From Alistipes sp. (lineage in GTDB: Bacteria > Bacteroidota > Bacteroidia > Bacteroidales > Rikenellaceae), in contig JAFQHI010000012.1 in NCBI GenBank assembly GCA_017398045.1, forward strand, positions 1 through 53,964: a stretch of DNA of 53,964 bases, given 5' to 3'. Shown here in pieces: positions 1 through 53,964 of the stretch. Position numbers and translations under genes: made by a program. Position 1 is the stretch's first letter. Every line of letters begins with the position of its first letter. The notes under the pieces are model-generated. The model was not told where the DNA came from, ran no database searches, and saw only the letters and a program-made list of their open reading frames with translations.

Positions 1-26
1 CACCTTTGATGCCGTATTTTTGCCAT

Positions 27-72
27 AAAAAGAGAGATTAGTAGAAACGCGTTTCTACTAATCTCTCTTTTT
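27..72. terminator. Perfect 46-bp palindrome, likely bidirectional terminator
   Basis: Bases 27-49 are the exact reverse complement of 50-72. Each end is a run of A or T, so an RNA from either strand would form a long hairpin ending in U residues. It lies downstream of the L,D-transpeptidase gene, which is transcribed towards it, and probably stops that operon. Only 26 bases remain to its left, so the gene on the other side is not visible. Confidence 0.7.
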
Positions 73-81
73 CACTCGTAA

Positions 82-111
82 TTAACAAATATTCAGCCTG
101 TTATTTGTTAA
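82..111. repeat. 10-bp perfect inverted repeat with 10-bp spacer
   Basis: TTAACAAATA at 82-91 is repeated in reverse complement as TATTTGTTAA at 102-111. The centre-to-centre distance is 20 bp, about two helical turns. It lacks the T-run of a terminator and could be a protein-binding site. No binding protein can be named from sequence. Confidence 0.45.
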
Positions 112-143
112 CCCAGCAGCCCTTTTTGGCAACATTACCATTT

Positions 144-179
144 CTTTAAACTCTTTAATTTCTTTACGCTCTTTCGCTA
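144..179. repeat. Four 9-bp tandem units (CTTTAA-type)
   Basis: CTTT recurs at 144, 153, 162 and 171, each followed by a variable five-base stretch (AAACT, AATTT, ACGCT, CGCTA). This exact 9-bp spacing resembles the 7- and 10-bp arrays in other spacers of the window. No gene is seen between 73 and 217. Confidence 0.5.
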
Positions 180-217
180 CCCGTAAGCCGAATGCAAAAA
201 GAGTCTGCCTATTCGCT

Positions 218-796
218 TTAATCCGCGAGGATGCGGACGGGCATTCCCACATAGATATAGCGGACCAGCTCCCGCAAATCGTCATTGGCAAGGCGGATGC
301 ACCCCTCGGTGGCGCGGGAGCCAATGGATGTGGGGAGGTGGGTGCCATGAATACCGATACCGGTATGGGGCGGTGTCAAAAGACGGATAAAGTAGGGTCC
401 ATAGGCCCCCTCAATCATCCCCAGGCCATCCTTAAAGTCATGTTTCCAGGCCGACGAGTCGTCGATTTCCCGAATCAGAAAATCGCCTTCGGGGGTCTTC
501 ATATCCCCCTCCATCTCCTTTTGGCCGTAGTTTTTGCCACACGCAATCGGCAAGACAAGTTGCGGGTTTTGCAACGAGTCGAGAAGCGTGAGGCGCATCT
601 CGCGCTTCGAGATGAGTATCATGCCCGTTTGGCGTTGCAACGAGCTGTGGGGTTTTTCGATGGGTACTTCAACCGGCACCTCCACCCGCACGGGAACCTC
701 CACCACCCGCACAGCGGCCGGTTGGCGTTGGCTGGAACACGCCCCCAGAAGGAGGAGGCACGCAGCAAAAGAGAGCAGGGATAGTGTCTGTTTCAT
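218..796 (-). CDS. L,D-transpeptidase (YkuD family) lipoprotein
   Basis: The 192-residue protein should form 3-3 cross-links in peptidoglycan or attach proteins to it from the periplasm. It starts with a hydrophobic signal and a lipobox ending at Cys20 (LGAC), then a short Val/Pro/Glu-rich spacer (about 30-48), then a YkuD domain to the C-terminus. The catalytic signature is visible: His150 in HGTH and Cys166 in TEGCIRL. The usual Ser two residues before the Gly-Cys is Thr here. The start at 796 is chosen because it opens the signal peptide; the reading frame runs further upstream without a plausible leader. It follows the BamA-like gene by 22 bp on the same strand, so the two are probably co-transcribed. 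Confidence 0.88.
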   Translation of the reverse strand: MKQTLSLLSFAACLLLLGACSSQRQPAAVRVVEVPVRVEVPVEVPIEKPHSSLQRQTGMILISKREMRLTLLDSLQNPQLVLPIACGKNYGQKEMEGDMKTPEGDFLIREIDDSSAWKHDFKDGLGMIEGAYGPYFIRLLTPPHTGIGIHGTHLPTSIGSRATEGCIRLANDDLRELVRYIYVGMPVRILAD

Positions 797-818
797 CGGA
801 TTGTGTTGTGTGTGTGAT

Positions 819-2669
819 TTACTTATATAATAATACGTCGGGGCGTTGGGGCGTATAGCGGAACTGCTGCAAATCCGGCTCGCTCGAAAGACGGAACCAT
901 TTGCTGTCGGCCCAACCATGACGACCAAAGGCGACACCGAGCTGAATCTGAATCGTGCGGAATACCAACCGCTCGTTACGCAGGCGGACACCCACACCTA
1001 TCGCGCACCAAGGGTCGTTGCGGAAGATGTTGTCGTGGTAGCCCAAGAGGCCTGCATCGAGGAAGTGGTAGATGGTCAGCTTAAAACCGAGCGGTGCATA
1101 GGGGGTGAAATAGACCGTTTCGGCATTCATCACCAGGCGATTGATGCCCAGGAGCGGCTCATCCAGCACGCGGGGACCGCACTGTTTGGTGAACTCCAGC
1201 CACTCGTCGGCTCCCGCCAGTCGATTCCACCCCTGCGTATAGCACAGCCCCGCAAATTGGCGGATGCGGGTTCTTCGGTGGCTGAAGAGGTTCGAGAACC
1301 AGCGCAACTCGGCATCGAGGGCCGCCCGACTCCAACTTTCCCCACCTCGCAGGTAGCCGCCCAACTCGACACGTCCCATCATATAACCGATTGGGAGAAA
1401 GCCGCCCATCGTGTGCGAAAGTCCGAGATAGAGGGCATCGCTAAACTCCCCCCAACGATAGCCGGTCGTCAGTTCGCTGCGAAAACCGGTCGAGAGGTAC
1501 TCGCGCTTTCCGTAGCCGTAAATCATCGAGGTGGCGTAGAAGCGTTCCCGATACAGACCCACGTTGGCCAAGAGCAGATGGCTGTCGTGCAGGGCGGGAT
1601 GGATATCGGCCGCGGCATCCTCGGGACGCATCAGAAAATCATCGTAGCGGTAACGAGCCGAGAGGTAGAGGCTGGTGTGCAGGCGCGGCAAAAAACGGGA
1701 ATAGCCGCCCCAAAGGTCGAAACGTCGGCTATTGACCAACTCGACCGTATCGCGGTCGGGGAAGCGATGCTCCTCCTTGTTGCGCAGATACTCCACACCG
1801 AATTCGTAATCGGTCAATTTCAGGAAGTCCTTCTTGAGCAACAGGTTAAAACGCGAGCGGTCGAAATTCCGGCCCGCCGCGAAGGCAAACTCGTAGAACG
1901 AACCCAGCACGTTGGGGATGCGGTATTCGATAAGATTGCCTCCGTAGTCGAAGTTACGGTAATTGAGGTTGGTTTCGAGTCGGATATCGTGACCACGTCC
2001 CAAAAAGTTCGACTCCGAAAGGCCGAGCGAGCTTTTACCGCCCGAATGGACCGAGGCATCGACATCGATGGTCCAACTATCGCGCGTCAGCATCACCAGA
2101 TGCAGGCGCATCGAATCGACCGAATCGGGGCGCACCTCCACATCGGCATCCGAGATATAGCGACGCGACTGCAAAAGTTGCAGGTTGCGCATCAGCAGGT
2201 CGGCATCGAACTTATCCCCCACTTTGAAGAGCAAATCGCGGTGGATAATCTGTTCGCGGGTCAATGTGTGGAGCTTGTTGGCCGTCCGTTCCCACCAGTT
2301 GCCATCCACATCGAAGGGGTGGCGACGACGAATCGAGATGGAGGCAATCTCCCGCCCCGCATAGCGATTCAAAGCCTTTCGGGTATCCACAATCTCACCC
2401 TGCATCAAACTATCGCGCTTGGGACGACGAAAGAGTGTCCGATAGAGCGCACGAGTCGATTTACGGCGCGAGGCCTTGGCGCGGATGCTGTCGTAGAGGC
2501 GGTCGTGGCGACCCAACACCCCCATATCGAGGCTGTCGGAGGCCGAATCTCTATCGGGCGCAAAACGGGCCGGCGATTGCCCGACGCGGGGAGGGTCGTC
2601 GGCATAGGCCGTGTGAGCCACCACCAACAGCAGCAGCATCCACAACACCCTATACAGCCCCCTTTTCAT
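819..2669 (-). CDS. BamA/TamA-like outer-membrane beta-barrel protein
   Basis: The 616-residue protein has an N-terminal signal peptide (MKRGLYRV start, cleavage after a Tyr-Ala motif). A POTRA-like region follows at about 95-190, with FKVGDKFDADLLMRNLQLL, typical of the second helix and strand. The long C-terminal part has alternating aromatic and polar strands, as in Omp85-family barrels (SESNFLGRGHDIRLETNLNY is in the first strands). It is shorter than BamA (usually five POTRA domains), so it is an accessory Omp85 protein rather than the main insertase. ATGs at 2678 and 2687 are alternative starts. A TAGCTTTG promoter box lies just upstream and it may share an operon with the L,D-transpeptidase. 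The substrate is unknown. Confidence 0.8.
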   Translation of the reverse strand: MKRGLYRVLWMLLLLVVAHTAYADDPPRVGQSPARFAPDRDSASDSLDMGVLGRHDRLYDSIRAKASRRKSTRALYRTLFRRPKRDSLMQGEIVDTRKALNRYAGREIASISIRRRHPFDVDGNWWERTANKLHTLTREQIIHRDLLFKVGDKFDADLLMRNLQLLQSRRYISDADVEVRPDSVDSMRLHLVMLTRDSWTIDVDASVHSGGKSSLGLSESNFLGRGHDIRLETNLNYRNFDYGGNLIEYRIPNVLGSFYEFAFAAGRNFDRSRFNLLLKKDFLKLTDYEFGVEYLRNKEEHRFPDRDTVELVNSRRFDLWGGYSRFLPRLHTSLYLSARYRYDDFLMRPEDAAADIHPALHDSHLLLANVGLYRERFYATSMIYGYGKREYLSTGFRSELTTGYRWGEFSDALYLGLSHTMGGFLPIGYMMGRVELGGYLRGGESWSRAALDAELRWFSNLFSHRRTRIRQFAGLCYTQGWNRLAGADEWLEFTKQCGPRVLDEPLLGINRLVMNAETVYFTPYAPLGFKLTIYHFLDAGLLGYHDNIFRNDPWCAIGVGVRLRNERLVFRTIQIQLGVAFGRHGWADSKWFRLSSEPDLQQFRYTPQRPDVLLYK

Positions 2670-2705
2670 GCTCGCCATACGCCCCAAAAAGCCCTAAAAA
2701 CGTGC

Positions 2706-2713
2706 CAAAGCTA
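2706..2713 (-). promoter_or_regulatory. -7 box TAGCTTTG before BamA-like gene
   Basis: On the minus strand this matches TAnnTTTG exactly, and its first bases are the TAG stop codon of the Nudix gene. It would start an mRNA about 30 nt before the chosen ATG at 2669. It may be a secondary promoter within the operon. Confidence 0.45.
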
Positions 2714-3325
2714 TCGTCGTCCGACCGAGCGCAAGGCCTCCACCACGCGACGAATGGTCGGATAGCTCGCCTTCAACTGCTCGTCAATCTGCGTCGGGTT
2801 GCACCATGCCACCTCCACGATGCCCTCCTCGGTTTGCGGCACGAGCGATTGGAGTTCGGTGGCACGCAAGAGGTACCAATGGGTACGTTTCAGCTCCCAA
2901 CGCTCGGTCGGCGGGAAGAAGTAGGCGTGATAGGTATCGCACAACGGCCGCAAGACACGCGCCTTGACACCCGTCTCCTCCTCGATTTCGCGCTCGGCAC
3001 ACCGGTCAAAACTCTCGCCTGGCTCCACGTGGCCCTTCGGGAGGTCCCAACGGCCGTTGCGACGAATCATCAGCCACTCGCCACGCGGATTGACCACCAC
3101 CCCACCGGCAGCCTCCACCCCCGTAAACTCCTCACCGAAGCGACGGAAGGCGGCCTCCGGCTCGTTCGAGAGAGCCACGAGGGAGTTGTGAGTTTCGAAA
3201 ATTTTCAGTACCTTCGCTCTGGTGAGCGAACCGGCCTCCTCGGAGGGGATTACAAAATCCGCCGAAGGAGCTTGCACACGACTGAATGTGAGCGATTTAT
3301 CTTGAAAATAGATAGTCTGTTCCAT
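2711..3325 (-). CDS. Nudix hydrolase
   Basis: The 204-residue protein carries a complete Nudix box at residues 98-120 (GHVEPGE, then REIEEETGV). This binds metal and hydrolyses a nucleoside diphosphate linked to another group. The N-terminal 70 residues are not a recognised domain and may shape substrate choice. The substrate cannot be read from the sequence. The start at 3325 sits 18 nt from a TAAATTTG promoter box. It ends 41 bp before the BamA-like gene, so it may be first gene of an operon of three. Confidence 0.88.
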   Translation of the reverse strand: MEQTIYFQDKSLTFSRVQAPSADFVIPSEEAGSLTRAKVLKIFETHNSLVALSNEPEAAFRRFGEEFTGVEAAGGVVVNPRGEWLMIRRNGRWDLPKGHVEPGESFDRCAEREIEEETGVKARVLRPLCDTYHAYFFPPTERWELKRTHWYLLRATELQSLVPQTEEGIVEVAWCNPTQIDEQLKASYPTIRRVVEALRSVGRR

Positions 3326-3343
3326 ACCGTTACTATGAGACTA

Positions 3344-3351
3344 CAAATTTA
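3344..3351 (-). promoter_or_regulatory. -7 box TAAATTTG for Nudix operon
   Basis: This is an exact TAnnTTTG match on the minus strand, 18 nt before the Nudix ATG, in the 54-bp gap between divergent genes. No equally clear box was found for the S9 peptidase on the other strand. Confidence 0.5.
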
Positions 3352-3379
3352 AGCATAAACACGAAAAACCGCAACGAAA

Positions 3380-5491
3380 ATGAAAAAATTCCTGCTCATG
3401 ATGGCTATTGCAGCTTTGGGGATGCAGGCGTGTCAGGAGAACCGCCCCGCCCCGCTTACAATCGACAATACCCTCACGGCCCAAGAGCAAGCCGAAAAGC
3501 GTCTGACGCCCGAGGTGATGTGGAAGATGAGCCGCGCATCGCAGTCGTCGCTCTCGCCCGACGGAGCCTGGTTGCTCTATGCGCAGACCGACTATTCGAT
3601 GGAGGAGAACCGGGGCGTGACGACCCTCTGGAAGGAGGAGGTAGCCACCAAAAAGGTGGTCAAGCTGACCGATACGGCCTCGACGGCCACCGCCCCCACC
3701 TGGAGCGCAGACGGCAGTGCGATTTACTTCCTCTCGAACCGCTCGGGTTCGATGCAGCTCTGGATGATGACCAGCGAGGGTGAAAATCCGCAGCAGCTCT
3801 CTGACTTCGCGTTTGATGTCGAGGGCTACGGCATCGCCCCCACGGGTGACAAGGCGTGGTATGTCCGCACGGTCCATGTAGCCGACCGTCGTTCGGCCGA
3901 CGTTCATAAGGATATGGCAAAGTCGAAGGCCCGCATCTACGACGATTTGATGGTGCGCCACTGGGACTACTGGGAGGAGGGCGACTATCGCCACATCTTC
4001 GTGGCCGACCTCGTAAATGGCAAGCTCACGGAGGGTATCGACATCATCGGTGCCGATGCCGCCTGGGATGCTCCGCTGGCCCCCTATTTCGATATGGCCG
4101 AGATTGCCTGGAACAACGCGGGTACGGTGTTGGCCTACACGGGTAAGCCCCTGACGGGTACCGCGTATGCCGTATCGACCGACTCGGATATCTACCTCTA
4201 CGACGTAGCCACGGGTACGACGAAGAACATCTGCAAGCCCTCGGAGGAGGCACGCGAGGTGATGCCGGGTTACGACAAATATCCCGTCTTCTCGCCCTCG
4301 GATGAGTGGATTGCCTTCCGCTCGATGCGTCGTGCCGGCAACGAATCGGACAAGGAGCGTCTGTTTGTCTATAACACCGCCACGGAGGAGATGCGCGACC
4401 TCACGGCAGATTTCGACTACAACGCCGCCAACACGGTGTGGAACGGCAACGAGGAGTTGTATTTCATCGCCCCGATTGAGGCTACGCACCAGATTTGCCG
4501 CGTGAAGCTCGCCGACAGCGAGGTGGAGGTTCTCACCAAAGGCGACCACGACATCAACGCCTTCACGAAGGTCGATAAGCTGATTGCAGCCGAGGTGACG
4601 CGCCTAACGATGGCCACCGAGTTCTTCACCATTGACGCCGAGGCCGGTACCATGGAGCAGCTCTCGTTCATCAACCAGCCCATCTACGACCAAATCACGC
4701 TGGGCGAGGTGCAGAAGCGTTGGGTAAAGACCACCGACGGCAAGCAGATGCTCGTCTGGGTGACCCTGCCCCCCAACTTCGACCCCGCGAAGAAGTACCC
4801 CACGCTGCTCTATTGCCAGGGTGGTCCGCAGAGCGTTGTTTCGCAGTCGTGGAGCTACCGTTGGAACTTCCAGCTTATGGCCGCACAGGGCTATGTGGTC
4901 GTATCGCCCAACCGTCGCGGTCTGCCCTCGTTCGGTCAGGAGTGGCTGGACCAGATTTCGGGTGACTACTCGGGTCAGAACATCCGCGACTACCTCTCGG
5001 CCATCGACGATGTGGCGAAGGAGCCGTGGGCCGATGAGGAGCGCATGGGTTGCGTAGGTGCCTCGTATGGCGGCTATTCGGTCTATTTCCTGGCCGGCCA
5101 CCACGAGAAGCGTTTCAAGGCCTTCATCGCCCACTGCGGTATCTTCAACTTCGAGTCGATGTACGGCCATACGGAGGAGCTGTGGTTTGTCAATAACGAC
5201 TACGGTGGCTCGTATTGGGACACGAAGAATGCCACGGCACAACGCTCCTATGCCAACTCGCCCCATAAGTTTGTCAATAAGTGGGATACCCCGATTCTGA
5301 TTATCACGGGCGAGTACGACTACCGCATCCCCTACACGCAGTCGCTCGAGGCCTTCACGGCTGCCCGTCTGAAGGGAATTCCCGCACGCCTCGTATCGTT
5401 CGAGAATGAGGCTCACCAGGTCTTCAAACCGCAGAATTCGCTCGTTTGGAACCGTGAGTTCTTCGGCTGGCTCGACAAATACGTCAAGTAA
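3380..5491 (+). CDS. S9 family (prolyl oligopeptidase-type) serine peptidase, DPP5-like
   Basis: The 703-residue exported peptidase probably cuts dipeptides from peptides. The N-terminus has a signal sequence ending in a Cys (MQAC), so it is probably a lipoprotein. Residues about 45-420 have repeated strands typical of the S9 beta-propeller. The C-terminal alpha/beta-hydrolase domain has Ser562 in GASYGGYS, probable Asp647 in GEYDYRIP and His679 in NEAHQV. The layout and length best fit the S9C group (dipeptidyl-peptidase 5 or acylaminoacyl-peptidase), but sub-family assignment from sequence alone is tentative. It diverges from the Nudix gene and is followed by its own terminator. Confidence 0.88.
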   Translation: MKKFLLMMAIAALGMQACQENRPAPLTIDNTLTAQEQAEKRLTPEVMWKMSRASQSSLSPDGAWLLYAQTDYSMEENRGVTTLWKEEVATKKVVKLTDTASTATAPTWSADGSAIYFLSNRSGSMQLWMMTSEGENPQQLSDFAFDVEGYGIAPTGDKAWYVRTVHVADRRSADVHKDMAKSKARIYDDLMVRHWDYWEEGDYRHIFVADLVNGKLTEGIDIIGADAAWDAPLAPYFDMAEIAWNNAGTVLAYTGKPLTGTAYAVSTDSDIYLYDVATGTTKNICKPSEEAREVMPGYDKYPVFSPSDEWIAFRSMRRAGNESDKERLFVYNTATEEMRDLTADFDYNAANTVWNGNEELYFIAPIEATHQICRVKLADSEVEVLTKGDHDINAFTKVDKLIAAEVTRLTMATEFFTIDAEAGTMEQLSFINQPIYDQITLGEVQKRWVKTTDGKQMLVWVTLPPNFDPAKKYPTLLYCQGGPQSVVSQSWSYRWNFQLMAAQGYVVVSPNRRGLPSFGQEWLDQISGDYSGQNIRDYLSAIDDVAKEPWADEERMGCVGASYGGYSVYFLAGHHEKRFKAFIAHCGIFNFESMYGHTEELWFVNNDYGGSYWDTKNATAQRSYANSPHKFVNKWDTPILIITGEYDYRIPYTQSLEAFTAARLKGIPARLVSFENEAHQVFKPQNSLVWNREFFGWLDKYVK

Positions 5492-5509
5492 AAAGGGAGC
5501 TAAACAGAT

Positions 5510-5548
5510 AAAAAATCGTCGCAGTCGGTTGGCTGTGACGATTTTTTT
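5510..5548 (+). terminator. Rho-independent terminator after S9 peptidase
   Basis: The stem AAAAATCGTCGCAG pairs with CTGTGACGATTTTT with one G-U pair, and a seven-T run ends it. It starts 19 bp after the peptidase stop codon. Confidence 0.8.
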
Positions 5549-5549
5549 C

Positions 5550-5645
5550 GTATCTTTGAGGTAAACCTCGAAGATACTTGCACTCGCTGTGAAAAATAAG
5601 GGAGTAAACTCCCTATTTCTCGCTCGTTTATGCGTATCTTTGAGA
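5550..5645 (+). repeat. Nested inverted repeats with two TATCTTTG boxes
   Basis: GTATCTTTGAGG at 5550-5561 pairs with CCTCGAAGATAC at 5566-5577 around a TAAA loop. A second hairpin, GGGAG-TAAA-CTCCC, lies at about 5600-5613. The segment 5566-5604 also resembles the reverse complement of 5609-5645, so the whole forms a long imperfect inverted repeat. The last TATCTTTG (5635-5642) fits a -7 box for the pectate lyase. Confidence 0.55.
5635..5642 (+). promoter_or_regulatory. -7 box TATCTTTG for pectate lyase gene
   Basis: This exact TAnnTTTG match lies 29 nt before the ATG at 5672. An identical box at 5551-5558 is an alternative and is part of the upstream hairpin. Confidence 0.55.
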
Positions 5646-5671
5646 AAATTGTATCCTAACGCTACGAACCA

Positions 5672-7735
5672 ATGATGCGAAAACTTCTTTTTGTACTCCT
5701 GGCAACCACGCTATGGTGCGGTTGTTCGGACGAATACGACGATTCGGCCCTCAAAAACGACCTGAACGATTTGGCAGCACGTATCGAGGCCGCGCAGACT
5801 GCACTGACGGCCCTCAACAACGACCTGAAGAGCTACCAAAGCATCATCGCTGCGCTCGACGGAGCCAACTACATCACCGAGGTTATCGAGGCACAAGGCA
5901 CGATAACCATTACCTACAACGACCACTCGACCATCACCCTCACCTCCGGCGCAAAGGGTGAAACGGGTGACGCAGGTGCAACGGGACCGGTTGGCGAAGG
6001 GGGCAAAATCGTCATGCCGCTCTTCCGCATCGACACCACTACGGGCTATTGGCAAATTTCCTACGACGGCACCACCTGGCAGCAGCTGCTCGACACGGAG
6101 GGCAACCCCGTGCAGGGGCTTGGCGAAAAGGGTGCAACGGGCGAAGCGGGTGCAGGCGGAGCGGTCGGTACGGCCCCCGTTTTGGGCATCAGCGACGAGG
6201 GATACTGGACCATCGACCTCGGTGACGGCAAGGGCGCACAGCCCATCAAGGATATAAACGGCCACCTCGTGGTTGCCGACCCCTCGAAGGTGCCGACCGG
6301 TTATTTCCGTTCGGCCGCAGTGAGCGATACGGGCGAGGAGCTGTGCATCACGCTCCTCTCGGGTGAGGAGTTGTGCATCCCGATTGCAGGTTCGCTCGTG
6401 TTTGAGTTGAGCATCGAAAAGAGCGAAACCTTCTCGGCCGGTGAGACACGCAGCTTCGCCCTCAAGCAGCAGGGCGTGGCCGAGATTGCCATCGAGCGTC
6501 CCGAAGGTTGGGTTGTCAAGGTTGCCGAGACGGCTGTCACCATCACCGCCCCAAAACAGGCAAGCCGTGGCGAAATCACCCTCTACGCAACCTCCAAAGG
6601 GGCATTATTGAAGCTCGTGACGATAGCTGTCGAGTCGAAAGCGGCCACGGGCAATGCCGACATCAACACCCTCTACGGCTACGGCCAGGAGACCACGGGT
6701 GGCGCAGGGGCTACGGCCGCCAACACCCACCATTTCAATTCGGGAACGGCCTTCCGCGACTGGCTGAAATTGCGCGAGAAGAACAAATCGACCACCCCGG
6801 CCATCGTATGGCTCAGCGGCACCTTCACCGCTGCGGATGGTCGCGATTCGGACAGCCCCTGGTTCGATATCAAGCGCACGAGCAACATCTCCATCTATGG
6901 CACCGATTCGTTCAAGATGCAGAACGTAGGTTTCTTCCTCAACGAGGCACAAAACATCATCATCCGCAACATCTACATCGTCATGCCGAAGGCCGACAAC
7001 GGTGCAGACGGCATCTCGATGCAGGAGAGCAAGAACGTCTGGGTGGACCACTGCACCTTCGAGTCGGTGAATCAGGAGAAGGATTACGAGGATGGTTCGT
7101 GCGATATCACGCACGCCACCAGCGGGGTAACGGTTTCGTGGTGCCACTACATCAAGACCCAGAAATCGAGCTTGGTGGGTCACTCGAATTCTGCTTCGGA
7201 AGATGCGGCCATCACCGCCACCTTCCACCACAACTTCTTCGATGGTTCGTCGTCGCGTCATCCGCGCGTAAGATTCGGCAAGGTACACGTCTATAACAAC
7301 TTCTACAACGGCTGTACGACCTATGGCGTAGGTAGTGCCTATGGTGCCATGGTGCTGGTCGAGCATAACGCCTTCGACAATGTCCACCTGCCGACCGATA
7401 TCTGCACCTTCCCCGCCAAGCAGAGCGGCTCGTCGTGGGTTTCGAACCTCACGGGCAGCGTAGCCGGTTATCTCTATGCCGAGAACAACGTGTTCACGAA
7501 CAAGCCTTCGAACGCCTCCGACCCCTACCCCTTCACAAACGTGGAGTGGAAGGCCTACAACGGAGAGAAGCTCTCCACGCCGCTCGTGTATGCCGACTTT
7601 AAGCCCGCCTACACCTACCCCTTCGACCCCGCCTCGGAGGTGGCCGAAATTGTCCGCGCAGGGGCCGGTGTCGGTAAGATGGAGGGCTACGCCTCGGCTC
7701 CCTATGCCGCCGACAACGGAACAGGACAGCAGTGA
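5672..7735 (+). CDS. Pectate lyase (PL1 family) lipoprotein with DUF4988-like N-terminus
   Basis: The 687-residue protein should cleave pectin or polygalacturonate by beta-elimination at the cell surface. It has a lipoprotein signal (WCGCS), a coiled-coil stretch at about 24-60, and two Gly-rich collagen-like segments (GAKGETGDAGATG near 97 and GEKGATGEAGAGG near 152), an arrangement typical of Bacteroidetes DUF4988-type N-termini. Residues about 330-660 form a right-handed beta-helix with PL1 motifs: WVDHCTF, a following DGSCDITHATSGVTVSW, and RHPRVRFGKVHVYNNFY (about 529-545) with the catalytic Arg. No SusC/SusD pair is nearby, so it stands outside a standard utilisation locus. ATG at 5675 is an alternative start. 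Confidence 0.88.
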   Translation: MMRKLLFVLLATTLWCGCSDEYDDSALKNDLNDLAARIEAAQTALTALNNDLKSYQSIIAALDGANYITEVIEAQGTITITYNDHSTITLTSGAKGETGDAGATGPVGEGGKIVMPLFRIDTTTGYWQISYDGTTWQQLLDTEGNPVQGLGEKGATGEAGAGGAVGTAPVLGISDEGYWTIDLGDGKGAQPIKDINGHLVVADPSKVPTGYFRSAAVSDTGEELCITLLSGEELCIPIAGSLVFELSIEKSETFSAGETRSFALKQQGVAEIAIERPEGWVVKVAETAVTITAPKQASRGEITLYATSKGALLKLVTIAVESKAATGNADINTLYGYGQETTGGAGATAANTHHFNSGTAFRDWLKLREKNKSTTPAIVWLSGTFTAADGRDSDSPWFDIKRTSNISIYGTDSFKMQNVGFFLNEAQNIIIRNIYIVMPKADNGADGISMQESKNVWVDHCTFESVNQEKDYEDGSCDITHATSGVTVSWCHYIKTQKSSLVGHSNSASEDAAITATFHHNFFDGSSSRHPRVRFGKVHVYNNFYNGCTTYGVGSAYGAMVLVEHNAFDNVHLPTDICTFPAKQSGSSWVSNLTGSVAGYLYAENNVFTNKPSNASDPYPFTNVEWKAYNGEKLSTPLVYADFKPAYTYPFDPASEVAEIVRAGAGVGKMEGYASAPYAADNGTGQQ

Positions 7736-7763
7736 GAATTAAGAATTAAAAATTAAGAATTAG
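7736..7763. repeat. Four heptamer units (GAATTAA family)
   Basis: Directly after the TGA of the pectate lyase come GAATTAA (twice), AAATTAA and GAATTAG with exact 7-bp periodicity. An almost identical array is at 43299-43326. Confidence 0.75.
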
Positions 7764-7765
7764 TT

Positions 7766-7824
7766 CGCTCAATAAAAAGGGAGATAGCCAACGGTTAGGC
7801 TATCTCCCTTTTGTTTGTTGAGCG
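7766..7824. terminator. Long hairpin element, copy 1 (terminator-like)
   Basis: A perfect 15-bp stem, 7775-7789 with 7798-7812, is enclosed by an outer CGCTCAA/TTGAGCG pair. Poly-A and poly-T flanks allow termination in both directions, for the pectate lyase (+) and the UpxY operon (-). A homologous element in reverse orientation lies at 24247-24306 with a compensatory change in the stem. Confidence 0.8.
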
Positions 7825-7843
7825 GCTGAAAGCACAAAAAAAA

Positions 7844-7871
7844 CTTTCAACGCTCAACTTTTAACTTTCAA
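7844..7871. repeat. Four heptamer units (CTTTCAA family)
   Basis: CTTTCAA, CGCTCAA, CTTTTAA and CTTTCAA follow each other with no gap and end one base before the stop codon of the minus-strand UpxY gene. Confidence 0.7.
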
Positions 7872-7872
7872 C

Positions 7873-8406
7873 TTACAGCATCTCCAGCTGTTCGGGCTTT
7901 ACCGAGGCCAGGGCGACGGCCATGACGCCCTCGATTTCGACGACAACGCGTCGTGAGCGGAAGCCGGGGAGTTTGACCAGCACACCCTCCTGCCCATCGC
8001 AGGGACCACCGTGAATCTTCACACGCTGTCCCTTTTCGAGGTGCAGCTCTTCGGGGTTGTAGTAGGTCAACTCCTCATCGAGGCTCTCCGTAACGGCCAT
8101 AAAGCGACGCATATCGGCATCCGGTACGAGAATCTTCTCGCCACCCTTGCGAATCATATACTGCAAATAGCTCAATCGCGTCTTGATGGCCTGCAACTGT
8201 TTCGGCTCGGCATGGACGAAAATCAGGTTGTGGATTGCCGGAACAAGCCGACGCTTGCGCCTTCCACCCTCGATTTTCAACTCATAACGCATCGGAACAA
8301 AGCTCTCCACACCGTGCGTTTCGAGTGCGCGTTTGGCAATCATCTCGCGGCGGTAGGTGGCTCGCATGGCGAACCAAATCAACTCCTCTTTCTGTTCCGA
8401 CTCCAT
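7873..8406 (-). CDS. UpxY-type transcription antiterminator (NusG paralogue)
   Basis: The 177-residue protein has an N-terminal NGN domain (WFAMRATYRREMIAKRAL at about 11-28) and a C-terminal KOW motif (KGQRVKIHGGPCDGQEGVLV at about 127-146). Such paralogues ride on RNA polymerase and suppress termination in one long operon, usually a surface-polysaccharide cluster that starts directly downstream. Here it is the last gene of its transcription unit. It is followed by a strong hairpin and a convergent pectate lyase, with no glycan genes behind it, so its target operon is elsewhere or unusual. It starts 13 bp after the lytic transglycosylase stop. Confidence 0.85.
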   Translation of the reverse strand: MESEQKEELIWFAMRATYRREMIAKRALETHGVESFVPMRYELKIEGGRRKRRLVPAIHNLIFVHAEPKQLQAIKTRLSYLQYMIRKGGEKILVPDADMRRFMAVTESLDEELTYYNPEELHLEKGQRVKIHGGPCDGQEGVLVKLPGFRSRRVVVEIEGVMAVALASVKPEQLEML

Positions 8407-8419
8407 CAGTTAGTGTTGT

Positions 8420-9121
8420 TTAACGAGCTACGCGGTTGCAATAGCGGGCATAGCGGGCGCGGACATTCTCCACATAGGCAATCGTCTGACGCGAACCCGA
8501 AAAACGGCCATATTTGACCACCTCATGCTCGTAATAGGCCGGCTCGGCCTTCAATTCCAAATAGCGGGACACCGACTTCCACGAGTTGGGGTCCTCACCA
8601 TGCGCCTTGGCCAATCGTCGGGCATCGGCCACATGACCGATACCGCTGTTATAGGCGGCCAAAATCAAACTTAAACGGTCCTCGGCCGTGGCTTCGGAGG
8701 GAATACGCATCATCTTCGAGAGCATATTCATCACCTTGTTTGCCACACGGATATTGGTGGCCGGGTCGTTCAACGCCTCCACCGTGACATCGAACTGACG
8801 TGCCACATGAGGCATAATCTGCATCATGCCGCGCGCACCTCGGGGTGAGCAAAGTTCGGGCATGAAGCGCGATTCGTGATAGGCTATGGCCGACATCAGT
8901 CGCCAATCGGTGCCATCACCCTCGCAAATGTTTCGAAAGATGTTGTCGTAGGCCGAGATTTGATACTCACCCTCGGCAAGCAACATCCAGTTGTCGTTCG
9001 GTTCGAATCGCTCGGCAAGCAAGGCGTTCTCACGTGTTGTTGCGTCGATACGGTCATAGGAGCCGCTCAAGGTCGTCAGACCCAGCACAAACAGAACGAC
9101 CAAAATGGTCTTTTTCAGCAT
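8420..9121 (-). CDS. Lytic transglycosylase (SLT domain, MltF-like)
   Basis: The 233-residue exported enzyme cleaves the glycan strand of peptidoglycan to form 1,6-anhydromuramic acid ends. A signal sequence is at 1-20. The SLT domain spans about 60-200 with catalytic Glu83 in AYHESRF, then GARGMMQIMP and AAYNSGIGH, all diagnostic. It lacks the substrate-binding-protein domain of full MltF. It sits between a porin-like gene and the UpxY gene on the same strand (44 bp and 13 bp gaps). Confidence 0.9.
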   Translation of the reverse strand: MLKKTILVVLFVLGLTTLSGSYDRIDATTRENALLAERFEPNDNWMLLAEGEYQISAYDNIFRNICEGDGTDWRLMSAIAYHESRFMPELCSPRGARGMMQIMPHVARQFDVTVEALNDPATNIRVANKVMNMLSKMMRIPSEATAEDRLSLILAAYNSGIGHVADARRLAKAHGEDPNSWKSVSRYLELKAEPAYYEHEVVKYGRFSGSRQTIAYVENVRARYARYCNRVAR

Positions 9122-9165
9122 AAATTGTCTCTTTGCGGGCAGTTTATTCCGCGCAGAACAGCACG

Positions 9166-11307
9166 TTAGTCATAGAAGCCCCACGAAATACCCATCTTGA
9201 ACATACCCGGATTGAGCGGGTAGCCTGCGGCCGAGAAGTAAGCTCCATCGCCAAACAGACCCTTGTTCACGTGCTGGTATTTGAGGAAGATGCGCATACG
9301 CTTCCACTTGGCCATCACGAAGGCATCCAGGTAGGGATACTCGCCCACCTCGATTTCGCGCTGATTGTAGTAGGCCGACAAGGCGGGGTTGTACGAGGGG
9401 GCATAATACTTCGTATTATAATGCCCATCGACACCCAGCTGAAGGCGCAATACATTCTTCACCACCCAGAACTCGTAATACCACGAGAGGTAGGCGGCAG
9501 CCAAGGGAACCGGCACAATCTCTTCTTCCGTACTCCACTGCAACAATACCCTGTTGTCCAAATGAAATCCGCCCAGGCGGAAATCTTTGCGCAGATACAC
9601 TCCCGTCAGCGACACCTCGCCATCGAACTGGGCAACGTGGGCATCGGCACCGTAATAAATCGGGTCGCTCACCACACTCTGCCATACACCGGCCTCAAAG
9701 GCACGGCTTGGTATCGAGAACTTGGCCTCCAAACGGGTTTCAGTCTCCTTACTCAAAGGAGTGGACCACATAAAGTGGTTCGAGAATAGATTCTCCTGCC
9801 AATAGGATGGCGAGCGGCGTTCCATCGTAAAGCCGCCTTCGAGAATCAGGGGTCGTCCACTGAGGTAGCCTGTCAATGCCAGGTTGGCACCGACGGTCAA
9901 ATCGCCACCTCGATATCCGCTGGGATGGAACTCCACGTGACCATCCCAATTCACATATTTCTTGATTTTTCCACGAACCTTGCCATAGACATAGTAGTCG
10001 GTCTCCTTGACCTTCTGATAGCTACCCGTGAGGTAGTCGTCCATGGCAAATTGGGAATAGGTGTGCATATTGATGCCCACACCCGCATCGAGCGTACCCA
10101 CCACCCCGTCGCGGTCCCAGGGCTGCGCCTGCACGAAGAAGCGGTTCGAGATACGACGTTCGTAGAGCGAGTCGCGCGTCTGGGTGGGGTTGATGTACCA
10201 ATGCTTATAGTATTCGCCCGTAGCCGAGACAAAATCACCGTTTTCATCGCGGTGGTCGCGCTCGTTGGTGTACTCGGCACGAATATCCTGATAGGTCTTG
10301 CTCCAGGCCGAATACTCGAAGGCGTGGCCGATATAGACGGCCGAGAGGTTGGCCATCGAGAAGTCGCTGTCGGTCATGCGCTGAAGGGGAATACCGTAGG
10401 ACTGCACGAGGTAGAAGCCGTTGTTGCGGTAGGTATTCTCGGCCTCGGCCTTCGAAAGTTTCATCGGCACACCCGAAGGCATCTGGAAGGTGGTATCGGC
10501 AATGGCCCACGCGCCTACCACGCCACCATTCTCCTGCTGTTCGATGTGGTTGTTGTAATAGCCCGCATGAACCGAATAGCGACGTCCGGTGTGGTTTACG
10601 GCCACCGACAAGGTGTGGTTTTTCGTGCGCTGCCACTCATACTGACCGCGCGTGCCTCGCGCCTTGTACTCGACATTGAAACCGGTCGAGGGGCTGACAT
10701 TCTGGGCGTGCATGATGGCAAAGTTCTCCTCGCGGAAACGCTTCTGACCCGACTCGATGTAGTGCAGGCGGGTCATCGGCTTCTTCACGTTGTAGAAGGG
10801 AACATTCTCCAGCGTATAGGCGTAGGCGTAGTAGGGCTGGGCAAAGGTAAAGTCGAAATCCTGCCGACGACGGAAGTAGTTCACCGGCATCGAGCTTTGG
10901 CCCAGCGCACCTTGCGAAATATCGCCCACATCCTCCAGATTGAAGGGATAGTCGATACGGAAATCGGTGAGCGTCGTATCCATCTGCATCATATGCACAC
11001 CGTTGTAACGGCCGTCGAGATTCCAACGGAAGTTCGGGAGCGCACGCACCGAATCGTCAAAGAAGTAGCTTTCGAGCGGTTTTTTGATACGCTTCTCCTG
11101 CTTGGTCGTATCCTGCTGCTCGGCACCCTCTTCACCCTCCTCGTCGGTCTGCTCGAAAGGATTCGAACCGTAGAGGTTGGTATTTTGACCGCGTTGCTGG
11201 GCGCGTTGCAGGTCACGCGCACTGAAACCCTGCGCCCACGCAGAGCCACAGCCCAACCACATGAGGCAGCCAAACAAGAGTGCTATGAAACCTTTCTTTT
11301 GCAACAT
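9166..11307 (-). CDS. Putative outer-membrane porin (Porin_10-like)
   Basis: The 713-residue protein has a signal peptide cleaved after SAWA and an acidic low-complexity stretch (DEEGEEGAEQQD). From about residue 85 on there are many aromatic-rich beta strands ending in an aromatic C-terminus (ISWGFYD), as expected for a barrel inserted by the Bam machinery. It resembles the Bacteroidetes 'putative porin' family. The transported solute is unknown. The internal ATG at 11307 opens the signal peptide and is preferred to the upstream one at 11325. It lies 63 bp downstream of pssA. Confidence 0.75.
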   Translation of the reverse strand: MLQKKGFIALLFGCLMWLGCGSAWAQGFSARDLQRAQQRGQNTNLYGSNPFEQTDEEGEEGAEQQDTTKQEKRIKKPLESYFFDDSVRALPNFRWNLDGRYNGVHMMQMDTTLTDFRIDYPFNLEDVGDISQGALGQSSMPVNYFRRRQDFDFTFAQPYYAYAYTLENVPFYNVKKPMTRLHYIESGQKRFREENFAIMHAQNVSPSTGFNVEYKARGTRGQYEWQRTKNHTLSVAVNHTGRRYSVHAGYYNNHIEQQENGGVVGAWAIADTTFQMPSGVPMKLSKAEAENTYRNNGFYLVQSYGIPLQRMTDSDFSMANLSAVYIGHAFEYSAWSKTYQDIRAEYTNERDHRDENGDFVSATGEYYKHWYINPTQTRDSLYERRISNRFFVQAQPWDRDGVVGTLDAGVGINMHTYSQFAMDDYLTGSYQKVKETDYYVYGKVRGKIKKYVNWDGHVEFHPSGYRGGDLTVGANLALTGYLSGRPLILEGGFTMERRSPSYWQENLFSNHFMWSTPLSKETETRLEAKFSIPSRAFEAGVWQSVVSDPIYYGADAHVAQFDGEVSLTGVYLRKDFRLGGFHLDNRVLLQWSTEEEIVPVPLAAAYLSWYYEFWVVKNVLRLQLGVDGHYNTKYYAPSYNPALSAYYNQREIEVGEYPYLDAFVMAKWKRMRIFLKYQHVNKGLFGDGAYFSAAGYPLNPGMFKMGISWGFYD

Positions 11308-11370
11308 CGCTTTCAATTCGGGCAAAAAGTCGGGGGCAAAATTACTAAAAATTTTTCAAAACACCAAATC

Positions 11371-12078
11371 TTATGACTTCGAGCGATTTATCTCCGCCAA
11401 CGTCGTCGAAAAGGCAATATAAGCTCCAATGATGAGCAGGAAGGACTCCACCTCGAAAACGAGCAGCAGAAACAGCGAGAAGGCCATAAAGAGGTAGCGC
11501 AACTCATTTCCGCGCCAGCCGAAGCCCTTAAATTTAAGCGAGAACATCGGGATATTCGACACCATCAAGGCGGCCAGCACCCAGGCTGTAATCAGCACCC
11601 CCCACGGATTGAGATTGGCCATCAGACCACCCTGCTCGACCGACCAGCCCAAGGCCACGACATAGAGCGTAGCGGCCGGCGTCGGAAGACCGCGAAATTC
11701 GGTATGTTGCTCCTCGTCGATGTTGAATTTTGCCAGACGCAGGGCGGCAAAAGCGGCAAAAAGAAAGACCGTACAGCCTACCCATTCGGGCAGTTCTCCC
11801 CGATTCGTCAGCCCGAACAGCACATACAACACGGCCGAGGGGGCCAAGCCGAACGAGATATCGTCGGCCAACGAATCAAGCTGCACACCGAGCGGTCCGC
11901 TGATGCCCATCAGACGCGCCACCATGCCGTCAAAAAAGTCGCACACGGCAGCCGCCACAATCAGCCAGAAGGCCATCGTAAGGTCCCGATAGACCAATGC
12001 AGCGACAATCGCCATTGCACCGCACAGAAGGTTGCCGAGCGTAATGAGATTCGGCAACGTAAAGAGTCGTATTTTCAT
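11371..12078 (-). CDS. pssA: CDP-diacylglycerol-serine O-phosphatidyltransferase
   Basis: The 235-residue integral membrane enzyme makes phosphatidylserine from CDP-diacylglycerol and serine, the precursor of phosphatidylethanolamine. The CDP-alcohol phosphotransferase signature is complete: Asp47, Asp50-Gly51, Ala54-Arg55, Gly64, Asp68 and Asp72. Several hydrophobic helices follow. The start at 12078 (MKIRLFTLPN) matches the family N-terminus; an ATG at 12114 adds 12 unlikely residues. A TAACTTTG promoter box is at 12112-12119, back to back with the manC promoter. No phosphatidylserine decarboxylase gene is adjacent. Confidence 0.9.
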   Translation of the reverse strand: MKIRLFTLPNLITLGNLLCGAMAIVAALVYRDLTMAFWLIVAAAVCDFFDGMVARLMGISGPLGVQLDSLADDISFGLAPSAVLYVLFGLTNRGELPEWVGCTVFLFAAFAALRLAKFNIDEEQHTEFRGLPTPAATLYVVALGWSVEQGGLMANLNPWGVLITAWVLAALMVSNIPMFSLKFKGFGWRGNELRYLFMAFSLFLLLVFEVESFLLIIGAYIAFSTTLAEINRSKS

Positions 12079-12111
12079 CTCTCGAAGTAAAAATTCATCA
12101 CTAAACAGATG

Positions 12112-12119
12112 CAAAGTTA
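12112..12119 (-). promoter_or_regulatory. -7 box TAACTTTG for pssA
   Basis: This is an exact TAnnTTTG match on the minus strand, 33 nt before the chosen pssA ATG. Confidence 0.6.
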
Positions 12120-12131
12120 CAAAAAAGATTT

Positions 12132-12139
12132 TATCTTTG
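12132..12139 (+). promoter_or_regulatory. -7 box TATCTTTG for manC
   Basis: This is an exact TAnnTTTG match 31 nt before the manC ATG. It lies only 12 bp from the divergent pssA box, so the two -33 regions overlap. Confidence 0.65.
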
Positions 12140-12170
12140 TAGTGAGATTTATATAAATATAAAAGTTCTT

Positions 12171-13244
12171 ATGGCAAGTAATCAATATTGCGTCATCATG
12201 GCAGGCGGTATCGGGTCGCGTTTTTGGCCCCGCAGCCGCCAAACGATGCCCAAGCAGTTTTTAGATATTTTAGGCACCGGCAAGTCCTTCATCCGCCACA
12301 CCTTCGAGCGTTTTGCGAAGATGATTCCGGCCGAGCATTTCCTCGTTGTCACCAACCGTCGCTACAAGGAGCTGGTGCTGGAGCATATTCCCGAGCTGAA
12401 CGAAAGCCAGGTGCTTTGCGAGCCGATTGGTCGCAATACGGCCCCCTGCATCGCCTATGCCGCCTACACGCTGCAAAAGCTCAACCCCGAGGCGCAGATG
12501 GTGGTCACGCCGGCCGACCACCTGATTCTGGGCGAGGAGGAGTTTCGCGCCATCATCGGTGAGTGCATGGAGTTTGCCGCACAGCGTGGCGCACTCCTGA
12601 CCGTGGGCATCAAGCCGACCCGTCCCGACACGGGCTACGGTTATATCCAGGTGTCGGATAATCAGCAGATTTCGAAGGTGAAGTGCTTCACCGAGAAACC
12701 CAATCTGGAGTTGGCACAGACCTTCCTCCAGTGCGGTGAGTTCTTCTGGAATTCGGGCATCTTCGTATGGAGTGTCGAGGCCATCATCGAGGCCTTCAAA
12801 AAGTATCTTCCGGAGCATCATACCCTCTTCTCGGACCTGCAACCGACCCTCGGTACGGAGGCCGAGCAGGAGGCTGTCGAGCGCGTCTTCGCAGAGTGTC
12901 GTGCCATCTCGATTGACTACGGTGTGATGGAGAAGGCCGACAATGTCTATGTGCGTTGTGGCGAGTTCGGCTGGAGCGATGTGGGTACGTGGGGTTCGGT
13001 CTATCAGCACGCCCGCAAAGACCGCTACGCCAATGCCGTGCCGAGCGAGGGGTGCTACCTCTACGACACCCGCTCCTCGATTGTCCAACTGCCGAAGGAT
13101 AAGATTGCCGTCATCAGTGGCTTGAAGGAGTACATCGTGGTCGATACGGAGGATGTGCTGATGATTTGCCCGAGAAGCGAGGAGCAGTCCATCAAGAAGT
13201 TTATCGACGAGGTGAAATTCCACAACGGAGAGAAACATATTTAA
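12171..13244 (+). CDS. manC: Mannose-1-phosphate guanylyltransferase
   Basis: The 357-residue cytoplasmic enzyme makes GDP-mannose from GTP and mannose-1-phosphate for glycan synthesis. The nucleotide-binding start AGGIGSRFWPRSR with MPKQF is present at residues 11-30, CFTEKP near 165 and GEFGWSDVGTWGS near 262. It lacks the C-terminal isomerase domain of bifunctional versions. It is followed by murF after only 4 bp, so translation is likely coupled. Confidence 0.92.
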   Translation: MASNQYCVIMAGGIGSRFWPRSRQTMPKQFLDILGTGKSFIRHTFERFAKMIPAEHFLVVTNRRYKELVLEHIPELNESQVLCEPIGRNTAPCIAYAAYTLQKLNPEAQMVVTPADHLILGEEEFRAIIGECMEFAAQRGALLTVGIKPTRPDTGYGYIQVSDNQQISKVKCFTEKPNLELAQTFLQCGEFFWNSGIFVWSVEAIIEAFKKYLPEHHTLFSDLQPTLGTEAEQEAVERVFAECRAISIDYGVMEKADNVYVRCGEFGWSDVGTWGSVYQHARKDRYANAVPSEGCYLYDTRSSIVQLPKDKIAVISGLKEYIVVDTEDVLMICPRSEEQSIKKFIDEVKFHNGEKHI

Positions 13245-13248
13245 TCGA

Positions 13249-14490
13249 ATGTCTGCACTTTACGAGCTTTACTTAAAGCATCCCGTTATATCTACCGACA
13301 CCCGGCGCATTGCACCGGGGTCGCTCTTTTTTGCCCTGCGCGGAGCCTCGTTCGACGGCAACCGTTTTGCAGCCGAGGCCCTCGAAAAAGGGGCAGCCGT
13401 TGCCGTGGTCGATGACCCTTCGGTAGCCCTCGACGACCGCTATTTCGTCGTTGAAGACAGCCTGCAAGCCCTGCAAGCGTTGGCACATGAACACCGCACC
13501 GCACTCGGTATTCCGATTTTGGCCGTGGCCGGTTCGAATGGCAAGACGACCACCAAAGAGCTGGTCAGCCGTGTCCTCGCCCAAAAATTATGCATCTACG
13601 CCACGCGAGGCAACCTCAACAACCACATCGGGGTACCGCTCACGCTGTTGGCGATGGACGAGCGCGTAGAGATGGGCATCGTGGAGATGGGGGCAAGTGC
13701 CTGTGGCGAGATTGCTGCGCTGTGTGCGATTGCCGACCCCGATTTCGGCATCCTCACCAACGTAGGTCGCGCCCACCTCGAAGGATTCGGAGGCGAAGAG
13801 GGAGTGCGCCGCGGAAAGGGCGAGCTATACGACTATTTGGCTAAAAACGAGGGAGTTGCATTTATTCGCGAGGAAGATGAAACCCTTCGTGCGATGGCCG
13901 AGGAGCGCGAAAATCTCCGCGTGGAGGGCTACTCGGAGGAGGAAGCCGAGGGGATTGCACACCAACTGGAGGGCAACTACAACCGCTACAACGTGGCGGC
14001 AGCCGCAGCCATCGGTCGCTACTTCTGCGTCGAGGAGGAGGCCATCCGCCAAGCCATCATCGACTACCACCCCGACAACAACCGTTCGCAACGCGAGGAG
14101 CGTGCAACGAACACCCTCATTGTCGATTGCTACAACGCCAACCCCTCGAGTATGCAGGTCTCGATGGAGCATTTTATGACCGAACCGCTCAACGGACGCA
14201 GCCGCAAGGTGATGCTGCTGGGCGATATGCGCGAATTGGGTCGGTGGTCCGAGGAGGAGCATCGGCGTATCATCCGCCTTGCGCACCGCGACAAAACAAT
14301 CGAAGTGAAGTTTGTGGGCGAAGAGTTCGGCAAGGCTCTTTCGTCAATCATCGAAGAGCTAACTGCCGAACATTATGCAGATTGCGACGCCTTACTTAAA
14401 GCACTCGAAGAGCAGCCTTTGCGCGATGCGCTCATCCTTATCAAAGCCTCGCGCGGCATCGGGCTTGAACGTGTTTTGACGCTGTTGTAG
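13249..14490 (+). CDS. murF: UDP-N-acetylmuramoyl-tripeptide--D-alanyl-D-alanine ligase
   Basis: The 413-residue enzyme adds D-Ala-D-Ala to the UDP-MurNAc-tripeptide, the last cytoplasmic step of peptidoglycan precursor synthesis. The N-terminal domain has DTRRIAPGSLFFALRG, the ATP loop GSNGKTTT is at 95-102, and EMGASACGEI and NVGRAHLEGF follow. The C-terminal domain carries DCYNANPSSM. It is second in a two-gene unit with manC. It is well away from the usual mur/fts cluster, which is common for murF in this phylum. Confidence 0.93.
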   Translation: MSALYELYLKHPVISTDTRRIAPGSLFFALRGASFDGNRFAAEALEKGAAVAVVDDPSVALDDRYFVVEDSLQALQALAHEHRTALGIPILAVAGSNGKTTTKELVSRVLAQKLCIYATRGNLNNHIGVPLTLLAMDERVEMGIVEMGASACGEIAALCAIADPDFGILTNVGRAHLEGFGGEEGVRRGKGELYDYLAKNEGVAFIREEDETLRAMAEERENLRVEGYSEEEAEGIAHQLEGNYNRYNVAAAAAIGRYFCVEEEAIRQAIIDYHPDNNRSQREERATNTLIVDCYNANPSSMQVSMEHFMTEPLNGRSRKVMLLGDMRELGRWSEEEHRRIIRLAHRDKTIEVKFVGEEFGKALSSIIEELTAEHYADCDALLKALEEQPLRDALILIKASRGIGLERVLTLL

Positions 14491-14523
14491 TCCACCGTCA
14501 GGAAGCGATAAACAAAAAATTCA

Positions 14524-14551
14524 CCCTCGAATCGTAGATTCGGGGGTTTTT
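14524..14551 (+). terminator. Terminator after murF
   Basis: CCCTCGAATC (14524-14533) pairs with GATTCGGGGG (14537-14546) around GTA, followed by five T. Confidence 0.8.
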
Positions 14552-14577
14552 CTGTGCCGTATGTAATTTTTTTTCGC

Positions 14578-14585
14578 TACTTTTG
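14578..14585 (+). promoter_or_regulatory. -7 box TACTTTTG for MazG-like gene
   Basis: This TAnnTTTG match lies 38 nt upstream of the ATG at 14624 and just after the murF terminator. Confidence 0.55.
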
Positions 14586-14623
14586 TTCGATTATGTCGAA
14601 TCAAACAAAAACATTTATACACC

Positions 14624-14950
14624 ATGACACTCAAGGAATACCAGGAGCATGCGCTCGAAACGGCCATCTATCCGGCCGAAAGTCGTATCATCTACCCCAC
14701 GCTCGGACTGACGGGTGAGGCCGGCGAGGTGGCCGACAAGGTGAAGAAAATCATCCGCGACAACCACAAGGAGTTCACCCCCGAAAAGAGAGCCGAAATC
14801 ATGAAGGAGATTGGCGACGTGCTGTGGTACTGCGCAACCCTCTCGCACGACCTGGGCTACACGCTCGACGAGGTGGCACAGACCAATGTCGATAAACTCC
14901 GCTCGCGCATGGAGCGTTCGAAGATTACCGGCAGCGGCGATAATCGCTAA
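14624..14950 (+). CDS. MazG-like nucleotide pyrophosphohydrolase
   Basis: The 108-residue single-domain protein should hydrolyse a nucleoside triphosphate to the monophosphate. The four-helix MazG fold is marked by the metal-binding pairs Glu32/Glu35 (GEAGEVADK) and Glu62/Asp65 (EIGDVLWY). It is half the size of E. coli MazG and probably works as a dimer or tetramer cleaning the nucleotide pool. Substrate is not predictable. It has its own promoter and is separated from the OPT transporter by a heptamer array. Confidence 0.82.
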   Translation: MTLKEYQEHALETAIYPAESRIIYPTLGLTGEAGEVADKVKKIIRDNHKEFTPEKRAEIMKEIGDVLWYCATLSHDLGYTLDEVAQTNVDKLRSRMERSKITGSGDNR

Positions 14951-14953
14951 CGC

Positions 14954-14988
14954 AAAATTCAAAATTTAGCATTTAGAATTCAAAATTA
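14954..14988. repeat. Five degenerate heptamer units
   Basis: AAAATTC, AAAATTT, AGCATTT, AGAATTC and AAAATTA follow one another from 3 bp after the MazG-like stop codon. Confidence 0.6.
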
Positions 14989-15015
14989 AATCTATAAAAA
15001 TCAATAATTGAACTT

Positions 15016-17016
15016 ATGCAGGAGCAAAATAAGACATCGCTTCCCGAAAATGCCTATCGGGAGCTGAAGGCGGGCGAGAAGTACGAACCCGTCATGCCGA
15101 CCGCCTCCTCTCCGAAGGAGATTACCCCCTACTCGGTGGGTATGGGTCTTTTGATGGCCGTGATTTTCTCGGCCGCAGCCGCCTACCTCGGACTGAAGGT
15201 GGGTCAGGTCTTTGAGGCCGCCATTCCCATTGCCATCATCGCCGTCGGTGTCGGTTCGGTGATGGGCAAGAAGAATATGCTGGGTCAAAACGTGATTATT
15301 CAGTCGATTGGTGCCTCGTCGGGTGTGATTGTGGCCGGTGCCATCTTCACCCTCCCCGCCCTCTACATCCTGGGCCTCGAGGCCGCCTTCTGGCAGGTAT
15401 TCCTCTCGTCCTTGTTTGGTGGCCTGCTGGGTATTCTGCTGCTGATTCCGTTCCGCAAATACTTCGTGAAGGAGATGCACGGCAAATATCCCTTCCCCGA
15501 GGCTACGGCTACGACCGAGGTCCTCATTTCGGGCGAAAAGGGTGGCAATCAGGCCAAACTGCTGGCCGTAGCAGGTCTGGTGGGCGGATTGTACGACTTC
15601 GTGGTCGGCACCTTCGGGCTGTGGGTCGATACCATCTCGACGCGCATTACCGAGTGGGGCGTGATGGCTGCCGATAAGTTCAAGGTGGTCTTCTCGCTCA
15701 ACACGTCGGCAGCCGTGCTGGGTCTGGGCTACATCATCGGTCTGAAGTACGCGATGATTATCACGGCCGGCTCGTGCCTCGTGTGGTTTATCATCGTGCC
15801 GCTCGTAGGCTCGCTGTGCGAGGCTCTCGACCCCGCGGTTATGGCTTCGTTGCTGGGTGTCTCGAACGAGCAGCTGCTGGCCAACCCCGAGCAACTCTTC
15901 ACAGCCGAGAACCTCTTCCAATTCATCGGTAAGCCCCTCGGCATCGGCGGTATCGCCATGGCGGGTATCATCGGCATCTGCCGTCAGGCCGGCATCATCC
16001 GTCAGGCTGTGGGCCTGGCCGTTTCGGAGCTGGGTGGCAAGAAGGGTGCCGCTGCCGTTCCCGAGCGCACGCAGCACGACCTGACGATGAAGACCATCCT
16101 GACGATTCTTTGCGCCACGCTTATCTGCGTACTCGTCTTCTTCCAATTCGGGCTGTTGCACAATTGGGTGCAGACGATTGTCGCACTGGTGATTGTCTTC
16201 GTCATTGCCTTCCTCTTCACGACCGTTGCGGCCAACGCCATTGCCATCGTGGGTTCGAACCCCGTATCGGGTATGACGCTCATGACGCTGATTCTCTCGT
16301 CGCTCGTCTTGGTGAGCGTGGGTCTGAACGGCACGGCCGGTATGACCGCCGCACTTGTCATTGGTGGCGTGGTTTGTACGGCCCTCTCGATGGCCGGTGG
16401 GTTTATCACCGACCTGAAGATTGGTTATTGGCTCGGCACGACCCCCAAGAAGCAGGAGGCTTGGAAGTTCCTCGGCACGCTCGTATCGGCCGCTACCGTG
16501 GCCGGTGTGATGATTGTCCTGAACAAGGCCTATGGTTTTGTGGGTGAGAATGCCCTCGTGGCTCCCCAGGCCAACGCCATGGCGGCCGTGATTCAGCCCC
16601 TCATGACGGGTGGTCAGACCCCCTGGATGCTCTACTTCTGCGGTGCGGCTCTGGCACTTGTTTTGACCGCTATCGGGGTACCGGCTCTCGCCTTCGCACT
16701 CGGTATGTTTATCCCGATGAGCCTCAACGCTCCGCTCGTAGTGGGTGGTTTGGTGGCCTGGTTCGTATCGACCCGCTCGAAGGATGCCGCCACGAACAAG
16801 GCTCGTTTCGACCGCGGTACGCTCATCGCCTCGGGCTTCATTGCCGGTGGTGCCTTGATGGGTGTCGTAAGTGCCATCCTGAAGTTTGCCAACGTGGATT
16901 GGTACCTCGCCGAGTGGGCCTCGTCGAAGGGTGCCGAGTGGACCGGTCTTGTGATGTATGTGGCCATTATCGCCTACTTCACGTGGCACTCACTCAAAGC
17001 CAAGAAAGAAAATTGA
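15016..17016 (+). CDS. OPT family oligopeptide transporter
   Basis: The 666-residue inner-membrane protein has about fourteen to sixteen hydrophobic helices and the OPT-like start EITPYSVGMGLLMAVIFSAA. It probably imports small peptides, possibly with a metal as some OPT members do. It is directly followed by pepT, a cytosolic tripeptidase, which supports a peptide-uptake role. No TAnnTTTG box was found in its 65-bp leader, so its promoter is unclear. Confidence 0.88.
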   Translation: MQEQNKTSLPENAYRELKAGEKYEPVMPTASSPKEITPYSVGMGLLMAVIFSAAAAYLGLKVGQVFEAAIPIAIIAVGVGSVMGKKNMLGQNVIIQSIGASSGVIVAGAIFTLPALYILGLEAAFWQVFLSSLFGGLLGILLLIPFRKYFVKEMHGKYPFPEATATTEVLISGEKGGNQAKLLAVAGLVGGLYDFVVGTFGLWVDTISTRITEWGVMAADKFKVVFSLNTSAAVLGLGYIIGLKYAMIITAGSCLVWFIIVPLVGSLCEALDPAVMASLLGVSNEQLLANPEQLFTAENLFQFIGKPLGIGGIAMAGIIGICRQAGIIRQAVGLAVSELGGKKGAAAVPERTQHDLTMKTILTILCATLICVLVFFQFGLLHNWVQTIVALVIVFVIAFLFTTVAANAIAIVGSNPVSGMTLMTLILSSLVLVSVGLNGTAGMTAALVIGGVVCTALSMAGGFITDLKIGYWLGTTPKKQEAWKFLGTLVSAATVAGVMIVLNKAYGFVGENALVAPQANAMAAVIQPLMTGGQTPWMLYFCGAALALVLTAIGVPALAFALGMFIPMSLNAPLVVGGLVAWFVSTRSKDAATNKARFDRGTLIASGFIAGGALMGVVSAILKFANVDWYLAEWASSKGAEWTGLVMYVAIIAYFTWHSLKAKKEN

Positions 17017-17050
17017 AAATTTAGAATTTAGAATTCAGAATTAAAAATTA
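17016..17050. repeat. Five heptamer units after OPT stop codon
   Basis: Starting on the last base of the TGA stop come AAAATTT, AGAATTT, AGAATTC, AGAATTA and AAAATTA, exactly 7 bp each. Confidence 0.7.
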
Positions 17051-17054
17051 AGAA

Positions 17055-17130
17055 CCGACGCTGCGAGTGAGCGCAGAGGTTGCTTGCAGACTCTGCCGAG
17101 CCGCGAGGAGGAAAAGCCTGCGAAGCAGGG
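17055..17130 (+). other. GC-rich structured spacer with alternative stems
   Basis: Seventy-six GC-rich bases sit between two AT-rich heptamer arrays. CTGCG (17061-17065) can pair with CGCAG (17072-17076), but GCAGAG (17074-17079) can instead pair with CTCTGC (17091-17096). The two stems are mutually exclusive. A third stem, CCTGC/GCAGG, is at 17117-17129. It lies in the leader of pepT. It could be a regulatory RNA, a small repeat element, or neither. Confidence 0.4.
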
Positions 17131-17157
17131 TTAATTAAAAATTAAAAAATCAGAATT
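17131..17157. repeat. AT-rich heptamer-like array before pepT
   Basis: Units of the TTAAAAA type fill the space between the GC-rich spacer and the pepT ATG. With 17016-17050 they flank the spacer on both sides. Confidence 0.45.
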
Positions 17158-18375
17158 ATGACTCTGTTAGAGCGTTTCTTGAAATATGTATCGTATGATA
17201 CGCAGTCGGACGAGTCGAGCGAATCGTTCCCCTCGACCGACAAACAAAAGGTGCTGTTAGAGGCCCTCAAAGAGGAGATGCTGACCCTCGGCATGACCGA
17301 CGTCACGATGGACAAATATGGCTATGTGATGGGTACGATTCCCGCATCGGAGGGGTGTGAAAATGCCCCCGTCATCGGCTTTATTGCCCACGTGGATACG
17401 GCCCCCGATATGAGTGGCGCGAACATCAAGCCCCACATCATCGAGTCGTACGATGGTGCCGACATCAAACTCAATGCCGCCCTGACGATGCGCGTGGAGG
17501 ATTTCCCCGAACTCGCCTTCTTCAAGGGTCACACGCTCATCCACACCGACGGCACAACGCTGCTCGGTGCCGATGACAAGGCGGGCGTGGCGGAAATCAT
17601 GACCGCTGCGGAGTACCTGATGAGCCACCCCGAATGTAAGCACGGTAAGATTCGCATCGGTTTCACGCCCGACGAGGAGATTGGTCGCGGTGTCGATTTC
17701 TTCGATGTAGCCGCATTTGGTGCCGACTTCGCCTACACGGTCGATGGCGGCATGGAGGGCGAGCTGGAGTATGAGAACTTCAACGCCGCCTCGGCCAAAG
17801 TCGAGATTCAGGGTCGCAACGTCCACCCGGGCTATGCCAAGAACAAGATGATTAACGCCATCGAGGTGGCCGGCGAGTTCATGCAGCTGCTCCCCGCCTG
17901 GGAGCGTCCCGAGCATACCGAGGGCTACGAAGGTTTCTTCCACTGCGTAGGCATGAGCGGTACGGTCGAGAAGGCACAGCTCTCGTACATCATCCGCGAC
18001 CACGATGCCGACCGTTTCGAGCAGCGCAAGCGTTTCATCTGGTCGGCCATGGATTTCCTGCGTGCCAAATATGGAGGCGAGGTGGTCAACGTAACGCTTA
18101 AGGACCAATATTACAATATGCGTAAGATGGTGGCTCCCCACCCGCAGGTCATCGACCGCGCCATTGAGGCGATGAAGTTGGCCGACGTGAAGCCCCTCGT
18201 GCGCCCGATTCGCGGTGGCACGGATGGCGCACGCCTCTCGTTCATGGGACTCCCCTGCCCCAACCTCTTCACGGGTGGCATGAATTTCCACGGCAAATTC
18301 GAGTACTGCTCGCTGACAACGATGCAAAAGGCCGAGCAGGTGATTCTCAACCTCGCCCAACTTTGGGCCAAATAG
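17158..18375 (+). CDS. pepT: Peptidase T (tripeptide aminopeptidase)
   Basis: The 405-residue M20B metallopeptidase removes the N-terminal residue from tripeptides in the cytoplasm. Zinc-binding and catalytic motifs are visible: His78 and Asp80 in FIAHVDTAPD, Asp in TLLGADDKAG near 140, and the Glu pair in FTPDEEIGRGVDFFD near 175. A lid domain sits in the middle. Length is typical. It lies 141 bp after the OPT transporter and 19 bp before nadE, fitting a peptide-use unit. Confidence 0.94.
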   Translation: MTLLERFLKYVSYDTQSDESSESFPSTDKQKVLLEALKEEMLTLGMTDVTMDKYGYVMGTIPASEGCENAPVIGFIAHVDTAPDMSGANIKPHIIESYDGADIKLNAALTMRVEDFPELAFFKGHTLIHTDGTTLLGADDKAGVAEIMTAAEYLMSHPECKHGKIRIGFTPDEEIGRGVDFFDVAAFGADFAYTVDGGMEGELEYENFNAASAKVEIQGRNVHPGYAKNKMINAIEVAGEFMQLLPAWERPEHTEGYEGFFHCVGMSGTVEKAQLSYIIRDHDADRFEQRKRFIWSAMDFLRAKYGGEVVNVTLKDQYYNMRKMVAPHPQVIDRAIEAMKLADVKPLVRPIRGGTDGARLSFMGLPCPNLFTGGMNFHGKFEYCSLTTMQKAEQVILNLAQLWAK

Positions 18376-18394
18376 TAACCCTACAACCAAACGT

Positions 18395-20317
18395 ATGAAT
18401 CAATACGGATTTTTGAAGGTGGCGGCTGCCGTTCCTCATGTCGAGGTGGCCGATTGCGATTTCAACGCCTCGCGCATCCTTGCCCTGATGGAGCAGGCCG
18501 CAACGCGCGGTGCCGAGATTGTCGCCTTCCCCGAACTCTCGCTCACGGCCTACACGTGTGGCGATTTGATGCTGCAACCCACGCTCCTCAACGGAGCCGA
18601 GGAGGCCCTCACACAACTCATCCGCAAGAGTCGCAAACTGCCGCTTGTGGGCATCGTAGGTGCGCCCCTGCGCCACGGTTCGGCCATCTACAACTGTGCC
18701 GTCGTCTTCTCGCAAGGCAAGATTTTGGGCGTGGTGCCGAAGAGCTACATCCCCGACTACTCGGAGTTCTACGAAAACCGCGTCTTTACGTCGGGTGCCG
18801 GTATCACGGAGGAGCAAATCCGCGTGGGCGATGTGATGTGTGACTTCGGTGTGGAGCTGACCTTCGAGGTCAATGGCGTGGAGTTCGGTGTGGAGATTTG
18901 CGAGGACCTCTGGGTAGCCCAGCAACCCTCGTCGCAGTTGGCACTCGATGGTGCCAAGGTGATTTTCAACCTCTCGGCCTCGCCCGAGGCGGTGGGCAAA
19001 CACGCCTACCTGCGCCAATTGGTCGTCCAGCAGTCGGCACGCACCCTCTCGGCCTACGTCTATACCTCGGCCGGCTTTGGCGAATCATCGACCGATTTGG
19101 TCTTTGCGGGCAAGGCCTTCATTGCCGAGAGTGGCCGTCTGATGGCCGAGACGGAGCGTTTCTCGATGGAAGAGAAGCTCATCGTGGCCGATGTGGATAT
19201 CGAGCTGCTGGAGTTCCAGCGTCAGCGTAACACCTCGTTCCGCGTCAATGAGTCGGGTTCGGAGAATACGGTCATCGAGATGGAGATTCCCGACCCGATG
19301 CAGACTTCGGCCCTCGACCGCGACATCAACCCCCTTCCGTTCCTGCCCGAAAAGGCCTGCCAGGAGGAGTTCTGCGAAGAGATTTTCGAGATTCAGTCCC
19401 ATGGTCTGGCCAAGCGCATGAAACACATCGGCTCGAAGTGTGCCATCATCGGCATTTCGGGCGGTCTGGATTCGACCCTGGCATTGCTGGCCATTGTACG
19501 GACGTTCGACAAAATGGGGCTGGACCGCAAAGGAATCATCGGTGTCACGATGCCGGGCTTCGGCACCACCGACCGCACCTACCGCAATGCGCTGGAGTTG
19601 ATGCAACTGCTCGGCATAACCCTGATGGAGATTCCGATTCGTGAGGCCTGTCTGCAACACTTCCGCGATATTGATATCGACCCCTCGGACCGCTCGGCCG
19701 CCTACGAAAATGCCCAGGCACGTGAGCGCACGCAAATTCTGATGGATTTGTCCAACAAGCTGGGAGGGCTGGTTATCGGCACGGGCGATTTGAGCGAGCT
19801 GGCACTCGGCTGGGCCACCTACAACGGTGACCAAATGTCGATGTACGGTCTTAACGGTTCGATTCCCAAGACCCTGGTACGCCAACTCGTTACGTGGGCA
19901 GCCTCGAAGGCCGAGAACCGTCGCATCGGCGAGATTCTGCACGATGTGGTGGCCACCCCCGTCAGCCCCGAGCTGTTGCCGGCCAACAACGAGGGTAAAA
20001 TCAGCCAAAAGACCGAGGACCTGGTCGGCCCCTACGAGCTGCACGACTTCTTCCTCTACCACTTCCTCAACTCGGGTTACGCACCGGCCAAGATTCTCTA
20101 CATGGCCGAGACAGCCTTCCGTGGCGAGTACACCCGCGAGGTGATTCTGAAGTGGCTCAAGGTCTTTTTCCGACGCTTCTTCTCGCAACAGTTCAAGCGG
20201 TCGGCCATGCCCGACGGCCCGAAGGCCGGTCTGCTCTCGCTCTCGCCCCGTGGCGATTGGCGTATGCCCTCCGATGCCTCGGCCCGTATGTGGCTCAACG
20301 AGATTGAAAAACTTTAA
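18395..20317 (+). CDS. nadE: Glutamine-dependent NAD+ synthetase
   Basis: The 640-residue two-domain enzyme amidates nicotinate adenine dinucleotide to NAD using ammonia from glutamine. The N-terminal nitrilase-like glutaminase domain has a Glu in AFPELSLTAY, a Lys in VPKSYIPDY and a Cys in EICEDLW. The C-terminal synthetase has the ATP-pyrophosphatase loop SGGLDS at 355-360 and GTGDLSELALGW. It is a complete bifunctional form, so no separate amidotransferase is needed. It is followed by the DUF4923 gene after 12 bp. Confidence 0.95.
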   Translation: MNQYGFLKVAAAVPHVEVADCDFNASRILALMEQAATRGAEIVAFPELSLTAYTCGDLMLQPTLLNGAEEALTQLIRKSRKLPLVGIVGAPLRHGSAIYNCAVVFSQGKILGVVPKSYIPDYSEFYENRVFTSGAGITEEQIRVGDVMCDFGVELTFEVNGVEFGVEICEDLWVAQQPSSQLALDGAKVIFNLSASPEAVGKHAYLRQLVVQQSARTLSAYVYTSAGFGESSTDLVFAGKAFIAESGRLMAETERFSMEEKLIVADVDIELLEFQRQRNTSFRVNESGSENTVIEMEIPDPMQTSALDRDINPLPFLPEKACQEEFCEEIFEIQSHGLAKRMKHIGSKCAIIGISGGLDSTLALLAIVRTFDKMGLDRKGIIGVTMPGFGTTDRTYRNALELMQLLGITLMEIPIREACLQHFRDIDIDPSDRSAAYENAQARERTQILMDLSNKLGGLVIGTGDLSELALGWATYNGDQMSMYGLNGSIPKTLVRQLVTWAASKAENRRIGEILHDVVATPVSPELLPANNEGKISQKTEDLVGPYELHDFFLYHFLNSGYAPAKILYMAETAFRGEYTREVILKWLKVFFRRFFSQQFKRSAMPDGPKAGLLSLSPRGDWRMPSDASARMWLNEIEKL

Positions 20318-20329
20318 TACCTATATTAC

Positions 20330-20950
20330 ATGAAGAGACTTTTGATTGCTTTGGTTGCCCTCGTAGCAACCATCTCGACCGCCTCGGCACAATCGTGGGG
20401 CGATTTGCTGAAGCAGGTAGCCGGCTCTGCCGTTACCGAAATTGCCGACAAGGTGACCAATGGTGCGCTCTCGGATGCCGCGCTGAACGGCACCTGGAGC
20501 TACAAGCAGCCCGCCGTGAAATTCCAGAGCGAGAACATCCTCTCGTCGCTCGGTGGTTCGGCCATGGAATCGACCGTGACAAGCCGCCTCGAGAAGGCCT
20601 ACTCGTTCATCGGCATCAAAGAGGGTGCTGCTTCGTTCACCTTCAACGAGGATAAGACCTTCACCGCCAAGTTGGGCCTTGCCAAGAACCTGAGCGGCAC
20701 CTACGAATTCGACACCGAGAGCCACAAAATCACGCTCCACTTCTCGGGTTCGGGCCTCATGAAGAACCTCGGCACGATGTCGGGCTACGCCTACATCTCG
20801 GGCAAGGAGCTGAAGTTGGTCTTCCCCGTTACGAAGCTCGTCAATATGATTCGCACGCTCGGCTCGAAAATCTCCTACCTGAAGTCCATCTCGGCTCTGC
20901 TGGAGAACTACGAGAATGTCTATCTCGGTTTCGGCTTTGCCAAATCGTAA
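20330..20950 (+). CDS. Exported DUF4923-like protein
   Basis: The 206-residue protein has a signal peptide cleaved after ASAQ and then a short helical segment (VTEIADKVTNGAL). A beta-rich domain with a lipocalin-like pattern follows: GTWSYKQPAVKFQSE and later LSGTYEFDTESHKITLHF. This fits the Bacteroidetes family DUF4923, whose function is not known. It is probably periplasmic or surface-exposed. It is the last gene of a unit with nadE and is followed by a strong terminator. Confidence 0.75.
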   Translation: MKRLLIALVALVATISTASAQSWGDLLKQVAGSAVTEIADKVTNGALSDAALNGTWSYKQPAVKFQSENILSSLGGSAMESTVTSRLEKAYSFIGIKEGAASFTFNEDKTFTAKLGLAKNLSGTYEFDTESHKITLHFSGSGLMKNLGTMSGYAYISGKELKLVFPVTKLVNMIRTLGSKISYLKSISALLENYENVYLGFGFAKS

Positions 20951-20977
20951 TCGGCCGTTGCGATATTTTGAAAATTT

Positions 20978-21010
20978 AGAGGAATTTCTGATACGAGATT
21001 CCTCTTTTTT
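20978..21010 (+). terminator. Terminator after DUF4923 gene
   Basis: AGAGGAAT (20978-20985) pairs with ATTCCTCT (20998-21005), followed by at least five T. Confidence 0.8.
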
Positions 21011-21119
21011 CTTTCAATCTGTAAGCAAATAATACAGATTTTCGATTCAACAGCAAGCAAACAGCGCACAAGCTCACTTTTAGCCGACGAACAGTGTTGC
21101 AGAATAGGACATAAAATCG

Positions 21120-21127
21120 TAACTTTG
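21120..21127 (+). promoter_or_regulatory. -7 box TAACTTTG for gdhA
   Basis: This exact TAnnTTTG match lies 37 nt before the gdhA ATG. Confidence 0.65.
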
Positions 21128-21164
21128 CCCTCTGAAAAAGCAACAAAAAACACCAAAAAGCTGT

Positions 21165-22520
21165 ATGAACAACCAAGTAGAACAGTTTGTCGAGGAGTTC
21201 ATGGCCAAAATCGTAGCCAAGAACCCGAATGAGCCGGAGTTTCACCAGGCCGTGCGTGAGGTAACCGAGTCGCTTGCTCCGCACATCGTAGCCAGCCCCG
21301 TGCTGCAAAAGATGAAGATTTTGGAGCGCATCGCCGAGCCGGAGCGTGTCATCATCTTCCGTGTCCCCTGGCTCAACGACAAGGGCGAAATCGAGATTAA
21401 CCGCGGTTACCGCGTGCAGATGAACAGTGCCATCGGCCCCTACAAGGGCGGTATCCGTTTTCACCCCTCGGTCAACCTCTCGATTTTGAAATTCCTCGCC
21501 TTTGAGCAGACCTTCAAGAACTCGCTCACGACCCTCCCGATGGGTGGCGGTAAGGGCGGTTCGGACTTCAACCCCAAGGGCAAGTCGGACAACGAGGTGA
21601 TGAAATTCTGCCAATCGTTCATGACCGAGCTTCAGAAGCACATCGGCCAGGATACCGATGTACCGGCCGGCGATATTGGTGTAGGTGGTCGTGAGGTAGG
21701 CTATATGTTCGGCCAATACAAGCGACTGCGCGACGAGTTCACGGGTACGCTTACGGGCAAGGGGCGCGATTGGGGCGGTTCGCCGCTGCGTCCCGAGGCT
21801 ACGGGGTACGGTGCCTGCTACTTCGCCCAGGAGATGCTCGCCACGCGCGGTGAGACGTTCGAGGGCAAGACGGTCTGCATCTCCGGTTCGGGCAACGTGG
21901 CACAATATGCCTGCCGCAAGGCTATCGAGCTGGGTGCCAAGGTGGTAACCCTCTCCGATTCGACGGGTTACATCTACGACCCCGACGGCATCGACCTCGA
22001 GAAGTGGGAGTATGTGATGGAGCTGAAGAACATCTTCCGCGGCCGCATCAAGGAGTATGCCGAGCAGTATCCTTCAGCCGTCTATCACGAGGGCAAGCGT
22101 CCCTGGGGCGAGAAGTGCGACATCGCCATGCCCTGCGCTACGCAGAACGAGCTGAATGGCGAAGAGGCACAGATGCTGGTCGATAACGGGTGCATCTGCG
22201 TGACGGAGGGTGCCAATATGCCCTCGACGCCCGAGGCCATCCGCATCTTCCAGCAGCACAAGTTGCTCTACGCTCCGGGTAAGGCTTCGAATGCCGGCGG
22301 TGTGGCCACTTCGGGTCTGGAGATGTGCCAGAACTCGATGCGTCTCACGTGGTCGCCCGAGGAGGTGGACGAGAAGCTGCACGCCATCATGAAGAATATC
22401 CATGAGGTCTGCGTGCGCTACGGCAAGCAGGAGGATGGTTATATCAACTACGTGGTGGGTGCCAACATCGGTGGCTTTATGAAGGTGGCCAACGCCATGC
22501 TGGCCCAGGGTCTTGTCTAA
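21165..22520 (+). CDS. gdhA: Glutamate dehydrogenase (NADP-type, hexameric)
   Basis: The 451-residue enzyme interconverts 2-oxoglutarate plus ammonia and glutamate, the main ammonia-assimilation route in gut Bacteroidales. Lys94 in GPYKGGIRFHP and catalytic Lys130 in PMGGGKGGSDFNPKG are in the substrate domain. The Rossmann dinucleotide fold has CISGSGNVAQYA near 246. Length fits the 50-kDa NADP-specific class; coenzyme choice is inferred from that. It has its own promoter and terminator, so it is a single-gene unit. Confidence 0.95.
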   Translation: MNNQVEQFVEEFMAKIVAKNPNEPEFHQAVREVTESLAPHIVASPVLQKMKILERIAEPERVIIFRVPWLNDKGEIEINRGYRVQMNSAIGPYKGGIRFHPSVNLSILKFLAFEQTFKNSLTTLPMGGGKGGSDFNPKGKSDNEVMKFCQSFMTELQKHIGQDTDVPAGDIGVGGREVGYMFGQYKRLRDEFTGTLTGKGRDWGGSPLRPEATGYGACYFAQEMLATRGETFEGKTVCISGSGNVAQYACRKAIELGAKVVTLSDSTGYIYDPDGIDLEKWEYVMELKNIFRGRIKEYAEQYPSAVYHEGKRPWGEKCDIAMPCATQNELNGEEAQMLVDNGCICVTEGANMPSTPEAIRIFQQHKLLYAPGKASNAGGVATSGLEMCQNSMRLTWSPEEVDEKLHAIMKNIHEVCVRYGKQEDGYINYVVGANIGGFMKVANAMLAQGLV

Positions 22521-22544
22521 CGTACATCCAATCGGATAAATACG

Positions 22545-22575
22545 GGGGAGCGGTTGCAGAATCGCTCCCCTTTTT
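22545..22575 (+). terminator. Terminator after gdhA, adjoining next promoter
   Basis: GGGGAGCG (22545-22552) pairs with CGCTCCCC (22563-22570), followed by five T. The next promoter box starts 2 bp further on. Confidence 0.85.
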
Positions 22576-22576
22576 G

Positions 22577-22584
22577 TATCTTTG
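22577..22584 (+). promoter_or_regulatory. -7 box TATCTTTG for DUF5060 gene
   Basis: This exact TAnnTTTG match is 25 nt before the ATG at 22610. Its -33 region lies inside the gdhA terminator hairpin, so the two elements share DNA. Confidence 0.6.
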
Positions 22585-22609
22585 TGCATACGAACCATTA
22601 CACACAACC

Positions 22610-24208
22610 ATGAAACACTTTCTAACCCTCGTGTTGCTCCTCGTAGCAACCTCACTCCATGCACAAACCACGGTCGAAAAGTGGGGCTGCGCCGAACTCT
22701 CGTTCACCCATGAAGCCTCCGGAAATCCCTTCGAAGTCACGCTCGAGGCCACCTTCACGCAAGGCGACAAGCGCCTTACGGTGCGCGGTTTCTATGATGG
22801 CGACAACACCTACCGCATCCGCTTCATGCCCACCGAAGTCGGCACGTGGAGCTACCTCACGCGCAGTTCCGCACGCTCGATGAATCGTCAGAAAGGCACC
22901 ATCGAGGCCGTAGAGCCTTCGGCCGAGAATCATGGCCCCGTCACGACGGAGGGGCTGGGCTTCCGCTATGCCGACGGCACACTCTACCACCCCTTCGGTA
23001 CGACGACCTATGCCCTGTCGCTGTTCCGCTCCGAGATTCAGCAGCAGACCCTGCAATCGCTCGCCAAGACGGGCTTTAACAAGACCCGCTTCTGCATCCT
23101 GCCGAAAGACCATCCTACACCGCACGACGCTCCGACGCTCTTCCCCTTCGAAATGGTTTCGCAGTCGGTCGATGAGACGGGAAAGCGGGTCTATGAGTGG
23201 GATTTTTCGCGTCCCAACCCCCTCTTCTTCCAAAATGTGGACCGTCGCATCCTCGACCTGCAACAGCTGGGCATTGAGGCCGACCTGATTCTCTTCCACC
23301 CCTACGACAAGGGGGTATGGGGCTTCGACGATATGGGCGAGGAGTTCGACCGTCGCTATTTGGAATACCTTGTCGCCCGCGTGGGAAGCTACCGCAACGT
23401 CTGGTGGTCGCTGGCCAACGAGTGGGACTTGGTGCGCACGAAAAAGTATGCCGATTGGGCCACCCTCACGCGCATTGTCGTTGATGCCGACCCCTATCGT
23501 CACCTCTGCTCGATTCATGGCGGTTCGGCCGTCTATTACGACTACCACCTGCCCGAATATACACACGTAAGTTTCCAGGACGAGGGTCCGCTCTTTACGA
23601 TGACCGCTGCCGGCACGATGCGTCAGATTTTCCGCAAGCCGGTCATTGCCGATGAGATTGGTTATGAAGGAAATACACCGATGCGTTGGGCGCGTTGGAG
23701 TCCGCAACAGATGTTGCACCTTGTCACCAACGGCATCATGGGCGGTATCTATGTCACGCATGGCGAGTGCTACCGCGACACGGAGCGGGAAGATTGGGTC
23801 TATTGGTCGGATGGCAGCGTGCTGCGCGGCAAGAGCTGGGAGCGCATTGCCTTCCTGCGAAAAATTGTCGAAGAGGCCCCCAACCCGATTCGTCCGGCCG
23901 ATATCAGCCGCGACGAGCAGACCTCAACGGCCGGCGAGGGCTACTTCTTTGTCTATTTCGGTCAGCAGATTTTGCGCGATTGGGTCTTCAACCTGCCCGA
24001 TTCGAATTCGCGCTTCAAGCGCATCCAAAAGGGCGATAAGTTCCGTGTGGAGGTCATTAATCTGTGGGATATGACCATCGAGGAGTGTCCCACCCTGTTC
24101 GAGGCGACCGAGCGCATCAACTACCGCCACTACGACACGGGCCACCGCGTGGTGCAACTCCCCGAAACGCCCTACGTGCTGCTACGCATCCGGAAAGTGG
24201 AGAGTTAA
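22610..24208 (+). CDS. Exported DUF5060 glycoside-hydrolase-like protein
   Basis: The 532-residue secreted protein has a signal peptide cleaved after LHAQ. An N-terminal beta-sandwich at about 20-100 follows (FEVTLEATFTQGDKRLTVRGFYDGD, split by loops), typical of DUF5060. A TIM-barrel-like domain at about 115-430 has NEWD in WWSLANEWDL and DEIGYEGN in VIADEIGYEGN; the two carboxylates are at the positions expected of acid/base and nucleophile in clan GH-A. A small C-terminal beta domain resembles DUF5605. The sugar substrate is unknown. It is a stand-alone gene between the gdhA terminator and a composite repeat region. The start at 22610 is set by the signal peptide. Confidence 0.72.
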   Translation: MKHFLTLVLLLVATSLHAQTTVEKWGCAELSFTHEASGNPFEVTLEATFTQGDKRLTVRGFYDGDNTYRIRFMPTEVGTWSYLTRSSARSMNRQKGTIEAVEPSAENHGPVTTEGLGFRYADGTLYHPFGTTTYALSLFRSEIQQQTLQSLAKTGFNKTRFCILPKDHPTPHDAPTLFPFEMVSQSVDETGKRVYEWDFSRPNPLFFQNVDRRILDLQQLGIEADLILFHPYDKGVWGFDDMGEEFDRRYLEYLVARVGSYRNVWWSLANEWDLVRTKKYADWATLTRIVVDADPYRHLCSIHGGSAVYYDYHLPEYTHVSFQDEGPLFTMTAAGTMRQIFRKPVIADEIGYEGNTPMRWARWSPQQMLHLVTNGIMGGIYVTHGECYRDTEREDWVYWSDGSVLRGKSWERIAFLRKIVEEAPNPIRPADISRDEQTSTAGEGYFFVYFGQQILRDWVFNLPDSNSRFKRIQKGDKFRVEVINLWDMTIEECPTLFEATERINYRHYDTGHRVVQLPETPYVLLRIRKVES

Positions 24209-24230
24209 AAGTTGAGAGTTGAAAGTTATT
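24203..24230. repeat. Four heptamer units (AGTTGAA family) spanning a stop codon
   Basis: AGTTAAA, AGTTGAG, AGTTGAA and AGTTATT. The first unit contains the TAA stop codon of the DUF5060 gene, so the array reaches into the coding region. Confidence 0.7.
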
Positions 24231-24246
24231 TGGTGGTTCTTTGAGC

Positions 24247-24306
24247 CGCTCAAACAAAAAATTGGGAGATGGCCTATCCGGTAGCCATCTCCCTTTTTTG
24301 TTGAGC
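24247..24306. terminator. Long hairpin element, copy 2 (terminator-like)
   Basis: GGGAGATGGC (24264-24273) pairs perfectly with GCCATCTCCC (24284-24293), with poly-A and poly-T flanks and an outer GCTCAA/TTGAGC pair. It is homologous to the reverse complement of 7766-7824. Where that stem has A-T, this one has G-C, so pairing is kept. It can end transcription of both convergent neighbours. Confidence 0.8.
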
Positions 24307-24340
24307 TATCTTTGACCTGTCTTGAACAGATCAACTTTGC

Positions 24341-24380
24341 TGATAAAGGTGACTAAAGAGAATTAAAGGGTGCTAAAGAA
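24341..24380. repeat. Four 10-bp units (TAAAG type)
   Basis: TAAAG recurs at 24344, 24354, 24364 and 24374 with exactly 10-bp spacing. The same kind of array is at 41101-41170. Confidence 0.6.
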
Positions 24381-24381
24381 A

Positions 24382-24430
24382 CCTTCAACCTTCAACCTTC
24401 AACCCTCAACTTTCAACTTTCAACTTTCAA
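24382..24430. repeat. Seven heptamer units (CTTTCAA family)
   Basis: CCTTCAA three times, CCCTCAA once and CTTTCAA three times, without interruption. The array ends one base before the stop codon of the minus-strand nucleotidyltransferase gene. It is the complement-type partner of 24203-24230. Confidence 0.8.
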
Positions 24431-24431
24431 C

Positions 24432-25343
24432 CTATTTCCACAATTGAGCAGGATACTTACCCTCCTCCACCATGCGACGGATGGCAGCCACGAGAGCCGG
24501 TTTATCCTCCTTATAGGTCACACCATACCATTGGGCGGCAGAGCGGAGTACGCGGAGCTTCGAGGTGCCGTCGGCAATGAGTTTATTGACCATCGTCGGG
24601 ATGTAGAACTCGCCCTTAATATGGTCGGTGTTCTCCTTGAACCACTGCTTGAAGTAGTTCTCGGTATGGGTGAAGTAGTCGGGCGTGAAGCCGAAGAGGT
24701 TCATCGACACGGGGGTCTCCTCCTCGAGCGGCTCATCCTCGCCCAGGTCGTGGAAGACAATCTGTCCCGAAGGCATACGCTCAATCTTCGTGCGCTCGAC
24801 CATCGAGGTGAGGTTCTGCTCCTCATCCACGCCGCACACTCCGCGCGAAACGGTACCATTCTCCGAAAGGGTGAGGTTCAGGTTGTAAGCCACCATGCAG
24901 TAGCGGTCGGTCGAATCGGCGAGTTGCGAGAGGTAGGCACCAATCGTCTCGTAGGCCTCGGCACCGTAGAAGTCGTCGGCATTGATGACGGCAAACGGCT
25001 CATGAATCACCTCCTTGGCCATCAACAAAGCGTGGTTCGTACCCCACGGCTTCACACGACCCTCGGGTACCGTGCAACCTTCGGGCAGGTAGTCCAGCTC
25101 CTGGAAGACGAACTCCACCTCAATCTTACCGCCGAAACGCTCCTTCGAGAAGACCTCGCGGAACTCCTTTTCAAAGGCGTGACGAATGACAAAAACGACC
25201 TTGCCAAAGCCTGCGCGAATGGCATCGTAAATCGAGTAATCAATAATGGCCTCGTTGTTGGGGCCTACACCGTCCATCTGCTTCAGGGAGCCGTAGCGCG
25301 ACCCCATACCGGCAGCCAGCACCAATAAAGTAGGTTTTACCAT
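24432..25343 (-). CDS. Sugar-phosphate nucleotidyltransferase
   Basis: The 303-residue cytoplasmic protein has the NTP-transferase start VLAAGMGSRYGSLKQMDGVG at about 7-26 and an INADDFYG metal-binding motif near 119. It should join a nucleoside triphosphate to a sugar-1-phosphate. The MGSRYGSLKQ motif is a variant of the usual GxGTRxxPxTK, so the sugar and nucleotide cannot be fixed. In this phylum such genes often occur alone, as here. Its only visible promoter candidate is a weak TACCTTTA at about 25378-25386. Confidence 0.82.
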   Translation of the reverse strand: MVKPTLLVLAAGMGSRYGSLKQMDGVGPNNEAIIDYSIYDAIRAGFGKVVFVIRHAFEKEFREVFSKERFGGKIEVEFVFQELDYLPEGCTVPEGRVKPWGTNHALLMAKEVIHEPFAVINADDFYGAEAYETIGAYLSQLADSTDRYCMVAYNLNLTLSENGTVSRGVCGVDEEQNLTSMVERTKIERMPSGQIVFHDLGEDEPLEEETPVSMNLFGFTPDYFTHTENYFKQWFKENTDHIKGEFYIPTMVNKLIADGTSKLRVLRSAAQWYGVTYKEDKPALVAAIRRMVEEGKYPAQLWK

Positions 25344-25428
25344 TGTATTGTTAGTTTTAATGTGGTCATTTGATGGTGTAAAGGTAAAAATTTCAATTCA
25401 AAGCACCAAAGATTCATGCAAAATTGGT

Positions 25429-25436
25429 TATCTTTG
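25429..25436 (+). promoter_or_regulatory. -7 box TATCTTTG for M23-like/dxr/rseP unit
   Basis: This exact TAnnTTTG match is upstream of the M23-like gene. With downstream gaps of 20 to 27 bp it probably drives M23-like-dxr-rseP-lipoprotein-radA. Confidence 0.65.
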
Positions 25437-25487
25437 CCGTTTAGAAGATGTAGAGTCGGCTCTATGAGCCGTAAGAAAATTGAAACG

Positions 25488-26357
25488 ATGAAATTCTTTA
25501 CCAAGATATCCAACAGTTGGCGCAACCTGTTTCGCAAACGCAGGGTCTCGCTGACCAACGTCAGCGACGGCACCGAGGAGTGGCATATGCACCTCTCGCC
25601 TGCCGGATTGGTGACCGCTACCCTCTCCTTCCTTATCGTGATGTTCATCCTCGTTCTCACGCTCGTGGCCTACTCGCCCGTGCTGGAGATGTTGCCCGGA
25701 TTCCGCAGCGATGCCGACCGCTCGCGCGAAAGCCTGATGCAGAACATCATCCGCCTGGATTCGATGGAGCGCGTCATGGCGCAGATGATGACCTACAACG
25801 AGAACATCGCGATGATTATGGCCGGCAAAAGCCCCGTAGCCCGCACCGTACAGCTCGCGGATTCGACCCGCCAAAGCAAGATTTTGGTGATGCCTTCGGT
25901 CGAGGATTCGCTCCTTCGCGCCCAGATGGAGGGCGAAGGTCCCTACAACCTGCAACACGATGCCGCGCGTCGTGCCGTACGTGAATCGATTGAGCTGATT
26001 GCCCCCGTCGAGGGCATCATTACCGAGCGTTTCTCGATTGAGGAGGGGCGTTTCGGCATCTCGATTGCGGCCGACAACTCCGACCGCGTAACGGCCATCG
26101 ACGAAGGCACGGTGATTGCCTCGGTGTGGAGTCCCGATGCCGGACAGCAACTCTTGGTGCAGCATCGCAACCAGCTGGTCGCCATCTACAAAAACCTGGC
26201 AGAACCGGCCGTGGCGATTGGCCAGGCGGTCAGAGCGGGCGAGTTGCTCGGCCACCTGAAGAGCGAGCAAAGCACCACCGAGGAGGAGCGACCCTTCATC
26301 CTGGAGCTATGGAGTGGTGGCAAGCCCCTCGACCCCGAAGCCTACATTGTATTTTAA
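25488..26357 (+). CDS. Degenerate M23 (LytM) domain membrane protein
   Basis: The 289-residue protein has a basic cytoplasmic start, one transmembrane helix at about 37-60, a helical linker, and a C-terminal LytM-type beta domain (IELIAPVEGIITERF onward, about 165-285). The M23 zinc ligands are missing: the region after GRFG lacks the His-x-x-x-Asp pattern, and the HxH near the end is replaced by PFILELW. It is therefore probably not an active endopeptidase. Such proteins (as EnvC or NlpD) activate amidases, which is an inference here. ATG at 25464 would add eight residues and is equally possible. It is first in a unit leading into dxr and rseP. Confidence 0.78.
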   Translation: MKFFTKISNSWRNLFRKRRVSLTNVSDGTEEWHMHLSPAGLVTATLSFLIVMFILVLTLVAYSPVLEMLPGFRSDADRSRESLMQNIIRLDSMERVMAQMMTYNENIAMIMAGKSPVARTVQLADSTRQSKILVMPSVEDSLLRAQMEGEGPYNLQHDAARRAVRESIELIAPVEGIITERFSIEEGRFGISIAADNSDRVTAIDEGTVIASVWSPDAGQQLLVQHRNQLVAIYKNLAEPAVAIGQAVRAGELLGHLKSEQSTTEEERPFILELWSGGKPLDPEAYIVF

Positions 26358-26377
26358 GAAAACAGCCCCGATAGAAG

Positions 26378-27529
26378 ATGAAACAACGCTTGTGTATTCT
26401 CGGCTCGACCGGTTCGATTGGTGTCCAGACGCTGGACATCGCCCGCGAGAACCCCGACCGCTTTGAGGTGCGCGTTTTGACGGCTCATCGCCAATGGGAG
26501 CGATTGGCCGAGCAGGCCCGCCTTTTTGATGTGGATACGGTCGTTATTGCCGACGAACAATATTACCAACCCCTGAAGGAGGCCCTTGCCGACACCGACA
26601 CGAAGGTCTATGCCGGTGAGGAGGCCGTAAGTCAGGTGGCCGGTGGTGGCGACACGGAGGTTGTCGTGAATGCCCTGGTCGGCTATGCCGGTCTGGCCCC
26701 CACGGTCGCTACGCTCGAAAAGGGCAAAAAGCTGGCCCTAGCCAACAAGGAGTCGCTGGTTGTGGGTGGCGAGCGCGTGATGGCTTTAGCCCGCGAGCGC
26801 AAGGCTCCGATTATCCCGATTGACTCGGAACATTCGGCCATCTTCCAATGCCTCATCGGTGAGCGGTCGCCCTTAAGACGCCTCATCATCACGTGCAGTG
26901 GCGGTTCGTTCCGCGACCTGCGGGCCGAGGAACTGCAACACGTCACCGTGGAGCAGGCCCTGCGCCACCCCCAATGGGACATGGGTGCCAAAATCACGAT
27001 TGACTCCTCGACCCTCGTCAATAAGGGCTTCGAGGTCATCGAGGCCCATTGGCTCTTCGATGTGCCGGCCGAGCAGATTTCGGTCATTCAGCATCCGCAA
27101 TCGATTATCCACTCGATGGTCGAGTTCGAGGATGGAGCCATCAAGGCACAACTTGGCACGCCCGATATGCGGATGCCGATTAGCTATGCCCTGCTCTTCC
27201 CCGAGCGCGCCAATCGCCCGACCGAGCGTTTCAACTTCCTGAACCACCCCGAACTGACCTTCTCGGAGGTGGACCGACAAAAATACCCCGCCCTCGACAT
27301 CGCCTACGACTGCCTCAAGCGCAAAGGCACGGCCGCGTGCGTGATGAACGGTTCGAACGAGGTGGCCGTCGGGGCCTTCCTGGCGGGACGTTGTGCCTGG
27401 CTCGACATCGTGCGCACGATTGAGTATGCCCTCACGAAGGCCGATTTCAAACTCAACCCCACGCTGGAGGATTATGCCGCTTCGAACCTCGAAGCGCGTC
27501 GTCTGGCGGCCAAATTTCTTAAGTTGTAA
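26378..27529 (+). CDS. dxr: 1-deoxy-D-xylulose 5-phosphate reductoisomerase
   Basis: The 383-residue enzyme performs the first committed step of the MEP isoprenoid pathway, converting DXP to MEP with NADPH. The NADPH loop GSTGSIGVQTLDI is at residues 7-19, and LANKESLVVGG, PIDSEHSAIFQ and SGGSFRD mark the metal and substrate site. Length is typical. It lies 20 bp after the M23-like gene and 27 bp before rseP, an order common in bacteria. Confidence 0.96.
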   Translation: MKQRLCILGSTGSIGVQTLDIARENPDRFEVRVLTAHRQWERLAEQARLFDVDTVVIADEQYYQPLKEALADTDTKVYAGEEAVSQVAGGGDTEVVVNALVGYAGLAPTVATLEKGKKLALANKESLVVGGERVMALARERKAPIIPIDSEHSAIFQCLIGERSPLRRLIITCSGGSFRDLRAEELQHVTVEQALRHPQWDMGAKITIDSSTLVNKGFEVIEAHWLFDVPAEQISVIQHPQSIIHSMVEFEDGAIKAQLGTPDMRMPISYALLFPERANRPTERFNFLNHPELTFSEVDRQKYPALDIAYDCLKRKGTAACVMNGSNEVAVGAFLAGRCAWLDIVRTIEYALTKADFKLNPTLEDYAASNLEARRLAAKFLKL

Positions 27530-27556
27530 CCCCTTTCATTTCGATAAAACAGACAC

Positions 27557-28870
27557 ATGGATATTGTAATCAAACTGCTTCAATTCTTCCTCTGCTTCAC
27601 CGTCATTGTCGGTCTGCACGAGTTCGGACACTACATCATGGCACGTATCTTCGGGATTCGTGTCGAAAAGTTCTTCATCTTCTTCGACCCCTGGTTCTCG
27701 CTCTTTAAGTTCAAGCACAAGGAGACGGTGTATGGCCTCGGGTGGTTACCGCTGGGCGGTTATGTGCAGATTGGCGGCATGATTGACGAGTCGATGGACA
27801 AGAGCCAAATCGAGGGGCCGGTACGTCCCGACGATTTCCGCGCCAAACCCGCCTGGCAACGCTTCCTGGTGATGGTGGCCGGTGTGGTGATGAACCTCCT
27901 GACGGCCATTGTGATTTACTGTGCCGTCTGCTTCACGTGGGGCGACAGCTACCTCGCAAACGAGGATGTGAAGTGGGGCTACGACTTCAACGAGGCGGCC
28001 GAGGAGTTAGGCTTTGTGGATGGCGATAAGTTGCTCTCTATCAATGGCGAAAAGGTCGAGAACGTGGCTCTGATTATGAATTCGCTCCTGCTGACCGATG
28101 GCGACTGCACGGTCGAGGTGGAGCGCGACGGCCAAACGATGGAGCTGGTGCTGAAGATGGAGGATATGATTCAGATGCGCCGCGAGGAGGGCTACAAAGG
28201 GTTCCTTACGCCCCACATTCCCTTTATTGTCGATAGCGTCTCGTTTGCATCGGCTGCTGCATTTCAGCGAGGCGACCGCGTGGTTTCGGCCGACGGCCTT
28301 GCTGCCAACGACCTTGCCTCTGTGCGTCAATACATTGCCGATGCAGCCGGTAGCGATGTACGCCTTACGGTGGAGCGCGAGGGCAACCTCGTCGAGGTGG
28401 TAGTACCGGTCAACGAAGAGGGCGTGATGGGCATCACGCTGCAAAATCCGCTCACCTTCCGCACGCGCGAATACACCCTTTGGGAGTCGATTCCGGCCGG
28501 CCTGAAGCGTGCCGGCACGACGATTGCCGACTATTGGGAGCAGCTCAAGCTCATCGTGAAGCCCGAGACGAAGATGTACGAGGAGTTGGGCGGCTTTATC
28601 GCCATCGGCAGCATCTTTGCTCCCGAATGGAATTGGCTCGATTTCTGGCTCAAGACGGCCTTCCTGTCGATTATTCTGGCCGTGATGAACATCCTGCCGA
28701 TTCCGGCACTCGACGGTGGTCACGCCCTGTTCACCTTCTGGGAGATGGTGACCGGTCGCAAGGTGAGCGACAAGGTGCTGGAGGCGGCCCAATACATCGG
28801 TTTGGGTATCCTCATCGTACTGCTGGTCTATGCCAACGGCAACGATATTTACCGATTCTTTATTAAGTAA
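27557..28870 (+). CDS. rseP: Site-2 intramembrane zinc protease RseP
   Basis: The 437-residue inner-membrane protease cuts membrane-spanning regulators such as anti-sigma factors and signal-peptide remnants. HEFGH at 21-25 supplies the zinc ligands and Glu, and NILPIPALDGGHALF near 380 supplies the third ligand. Two PDZ-like regions lie between about 120 and 310. No anti-sigma factor gene is nearby. It ends 7 bp before the next lipoprotein gene. Confidence 0.94.
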   Translation: MDIVIKLLQFFLCFTVIVGLHEFGHYIMARIFGIRVEKFFIFFDPWFSLFKFKHKETVYGLGWLPLGGYVQIGGMIDESMDKSQIEGPVRPDDFRAKPAWQRFLVMVAGVVMNLLTAIVIYCAVCFTWGDSYLANEDVKWGYDFNEAAEELGFVDGDKLLSINGEKVENVALIMNSLLLTDGDCTVEVERDGQTMELVLKMEDMIQMRREEGYKGFLTPHIPFIVDSVSFASAAAFQRGDRVVSADGLAANDLASVRQYIADAAGSDVRLTVEREGNLVEVVVPVNEEGVMGITLQNPLTFRTREYTLWESIPAGLKRAGTTIADYWEQLKLIVKPETKMYEELGGFIAIGSIFAPEWNWLDFWLKTAFLSIILAVMNILPIPALDGGHALFTFWEMVTGRKVSDKVLEAAQYIGLGILIVLLVYANGNDIYRFFIK

Positions 28871-28877
28871 AACGGCC

Positions 28878-29366
28878 ATGAAACGCCTGCTATACATTGC
28901 ACTATCCGCACTGCTGATGACCGCTTGTACAGAGGACGAGGGGGAGGTTTTCTACACGGCCCACTACCCCATCGTGCGCCTCGATACACAGATTACCCTC
29001 TCGGCCGCAGATGCCGCCTTCGAGGAGCAGATTCGCACGGCCGTACTGGCGGATGCCCCCGTAAAGGAGGGAGGGAGCTATCAGCTCGACTTCAACCGTT
29101 TCGATGGCGGTCTGCTCTTTGTGCGCCCGACGGCCGATGAAAGCCCCATCGCAGGCACGTTCGACAAACAGCCTGCCGCCAAAGAGATGACCTTCAGCTT
29201 TGGCGAGCAGAGCTACCTTGTACGCTCCTCGAGCTACACGGACGAGACGGTCCTCCTGCCGATGACCCTCCTGACGGTCGATGTGACCGAACAGTACCGC
29301 ACCCTCTTCGAGAGCGAATCGATTCTCGAAGTCTTGCGCTTGGAGTACACCTCCTACCCCTACTAA
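28878..29366 (+). CDS. Lipoprotein of unknown function
   Basis: The 162-residue protein has a clear lipobox at LMTAC, with Cys17. No domain is recognised. The rest is acidic with beta-strand-like segments (YQLDFNRFDGGLLFVRP, TFSFGEQSYLVRSS). The start at 28878 is preferred over an in-frame ATG at 28830 inside rseP, because it opens the lipoprotein signal. Co-transcription with rseP suggests a link to envelope quality control, but nothing in the sequence shows it. Confidence 0.75.
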   Translation: MKRLLYIALSALLMTACTEDEGEVFYTAHYPIVRLDTQITLSAADAAFEEQIRTAVLADAPVKEGGSYQLDFNRFDGGLLFVRPTADESPIAGTFDKQPAAKEMTFSFGEQSYLVRSSSYTDETVLLPMTLLTVDVTEQYRTLFESESILEVLRLEYTSYPY

Positions 29367-29391
29367 CCCCACGAAAAAAACGACAGCGACG

Positions 29392-30759
29392 ATGGCAAAG
29401 GTTAAGAAGGCTTTTTTCTGCCGCAATTGCGGTTTCGAGGCCCCGAAATGGTTGGGCAAATGTCCCTCGTGTGGCGAATGGAACACCTTCACGGAGGAGG
29501 TGATTGCCCGCGAAAGCTCCACCCCGTCGCTCAAGGCGGCCGCCTCGTTGGAGCGCAGCCGTCCGTTACGCCTGAACGAAATACGCGAAGATGACCACAA
29601 GCGCATCGACACGGGGTCGTCGGAGGTCAATCGGGTGCTGGGTGGCGGTTTGGTTCCCGGGTCGCTCGTGTTGTTGGGCGGTGAGCCGGGCATCGGCAAA
29701 TCGACCCTTGCGTTGCAGCTGGCCCTGAAGGAGAATCACCTCAAGACCCTCTACGTGTCGGGCGAGGAGTCGGCCGAGCAGATTCGAATGCGTGCCGACC
29801 GCATCGGCATCGGCAACGAGGAGTGCCTGATTTATGCCGAAACACTGCTCGAAAACATCACCACGCAAATCGTCGAAGAGCAACCCGACGTGGTGGTGAT
29901 AGACTCGATACAGACCATCTACAGCGAGGTGCTGGACTCCTCGGCCGGCAGTGTATCGCAGATTCGTGAATGTGCCGCCACACTCCTAAAGTACGCCAAG
30001 ACAACCGGCACGGCCATCTTCATCATCGGCCACATTACGAAGGACGGCACGATTGCCGGCCCGAAAATTTTGGAACATATCGTCGATGTTGTCCTGCAAT
30101 TCGAGGGCGATTCGAACAACTGCTACCGCATCCTGCGCGGCATCAAAAACCGCTTCGGAGCCACCTTCGAAATTGGCGTTTTTGAGATGCTCGACAGCGG
30201 ACTGCGCGGTGTCGAAAACCCCTCCGAGATTCTCCTCTCGCACTACGAAGAGCCGCTCAGCGGCATTTCGGTAGGAGCCTCGGCCGACGGCTTAAGACCC
30301 TATCTGATTGAGGTTCAATCGCTCGTGAGCGGTGCCGCGTATGGCACGCCCCAACGCTCAACCACGGGATTCGATGCCCGACGCATGAATATGCTCCTGG
30401 CCGTGCTGGAGAAGCGGGTCGGGATGAAGATGTTCCAAAAGGATGTCTTTCTGAACTTTGCCGGTGGTTTCAAGGTGGCCGATACGGGCCTCGATTTGGC
30501 CATCGTGGCAGCGGTCATCTCCTCCTATTTCGACCGACCGATTGCCGATGGAGTCTGCTTTGCGGGCGAGATTGGACTTTCTGGCGAGGTGCGCCCCGCC
30601 CCGCGCACCGAACAGCGCATTGCGGAGGCGGCACGTCTGGGATTTAAGTGCATCGTCGTCTCGGGTTACATCACCAAGAACCTGAAAGCCCCCAAGGGCC
30701 TACGCATCCTCTCCATCAATAACATCATGGAGCTTCCCAAAGCGATGTTTATGGAATAG
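29392..30759 (+). CDS. radA: DNA repair protein RadA/Sms
   Basis: The 455-residue helicase promotes branch migration in recombination repair. It has an N-terminal zinc finger (Cys10, Cys13, Cys24, Cys27), a RecA-like ATPase with GGEPGIGKST at 96-105, the RadA-specific KNRFG motif near 253, and a C-terminal Lon-protease-like domain that lacks catalytic activity in this family. It closes the unit that starts at the M23-like gene. The next gene starts 33 bp later behind a hairpin. Confidence 0.95.
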   Translation: MAKVKKAFFCRNCGFEAPKWLGKCPSCGEWNTFTEEVIARESSTPSLKAAASLERSRPLRLNEIREDDHKRIDTGSSEVNRVLGGGLVPGSLVLLGGEPGIGKSTLALQLALKENHLKTLYVSGEESAEQIRMRADRIGIGNEECLIYAETLLENITTQIVEEQPDVVVIDSIQTIYSEVLDSSAGSVSQIRECAATLLKYAKTTGTAIFIIGHITKDGTIAGPKILEHIVDVVLQFEGDSNNCYRILRGIKNRFGATFEIGVFEMLDSGLRGVENPSEILLSHYEEPLSGISVGASADGLRPYLIEVQSLVSGAAYGTPQRSTTGFDARRMNMLLAVLEKRVGMKMFQKDVFLNFAGGFKVADTGLDLAIVAAVISSYFDRPIADGVCFAGEIGLSGEVRPAPRTEQRIAEAARLGFKCIVVSGYITKNLKAPKGLRILSINNIMELPKAMFME

Positions 30760-30767
30760 TTTTTGCG

Positions 30768-30792
30768 CTTGTTTCCCGAAAAAGGGAACAAG
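30768..30792 (+). promoter_or_regulatory. Hairpin abutting the SDR start codon
   Basis: CTTGTTTCCC (30768-30777) pairs with GGGAACAAG (30784-30792) with one bulged T. The stem ends one base before the ATG at 30793 and covers the ribosome-binding region. No T-run follows, so it is not a normal terminator. Confidence 0.45.
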
Positions 30793-31761
30793 ATGGCAAA
30801 AAAGAGAATTGTTGTATTGGGCGGTGTGGGTTTCATCGGCTCCCACCTTTGTCGCACCCTCGTGGAGCGGGGCGACGAGGTCTTTGCGATTGATGTGCGC
30901 GATGTGGCCCATGCTCCGATGCTTCGTCCTGCTCTTCGATTGAGCAACTTTCACTACATTCACCACAACATTGTCCACCCCTTTGGCATCCGCTGCGACG
31001 AGATTTACAACCTTGCCGCCCCCACCACCGTGCGCTACAAAAAGGCGTTGCCGGTCGAAACACTCCGCGTCGGTATGTTGGGGTCGATTCACGCCCTCGA
31101 CACCGCACGCACCGAACACGCCCGCGTTGTCTTCTCCTCATCGGGTTGTGTCGGTAAGATGAGCGAACTTTCCAACGCTGCACACCAGCCCACTTCGACC
31201 CATCGCCTGCTCTTCGAGAGCAAACGAGCGGCCGAGGCCCTGCATCGGGCCTATCGACAGGAATTCGGGGTCGATACACGCATTGCACGCATCTACAACT
31301 GCTACGGCATCGGCTGCGATTTGATGGACCAGCGGGTGGTGACAAAGATGGTGGTGGCGGCCCTACAAAATCGCGACCTGGTCATCGAGGGGAGTGGCGA
31401 ACAGCAACGCAGTTTCTGCTACGTAGGCGATATTGTCGAGGGGCTGATAACCCTCATGCAGGCCCTTCCGACCGACCATACGCGGATGGTCAATTTGGGA
31501 AGTGGTGAGGCCGTCTCGATTCTCGACCTGGCAAAGCGCATCCTCCAGCTCACCGGAAGCCGATCGCGCATTCTCCACGTGGCGGCACGCAACGATGAGT
31601 TTGCGAACCTCCTCCCCGACCTTACAGCCACCCAACGCGAATTGGGCTGGCGGGCCGAAACGTCGCTCGACGAGGGGCTGAAGCGCACCATCAACTACAT
31701 CGAGAAGGAGCTGACGGAGCGTTCCGGCACCTTTCTATCCTGGATTGAAATCAACCAATAA
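30793..31761 (+). CDS. Extended SDR (UDP-glucuronate decarboxylase-like), catalytic Tyr missing
   Basis: The 322-residue protein aligns by eye with UDP-xylose synthase-type epimerase/dehydratases: NAD loop GGVGFIGSHL at 10-19, ESKRAAEAL at 142-150, IARIYNCYG, then GSGEQQRSFCYVGDIVEGL. The active site is altered. The YxxxK Tyr position is Leu140 (Lys144 is kept), and the usual S-x-S-E-V-Y-G reads SSSGCVG at 115-121, so the Glu and Tyr are also lost. NAD binding is likely retained, while normal redox chemistry is doubtful. It could be a pseudoenzyme with a regulatory role. It follows radA and precedes the thioredoxin by 10 bp. Confidence 0.8.
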   Translation: MAKKRIVVLGGVGFIGSHLCRTLVERGDEVFAIDVRDVAHAPMLRPALRLSNFHYIHHNIVHPFGIRCDEIYNLAAPTTVRYKKALPVETLRVGMLGSIHALDTARTEHARVVFSSSGCVGKMSELSNAAHQPTSTHRLLFESKRAAEALHRAYRQEFGVDTRIARIYNCYGIGCDLMDQRVVTKMVVAALQNRDLVIEGSGEQQRSFCYVGDIVEGLITLMQALPTDHTRMVNLGSGEAVSILDLAKRILQLTGSRSRILHVAARNDEFANLLPDLTATQRELGWRAETSLDEGLKRTINYIEKELTERSGTFLSWIEINQ

Positions 31762-31771
31762 CGAGATACGT

Positions 31772-32098
31772 ATGTCGAAATTCGAACAGATGATTTGGCA
31801 GGAGAAGCTCACCTTTGTCGAGTTCTACGCCACATGGTGCATTGCGTGCCAAGAGATGGAGCCGAGCATCATCCAATTTGGCGAGCGGATGAAACGGCGC
31901 ACCGACCTTATCCGCATCGATATCGATGACCCGACCATGGAGGCGGTCATCCACCGCTATCATGTGGTATCGGTGCCGACGCTGATGTTCTTCCGTCGCG
32001 GTGAGGTGTTGTGGCGCGAAAGCGGGGCGGTGAGTTATCACCACCTGGTGACGATTTTGGAGGAGTTGGAGGAGTACGAATTGGCAGGGCAGCGTTAA
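31772..32098 (+). CDS. Thioredoxin-fold protein with CIAC active site
   Basis: The 108-residue cytoplasmic protein has the thioredoxin fold: VEFYATWCIAC with Cys23 and Cys26, and the cis-proline in SVPTLMFF. The inter-cysteine pair is Ile-Ala instead of Gly-Pro, which should change its redox potential. No signal sequence is seen. The start at 31772 opens the typical N-terminal helix. Its TAA stop overlaps the TAA of the convergent next gene through a shared TTAA. Confidence 0.85.
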   Translation: MSKFEQMIWQEKLTFVEFYATWCIACQEMEPSIIQFGERMKRRTDLIRIDIDDPTMEAVIHRYHVVSVPTLMFFRRGEVLWRESGAVSYHHLVTILEELEEYELAGQR

Positions 32099-32745
32099 AG
32101 GATGCGCCACGCAAGCTCCTCGTTCAGAAAGGCGGCATAGGGGGCCTGTTCGAGCGTCGCAAGGCGTGCTAAAACGGCCTGCTTGGCCTCGGCTCCGCTA
32201 TTGGCCGTCTGCGCCCAAAGAGCCGTGACGGCTTGGCGTATCAGGCGATGGTCATGCCGTTGAAGCATCCGATACGAACCTTCAAGATAGCCGACCGAAG
32301 GGTACGGAAGGCGTGCCGCGGCCATGATAAGCGTATAGCACACGTAGAACGCCCCATCCTCCACCGCACGCTCAAAGAGCCGATGCAGCCACTCGGTGCG
32401 ACTCCACAGCGCATAGGCGGCCTCTTCGGCCAGCTCCGAGTTCTGCGCCCTCTGAAGCCATTCCTGCGCCTCCTCTGCTTGGCTCCATGCCGTATCATCG
32501 GCCAGATGCAGTGCCGCCAATTGCAGACAGCGCACCTGCTGGCCGGCCAAAAAGCGGGCGAAGGATTCATCGCGTTGCGGCTCCAATTCGCGCACGATGC
32601 GACGCACCGTAGCGAGGCTCACTCCGTAATTCAGCCCATAGCGTTCCCCGTCGTAGTGCATCGTATCGGCCACAAGTCCGTTACGCTCACGACGAAACGC
32701 CCCGAGCAGACGAACCATGCGCGAAGTATGGGTGTGTTGTGACAC
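32095..32745 (-). CDS. DNA alkylation repair-like HEAT-repeat protein
   Basis: The 216-residue helical protein starts with a segment (RRERNGLVADTMHYDGERYGL) and a following NYGVSLATVRRIVREL seen in Bacteroidales AlkD-like proteins. Repeated helix pairs follow, as in HEAT-like alkylpurine glycosylases. The catalytic Asp and DNA-contact Arg/Trp of AlkD cannot be placed with certainty, so base-excision activity is only inferred. It is 6 bp downstream of DUF4831 on the same strand. Confidence 0.6.
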   Translation of the reverse strand: MSQHTHTSRMVRLLGAFRRERNGLVADTMHYDGERYGLNYGVSLATVRRIVRELEPQRDESFARFLAGQQVRCLQLAALHLADDTAWSQAEEAQEWLQRAQNSELAEEAAYALWSRTEWLHRLFERAVEDGAFYVCYTLIMAAARLPYPSVGYLEGSYRMLQRHDHRLIRQAVTALWAQTANSGAEAKQAVLARLATLEQAPYAAFLNEELAWRIL

Positions 32746-32751
32746 GTCGTA

Positions 32752-33651
32752 TTAACGCTGGCGGGGTTGTGAGAGTTGAATCGTGCGGCCGAACTGGAAG
32801 ATGGGCAGCTGCTCGCGAGCCACCTCCTCACCACGCACCGATACGGTGCAGGTAGCCACGTTGGCCACCATGGCGGGGATGGTCGAGGTCTCCTTCATGC
32901 CGGCCTCGGGCAGAGGCGACGAGATACTCTCCGAGGGGGTAATCTGCAACACAACCATATCGCCCGTGAGGTCGCTGGCCGAAACCAGGCCATCCTGCGC
33001 ACTGAAGCGGCAGACTACATATTGCTGTTTCGTATGGTCGGGATAGACCGTAAAACGTCTTACGACACGCTCCTTCGTGCGCTTGCCGAGGAAGAGTTCA
33101 AGGTAGGCCTGCTCCTGACGGGCAATCTCCTCCAACGCACTCTTCAGACCCTCGCCAAAGACATTTTCACCTGCCTCGCCCGTAATCAACTCCATGCGAT
33201 GACGACGCAACGAGAAAATCGTATTGGCAGCCATCAGGGCGGCATCCTCCAACGTCACGGCCGAAGTCGAGCTTTTATCGGGCTGAATAGCCGCAAAATC
33301 GTTGGCTGCATCGGCATAGGTCATCACCTCCGTTTCGTCGGCCTCAAAGGGGGCCTGCACGTAGCTCGAAAAGTCGGCCAGACCCACCGCAGCACGCTTT
33401 ACACGCCACTCGGTCTTGTCCGTCAGCGGGGCGCGTACACCGAGGTATTTCTGGGCATAACGGGCATACGGGCCGCACAAGGTACGCTCACACTCGGCCT
33501 CCACATCCACCGACAGGAGGGTCGTAGGAGCCGAAAGGGTTGCCCCCTCGGCCGTATTGACAACACCCGACAGGGCGATATAGGGATTTTGCTGTGCCAT
33601 CAGGGTTGCCGTCGAAAGCAACAGGGCAAAGAGCATCAACAGTCGTTTCAT
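32752..33651 (-). CDS. Exported DUF4831-like protein
   Basis: The 299-residue protein has a signal peptide cleaved after LMAQ and a mixed alpha/beta body: CGPYARYAQKYLGV, then AANTIFSLRRHRMELITGE. This pattern fits the Bacteroidetes family DUF4831, which has no known function. Near the C-terminus GLVSASDL and a beta-rich tail are seen. A TATTTTTG promoter box lies upstream and the AlkD-like gene follows after 6 bp. Confidence 0.75.
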   Translation of the reverse strand: MKRLLMLFALLLSTATLMAQQNPYIALSGVVNTAEGATLSAPTTLLSVDVEAECERTLCGPYARYAQKYLGVRAPLTDKTEWRVKRAAVGLADFSSYVQAPFEADETEVMTYADAANDFAAIQPDKSSTSAVTLEDAALMAANTIFSLRRHRMELITGEAGENVFGEGLKSALEEIARQEQAYLELFLGKRTKERVVRRFTVYPDHTKQQYVVCRFSAQDGLVSASDLTGDMVVLQITPSESISSPLPEAGMKETSTIPAMVANVATCTVSVRGEEVAREQLPIFQFGRTIQLSQPRQR

Positions 33652-33677
33652 AGTCTTTTGATTTTTGATTGATAGGA

Positions 33678-33685
33678 CAAAAATA
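33678..33685 (-). promoter_or_regulatory. -7 box TATTTTTG for DUF4831 gene
   Basis: This TAnnTTTG match on the minus strand lies 26 nt before the ATG at 33651, in the 52-bp gap after trmN6. Confidence 0.45.
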
Positions 33686-33703
33686 GCAGATTTTGCGTAA
33701 CTT

Positions 33704-34408
33704 TCAAAATTTCAGGTAAAAATCGCGTGTCAAGGCGCGGTAGGCCTCCGTGTAGGTTTCGTGTTCGCCCGTGCCTATCATCAGTTCGTCGCAGGTGAAG
33801 GTCCTCATCGAAGCGTCCTGATGTACCATCTCTACCAGAAGGCGTTTGGCCGGATGGCGCGGTGTGGTGCGCACCTCGGTACGACGAATCGGGCGCAACA
33901 CCCCCTCACACAGCCGTATGAAGCGTTCGGCCTCGACCAGGGGTAACACGAAGGCAAATCGTCCCTCCTTGTGCAGCAGACGCGCCACCGCATCGCGCAA
34001 CTCCTCAAAGGGAAGAGCCACCGCATGACGCGCCATCGTGCGCCCACGGTCGGGACACTTCAGCGACTCGGTAAAAAAGGGGGGATTCGACACAATCAGG
34101 TCGAAAGGTTCGGCCTGAAAGGCCTGAATGGGGGTTTGCAGAAAACGAACACGTGCCGCCCAAGGCGATTGGTCGCCATTGTAACGAGCCTCCTCCACGG
34201 AATCGATATCGACCCCGACCACCTCGGCCTGCGAGGTGCGTTGTGCCATCATCAGGGCAATAACACCCGTGCCGGTGCCGATGTCGAGGATACGCTCTTC
34301 ATCCCCATCAATGCGCGTCCACGCCCCCAGCAACACCCCATCCGTTCCCACCTTCATCGGGGTGTCGGATTGTCGAATGGCGAACTCTTTGAAGCGGAAG
34401 CAAGACAT
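33704..34408 (-). CDS. trmN6: tRNA1(Val) (adenine-37-N6)-methyltransferase
   Basis: The 234-residue SAM-dependent methyltransferase modifies A37 next to the anticodon of tRNA-Val. The N-terminus FRFKEFAIRQSDTPMKVGTD matches the YfiC family, ILDIGTGTGVIALMMAQR is the SAM loop near 40, and SNPPFF near 107 is the N6-adenine catalytic motif. It is the last gene of the ybbR-like-coaE-folP-lolD unit, 12 bp after lolD. Confidence 0.88.
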   Translation of the reverse strand: MSCFRFKEFAIRQSDTPMKVGTDGVLLGAWTRIDGDEERILDIGTGTGVIALMMAQRTSQAEVVGVDIDSVEEARYNGDQSPWAARVRFLQTPIQAFQAEPFDLIVSNPPFFTESLKCPDRGRTMARHAVALPFEELRDAVARLLHKEGRFAFVLPLVEAERFIRLCEGVLRPIRRTEVRTTPRHPAKRLLVEMVHQDASMRTFTCDELMIGTGEHETYTEAYRALTRDFYLKF

Positions 34409-34420
34409 CCTTGTGGGGAA

Positions 34421-35074
34421 TTATTGGGCAATCAGACCATCCTCGATGCGGATGCAACGGTCGGCCGTGGAGGCCAATTTTTCGTCGTGGGTGACAATAA
34501 CAATCGTCTGCCCAAGCTCGTCGCGCAGGTCGAAAAAGAGGCGATGAATCTCATCGCGGTTGCGCGAATCGAGGTTACCCGAAGGCTCATCGGCCAACAG
34601 CACGGCCGGCTTGTTAATCAGGGCGCGGGCAATCGAAACACGCTGCTGCTCGCCACCCGAAAGTTGCGCCGGTTTATGCGCCAGACGCTCCTCCAGCCCC
34701 ATTCGTTTCAACAACGCACGGGCGTACGACTCCACCTCCTTACGCGGACGGTTGGCAATCAAGCCCGGAATCATCACATTCTCCAAGGCCGAAAATTCGG
34801 GCAACAGGTGGTGGAATTGAAAGACAAAGCCAATTTTCTCGTTGCGAAAATGGGCCAATGCGCCCTCCGAGAGCTGCTCCACGCGATGACCATCAATCGT
34901 CAGCGTCCCCTCATCGGCCCGCGACAGCGTGCCAAGGATTTGCAGCAGCGTGGTCTTTCCCGCGCCACTGGCTCCGACAATCGAAATCAGCTCTCCCTTT
35001 TTCACCTCCAACGAGATACCCTTCAGGACCTCCAACGCGCCAAAGCGTTTGTGGATATTGCTCACCTTTATCAT
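34421..35074 (-). CDS. lolD: ABC transporter ATPase, LolD-like
   Basis: The 217-residue ATPase has Walker [10 protein letters not shown] at 34-42, signature [15 protein letters not shown] near 138, and Walker [10 protein letters not shown]. It fits the LolD/MacB/FtsE class that powers lipoprotein release from the inner membrane or similar MacB-type export. No permease gene (LolC/E) is next to it, so the partner is elsewhere. Its ATG overlaps the folP stop by the ATGA arrangement, implying coupled translation. Confidence 0.8.
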
Positions 35075-35916
35075 CTTTGCAAGGCTGTTTGTTCGTAATA
35101 GTTGTATAAATCGACCGTCTGACGGGCTGCGGCCACATCATGCACGCGCAACATCGCAGCCCCTTGGCGCAACAACTCCCAATGCAGGGCGGTCGTGGCC
35201 GGCAGGGCCTCCTCCTTCGTAATACCCGCTACGCGGGTCAGCATCGATTTACGCGAAATGCCCACCAAAAGCGGGAATCCCGCCTCGGTCATGCGTTTCA
35301 GACCCGCCACCAGGTGATACTCCTGCTCCAGATTCTTGGCAAAGCCGAAGCCCGGGTCGAGCCAAATCTGCTCGGGCTGCACACCCTCTGCAACCATCCG
35401 TGCAACACGCTCCAGGAGCCAACTGCGCACCTCCTCCACCACATCGTCGTAGTGGGTCAGTTGCTGCATCGTCTGTGGCGTGCCACGCATATGCATCGCC
35501 ACATATTGCACCCCCGTATCCCCTACAAGGCGATACATCTGCTCGTCGTATTGACCGCCCGTGATATCGTTAATCATGGCTACACCGTAGGTCTCAATGG
35601 CGCGGCGTGCCACCTCCACACGAAAGGTATCGACCGAAACGCGGGCCGTCAGCCTACCTTCCCGACGCAGCTCCTCGACCGCCTCCAATCCCTCTTTCAG
35701 GCGCGACCACTCCTCCTCGACAGGCACCTCCTCGGCACCCGGGCGGGTGGACATGGCCCCCAAATCGAGCCAATCGGCCCCCTCCGCAAGATGGCGCAAA
35801 AGCGTAGCACGCAACTGCGCGCGATTGGGCAGCTCGCCCGAACCGGTGTAGAACGAATCGGGCGTGCAGTTCACGATGCCCATCACCTGACGGGGGTATG
35901 CCTCTCGTTGTGCCAT
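35071..35916 (-). CDS. folP: Dihydropteroate synthase
   Basis: The 281-residue enzyme condenses p-aminobenzoate with the pterin diphosphate in folate synthesis and is the sulfonamide target. [14 protein letters not shown] is at about 13-26, the second motif [14 protein letters not shown] near 52, and [10 protein letters not shown] near 218. It starts on the last base of the coaE stop (TAATG) and its own stop overlaps the lolD ATG, so it is translationally coupled on both sides. Confidence 0.94.
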
Positions 35917-36500
35917 TACAGATGGTTCTTAAAGCGGAAATCCAACTCCTGTACGATTTGCTCCAACTCCTCCTCGAAGATATTGACCACCGAAACATCG
36001 GCCCGACGGCTCAACGTATCGTCGTCCAGCTGGACGGTCATGCGGCTCAAAATCTGCGCTCGGGTGGCTCCATCGCGCTTCATGGCACGCTCCACGCGCA
36101 ACGCTTCGGGTGCCAGCACCGCCACCACGCGGTCCAGGTGCTTATCCAAGCCCGCCTCGAACAAGATGGCACTCTCCAAGACCACATACTCGCCCTGCTG
36201 CTCCTCGGCCCAACGCTCAAAGTCGGCAATCACGGCCGGATGAACCAGCCCGTTCAGGGCTTCGCGCTCCTTGTCATCACCAAAGACACGCTCGGCCAGA
36301 TAGGGGCGATTCAACACCCCATCGCGGTAGCTCTCCGCGCCAAAATGCGCCACGATGCCCCTTTTCAACGCCTCGTCCTCGGCCATGAGTCGCTTGGCGG
36401 CAGCGTCCGTATCATACACCGCCACCCCGCGCTCGGCAAACAACCGACACACGGTGCTTTTGCCGCTCCCGATACCTCCGGTGATTCCGACCTTAAACAT
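35916..36500 (-). CDS. coaE: Dephospho-CoA kinase
   Basis: The 194-residue P-loop kinase phosphorylates the ribose 3'-hydroxyl of dephospho-CoA, the last step of CoA synthesis. GGIGSGKS is at 8-15, DTDAAAKRLM near 35 and a lid with RxxxR-type residues in the second half. Its ATG overlaps the stop of the YbbR-like gene (TAATG), and its own stop overlaps the folP ATG. Confidence 0.94.
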   Translation of the reverse strand: MFKVGITGGIGSGKSTVCRLFAERGVAVYDTDAAAKRLMAEDEALKRGIVAHFGAESYRDGVLNRPYLAERVFGDDKEREALNGLVHPAVIADFERWAEEQQGEYVVLESAILFEAGLDKHLDRVVAVLAPEALRVERAMKRDGATRAQILSRMTVQLDDDTLSRRADVSVVNIFEEELEQIVQELDFRFKNHL

Positions 36501-36892
36501 TACTCCACAAAGTTTTTCAAGGCAGGGACCTCCCCTATCGAGACAATCTTAATATCGGTGCAACGTACCGAAATGGCATTTTGCAACGACTGGGGGTCGA
36601 TAAGTATCATGCCGTAGGTCTCCTCGTCATAAGAGGTCTTGGTGCGCAACTCCGAGAGGGGGATACGCAACACCTTGTCGTGATAGACACGGTAGCCGAA
36701 GAGGTTCGTACCGACACCCTCCACCACGCAGGTAATCTGAAACTCGTTGCCCTCGACATTGAGGCGCATCACCTGGTCGGTCGTGTAGGTATAGCTCAAC
36801 TTGGCGATATACCACAAAATAAACGAGGCGACGAGCAACACCACAAAGACGGGTGAGACGGTGCGACGCACCCAAGCAACAATTTTTTCCAT
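36500..36892 (-). CDS. Short YbbR-like membrane protein
   Basis: The 130-residue protein has one N-terminal transmembrane helix (about 14-32) and a small beta-rich outer part ending near IVSIGEVPALKNFVE. In many Bacteroidetes a YbbR-domain protein precedes coaE, and this one keeps that place, but it holds only a single short domain instead of several repeats. The assignment rests mostly on position and topology. The start at 36892 (MEKIVAW) is favoured by the promoter at 36925-36932. It heads the five-gene operon. Confidence 0.6.
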   Translation of the reverse strand: MEKIVAWVRRTVSPVFVVLLVASFILWYIAKLSYTYTTDQVMRLNVEGNEFQITCVVEGVGTNLFGYRVYHDKVLRIPLSELRTKTSYDEETYGMILIDPQSLQNAISVRCTDIKIVSIGEVPALKNFVE

Positions 36893-36924
36893 AACTACGC
36901 AGTATTGCAATTTATATATTTATA

Positions 36925-36932
36925 CAAAGGTA
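36925..36932 (-). promoter_or_regulatory. -7 box TACCTTTG for ybbR-like-coaE-folP-lolD-trmN6 operon
   Basis: This exact TAnnTTTG match on the minus strand lies 32 nt before the ATG. TATAC/GTATA surround it as a small palindrome. Confidence 0.65.
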
Positions 36933-37007
36933 TAAATTTATTCGGAGAAACAGGAAAAAGGAGATTAAAAAAGAAACATTACCCCCCCCTAACTTACTAT
37001 TCAATAA

Positions 37008-37037
37008 AAAAGCCCTGCGAAATTTCGCAGGGCTTTT
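37008..37037 (-). terminator. Perfect 30-bp palindromic terminator after secDF
   Basis: Bases 37008-37022 are the reverse complement of 37023-37037, with GCCCTGCG in the stem and A/T ends. It lies 20 bp beyond the secDF stop on the minus strand. Confidence 0.88.
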
Positions 37038-37057
37038 CGTATCGAGCGTGTGAAAAA

Positions 37058-40000
37058 TTACTTCTTCAGCTCCTTCTTCTTGTCGGCACGAGCCATCAGG
37101 TCGTAAGCAATCGGCGTAGCCACGAAAATCGTAGCGGCCGTACCGATGCAGACACCGAGAATCAACGCGAAGATGAAACCGCGAATCGTCTCACCACCGA
37201 AGAGGAAGATGGCGATAAGCGTTACGAGCGTCGTAGCCGAGGTGTTAATCGTACGCGACAAGGTCGAGTTGATGGCCTTGTTCACATTCTCCATCATCGC
37301 ACGCTTCGGGTAGAGACCCAGGAACTCGCGGATACGGTCGAAGACTACCACCGTATCGTTGATGGCGTAACCGATGATGGTCAGGATGGCGGCGATGAAG
37401 GCCTGGTTTACCTCCAGGTTGAAGGGCAGCAGACCGTAGAACATCGAGAACACACCGATAATCATGAAGGCATTCACGGCCAGGGCCAGCGTAGCACCCG
37501 AAGCCCACTGCCAACGCTTGAATCGGAGCGTAATGTAGAGACCGATAGCGATGAGCGAGAAGAGTACCGAGTAGATAGCATTCCAGGTCGTATCCTTGGC
37601 AATCGAAGGACCAATCTTGTCGGCATTCAGAATACCGTTCTCGTCGGTCTGCGTATCACGGAACTGCTCGAAGCTGATGTCATAGGTGTAAAGACCCTTC
37701 ACGGCATTGTAGAGAATCTCCTCTACCTCGGCCGTAGCGTCGTCCGACGTATCGTCGAAACGATACTGCGTAACGATACGCATCTGGTTCTCACCACCAT
37801 ACTGCTTCACCTCATACGATACGTTCGAGGCGTCGGCATCCTCAATCTTTGCAAACTCCGCATCGAGGTTCTGACGTACCTCCTCGGCCGAAACAGCCTG
37901 GTCGAAACGTACCACGTAGGCACGACCGCCCGTAAACTCGGCACCGAGGTTCAGACCGCGTACAGCAAACGAGATGCACGACAGACCCAGCACAACAGCC
38001 ACCACGATGTAGGCCGTCTTACGCTTCGAGAGGAAGTCAATCTTCGTGTTGTTGAGGAAGTTCTCCGACCAGGGACGCGAGAACGAAATCTCACCGAATT
38101 TGGCCACAGCCCACTCAATCAGCAGACGCGTAATAAATACAGCGGTAAATACCGAGGTGATGATACCAATCACGAGGGTCGTAGCGAAGCCCTGTACCGG
38201 ACCCGTACCGAAGATGAAGAGGACGATACCGGTGATAATCGTGGTCAGCTGACCGTCGATAATGGCCGAGTAAGCCTTCGAGAAGCCATCCTTGATAGCG
38301 AGCGAAAGGCCCTTACCGCCACGCAGCTCCTCCTTGATACGCTCGTAGATAATCACGTTGGCATCCACAGCCATACCCATCGTCAGCACGATACCGGCAA
38401 TACCCGGCAGGGTCAGCACGGCACCGAACGAAACCAGCACACCCATCAAGAGGAATACGTTGGTCAAGAGGGCGATATCCGACATCCAACCGGCCGTCTT
38501 GTAGAACAGACCCATGTAGAGCAGGACGAGGATAAAGGCAATCACGAACGACAACAGACCGGCGTTAATCGACTCCTGACCCAGCGACGGACCTACCACG
38601 GTGTCCTGGATAATCTTGGCGGGAGCGGGAACCTTACCCGACGAAAGTACATTGGCGAGGTCCTGTGCCTCCTGAATCGTGAAGTTACCCGTAATCGACG
38701 AGGTACCACCCTCAATCTTGTTAATTACGTTGGGAGCCGAATATACATAACCGTCGAGTACGATGGCGATGCACTTGTTTACATTCTCACCCGTCAGACG
38801 AGCCCACTCCTGTGCGCCCTCGGCGTTCATGGCCATCGAAACCTCGGCCGTAGCACCCTGCTGGGCATACTGCTCACGCGCCTCGGTAATCACCGAACCA
38901 TCCAGCGGAGCCTTGCCGTCGGCACGAGCCACGCGGATAGCGAAGAGCTGGTAGCGACCATCCATCATGTCGTCACCCTTCACAGCCCACTTGAAGTCGA
39001 TGTCGGCGGGGAACAGCTCACGTACCTGCGGCATGGCGAGGTAGGCATCCACCTGGGCCATATCGGCCTTGTACGAAGCACCGATAGCGGCACCACCGGC
39101 AAACGAGGGGTCAAGCACAGCGAACAAGGGGTTCTGCTCACGCGAGTAGCGGCCCGTCTCAACGGCATCGGCCTCCTCGGCAGGCTGCCCACCAATCTCG
39201 GCAATCAGACCCTCGGCCTCTTTACCCTCCTCGGCCTCAACCTCCTCCGTAGCGGGAGCCACCTCGGCAACCTGTGCCTTCAGGAGCTGGTCGGCCTGCA
39301 CCAGGGCGGGCAGTACCTCGTTTGCGCTGTAGGTGGTCCAGAACTCGAGCGATGCGGTACCCTGCAACAGGTCACGTACACGCTGCGGCTCCTTTACACC
39401 CGGCAACTCAACCAAAATACGGTGCGAGTTGGGAAGACGCATGATGTTGGGCTGCGTAACACCGAAGTGGTCGATACGGCTGCGCAACACGTTGAACGAA
39501 GCGGCGATAGCAGCCTCGGTCTCACGCTGAAGCACCTTCTGTACATCCTCGTTCGAGCTTTCGAGCATGATATCCTTGCGGTCGGGGCTTACAAAGAGCG
39601 GAGCAAGCGAACCACCGTTGGTCTGACGCTCGTAAATCTCCACGAAGTCGGCGATGTAATCCTTCGACGTACCGCTCTTGAGGTTGGCGTTGGCCTCCTC
39701 GATGGCGGCGATGAAGGCGGGGTCCTGTGCGCTGTCACCGGCCAAAGCCTTTACGACATCCTCCACCTGCACCTCCAGCATGACGTTCATACCGCCCTTG
39801 AGGTCCAGACCCAGGTTCAACTCCTTCTCCTTGCACTCCTTGTAGGTGAAGCTCTTGAAGCCCATGTTGAACACCTGAAGGTTCTGAATCGAATCCAGAT
39901 AGTGCTGCTCCGCCTCGGCCTGCTGCTCGAGGGGGAACGTAGCGGCATACTCCACCGCCTTCTTCTCTACGCTACGTGTCTTGAACGTAAACGAGAGCTG

Positions 40001-40060
40001 GTAAACACATGCCAGTGCCAGCAGCACGGCGATGAGTTTGATAAAACCTTTGCTTTGCAT
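37058..40060 (-). CDS. secDF: Fused protein translocase subunit SecDF
   Basis: The 1000-residue inner-membrane protein uses the proton gradient to help pull proteins through SecYEG. The SecD half has GLDLKGGMNVMLEV near 85 and a long periplasmic P1 domain with an acidic Glu/Ala-rich insert near 265-290. A six-helix block follows. The SecF half has GAEFTGGRAYVVRF near 690 and NDTVVVFDRIRE near 895. The fusion of the two is usual in this phylum. The start at 40060 (MQSKGFIK) is the first plausible signal-anchor start; the frame runs open upstream. It is transcribed alone, with a promoter box at 40125-40132. Confidence 0.95.
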   Translation of the reverse strand: MQSKGFIKLIAVLLALACVYQLSFTFKTRSVEKKAVEYAATFPLEQQAEAEQHYLDSIQNLQVFNMGFKSFTYKECKEKELNLGLDLKGGMNVMLEVQVEDVVKALAGDSAQDPAFIAAIEEANANLKSGTSKDYIADFVEIYERQTNGGSLAPLFVSPDRKDIMLESSNEDVQKVLQRETEAAIAASFNVLRSRIDHFGVTQPNIMRLPNSHRILVELPGVKEPQRVRDLLQGTASLEFWTTYSANEVLPALVQADQLLKAQVAEVAPATEEVEAEEGKEAEGLIAEIGGQPAEEADAVETGRYSREQNPLFAVLDPSFAGGAAIGASYKADMAQVDAYLAMPQVRELFPADIDFKWAVKGDDMMDGRYQLFAIRVARADGKAPLDGSVITEAREQYAQQGATAEVSMAMNAEGAQEWARLTGENVNKCIAIVLDGYVYSAPNVINKIEGGTSSITGNFTIQEAQDLANVLSSGKVPAPAKIIQDTVVGPSLGQESINAGLLSFVIAFILVLLYMGLFYKTAGWMSDIALLTNVFLLMGVLVSFGAVLTLPGIAGIVLTMGMAVDANVIIYERIKEELRGGKGLSLAIKDGFSKAYSAIIDGQLTTIITGIVLFIFGTGPVQGFATTLVIGIITSVFTAVFITRLLIEWAVAKFGEISFSRPWSENFLNNTKIDFLSKRKTAYIVVAVVLGLSCISFAVRGLNLGAEFTGGRAYVVRFDQAVSAEEVRQNLDAEFAKIEDADASNVSYEVKQYGGENQMRIVTQYRFDDTSDDATAEVEEILYNAVKGLYTYDISFEQFRDTQTDENGILNADKIGPSIAKDTTWNAIYSVLFSLIAIGLYITLRFKRWQWASGATLALAVNAFMIIGVFSMFYGLLPFNLEVNQAFIAAILTIIGYAINDTVVVFDRIREFLGLYPKRAMMENVNKAINSTLSRTINTSATTLVTLIAIFLFGGETIRGFIFALILGVCIGTAATIFVATPIAYDLMARADKKKELKK

Positions 40061-40124
40061 TGTGAATTTAATTTGTTTATGTTGTTTTTTATTTCTGATT
40101 TGACATACAAACCATAATAGCACG

Positions 40125-40132
40125 CAAAGATA
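40125..40132 (-). promoter_or_regulatory. -7 box TATCTTTG for secDF
   Basis: This exact TAnnTTTG match on the minus strand gives a leader of about 60 nt before the ATG at 40060. Confidence 0.6.
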
Positions 40133-40184
40133 GAAAAATAAAGTGAAACGAAAAAACAACCACCCAAAAAATGCGTTTTTTTCA

Positions 40185-40192
40185 TACCTTTG
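40185..40192 (+). promoter_or_regulatory. -7 box TACCTTTG for EamA gene
   Basis: This exact TAnnTTTG match is 19 nt before the ATG at 40212, divergent from the secDF promoter. Confidence 0.6.
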
Positions 40193-40211
40193 TCGCAAGA
40201 AATTCGCACTT

Positions 40212-41075
40212 ATGCTACGATACCACCTATATGCCCTCTTTGCAGTGACGGTTTGGGGTGCCACGTTTGTCTCGACAAAGGTCTTAATCGGCTACGGACT
40301 TTCGCCGGCCGAAATCTTTTTCGTGCGCTTTCTGATGGCCTATATCTGCATCCTACCCTTCACCGCACGTCATCTGTGGGCCGATAATTGGCGGGATGAG
40401 CTGGCGATGGTCGGCATCGGTCTGACGGGCGGTTCGCTCTACTTCCTGACCGAAAATATGGCCGTGGCCTACGCTCCGGCCTCGAATGTCTCGCTCATCG
40501 TCTGCTCGGCGCCCCTCTGGACGGCACTGCTGCTTGCCGCCCTCTACCGCAACGAGCGGATGAATCGTCGGCAGACCATCGGTTCGGCCTTGGCCTTCTT
40601 GGGAATGGTGTTGGTGGTACTGAACGGGCGGTTTGTGTTGCAACTCGCGCCCAAGGGTGATTTATTGGCATTTGCCGCCGCCCTACTATGGATGCTCTAC
40701 TCGCTCATCATCAAACAGATAGGACACCGTTACGATGCGCTCTTCATCACGCGCAAAACCTTCTTCTACGGATTGCTGACCATTCTGCCGTGGTTCCTCT
40801 ACGAACCCTTCGACGTTTCGTGGGCTGCACTTTCGCACCCCATCGTGGCGGGCAATCTGCTCTTTTTGGGGGTCGTGGCCTCGATGCTCTGCTATTTTGT
40901 GTGGGCCGTAGCGATGCGGGAATTGGGTGCCGTCCGCGCCACCAACTACATCTACCTCAACCCGTTAGTCACTATCATCACGGCTGCTGTCTTTATCTCG
41001 GAGCGTATCACTCCGATTGCGCTGTTGGGTGGCGCGTTGATTCTCTACGGAATGTGGAAAGCGGAGAGAAATTAA
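40212..41075 (+). CDS. EamA/DMT family transporter
   Basis: The 287-residue inner-membrane protein has ten predicted helices in two EamA repeats. Typical motifs are WGATFVSTKVLI at about 17-28, APLWTALLLAALY near 100 and ITAAVFISERITPIALLGGALILYG, in two parts, at the end. Family members export metabolites or amino acids; the substrate is unknown here. The start at 40212 is placed by the promoter and by the hydrophobic first helix. A heptamer array begins at its stop codon. Confidence 0.85.
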   Translation: MLRYHLYALFAVTVWGATFVSTKVLIGYGLSPAEIFFVRFLMAYICILPFTARHLWADNWRDELAMVGIGLTGGSLYFLTENMAVAYAPASNVSLIVCSAPLWTALLLAALYRNERMNRRQTIGSALAFLGMVLVVLNGRFVLQLAPKGDLLAFAAALLWMLYSLIIKQIGHRYDALFITRKTFFYGLLTILPWFLYEPFDVSWAALSHPIVAGNLLFLGVVASMLCYFVWAVAMRELGAVRATNYIYLNPLVTIITAAVFISERITPIALLGGALILYGMWKAERN

Positions 41076-41100
41076 AATTAAAAATTAAAAATTAAGAATT
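41069..41100. repeat. Heptamer array at EamA stop codon
   Basis: AAATTAA units, one of them a base short, run from inside the last codons through GAATT. The TAA stop (41073-41075) is part of the array. Confidence 0.6.
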
Positions 41101-41204
41101 TGGAGTGATAAGGGTGATTAAGGGCGATTAAGGTGGCTTAAGGTGACTTAAAGTGCCTTAAGGTAAACGCTTTCAAACCCTTAAGTTCCCTTAAATTCCC
41201 TTAA
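41101..41204. repeat. 10-bp direct array facing an inverted 10-bp array
   Basis: AGGGTGATTA, AGGGCGATTA, AGGTGGCTTA, AGGTGACTTA and AAGTGCCTTA repeat every 10 bp. After a short AT/GC loop (41165-41177) come TTAAGTTCCC and TTAAATTCCC, the reverse complement type. The arms can pair in several registers. It fills the gap between convergent EamA and uvrB genes and may end transcription from both sides. Confidence 0.65.
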
Positions 41205-41225
41205 ATAATTCTTAATTCTTAATTC
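41205..41225. repeat. Heptamer units at uvrB stop codon
   Basis: TTAATTC occurs twice (41212-41225) after a partial unit. The last base is the first base of the uvrB stop triplet on the opposite strand. Confidence 0.55.
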
Positions 41226-43279
41226 TACTTTCTGACGAGTTGTTGTTCGCGCAGTTGTTGCAATTCGTACATACGGTCGCGGTAGCGGGCAGCAGCGGTG
41301 AAATCGAGCGATTTGGCGGCACGCTCCATATCCTCGCGGGCGCGACGAATCAACTCCTCCAACTGTTCCACCGATTGACCGGCCGTATAGCTTTGGTCCA
41401 CATCGGCCGCCATGGCATAGTGGTCCTCCGTAAGACGATGCACCGTCAAATCGACCCCCTCGGTCGAGCGACCGGCCAAAAGGGTGCTTTGCCCCGTGCC
41501 ACTGCGCTGTGCCTGACGCGGTAGCTGCTCATGCTGGGTGTTGAACTGTATCTGCTTTTGACGACGACGGTTCGACTCCTCGATGGCGCGACGCATCGAA
41601 TCGGTGCAGGTATCGGCATAGAGGATGGCCTTGCCGTGTACATGACGGGCAGCACGACCCGCAATCTGGGTAATCGAGCGCACGTTGCGCAGAAAACCCT
41701 CCTTATCGGCATCGAGGATGGCCACCAAAGCCACCTCCGGCAAATCCAATCCTTCGCGCAGCAGGTTCACACCAATCAACACATCGAACATTCCCGCCCG
41801 AAGGTCCTCCAAAATCTGGACGCGCTCCAGCGTATCGACATCGGAGTGGATATAGCGGTTACGGATACCCACGCGGTCAAAATATTTCGACAACTCCTCA
41901 GCCATACGCTTCGTGATGGTGGTCACCAGCACCTTATCGTCGCGCTTGGCACAGCGGTCTATCTCCTCAATCAGGTCGTCAATCTGCCCCTCGGTGGGAC
42001 GCACCTCCAACGGCGGGTCCACCAACCCCGTGGGGCGAATCAGCTGCTCGACCACCACCCCTTCGGACATCCGCAGCTCCCAATCGGCCGGTGTGGCACT
42101 CACATAGACCGAGTCGCCCTGCAACATTTCGAACTCGGCAAAGGTCAGCGGACGGTTATCCTTGGCGGCCGGCAGGCGGAAGCCATACTCCACCAAATTC
42201 TCCTTGCGGGCGCGGTCGCCTCCGAACATGGCGTGTACCTGGGGCAGGGTTACGTGGCTCTCATCGACCACCAGCAGGTAATCTTCGGGGAAATAGTCAA
42301 TCAGGCAGAAGGGGCGCGTACCGGCAGCACGACCGTCAAAATAGCGCGAATAGTTCTCGATGCCCGAGCAGTAGCCCAGCTCCTTAATCATCTCCAGGTC
42401 ATACTCCACGCGCTGTTTGATGCGCTGTGCCTCCATTGCGCGTCCCAGCCCCTCGAAGTAGGCAATTTGTTTGCCGAGGTCGAGGTAAATCTCCTGTACG
42501 GCCTGATGGATGCGCTCCTTGGTCGTCACAAAGAGGTTGGTCGGATAGAGCGTGATGCTGTCGAGCGAGGCAAGACGTTGGCCCGTCACGGGGTCAATCG
42601 AGAAGATGGCCTCCACCTCGTTGTCGAAAAACATCACGCGGAAGCACTGGTTACCGAACTCGCCAAAGGCGGCCATAATATCGACCGTATCACCATTTAC
42701 GCGGAACGTAGCAGGCGACAATTCGCGTTCGGTGCGGGTATAGAGGGCCTCCACCAGTCGATAGAGCAACTGCTTGTAGCCGATATGTTGTCCCACCTGA
42801 ATCGGGATGGCCGTAGCATGAAAATCGGAGGGATTACCGCAGCCATAGAGGCACGAGACGCTCGACACGACAATCACATCCCTGCGCCCCGAAAGGAGCG
42901 TAGCCACTGTGTGGAGGCGCAACTGCTCAATCTCGGCGTTAATCGAGAGGTCCTTTTCGATGTAGGTATCGGTTGTCGGGAGGTAGGCCTCGGGCTGGTA
43001 GTAGTCGTAGTAGGAGACAAAATACTCGACGGCATTGTCGGGAAAGAAGTTCTTAAACTCACCGTAGAGCTGTGCCGCGAGGGTTTTGTTGTGGCTCAAG
43101 ACAAGCGTAGGACGATTCAACTCCTTGATGACGTTGGCAATCGTAAAGGTCTTACCCGACCCCGTGACACCCTGCAACGTATTGTGTCGCGAACCGCCAC
43201 GAATCGATGCCACCAGCTGCCCGATGGCCTCCGGCTGGTCCCCCTGCGGGGCATAATCGCATATGAGCTGAAACTCCAT
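41225..43279 (-). CDS. uvrB: Excinuclease ABC subunit B
   Basis: The 684-residue DNA-damage recognition helicase of nucleotide excision repair. The N-terminus has [13 protein letters not shown], the P-loop GVTGSGKT is at 37-44, the beta-hairpin region with [14 protein letters not shown] is near 95, the DEAD-like box is VVDESHV near 337, and a UVR domain that contacts UvrC is at the C-terminus (about 640-675). Length is normal. A TATCTTTG box lies only 4 nt before the ATG, so the mRNA is probably leaderless. The start is fixed by the conserved N-terminus. Confidence 0.96.
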
Positions 43280-43283
43280 AGCG

Positions 43284-43291
43284 CAAAGATA
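43284..43291 (-). promoter_or_regulatory. -7 box TATCTTTG 4 nt before uvrB ATG
   Basis: The four bases CGCT separate the box from ATG. As the Bacteroidetes box is centred near -7, transcription should begin at or next to the A of the start codon. Confidence 0.65.
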
Positions 43292-43298
43292 GCGTGAA

Positions 43299-43326
43299 GA
43301 ATTAAGAATTAAAAATTAAGCATTAA
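43299..43326. repeat. Four heptamer units upstream of uvrB
   Basis: GAATTAA (twice), AAATTAA and GCATTAA. The first three units are identical to those at 7736-7756, 35 kb away. Confidence 0.7.
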
Positions 43327-43359
43327 AAAAAGACCTCGAAAGCCAAAGCCTCCGAGGTC
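43325..43359 (-). terminator. Terminator after PepSY-like lipoprotein gene
   Basis: GACCTCG (43332-43338) pairs with CGAGGTC (43353-43359). On the minus strand a run of seven T follows. Confidence 0.75.
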
Positions 43360-43405
43360 CCTCTACTAACCAACTTACTATTTTACCAATCCAATCTCTC
43401 GGTCA

Positions 43406-44272
43406 TCACATATTAAGCGACTGTCCGTTTGCGTCGTAGTAGAGGTAAGTATCGCGGTCGTTCACCTCCGTTTCGAGGCGATAGCAGGTACCTTCCGGTG
43501 TCTCCACCAGGTCGGCATCCTCAATTCCGTAGCGGGCATACTCCGAGGCGGCAAAGGCTTGGCGCACAGCCTGCGGAAGCTCCTCGATGCGCAGTGCGGT
43601 CTCGGTGCGCACCCAATTGCCGGAGCTGTCGAAGAAGAGTTCGCGTTTAATCTGCCCGTCAAGGATGTCGATTTCGGTCAAACCGCGCTCACCGTCAATC
43701 TCCAAGATGCGGGCATTCGGATAACGCTGCTCGATAAAGCCCTGCACGGCCGACACGAGCGCATCGGGGATATAATCGGCATAATCATAACCGGCATCGG
43801 CATCCACCACCGCCTTCACAAGGACGCCATCGGGCGAGAAGTAGAGGTCGATTTCCTGCTCACGGCCATCCTCGCCAAGGCCCTCCACCTCAATCACATA
43901 GACCGTCTCCATACCCTCGCGCTCGAGCATATCCACATCCTCAACCTCCCACGTGCCATACGCACTACCACGGAAGGCATCCTGCACCGACTGGGGAAGA
44001 GCCGCATAGGGGATGTCGTACTCGGTCATATACCAAACACCTGCAATGTCGAACCAAGCCGCATTATCGGCCGTCGTCGGAGAACCCGGAATGGCAAAAT
44101 CGGCCACATAGTATCCCCCGCGCGTACTCCAGGCTACACCCACTGCATCGGGATAACGCGCCACCAGGGCGTCCTGTACCTCTTTGGGAGTCATGTTCAC
44201 ACCGTTGTCATCTTTCTCGCAGGCCGTGAAGAACATCATCGCCACAACCGGCAACCACATCATTTTTTTCAT
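43406..44272 (-). CDS. PepSY-like lipoprotein with four repeats
   Basis: The 288-residue lipoprotein (lipobox FFTAC, Cys18) contains four related segments of about 65 residues. Helices such as TPKEVQDALVARYPDA, LPQSVQDAFRGSAYG, VSAVQGFIEQRYPNA and LPQAVRQAFAASEYA each precede three beta strands. This is the PepSY-like (beta-lactamase-inhibitor-like) fold common in Bacteroidetes. The function is unknown; sensing or binding peptides or proteases in the periplasm is an inference. It follows the two-repeat PepSY-like gene by 47 bp, so the pair is likely one unit under the operator at 44817-44843. Confidence 0.78.
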   Translation of the reverse strand: MKKMMWLPVVAMMFFTACEKDDNGVNMTPKEVQDALVARYPDAVGVAWSTRGGYYVADFAIPGSPTTADNAAWFDIAGVWYMTEYDIPYAALPQSVQDAFRGSAYGTWEVEDVDMLEREGMETVYVIEVEGLGEDGREQEIDLYFSPDGVLVKAVVDADAGYDYADYIPDALVSAVQGFIEQRYPNARILEIDGERGLTEIDILDGQIKRELFFDSSGNWVRTETALRIEELPQAVRQAFAASEYARYGIEDADLVETPEGTCYRLETEVNDRDTYLYYDANGQSLNM

Positions 44273-44319
44273 AGTTTTACAGTTTTTTTGTATTGTTATA
44301 TCTTTTCTTTTAGGGCTAT

Positions 44320-44754
44320 TTAATCATCCCATCCTACCATGCGACCTTCGGCGTCAAATCGCAGTTCCAAGCCGCCATTTAATTGTACCTCGTAGCGACG
44401 ATTCTCACGGCTGATTTCGGTCACCGCATGATTGGGGTGGTGTTGGGCGAGGTAGTGACGAATCGGCTCCGGAACAATAGCCATCGGCACCGAGGCATAG
44501 CGGCAGGAGACCTCCTCCCACTCCCCCATCCGGGTAAATTCAATCTTCTCACCGCCCATGAGCAGCACCTCGTAATGCACCTCAAAAAGGTCGCGGTCTT
44601 TTTTCGCCAACGAGATATTCCGCTCGGCAAAGTGGGTTGCCAAAAAGGTTTTGGCTCTTTCGGGTAATTCATTGTAAGCAATCGCGCGGTCGTTATCGGC
44701 CTGTGCCGTCCAACTCATCGCGAGCATCATCATTATCCATACAACCTTTTTCAT
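44320..44754 (-). CDS. Exported PepSY-like protein with two repeats
   Basis: The 144-residue protein has a signal peptide (MKKVVWIMMMLAMSWTAQA) and two PepSY-like repeats: ELPERAKTFLATHFAERNI with its strands, then VPEPIRHYLAQHHPNHAV ending FDAEGRMVGW. It lacks a lipobox, so it should be soluble in the periplasm. The start at 44754 is fixed by the signal peptide. Its promoter shares an operator with the response regulator gene, so it is a strong candidate target of that two-component system, possibly feeding information back to the kinase. Confidence 0.78.
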   Translation of the reverse strand: MKKVVWIMMMLAMSWTAQADNDRAIAYNELPERAKTFLATHFAERNISLAKKDRDLFEVHYEVLLMGGEKIEFTRMGEWEEVSCRYASVPMAIVPEPIRHYLAQHHPNHAVTEISRENRRYEVQLNGGLELRFDAEGRMVGWDD

Positions 44755-44800
44755 CTTTCGCTGTTTTTTTGTGTAATCGGTTTCTTCCTTTTTCCTATGA

Positions 44801-44843
44801 CAAAGGTCGGGGGTGATTTTGTAGCGAATTTGTAATTTTCGGC
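44801..44843 (-). promoter_or_regulatory. Promoter with predicted response-regulator operator (PepSY gene)
   Basis: Read on the minus strand, ATTACAAATT and GCTACAAAA form a direct repeat (TTACAA and CTACAA, 11 bp apart) in 44817-44840. A -7-like GACCTTTG follows at 44801-44808. The same element with the same spacing stands before the response regulator gene. The poor -7 box (GA instead of TA) suggests dependence on an activator. Confidence 0.7.
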
Positions 44844-44871
44844 AAAAGGTGATTTTTTCAGAAAAAAACAC

Positions 44872-44910
44872 AAAAAAAAGAGGGTGTCGGACTTTCGGTC
44901 AAACACCCTC
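44872..44910 (-). terminator. Terminator after histidine kinase gene
   Basis: GAGGGTGT (44880-44887) pairs with ACACCCTC (44903-44910), and the minus-strand transcript then enters a run of eight T. It starts 5 bp past the kinase stop. Confidence 0.8.
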
Positions 44911-44914
44911 AACG

Positions 44915-46201
44915 CTATGCAACCCCACGGGACGGCCATATCACCCGAAAACGGTGACGACCCGCTTTATAATCGTAGAGAACTTGCAAATGGTAGCTCT
45001 CGGCCACTGCCTTGACAAGCGAAAGCCCCAAACCGGTCGAGCCTTCCCGTTTCGACCGCTGATAGAATCTGTCAAAGATACGGTCGCCATCGAGCGGCTC
45101 TGCGCCATCGTTTTCGATGGTGAGCGTTCGATGTTTCAGCTCGACTTTCACCACCGCACCATCTTCGCTGTGCAGGTAGGCATTGCGCAACAGATTGGTC
45201 ACCAGAATCGAGGCCAGCGTTTCGTTCATCTCCACCTCAAACCGTTCGGGCAACAGCCGTTCGCAACGAATGGCACGCGCTTCGTAGATGTCGGCCAGCA
45301 TCGCCCCCTCGCGCTCAATCAAGGCCACAAGGTCAATCGTCGAACTCTCCGGAAATTGCTGATTGTCAATCTTGGTCAGCAACAACAGATTGCGATTCAG
45401 GCGCACCAGATGACGCTGCGTGTCGAGCATACGGAACACCTCGGCCATCTGCTCCTCATCCAGGTGCAACGAATTGACCATCCACTCCATGCGGTTGCCC
45501 AACACGGCCAGCGGGGTTTGCAACTCGTGCGAGGCATTGCCGATAAACTGCTTTTGGCGGTCATACAGCTCTTCGGCACGATTGGCCATCGCCTCGGCCG
45601 CACGATTCAGGCGTCGGAATTCGGTAATGTCGGTGTTGTTCGGCACCGGCTCGGCACGATGGCCGGGCAGATAGCGGTCAATCCACGCCAAGAGACTGTA
45701 GAGCGGTTGCATCGAACGACGGAACACCCACATCGTCAGGCCGATGCCCACCAACAAAAGCAGGAAGCAGAGAAAGACAATCCACCCCAGAATCGTTTCG
45801 CGCAGGTCGGCACGTTCAAACGTCGGTGTCGCCACCTGCAACTCAAACCATTGCCCCTGCTGGTCACAAAACAGACAGGTCAGCACACGGGCCGGCTCGG
45901 TCTCCCCCTTTTCGGGGATATAGACCTCGGCATCGTGGAAACTGACACGCGAAGAGGTGGCCGCATAGAGGCTGTCCACGGGCTGCAACGTATAGCTGTT
46001 GTTCGAACCATTATTTAACGTGGGCAACTCGCGACCGGCCAAATAGCGCATGATGATTAGCTCCGAGTAATCCTCCAAGGCATCATCGGCCTCGTCGTTA
46101 ATCTCATCAATCATGGCAAAATAGAAGAGTGCGGCCCACAAGGCCAACACGGGGAGCATCACTGCCGAGAGGTGCAAAAAAAGGCGCGTAGTGAGTTTCA
46201 T
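44915..46201 (-). CDS. Sensor histidine kinase
   Basis: The 428-residue membrane kinase has transmembrane helices at about 8-30 and 135-157 with a periplasmic sensor of about 100 residues between, a linker, then HisKA with ASHELQTPLAVLG (His near 219) and HATPase_c motifs TNLLRNAYLH, FDRFYQRSK and GLGLSLVKAVAE. The C-terminus continues to the last residues VIWPSRGVA. It is 11 bp after the response regulator and co-transcribed with it. The signal is unknown. The PepSY-like pair just downstream could act as periplasmic partners, an inference from position and the shared operator. Confidence 0.9.
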   Translation of the reverse strand: MKLTTRLFLHLSAVMLPVLALWAALFYFAMIDEINDEADDALEDYSELIIMRYLAGRELPTLNNGSNNSYTLQPVDSLYAATSSRVSFHDAEVYIPEKGETEPARVLTCLFCDQQGQWFELQVATPTFERADLRETILGWIVFLCFLLLLVGIGLTMWVFRRSMQPLYSLLAWIDRYLPGHRAEPVPNNTDITEFRRLNRAAEAMANRAEELYDRQKQFIGNASHELQTPLAVLGNRMEWMVNSLHLDEEQMAEVFRMLDTQRHLVRLNRNLLLLTKIDNQQFPESSTIDLVALIEREGAMLADIYEARAIRCERLLPERFEVEMNETLASILVTNLLRNAYLHSEDGAVVKVELKHRTLTIENDGAEPLDGDRIFDRFYQRSKREGSTGLGLSLVKAVAESYHLQVLYDYKAGRHRFRVIWPSRGVA

Positions 46202-46212
46202 AGGCTGCCGAA

Positions 46213-46896
46213 TTAGTCGTTTTCAACCATCGTAAGGCGATAACCGAACCCATACACCGCCTTGATTTCGATATCGGCTCCCGCTTCGATAAGCTTGCGA
46301 CGCAGATTCTTAATCTGCCCATAGACAAAATGGAACGTATCGAGCTGGTCCACGTGGTCGCCCCACACGGCCTCGGCCAAGAGGGTCTTATCGACCACAT
46401 GATTGGGTCGTTGCATGAAATAGGAGAGGATATTGAACTCCTTCTTCAACAAATTCAGCGGTTCGCCCGCCACGACAACAACCTGCTTTTCGGGGTCGAG
46501 ATAGACATTTCCCATGCGAAAGCCCCGCTCGCCGCCCCGACTGCGACGTGCCACACTGCGAATACGGGCCGAAAGCTCCATCAGGTGAAAGGGTTTCGGC
46601 AAATAATCATCGGCTCCGAGTTCCAACCCTTCGACCTTATCCTCAATCGCATCGCGTGCCGAGATGATAATCACATTCTCGCGTCGTCCTTGTCGTTTCA
46701 ACTCCTCCAAAAGGCGCAAACCGTTGCCATCGGGCAACATGATATCGAGCAGGATGCAGTCATAGCTGTAGCCTGCCAACTTCTCATCCGCCTCGCGATA
46801 GGTAGCGGCACGCTCCACCACATGATTCTCGCGTTGCAATTCGCGGCACATCAACTCGCGCAGCGAAGGTTCATCCTCAACAATCAAAATTTTCAT
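46213..46896 (-). CDS. OmpR-family response regulator
   Basis: The 227-residue DNA-binding regulator has a receiver domain (LIVEDEP start, phospho-acceptor Asp in DCILLDIMLPDGNG near residue 51, Lys in LPKPFHL near 101) and a winged-helix domain at about 130-222 (YGQIKNLRRKLIEAG, with AVYGFGYRL at the end). Its promoter holds the same direct-repeat operator as the PepSY-like gene. The -7 box TAGGTTTG is 4 nt before ATG, so the mRNA should be leaderless. Confidence 0.93.
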   Translation of the reverse strand: MKILIVEDEPSLRELMCRELQRENHVVERAATYREADEKLAGYSYDCILLDIMLPDGNGLRLLEELKRQGRRENVIIISARDAIEDKVEGLELGADDYLPKPFHLMELSARIRSVARRSRGGERGFRMGNVYLDPEKQVVVVAGEPLNLLKKEFNILSYFMQRPNHVVDKTLLAEAVWGDHVDQLDTFHFVYGQIKNLRRKLIEAGADIEIKAVYGFGYRLTMVEND

Positions 46897-46900
46897 GGTG

Positions 46901-46943
46901 CAAACCTACGGAATCATTTTGTAGCGAAGTTGTAATTTGCGGC
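46901..46943 (-). promoter_or_regulatory. Promoter with autoregulatory operator (response regulator gene)
   Basis: TAGGTTTG (46901-46908) is an exact -7 box, 4 nt before ATG. On the minus strand TTACAACTTCG and CTACAAAA (46917-46938) give the same direct repeat as at 44817-44840, and the distance to the -7 box is also the same. The element starts at the stop codon of gtrA, read from the other side. Confidence 0.7.
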
Positions 46944-46944
46944 A

Positions 46945-47433
46945 TCAGGCCTCCACCGCCCCACGGAAGGTAAAATATTTGGCCGCCAGAAAGCTATACA
47001 CCACCGTGACGCCCGTAGTCAGCACCTTCGACGGGGTGGGCCAGAAGCCACACACCTCGACAAAGAATTTCAGCCCCGCATAGGTCAAAAGCACCGACCC
47101 CAGAATCGAGAGGGCGTAGCGGAAGAGTTGGGTCTTGCCCGAAAGGGGCGACCGACGGAAGGCGACATAACGATTGAGCCAGAATCCGTTAAAAAAGGTG
47201 ATGGGGAAGACCACCAACATCGAAGCGATATGGGGCGACAGCACCACCACCCCCAAATCGAAGTAGCGGTGTGCCACCACAAAGTTATAAATCACGAAAT
47301 ACCACACCGCATCCAGCACCATGTTCAACCCGCCACAAGCGGCATAGCGGAACAGTTGCAACGGCACGAACTGCCGAAACGGCCTCCAATAGAAGCAGTC
47401 GATAAATCGAGTTATAAGCTGCGCCAAGACCAT
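46945..47433 (-). CDS. GtrA family membrane protein
   Basis: The 162-residue protein has four transmembrane helices and GtrA-like features: FRYAACGGLNMVLDAVWYF near 23 and TFFNGFWLNRYVAFR near 75. Family members help move lipid-linked sugars across the inner membrane; here the partner glycosyltransferase is not adjacent. The ATG at 47433 overlaps the SPOR gene stop (TAATG), which fixes the start and implies coupled translation. It is the last gene of the operon. Confidence 0.82.
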   Translation of the reverse strand: MVLAQLITRFIDCFYWRPFRQFVPLQLFRYAACGGLNMVLDAVWYFVIYNFVVAHRYFDLGVVVLSPHIASMLVVFPITFFNGFWLNRYVAFRRSPLSGKTQLFRYALSILGSVLLTYAGLKFFVEVCGFWPTPSKVLTTGVTVVYSFLAAKYFTFRGAVEA

Positions 47434-48305
47434 TATTTGGCTTGATAGACCCACAGGTCGGGATACTGCTCGCTGTGCGTTTTGCGGAACGCCTGTGCCG
47501 AGGCGGCATCTGCCGAGCCATGGGGCGAGACCATCCACTTTTGGCCGAAGGTATAAATCGTGCAACCCAACGTAGGCTCGCTCGATGCGGCCGTAGCAAC
47601 GGCTCGACGGGCATTCTCCTCCGTGGAGAAGACACCCAGCACCACATACGACCAGCCCGAGGTCATGCGCTGCACCTCACCTGTCGGGGCCGCTGTTTGG
47701 GGTGTTGTCTGCGTAGGCTGTGCGGTCTGTTGTGCAGCCGACTCCGCTACGCGCGTCGTATCGGGGGCGACATAGCTGCTCTCCACCGGCTCGACCTGCG
47801 GCACGGGACGCTCCTGCATCATGCGGTAGGCATACCAGGCAATCACACCCGCCACGATAATGGCCAACACACCGACCCATACCATCCAATCCAAGCCACT
47901 ACGGCGACGACGCACCTGCACGGGTTTGCGACCTCCGGGATTCAGCCGCGCATCAAACGCCTCATCGAGCTTAAAGTGACGCTGTTTCAGCACGCCCACC
48001 CCCTCTATGGTCAGCACCTCCTCCTTGCGTGTATGGCCCAGCCAACGACGATAGACCTCTTCGGCCTCCTCCTGTGTGCAGGCGGCCGCCACGGCTACCC
48101 TATCCACAATCGAGAGGCCTCGCTCCTCGCTCGAGAACTCCACCGTGCGCATCGGGGGCATCACCTCCTTTTTCGAGAGGCGATACGCCGAGCGGGTATA
48201 GGGTCGAAGCGACCCCACCCCGGGGAGCAACAATCGTTCACCACCGGCCAGCAAATCGCCAATGAGGCGATTCACCTCCGAAACCATCGGGTTTTGTGTT
48301 GTCAT
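47433..48305 (-). CDS. HU-CCDC81 and SPOR domain protein
   Basis: The 290-residue protein has an N-terminal HU-CCDC81-type domain of two repeats (about 5-125, with LLLPGVGSLRPY and LTIEGVGVLKQR). A transmembrane helix is at about 142-162, then a Thr/Gln/Pro-rich linker and a C-terminal SPOR domain at about 215-290 that should bind peptidoglycan stripped of peptides at division sites. This architecture is specific to Bacteroidetes. It is 2 bp after lgt and overlaps gtrA by one base. Confidence 0.87.
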   Translation of the reverse strand: MTTQNPMVSEVNRLIGDLLAGGERLLLPGVGSLRPYTRSAYRLSKKEVMPPMRTVEFSSEERGLSIVDRVAVAAACTQEEAEEVYRRWLGHTRKEEVLTIEGVGVLKQRHFKLDEAFDARLNPGGRKPVQVRRRRSGLDWMVWVGVLAIIVAGVIAWYAYRMMQERPVPQVEPVESSYVAPDTTRVAESAAQQTAQPTQTTPQTAAPTGEVQRMTSGWSYVVLGVFSTEENARRAVATAASSEPTLGCTIYTFGQKWMVSPHGSADAASAQAFRKTHSEQYPDLWVYQAK

Positions 48306-48307
48306 GG

Positions 48308-49183
48308 TTATCTCTTTTTAGTTTTCACTTTCGGCGTCATGCGCGGTCCCTTCTCCACCTGAATCGGCTGTTCGGGACGCTTCATGGCCCAATAAATCAC
48401 ACCGCACGAGAGGAGGATAAAGGGAATCGAGAGCCATTGCCCCATATTGAGGGTCATGCCCACCTCGAAGGCCTCCTGCTCGGTCTTAATCAACTCCAGC
48501 ACAAAACGCGAGAGGAAGATGCCGAGCAGACCCACACCGAAAATCAATCCCGGGCGACGACGCGCCAAATCGCGGCCATAGTACATCCAGGCCACCACCA
48601 CAAAGGTCACCAGGTAGCACAACGCCTCGTAAATCTGGGTCGGATGCACCGCCTGCGGAGCATACTCGTTCACCCACTTGGCCGAGCGAACAAACTCGAA
48701 GCCCCACGGCAAGGCGGTCGGCGTGCCGAAAATCTCCGAATTGCAAAGGTTGCCGAAACGCACCAACGCGCCACCGATGGCAACACCGATGATGATGCGG
48801 TCCAGCGACCACAGATAGGGCAGCTTATTCTTGCGCGAGAAGAGCCACAGACCGACAAGGATACCGATGGCGGCACCGTGCGAAGCCATACCGCCGTCGC
48901 GGAATTCGGTCAGGATGGTCCACGGCTGTGCCAGGTAATACGAAGGGTCGTAGAAGAGGCAGTGACCGAGACGCGAGCCGAGAATCGTGCCGAGCGTACC
49001 ATACAAAAAGACCGACTCCGACACCGATTGCGGCAATCCCTCACGCTTAACGAAATTATCGAAGAACTTGGCGGCAATCAAAATGGCCAAGGCCCACATC
49101 AGCCCATAATAGCGAATATCAAAGGTGCCGATGCGGAACATCACGGGGTCAAAATCCCAAACCACAGAGAGTGTTTGCAACAT
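48308..49183 (-). CDS. lgt: Prolipoprotein diacylglyceryl transferase
   Basis: The 291-residue inner-membrane enzyme adds diacylglycerol to the lipobox Cys of prolipoproteins. IRYYGLMWALAI is near 24, the Lgt signature region RLGHCLFYDPSYYL near 71, and the conserved HGAAIGIL and GNLCNSEIFGTP segments follow. The window encodes many lipoproteins that would need it. It sits 12 bp after the orphan kinase and 2 bp before the SPOR gene. Confidence 0.94.
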   Translation of the reverse strand: MLQTLSVVWDFDPVMFRIGTFDIRYYGLMWALAILIAAKFFDNFVKREGLPQSVSESVFLYGTLGTILGSRLGHCLFYDPSYYLAQPWTILTEFRDGGMASHGAAIGILVGLWLFSRKNKLPYLWSLDRIIIGVAIGGALVRFGNLCNSEIFGTPTALPWGFEFVRSAKWVNEYAPQAVHPTQIYEALCYLVTFVVVAWMYYGRDLARRRPGLIFGVGLLGIFLSRFVLELIKTEQEAFEVGMTLNMGQWLSIPFILLSCGVIYWAMKRPEQPIQVEKGPRMTPKVKTKKR

Positions 49184-49195
49184 ACGCTATCACTT

Positions 49196-50245
49196 CTATT
49201 TATCCAACTCACGCACGGGGACCTTCTTGAGCGTAAACGAGAAGGTCGAACCCACACCCTGCTCACTGCGCACCGAGATACGCTCACCGTGCGCCTCGAT
49301 GATATGTTTCACGATAGCCAGACCGAGACCCGTACCGCCCTGCTCGCGCGAACGGCCCTTATCGGCACGATAGAATCGCTCGAAGATGCGCGGCTGGTCC
49401 TCCTTGGCAATACCCTGGCCGTTGTCCTCCACCTCAATGAGAATCTTATCCAACATGTCGCGGAACTTCAGGCGGGTCTTGCCACCCTCCTTGCCGTAAC
49501 GAATCGAGTTGATGATCAGATTGACCAGCACCTGCCCCACGTAGTGTTTGTCGGCCGATACCCAGAAGGGCGACGGGAGGTTGTCGGCCCCCTTCACCTC
49601 AATCTTGATACCGCGTTTGTCGGCCTCCATCTCGGCCTGCTCGGCAATCTCACGCGCCAGAGCCACCACATCGAACGTGTCGCGGGCGAGGCTGTTCATG
49701 TTGCTTTCGAGCTTGTTGATGGTATCCAAATCGCTCACGATGTTAATCAGGCGCAGGATGCTCTTGTCGGCTCGCTCGAGGTAGGTGCGGTTAATCAGCT
49801 CGTCCTCCAGTCCGCCGTCGAGCAGCGTCGAGATGTAGCCCTGGATGTTGAAAATCGGGGTCTTCAATTCGTGCGCCACATTCCCCAGATACTGCTTACG
49901 GAAGGTTTCGGCCTCCTTCAGGCGGGTAATCTCGCGGTCGTTTGTGTCGGCCCAGGCGGTCAGTTCTTCGCCCAGATTCTCGACACGCTTGTCCTGCAAC
50001 TCCTCCAAAATCTCGCGCGTACTGACGTTGCGCGAAAGGACAATCGAGTATATCGGTTTCAATTTGTAAGCCACATACTTCCGAATCAGGAAGAGGGCGG
50101 CAACAAAAATCAATGCAAAGGTAATCAATACCGTCAATACGGCCGGCAACCAACGCACCTCGGCCTGCACCAACACCACAGCCACGACCACGGTCGAGAG
50201 GAGGGCGATGAGAGCCGAAGCAGACTCTTTTGTTTTAATTTTCAT
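49196..50245 (-). CDS. Orphan sensor histidine kinase
   Basis: The 349-residue kinase has two transmembrane helices (about 8-28 and 34-55) with almost no periplasmic part. The HisKA domain is at about 112-180 (AHELKTPIFNIQGYI), and HATPase_c has NLIINSIRYG, DNGQGIAKEDQ and GTGLGLAIVKHI. The N-terminus suggests sensing inside the membrane or cytoplasm, as in PhoR-like kinases. No response regulator is next to it, and the neighbours are ribE and lgt. Its partner must be encoded elsewhere. Confidence 0.88.
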   Translation of the reverse strand: MKIKTKESASALIALLSTVVVAVVLVQAEVRWLPAVLTVLITFALIFVAALFLIRKYVAYKLKPIYSIVLSRNVSTREILEELQDKRVENLGEELTAWADTNDREITRLKEAETFRKQYLGNVAHELKTPIFNIQGYISTLLDGGLEDELINRTYLERADKSILRLINIVSDLDTINKLESNMNSLARDTFDVVALAREIAEQAEMEADKRGIKIEVKGADNLPSPFWVSADKHYVGQVLVNLIINSIRYGKEGGKTRLKFRDMLDKILIEVEDNGQGIAKEDQPRIFERFYRADKGRSREQGGTGLGLAIVKHIIEAHGERISVRSEQGVGSTFSFTLKKVPVRELDK

Positions 50246-50277
50246 AGCGTTATGTCTTTTTATTTATAAGCCTCTTA

Positions 50278-50877
50278 CTATTTCGGGAGGTAGTTCTCCA
50301 TCAGGCGGGCGATGTATTTACCCACAATATCGAACTCCAGATTCACGACCGTTCCCTCCTCGATGGCATGGAAATTCGTATGTTCGTAAGTGTAAGGAAT
50401 AATCGCTACGCGGAACGAATCGGGGGTCGGGTCGCAGACCGTGAGGCTCACACCATTCACCGCCACCGAACCCTTCTCGACGGTGGTCATACCGCCACCC
50501 TGCGGCTCGTATCGGAAGGTAAAATACCAACTGCCGTCGGCATCCTCGCGCTTCACGCAACGTGCCGTCTGGTCCACGTGGCCCTGCACGATGTGGCCGT
50601 CCAAAAGGGCCTCGGGGCGCATCGAACGCTCCACATTGACCTTGTCGCCCACCGTCAGCAGCCCCAGGTTCGAGCGGTCGAGGGTCTCCTTCATGGCCGT
50701 CACCACATAGGTATCGCCCTCGATGGCCACCACCGTCAGGCAGACACCGTTGTGGGCCACACTCTGGTCAATCTTCAGCTCGCCCGTGAAGGGGCAACGC
50801 ATCGTAAAATCCTTGTTTGTTCTATCTTCGCGGATGGCCACCACCTCGGCCATCGCCTCTACAATTCCCGAAAACAT
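50278..50877 (-). CDS. ribE: Riboflavin synthase, alpha subunit
   Basis: The 199-residue enzyme dismutates two lumazine molecules to riboflavin. MFSGIVEAMAEV at the N-terminus and two lumazine-binding barrels (VAHNGVCLTV at about 42, VAVNGVSLTV at about 140) are diagnostic. No other rib genes are adjacent and no FMN riboswitch was seen in the 11-bp gap upstream, where the XRE/S24 gene ends. Confidence 0.93.
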   Translation of the reverse strand: MFSGIVEAMAEVVAIREDRTNKDFTMRCPFTGELKIDQSVAHNGVCLTVVAIEGDTYVVTAMKETLDRSNLGLLTVGDKVNVERSMRPEALLDGHIVQGHVDQTARCVKREDADGSWYFTFRYEPQGGGMTTVEKGSVAVNGVSLTVCDPTPDSFRVAIIPYTYEHTNFHAIEEGTVVNLEFDIVGKYIARLMENYLPK

Positions 50878-50888
50878 AACTTGTTCTA

Positions 50889-51512
50889 TTAGTTAATCAT
50901 CAATTTTGCACACACCAGATAGAGGGCCTCGACTTCGTCACGCGAAAGTTCCAGGTCATCAAAATTTTTCTTGTCGCCCGCCACCAGACGCAGTCGTTGT
51001 TCGCCTGCCACCGTGCGCACCACACGCAGCGCATCGAACGAGCGGCTGCACACCAGATACTCCTTGCCCGGAATCAGGTGTTGAAGTTCCACCTTTTTAA
51101 GGAATACAATCGTCCCGACGGGGAGCTGACGCCCCATGGCCGTACCCATATAGACCATGGCCAAATCGCAAGGCGTAGCCGCGGGCAACATCAGCGAACA
51201 CTCCTCCTGGAGTTGTGCCACCTCCCGAATCGAGCGTTCAGCGTCGGCTCGATAGAAGGGAATGTTGCCCGTAACGACCGTCTCGTTCACCAACATCTCC
51301 CCATCGCCCGTGAGCAACCACAGCCGGTTGATTTGGGGGAAATGGTTCACGATACGCTCGGCTAGGTTGAGCGAAATGCCGTTGTTACCTCGCTTAATTT
51401 GGTAGAGGTTCTCACCGCGCGAAAGCCCAATATGGTGGGCAAAATAGTTGGCGGACATATTCGCCCAACGCAATACAGCTTCCAAACGCTGCCAATTCTT
51501 GTTTTCGTGCAT
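50889..51512 (-). CDS. XRE-type regulator with S24-like C-terminus
   Basis: The 207-residue protein has an N-terminal helix-turn-helix (ANYFAHHIGLSRGENLYQIKRG at about 21-42, in parts) and a C-terminal region like the LexA/CI S24 domain (LPVGTIVFLKKV, IPGKEYLVCS). A Ser-Lys dyad for self-cleavage could not be placed, so whether it cleaves itself is open. It may control the downstream operon ribE-kinase-lgt-SPOR-gtrA, which it heads, or be a general stress regulator. No clear TAnnTTTG box lies upstream. Confidence 0.78.
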   Translation of the reverse strand: MHENKNWQRLEAVLRWANMSANYFAHHIGLSRGENLYQIKRGNNGISLNLAERIVNHFPQINRLWLLTGDGEMLVNETVVTGNIPFYRADAERSIREVAQLQEECSLMLPAATPCDLAMVYMGTAMGRQLPVGTIVFLKKVELQHLIPGKEYLVCSRSFDALRVVRTVAGEQRLRLVAGDKKNFDDLELSRDEVEALYLVCAKLMIN

Positions 51513-51540
51513 TTTATTTGCAACAGTTAATTTTTTTTCT

Positions 51541-51548
51541 CACCTTTG
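51541..51548 (+). promoter_or_regulatory. -7-like box CACCTTTG before tRNA-Arg
   Basis: Seven of eight positions fit TAnnTTTG, 7 nt before the tRNA 5' end. Confidence 0.4.
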
Positions 51549-51555
51549 CCCTGCC

Positions 51556-51627
51556 GGTCCCGTAGTTCAATGGATAGAATTTAAGATTCCGGTTCTTACG
51601 ATTGGAGTTCGAATCTCCACGGGATCA
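51556..51627 (+). tRNA. tRNA-Arg (anticodon CCG)
   Basis: The 72-nt cloverleaf folds fully. The acceptor GGTCCCG pairs with CGGGATC (one G-U). The D-stem is GTTC/GAAT. The anticodon stem TAAGA/TCTTA has loop TTCCGGT, giving CCG for codon CGG. The variable loop is short (CGAT). The T-stem TGGAG/CTCCA has loop TTCGAAT. The discriminator is A and no CCA is encoded. The D-loop is eight bases (AATGGATA). Confidence 0.93.
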
Positions 51628-51633
51628 CTTTCG

Positions 51634-51665
51634 GACGCGCCCCAGCGAGGGTTGCGTCTTTTTTT
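51634..51665 (+). terminator. Terminator after tRNA-Arg
   Basis: GACGC (51634-51638) pairs with GCGTC (51654-51658), with an inner CCC/GGG pair, followed by seven T. Confidence 0.7.
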
Positions 51666-51855
51666 ATCCTTTTCATTCACCCGCTTGTCTTCGTGTGCCT
51701 CGTTTGCTCACCGCTTCGGCCTTCTCCTCGTTCTCCTCTTCAGCCTCTTTCTCTTCGGCCCTCTTCATCTTCGGCCTCCGCACCGCTCGTCTCTCGTTCC
51801 CTCACTTTTTCCTACCGCCGCATCGGCTCATGCCACTTGCGGAGCATCTACCTTG

Positions 51856-51863
51856 CAAAGATA
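51856..51863 (-). promoter_or_regulatory. -7 box TATCTTTG with no known gene
   Basis: This exact TAnnTTTG match on minus would start transcription through the purine-rich half of the spacer towards the tRNA. Confidence 0.35.
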
Positions 51864-52158
51864 ATAAAAAATTCGGGTTATACAATAGTTTATAGGATTT
51901 TCGGCTCTTTTTATGGCCAATCGGCACGAATGCCGATAACTCATTATCAAACAGCCCGAAACACCGCTGCTTGCAATTTGAAAGCAGCGGCAACGCAACA
52001 ATCCCGCAAAATTTGGCATTTTCCTAAAACACGTATCAATCTTCAAAATAAATTATTTGTCATTTTCATATATCAGACAAGAAATTATGCCGTTTAATCG
52101 CCATTATCGCGCATTAAAAAAATATCAAAAACAGATAACATACAAACCATATATCTGT

Positions 52159-52166
52159 TAACTTTG
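52159..52166 (+). promoter_or_regulatory. -7 box TAACTTTG for C10 protease gene
   Basis: This exact TAnnTTTG match gives a leader of about 70 nt before the ATG at 52239. Confidence 0.6.
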
Positions 52167-52238
52167 CAATAGACAAAATAGCCAAATTTGCAGAAAAACT
52201 AACAAATTAGCATTACCGCTTAACAACAACTTTAGCCA

Positions 52239-53525
52239 ATGAAAAAAATTATCTACCTATTTGCCTTTGCCGCCCTCTTTGTGGCGTGTGAGAAGGAGGA
52301 GATGTCCACACCGCCCCTTTCGGTTGAAGACCCCCTTGCCGAGGTCATTCGCATTGCACAAGAGGGTGCAGCCCTGTTGGACGATGCGCAAACCCGCTCC
52401 GTCGTAGCCCGTCGCATCGACCGTAGCAGCATCAGCTGCAAAATCAATCCGGCCACCCGTGCGGGCGAGGCCGATGACACGCTCTACTATGTGGTCAATT
52501 ATGCCGACAACGCAGGTTTCGCCATCGTCTCGGCCGATGAGAACGCCTCCGATGGCGCACGTTTGATTGCCGTCACCGAATCGGGCAGTTACACCGCCGG
52601 CGAAAAGACCGAAAACGAAGGGTTTAATATGTATGTCGATATGTTATCAGCATATTTCGGTGAACCATCAAATAAGGATTCATTGTTACTCATACAACCA
52701 AGCCCTGAATACATGGGGGACTCCATTACAGAATACACCTCCTATGAATATTCCGAATAGGAAAGCGTAGGTCCGTTAGTTTCTGTTAAGTGGGGACAAG
52801 GGACTCCGTATAACACATATTGTTTCACCCCTAATAATATTCAAGCTCCAGCAGGCTGCGTTGCGACGGCAATAGCGCAAATAATGACAGCTCACAAATT
52901 TCCGCAGCAACTCGCATTAACCTACGACCCACACAACGGACAATCATTGACACTAAATTGGAATCTAATGCAAACTCATGTGTCAAGTAGCAGCTGTTCT
53001 TCCATGATATGCAATCACGATATGATTGCAAAGATGTTTAGACAAATAGGTGATTTATCACAAATGGAGTATGACGAACACATAAGCACCGCACTTCCAG
53101 CAGATGTTGCGACTGCATTCAGAGCGTTAGGATATCAATGTAGTGATATACAATCATACGCTTGGACTTTAGTTCGCGATAACCTAGACATAGCATTACC
53201 TGTTTTTATGGGCGGGTTCTATAATAACAATGGCTATATCATGGGCGGACACGCTTGGGTTGTTGATGGCTACAAATTGCGTTTCCGCTATCTTGTACAC
53301 CACGATTTGTTGTATAATATTAATACAATCCTTGACGAAGTAGAGTATCATTATTTACACATCAACTGGGGGTGGGATGGTCAAAGCAATGGATATTTCA
53401 GAGATGATGTACTAGACCCTAAAGCACCTTATAATTTAGATGAAGGAGAGATGATAGCCAATCAAAACAATTACAACTATTGGCCTCAAATCGTCAAAGA
53501 CATTTACATAAACACAGCTAATTAA
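52239..53525 (+). pseudogene. C10 (streptopain-like) cysteine protease, in-frame TAG at codon 174
   Basis: The frame spans 429 codons including the final stop. Part 1 (52239-52757) is a lipoprotein signal (FVACE) and a Spi-type prodomain (DTLYYVVNYADNAGFAIVSAD, in two parts). Part 2 (52761-53525) is the protease with VKWGQGTPYN, Cys207 in AGCVATAIAQIM, His338 in GGHAWVVDGY and INWGWDGQSNGYF. Both active-site residues are intact and no other stop occurs. Only the TAG at 52758-52760 breaks it, one base away from CAG or GAG. So it is either a very recent pseudogene or needs read-through. The prodomain is GC-rich to about 52620 and the rest AT-rich, which suggests a mosaic gene. Confidence 0.85.
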
Positions 53526-53531
53526 ATTATT

Positions 53532-53964
53532 ATGAAAACCATGAAACACATATTAACCATTTTATTCGCTGCCATGGCACTTGTGGCGTGCAATGACGAT
53601 GACAACATACCATCTTTCACTTCTCTTACTGTTGACCTCGCACTTATAGAAGCAACGGATAGCTACGAAAAGTGCCAGGCCTTAATTGCCTCCGCACCGG
53701 AGTTGGACTATGAGAGTCTTGAGAGAGCCATGCTCGAGGGTGTGGCATACCCCTTGCATTCCTTTCAATACACCGAAAGTGGATGGAAAAAACAAGAATG
53801 TCCGTTTGGGGGAGTGTTTGTCATAGCTTGGATGATTTTCATGCCCGAGAATCGCTATTTCGTCTGTGTGGATAACCCCTCGACCACAGCCATTGACGCC
53901 ATGTATGAAGAACATACCTATTCGCTCGACAAAGAAAAAGGCACATACATCGGAAATGGGAATG
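53532..53964 (+). CDS. Lipoprotein, 3' end beyond window
   Basis: At least 144 codons are open to the window edge. The N-terminus is a lipoprotein signal with lipobox LVAC and an acidic stretch after it (NDDDN). A helical part follows (YEKCQALIASAPELDYESL) and then strands with aromatic residues. No family is recognised. It begins 7 bp after the C10 protease frame, so they are likely co-transcribed. Companion genes of C10 proteases often encode inhibitors, but no Spi-like motif is seen here. ATG at 53541 is an alternative start. Confidence 0.7.
   Translation, partial: MKTMKHILTILFAAMALVACNDDDNIPSFTSLTVDLALIEATDSYEKCQALIASAPELDYESLERAMLEGVAYPLHSFQYTESGWKKQECPFGGVFVIAWMIFMPENRYFVCVDNPSTTAIDAMYEEHTYSLDKEKGTYIGNGN

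Follow-up and report, generated by a model that had tools for sequence, protein, structure and literature searches.

The window, a stretch of 53,964 nucleotides from an Alistipes genome, contains a minus-strand row of genes that encodes a response regulator, a sensor histidine kinase and two PepSY_like proteins (Table 1). The regulator matches both PF00072 and PF00486 above cut-off, giving it the receiver and winged-helix DNA-binding domains of the OmpR/PhoB family, and its closest solved chain is BasR; its NCBIfam scores lie far under the respective cut-offs (RppA, 171 versus 250 bits; PmrA, 167 versus 330 bits). The kinase passes the NCBIfam model NF052314 'PorY family' (425 bits; cut-off 350). 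An intrinsic terminator (predicted fold -18.8 kcal/mol, z -4.48) separates the kinase from the first PepSY gene, and the PepSY genes would therefore need a promoter of their own. Solved relatives of the shorter PepSY_like protein are 3due, 3db7, 4qoa, 3elg, 4poi and 4dsd.

A candidate -7 box stands before the regulator and another before the PepSY genes, and the consensus reported for this element is TAnnTTTG (PMC7366714). The regulator's box ends just 4 nt ahead of the ATG, so that its mRNA may be leaderless. The same 4-nt gap between TTTG and ATG was found at four loci besides the window among the 24 that were measured. In B. thetaiotaomicron, approximately 3.7% of 5' UTRs are reported to be shorter than 10 nt (PMC7366714).

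Table 1. Genes and candidate control elements of the two-component locus (positions within the window).
Feature	Coordinates	Strand	Remarks
OmpR/PmrA-type response regulator, 227 aa, residue 193 = G	46213..46896	-	Response_reg + Trans_reg_C
Sensor histidine kinase, HaeS-type, 428 aa	44915..46201	-	HisKA + HATPase_c; NF052314
Predicted intrinsic terminator, hairpin 44880-44910 followed by eight T	44872..44910	-	between kinase and PepSY gene
PepSY_like (PF11396) protein, 144 aa	44320..44754	-	signal-peptide-like N-terminus (by eye)
Second PepSY_like protein, 288 aa, two PF11396 stretches	43406..44272	-	lipoprotein-like N-terminus ending C18 (by eye)
Candidate -7 box TAGGTTTG, regulator promoter	46901..46908	-	fits TAnnTTTG
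Candidate -7 box GACCTTTG, PepSY promoter	44801..44808	-	fixed spacing to operator 2
Putative operator 1 TTACAACTTCGCTACAA, half-sites TTACA + CTACA, 11-bp period	46919..46935	-	before response regulator
Putative operator 2 TTACAAATTCGCTACAA	44819..44835	-	before PepSY genes

Read on the minus strand, TTACAAnTTCGCTACAA precedes both the regulator gene and the first PepSY_like gene, and the TTTG of the -7 box is equally distant from both copies. The plus-strand form, GTAGCGAA-n-TTGTAATTT, occurs at 44821-44838 and 46921-46938; the copies differ in the n itself (44829 and 46929) and in the base directly after the element (44839 and 46939), and CAAA stands 20 bp before each of them (44801-44804 and 46901-46904). 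The coordinates that an earlier note on this DNA had given for the shared element, its two differences and its distance from CAAA were thereby confirmed. The 11-bp direct repeat that it had described on the minus strand is likewise present, as TTACAA(A/C)TTCGCTACAA, at both positions listed for the operators in Table 1. Between the two 150-nt upstream stretches the best ungapped 20-nt identity was 19/20, compared with 15 for the best of 200 dinucleotide shuffles. A search of the whole Alistipes genome (2,358,920 bases) for TTACAANTTCGCTACAA, allowing up to three mismatches, returned 12 matches, while the control pattern, read backwards, returned 15. Two of the 12 were exact and the other ten all carried three mismatches, so the search proposed in the earlier note found no place in this genome besides the two sites that matches with fewer than three. 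A site model trained on 27 sites, both window sites among them (hereafter R1), gave the same result: only these two places reached E<=1e-3 in the genome, the next best being 0.32. R1 found no site at a further PepSY_like gene on another contig of the genome.

Related kinases from the same genus and beyond were taken together with their neighbourhoods. The same element preceded the PepSY gene in 15 of 16 loci, where it scored 20-23 of 24 and mostly read TTTCA-N6-TTTCA, of which the window sites (TTACA-N6-CTACA) are a drifted form; the one exception displayed a TTCCC/TTCCA form in a scan that was blind to the third base. For the stretch before the regulator, a score of at least 17 of 24 was reached in 14 of 20 loci and missed in six. 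The 27 training sites, like the majority of 102 matches that were aligned, show the 11-bp repeat, consistent with a tandem direct-repeat operator whose period is close to one helical turn.

R1 was also used to scan 80 named Bacteroidales loci gathered by kinase profile. At E<=1e-3 there were 88 sites, 63 of them before PepSY_like genes and 25 before the regulator (86, 62 and 24 when L084, which repeats a training genome, is left aside); at E<=0.01 there were 103, comprising 64 before PepSY genes, 38 before the regulator and one elsewhere. By comparison, 4.2% of the sequence lies no more than 350 nt to the 5' side of a PepSY or regulator frame, and because the classifier also took frames opening up to 400 nt before a site, the effective background is about twice this value. 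One of the sites belongs to a PepSY gene with an open frame that starts far upstream. Counted by locus, a PepSY site at E<=0.01 was present in 62 of the 69 loci that have a PepSY frame, and the conservation before related PepSY-like genes that the earlier note had asked about was thus found. A regulator site was present in 38 of the 79 loci that have a regulator at E<=0.01, and in 25 of the 79 at E<=1e-3. Absence before orthologues had been named as an observation that would count against a shared operator; PepSY genes keep the site, but the regulator does so less often. PepSY genes that lie apart from the kinase, on the opposite strand or on other contigs, also carry sites. The profile by which PepSY frames were identified had been built up from the window's own protein; all 20 members of one alignment also match PF11396.

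The position of the element relative to the promoter was analysed by measuring the distance to TTTG from the repeat alone, without requiring the box, in a set that includes the training loci. TTTG was located exactly 9 nt after the 22-nt repeat block at 87 of 91 PepSY sites; at regulator sites it was located at 9 nt in 24 of 34 cases and at 10 nt in five more. The operator therefore appears at a rigid spacing, which fits what contact with polymerase would need, and it lies approximately where a -33 element would be.

To relate the element to the kinase, 392 genomes of the order were scanned with R1 and the kinase was called by profile at E<=1e-50. Of the 132 genomes with the kinase, 20 had a site at E<=1e-4 (among them G000 and G044, which supplied training sites), versus none of 260 without it, indicating that the model has low sensitivity and high specificity; at E<=1e-3 the counts were 32 of 132 versus 9 of 260. 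The 25 sites at E<=1e-4, three of which are training sites, stand before 21 PepSY genes, two regulators, one porin-like gene and one hemA. With 23 of 25 sites before PepSY or regulator genes, the motif did not turn out to be common at unrelated genes, the other finding that the earlier note held would speak against its reading. The next 25 sites, to 1e-3, comprise seven before PepSY genes, three before porin-like genes, one before hemA, three beside the kinase (directly 3' of it, with no visible PepSY frame) and 11 that are unexplained, which brings the 50 sites at E<=1e-3 to 28 PepSY, two regulator, three kinase-3', four porin-like, two hemA and 11 unexplained. The four porin-like genes have a common N-terminal sequence and the two that were scanned match Porin_O_P; both hemA genes match GlutR_N.

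No R1 site at E<=1e-4 was found in 112 of the 132 kinase-bearing genomes, and none at E<=0.01 in 14 of 48 genomes with a close kinase. Close-kinase genomes missed by R1 contain variants scoring 14-20 of 24, with stretches before the regulator scoring 12-18. Among 21 chosen genomes, every one of the 15 with a close kinase contributed training sites, and their best sites reach E<=1.8e-6. In five genomes of the same genus that lack a close kinase nothing was better than 0.014, and the best site in a genome with a distant kinase was 0.067. Across 295 other genomes of the phylum, at least two of which belong to the same order, there was no site at E<=1e-4 and there were nine at E<=1e-3, two of them before PepSY_like frames.

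The half-sites vary together with one position of the regulator. Where they read TTACA, TTCCA or similar, alanine at residue 193 mostly gives way to G, S, T, Y, N or Q. By its location within the winged-helix domain, as in PhoB and PmrA, this residue would be predicted to lie in the recognition helix. Candidate sites were located with a consensus blind to the third base, although its other positions still favour TTTCA-like sites and TTTG or TTTT was required at the end. Of 174 loci with a candidate, the 134 with a site score of at least 15 of 22 were kept and 40 were dropped before counting; a further six loci yielded no regulator or no candidate. At the half-site closer to the -7 box, alanine at residue 193 was paired with T at the third base in 87 loci and with another base in one, while residues other than alanine were paired with T in 13 loci and with another base in 33. 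Residue 193 scored best of the 227 columns (Fisher 1.2e-19; runner-up 3.8e-9) in this plain test, which treats relatives as independent and counts near-copies twice, e.g. the B. fragilis loci L119 and L123. Placed on the kinase tree, the near half-site yielded eight independent contrasts, of which on average 4.5 went with the residue, none against it and 3.5 made no difference (median p 0.06, range 0.03-0.5). The corresponding figures at the other half-site were 3.5 with, 0.2 against and 4.3 without a difference (median p 0.25). A smaller set of 95 loci gave five contrasts, 2.4 in the same direction, none opposite and 2.6 without a difference. The window's TTACA clade by itself amounts to one or two changes. 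Allowing for kinship, covariation of residue 193 with the third base of the half-site is suggestive.

Comparison of these loci identifies a putative operator together with its place, its spacing and its company with the kinase, and we infer that the regulator binds the repeat. Because the two promoters share this element and its spacing, because it keeps company with the kinase and because it varies with the regulator's residue, it is very probable, on the strength of sequence, that the regulator in the window controls both promoters. We consider it probable that the repeat is the regulator's operator, from which it would help polymerase at both promoters, with the PepSY proteins perhaps damping the kinase. 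According to this model, the two winged-helix domains of the regulator would bind head to tail on TTTCA-N6-TTTCA, in the window TTACA-N6-CTACA, and the bound protein would most likely help RNA polymerase at the regulator-kinase promoter and at the PepSY_like promoter. The PepSY proteins would be exported to the periplasm, where they may feed back on the sensory part of the kinase, damping it as DbfQ does DbfS. The conservation of the element in related gut bacteria suggests that the whole may form a self-adjusting circuit for sensing the envelope. By analogy with HaeSR and DbfQRS, candidate signals would be heme or iron, or envelope damage. The earlier note held that the regulator activates both itself and the PepSY genes: the comparison supports control, while activation rather than repression is a likely inference and feedback by the PepSY proteins, drawn by analogy, is plausible.

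Several alternatives were weighed against this model. A resemblance due to chance or to a small mobile repeat would suit the small copy number in the genome (two), but it is practically negligible, being refuted by the recurrence of the site before related genes and by an identity that no shuffle approached more closely than 15 of 20. Alternatively, the operator could belong to another OmpR-type regulator, with this regulator gene a mere target. The kinase query has seven matches in the Alistipes genome, so other two-component systems exist, and direct-repeat operators are common to OmpR-type regulators; however, the sites accompany this kinase, precede this regulator in 25 of 79 loci at E<=1e-3 and vary with its residue 193, making such an assignment very unlikely. 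It is also rather improbable that the regulator represses both promoters by blocking polymerase over the -33 region and leaving on signal: the site does lie approximately at the position of the -33 element, but the rigid spacing to the -7 box suits polymerase contact, and the nearest solved chain, BasR/PmrA, is an activator. The related regulator HaeR has been reported as a repressor as well as an activator, with repression at some promoters and, against this alternative, a positive effect on haeR itself (PMC3764172).

As for the PepSY proteins, they could be co-regulated outputs, e.g. metal or heme binders or inhibitors of periplasmic enzymes, that make no contact with the kinase; we regard this as doubtful but a serious possibility, since hemA, porin-like and other outer membrane genes carry the site in some genomes. 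Arguing against it, DbfQ was shown to bind its kinase (PMC12714742) and PG0717 and PG0718 were proposed as auxiliary kinase regulators (PMC3772042). Returning to the model in which the regulator acts at both promoters, it may extend to a feedback circuit across the Bacteroidales, a generalization that we advance tentatively and at slightly less than even chances. Here, the core output of the regulator family would be the kinase's own periplasmic PF11396 modulators, distant PepSY genes would share the operator geometry, and the circuit would have been retuned several times because residue 193 and the third base changed together.

As far as literature searches show, which covered main texts and few subscription papers, the operator, its geometry and the covariation appear to be new. 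They would supply a testable binding site for a regulator family that has ChIP and footprint data but for which no motif turned up in these searches. They would also place PF11396 proteins, of which at least six solved chains are named just putative or uncharacterized periplasmic, in a regulatory circuit. Lastly, they single out a residue, and in each half-site a base, that could be exchanged to reveal how an OmpR-type regulator is retuned.

Among known systems, PmrA/BasR and QseB are among the best NCBIfam matches of the window regulator, and these regulators use direct-repeat boxes. The half-site of the PmrA/BasR type is CTTAA, in contrast to TTTCA/TTACA in this module. The match of the kinase to NF052314 suggests a likeness to PorY/PorX, which regulate the type IX secretion system (T9SS); however, a HaeS-type kinase (locus L313) also passes this model (446 bits), and the label therefore does not separate PorY from the HaeS type. 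PorX is not known to have an OmpR-type DNA-binding domain. PorXY was rejected as the system at this locus, where the adjacent regulator carries Trans_reg_C.

The DbfQRS system of Vibrio cholerae resembles the locus in that a small periplasmic PepSY protein is encoded beside the kinase and regulator; self-activation of the operon and binding of DbfQ to the kinase are reported there (PMC12714742). The window has a small, predicted periplasmic PepSY protein beside its kinase, but this belongs to PF11396, whereas DbfQ belongs to the PepSY family proper (surveyed by IPR025711). Moreover, dbfQ and dbfRS are predicted to share a transcript, whereas the window PepSY genes sit behind a terminator. The accessible text of PMC12714742 contains no word beginning with Bacteroid.

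The module itself is known in kind. The earlier note did not recognise it as described, but its gene set is that of the HaeS/HaeR-PG0717/PG0718 locus of Porphyromonas gingivalis (PMC3764172, PMC3772042), with DbfQRS as an analogue, and the window has the same row of regulator, kinase and PepSY_like genes with a related regulator and kinase. This gene order (PepSY_like as DUF2874) is reported to be conserved in Bacteroidales, and the same paper proposed an auxiliary regulatory role for PG0717 and PG0718 towards the kinase pair (PMC3772042). Binding of HaeR to its own promoter and a response of HaeSR to hemin are reported for P. gingivalis (PMC3764172). PepSY-like BT_0922 and BT_0923 of B. thetaiotaomicron are tabulated among iron-dependent genes (PMC10434189). 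No printed operator for the HaeSR module was found in literature searches of the scope given above: the accessible text of PMC8757827 gave no motif and contains neither 'consensus' nor 'direct repeat', and that of PMC3764172 lacks 'consensus' and uses 'motif' once, for another thing.

A published PG0720 primer matches two of 38 genomes of one family, namely G436 and the genome that holds locus L313. In G436, presumed to be P. gingivalis, the regulator is intact, there is no full kinase and a kinase/PepSY remnant is present, as described for strain ATCC 33277 (PMC3764172). For P. gingivalis HaeR, 57 ChIP targets including heme uptake genes are reported (PMC3764172, PMC3772042, PMC8757827), compared with two sites in the window genome; R1 found no site at E<=0.05 in G436, and the operator thus does not explain the 57 reported targets. 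Across 32 of the 38 genomes of that family, R1 gave 11 sites at E<=0.05, eight of them before PepSY frames. Primers for the haeR EMSA probe, which HaeR reportedly shifted, enclose positions 6530-6750 of locus L312. Within this stretch, at 6566-6601, a TTTCAG/ATTCAG element with an 11-bp period can be seen by eye; it lies one base further from TTTG and scores only 11 of 22. The HaeSR-type locus L313 encodes a regulator 62% and a kinase 40% identical to those of the window, with PepSY_like proteins of one and four domains versus one and two stretches here, and ahead of its first PepSY gene stands a TTTCA-N6-TTTCA element, TTTCAGTTTCTTTTCAG, that scores 18 of 22.

Only 4 nt separate the end of the -7 box from the ATG of the OmpR-type regulator in the window (46896-46908), and the same gap is found at four further loci, L034, L035, L085 and L092. 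It is possible that the regulator mRNA is leaderless.

Operator-like sites also precede hemA, encoding glutamyl-tRNA reductase, in two genomes from two families (G095 and G427; E values from the 27-site model R1 of 9.4e-5 and 7.9e-4, respectively), a position with which a link to heme would fit. The operator was further observed upstream of porin-like protein genes in four genomes of one genus (L202, L204, L205 and L211 in G139, G224, G346 and G291), and both of the porin-like proteins scanned (L204, L211) match Porin_O_P. Sites likewise lie upstream of genes encoding an OMP_b-brl protein, a DUF2490 protein and two CotH-kinase proteins (L081, L200 and L199 in G001; L082 in G014). At L224 (G228), a TonB-dependent-receptor-like gene rather than a PepSY gene lies behind a distant kinase, with a weak operator-like site upstream (E 0.0096).

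An R1 search of the assembly to which the window belongs found no site at its additional PepSY_like gene. Within the window, a 1070-codon open frame opposes a 1068-codon frame on the other strand; this antisense frame is probably a by-product of codon usage.

Coordinates and strands of the features
Feature	Location	Strand
Additional PepSY_like gene	own genome, contig C16:35581-35823 (locus L193)	-
1070-codon open frame	window 36905-40117	+
1068-codon frame	window 37058-40264	-
Operator-like site before hemA	L226 (G095) 1425-1462	
Operator-like site before hemA	L214 (G427) 1258-1292	

Two genomes (G136, G289) carry an additional module copy, at L262 and L288, with helix residues QQVANLKRK; the repeat common to these copies is TTTTA-N6-ATAGA, unlike the operator. 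The NCBIfam 'PorY family' model matches the window kinase (44915-46201) and includes the HaeS-type kinase of L313, a locus related to HaeS/HaeR of Porphyromonas gingivalis, so that the label may mislead annotation.
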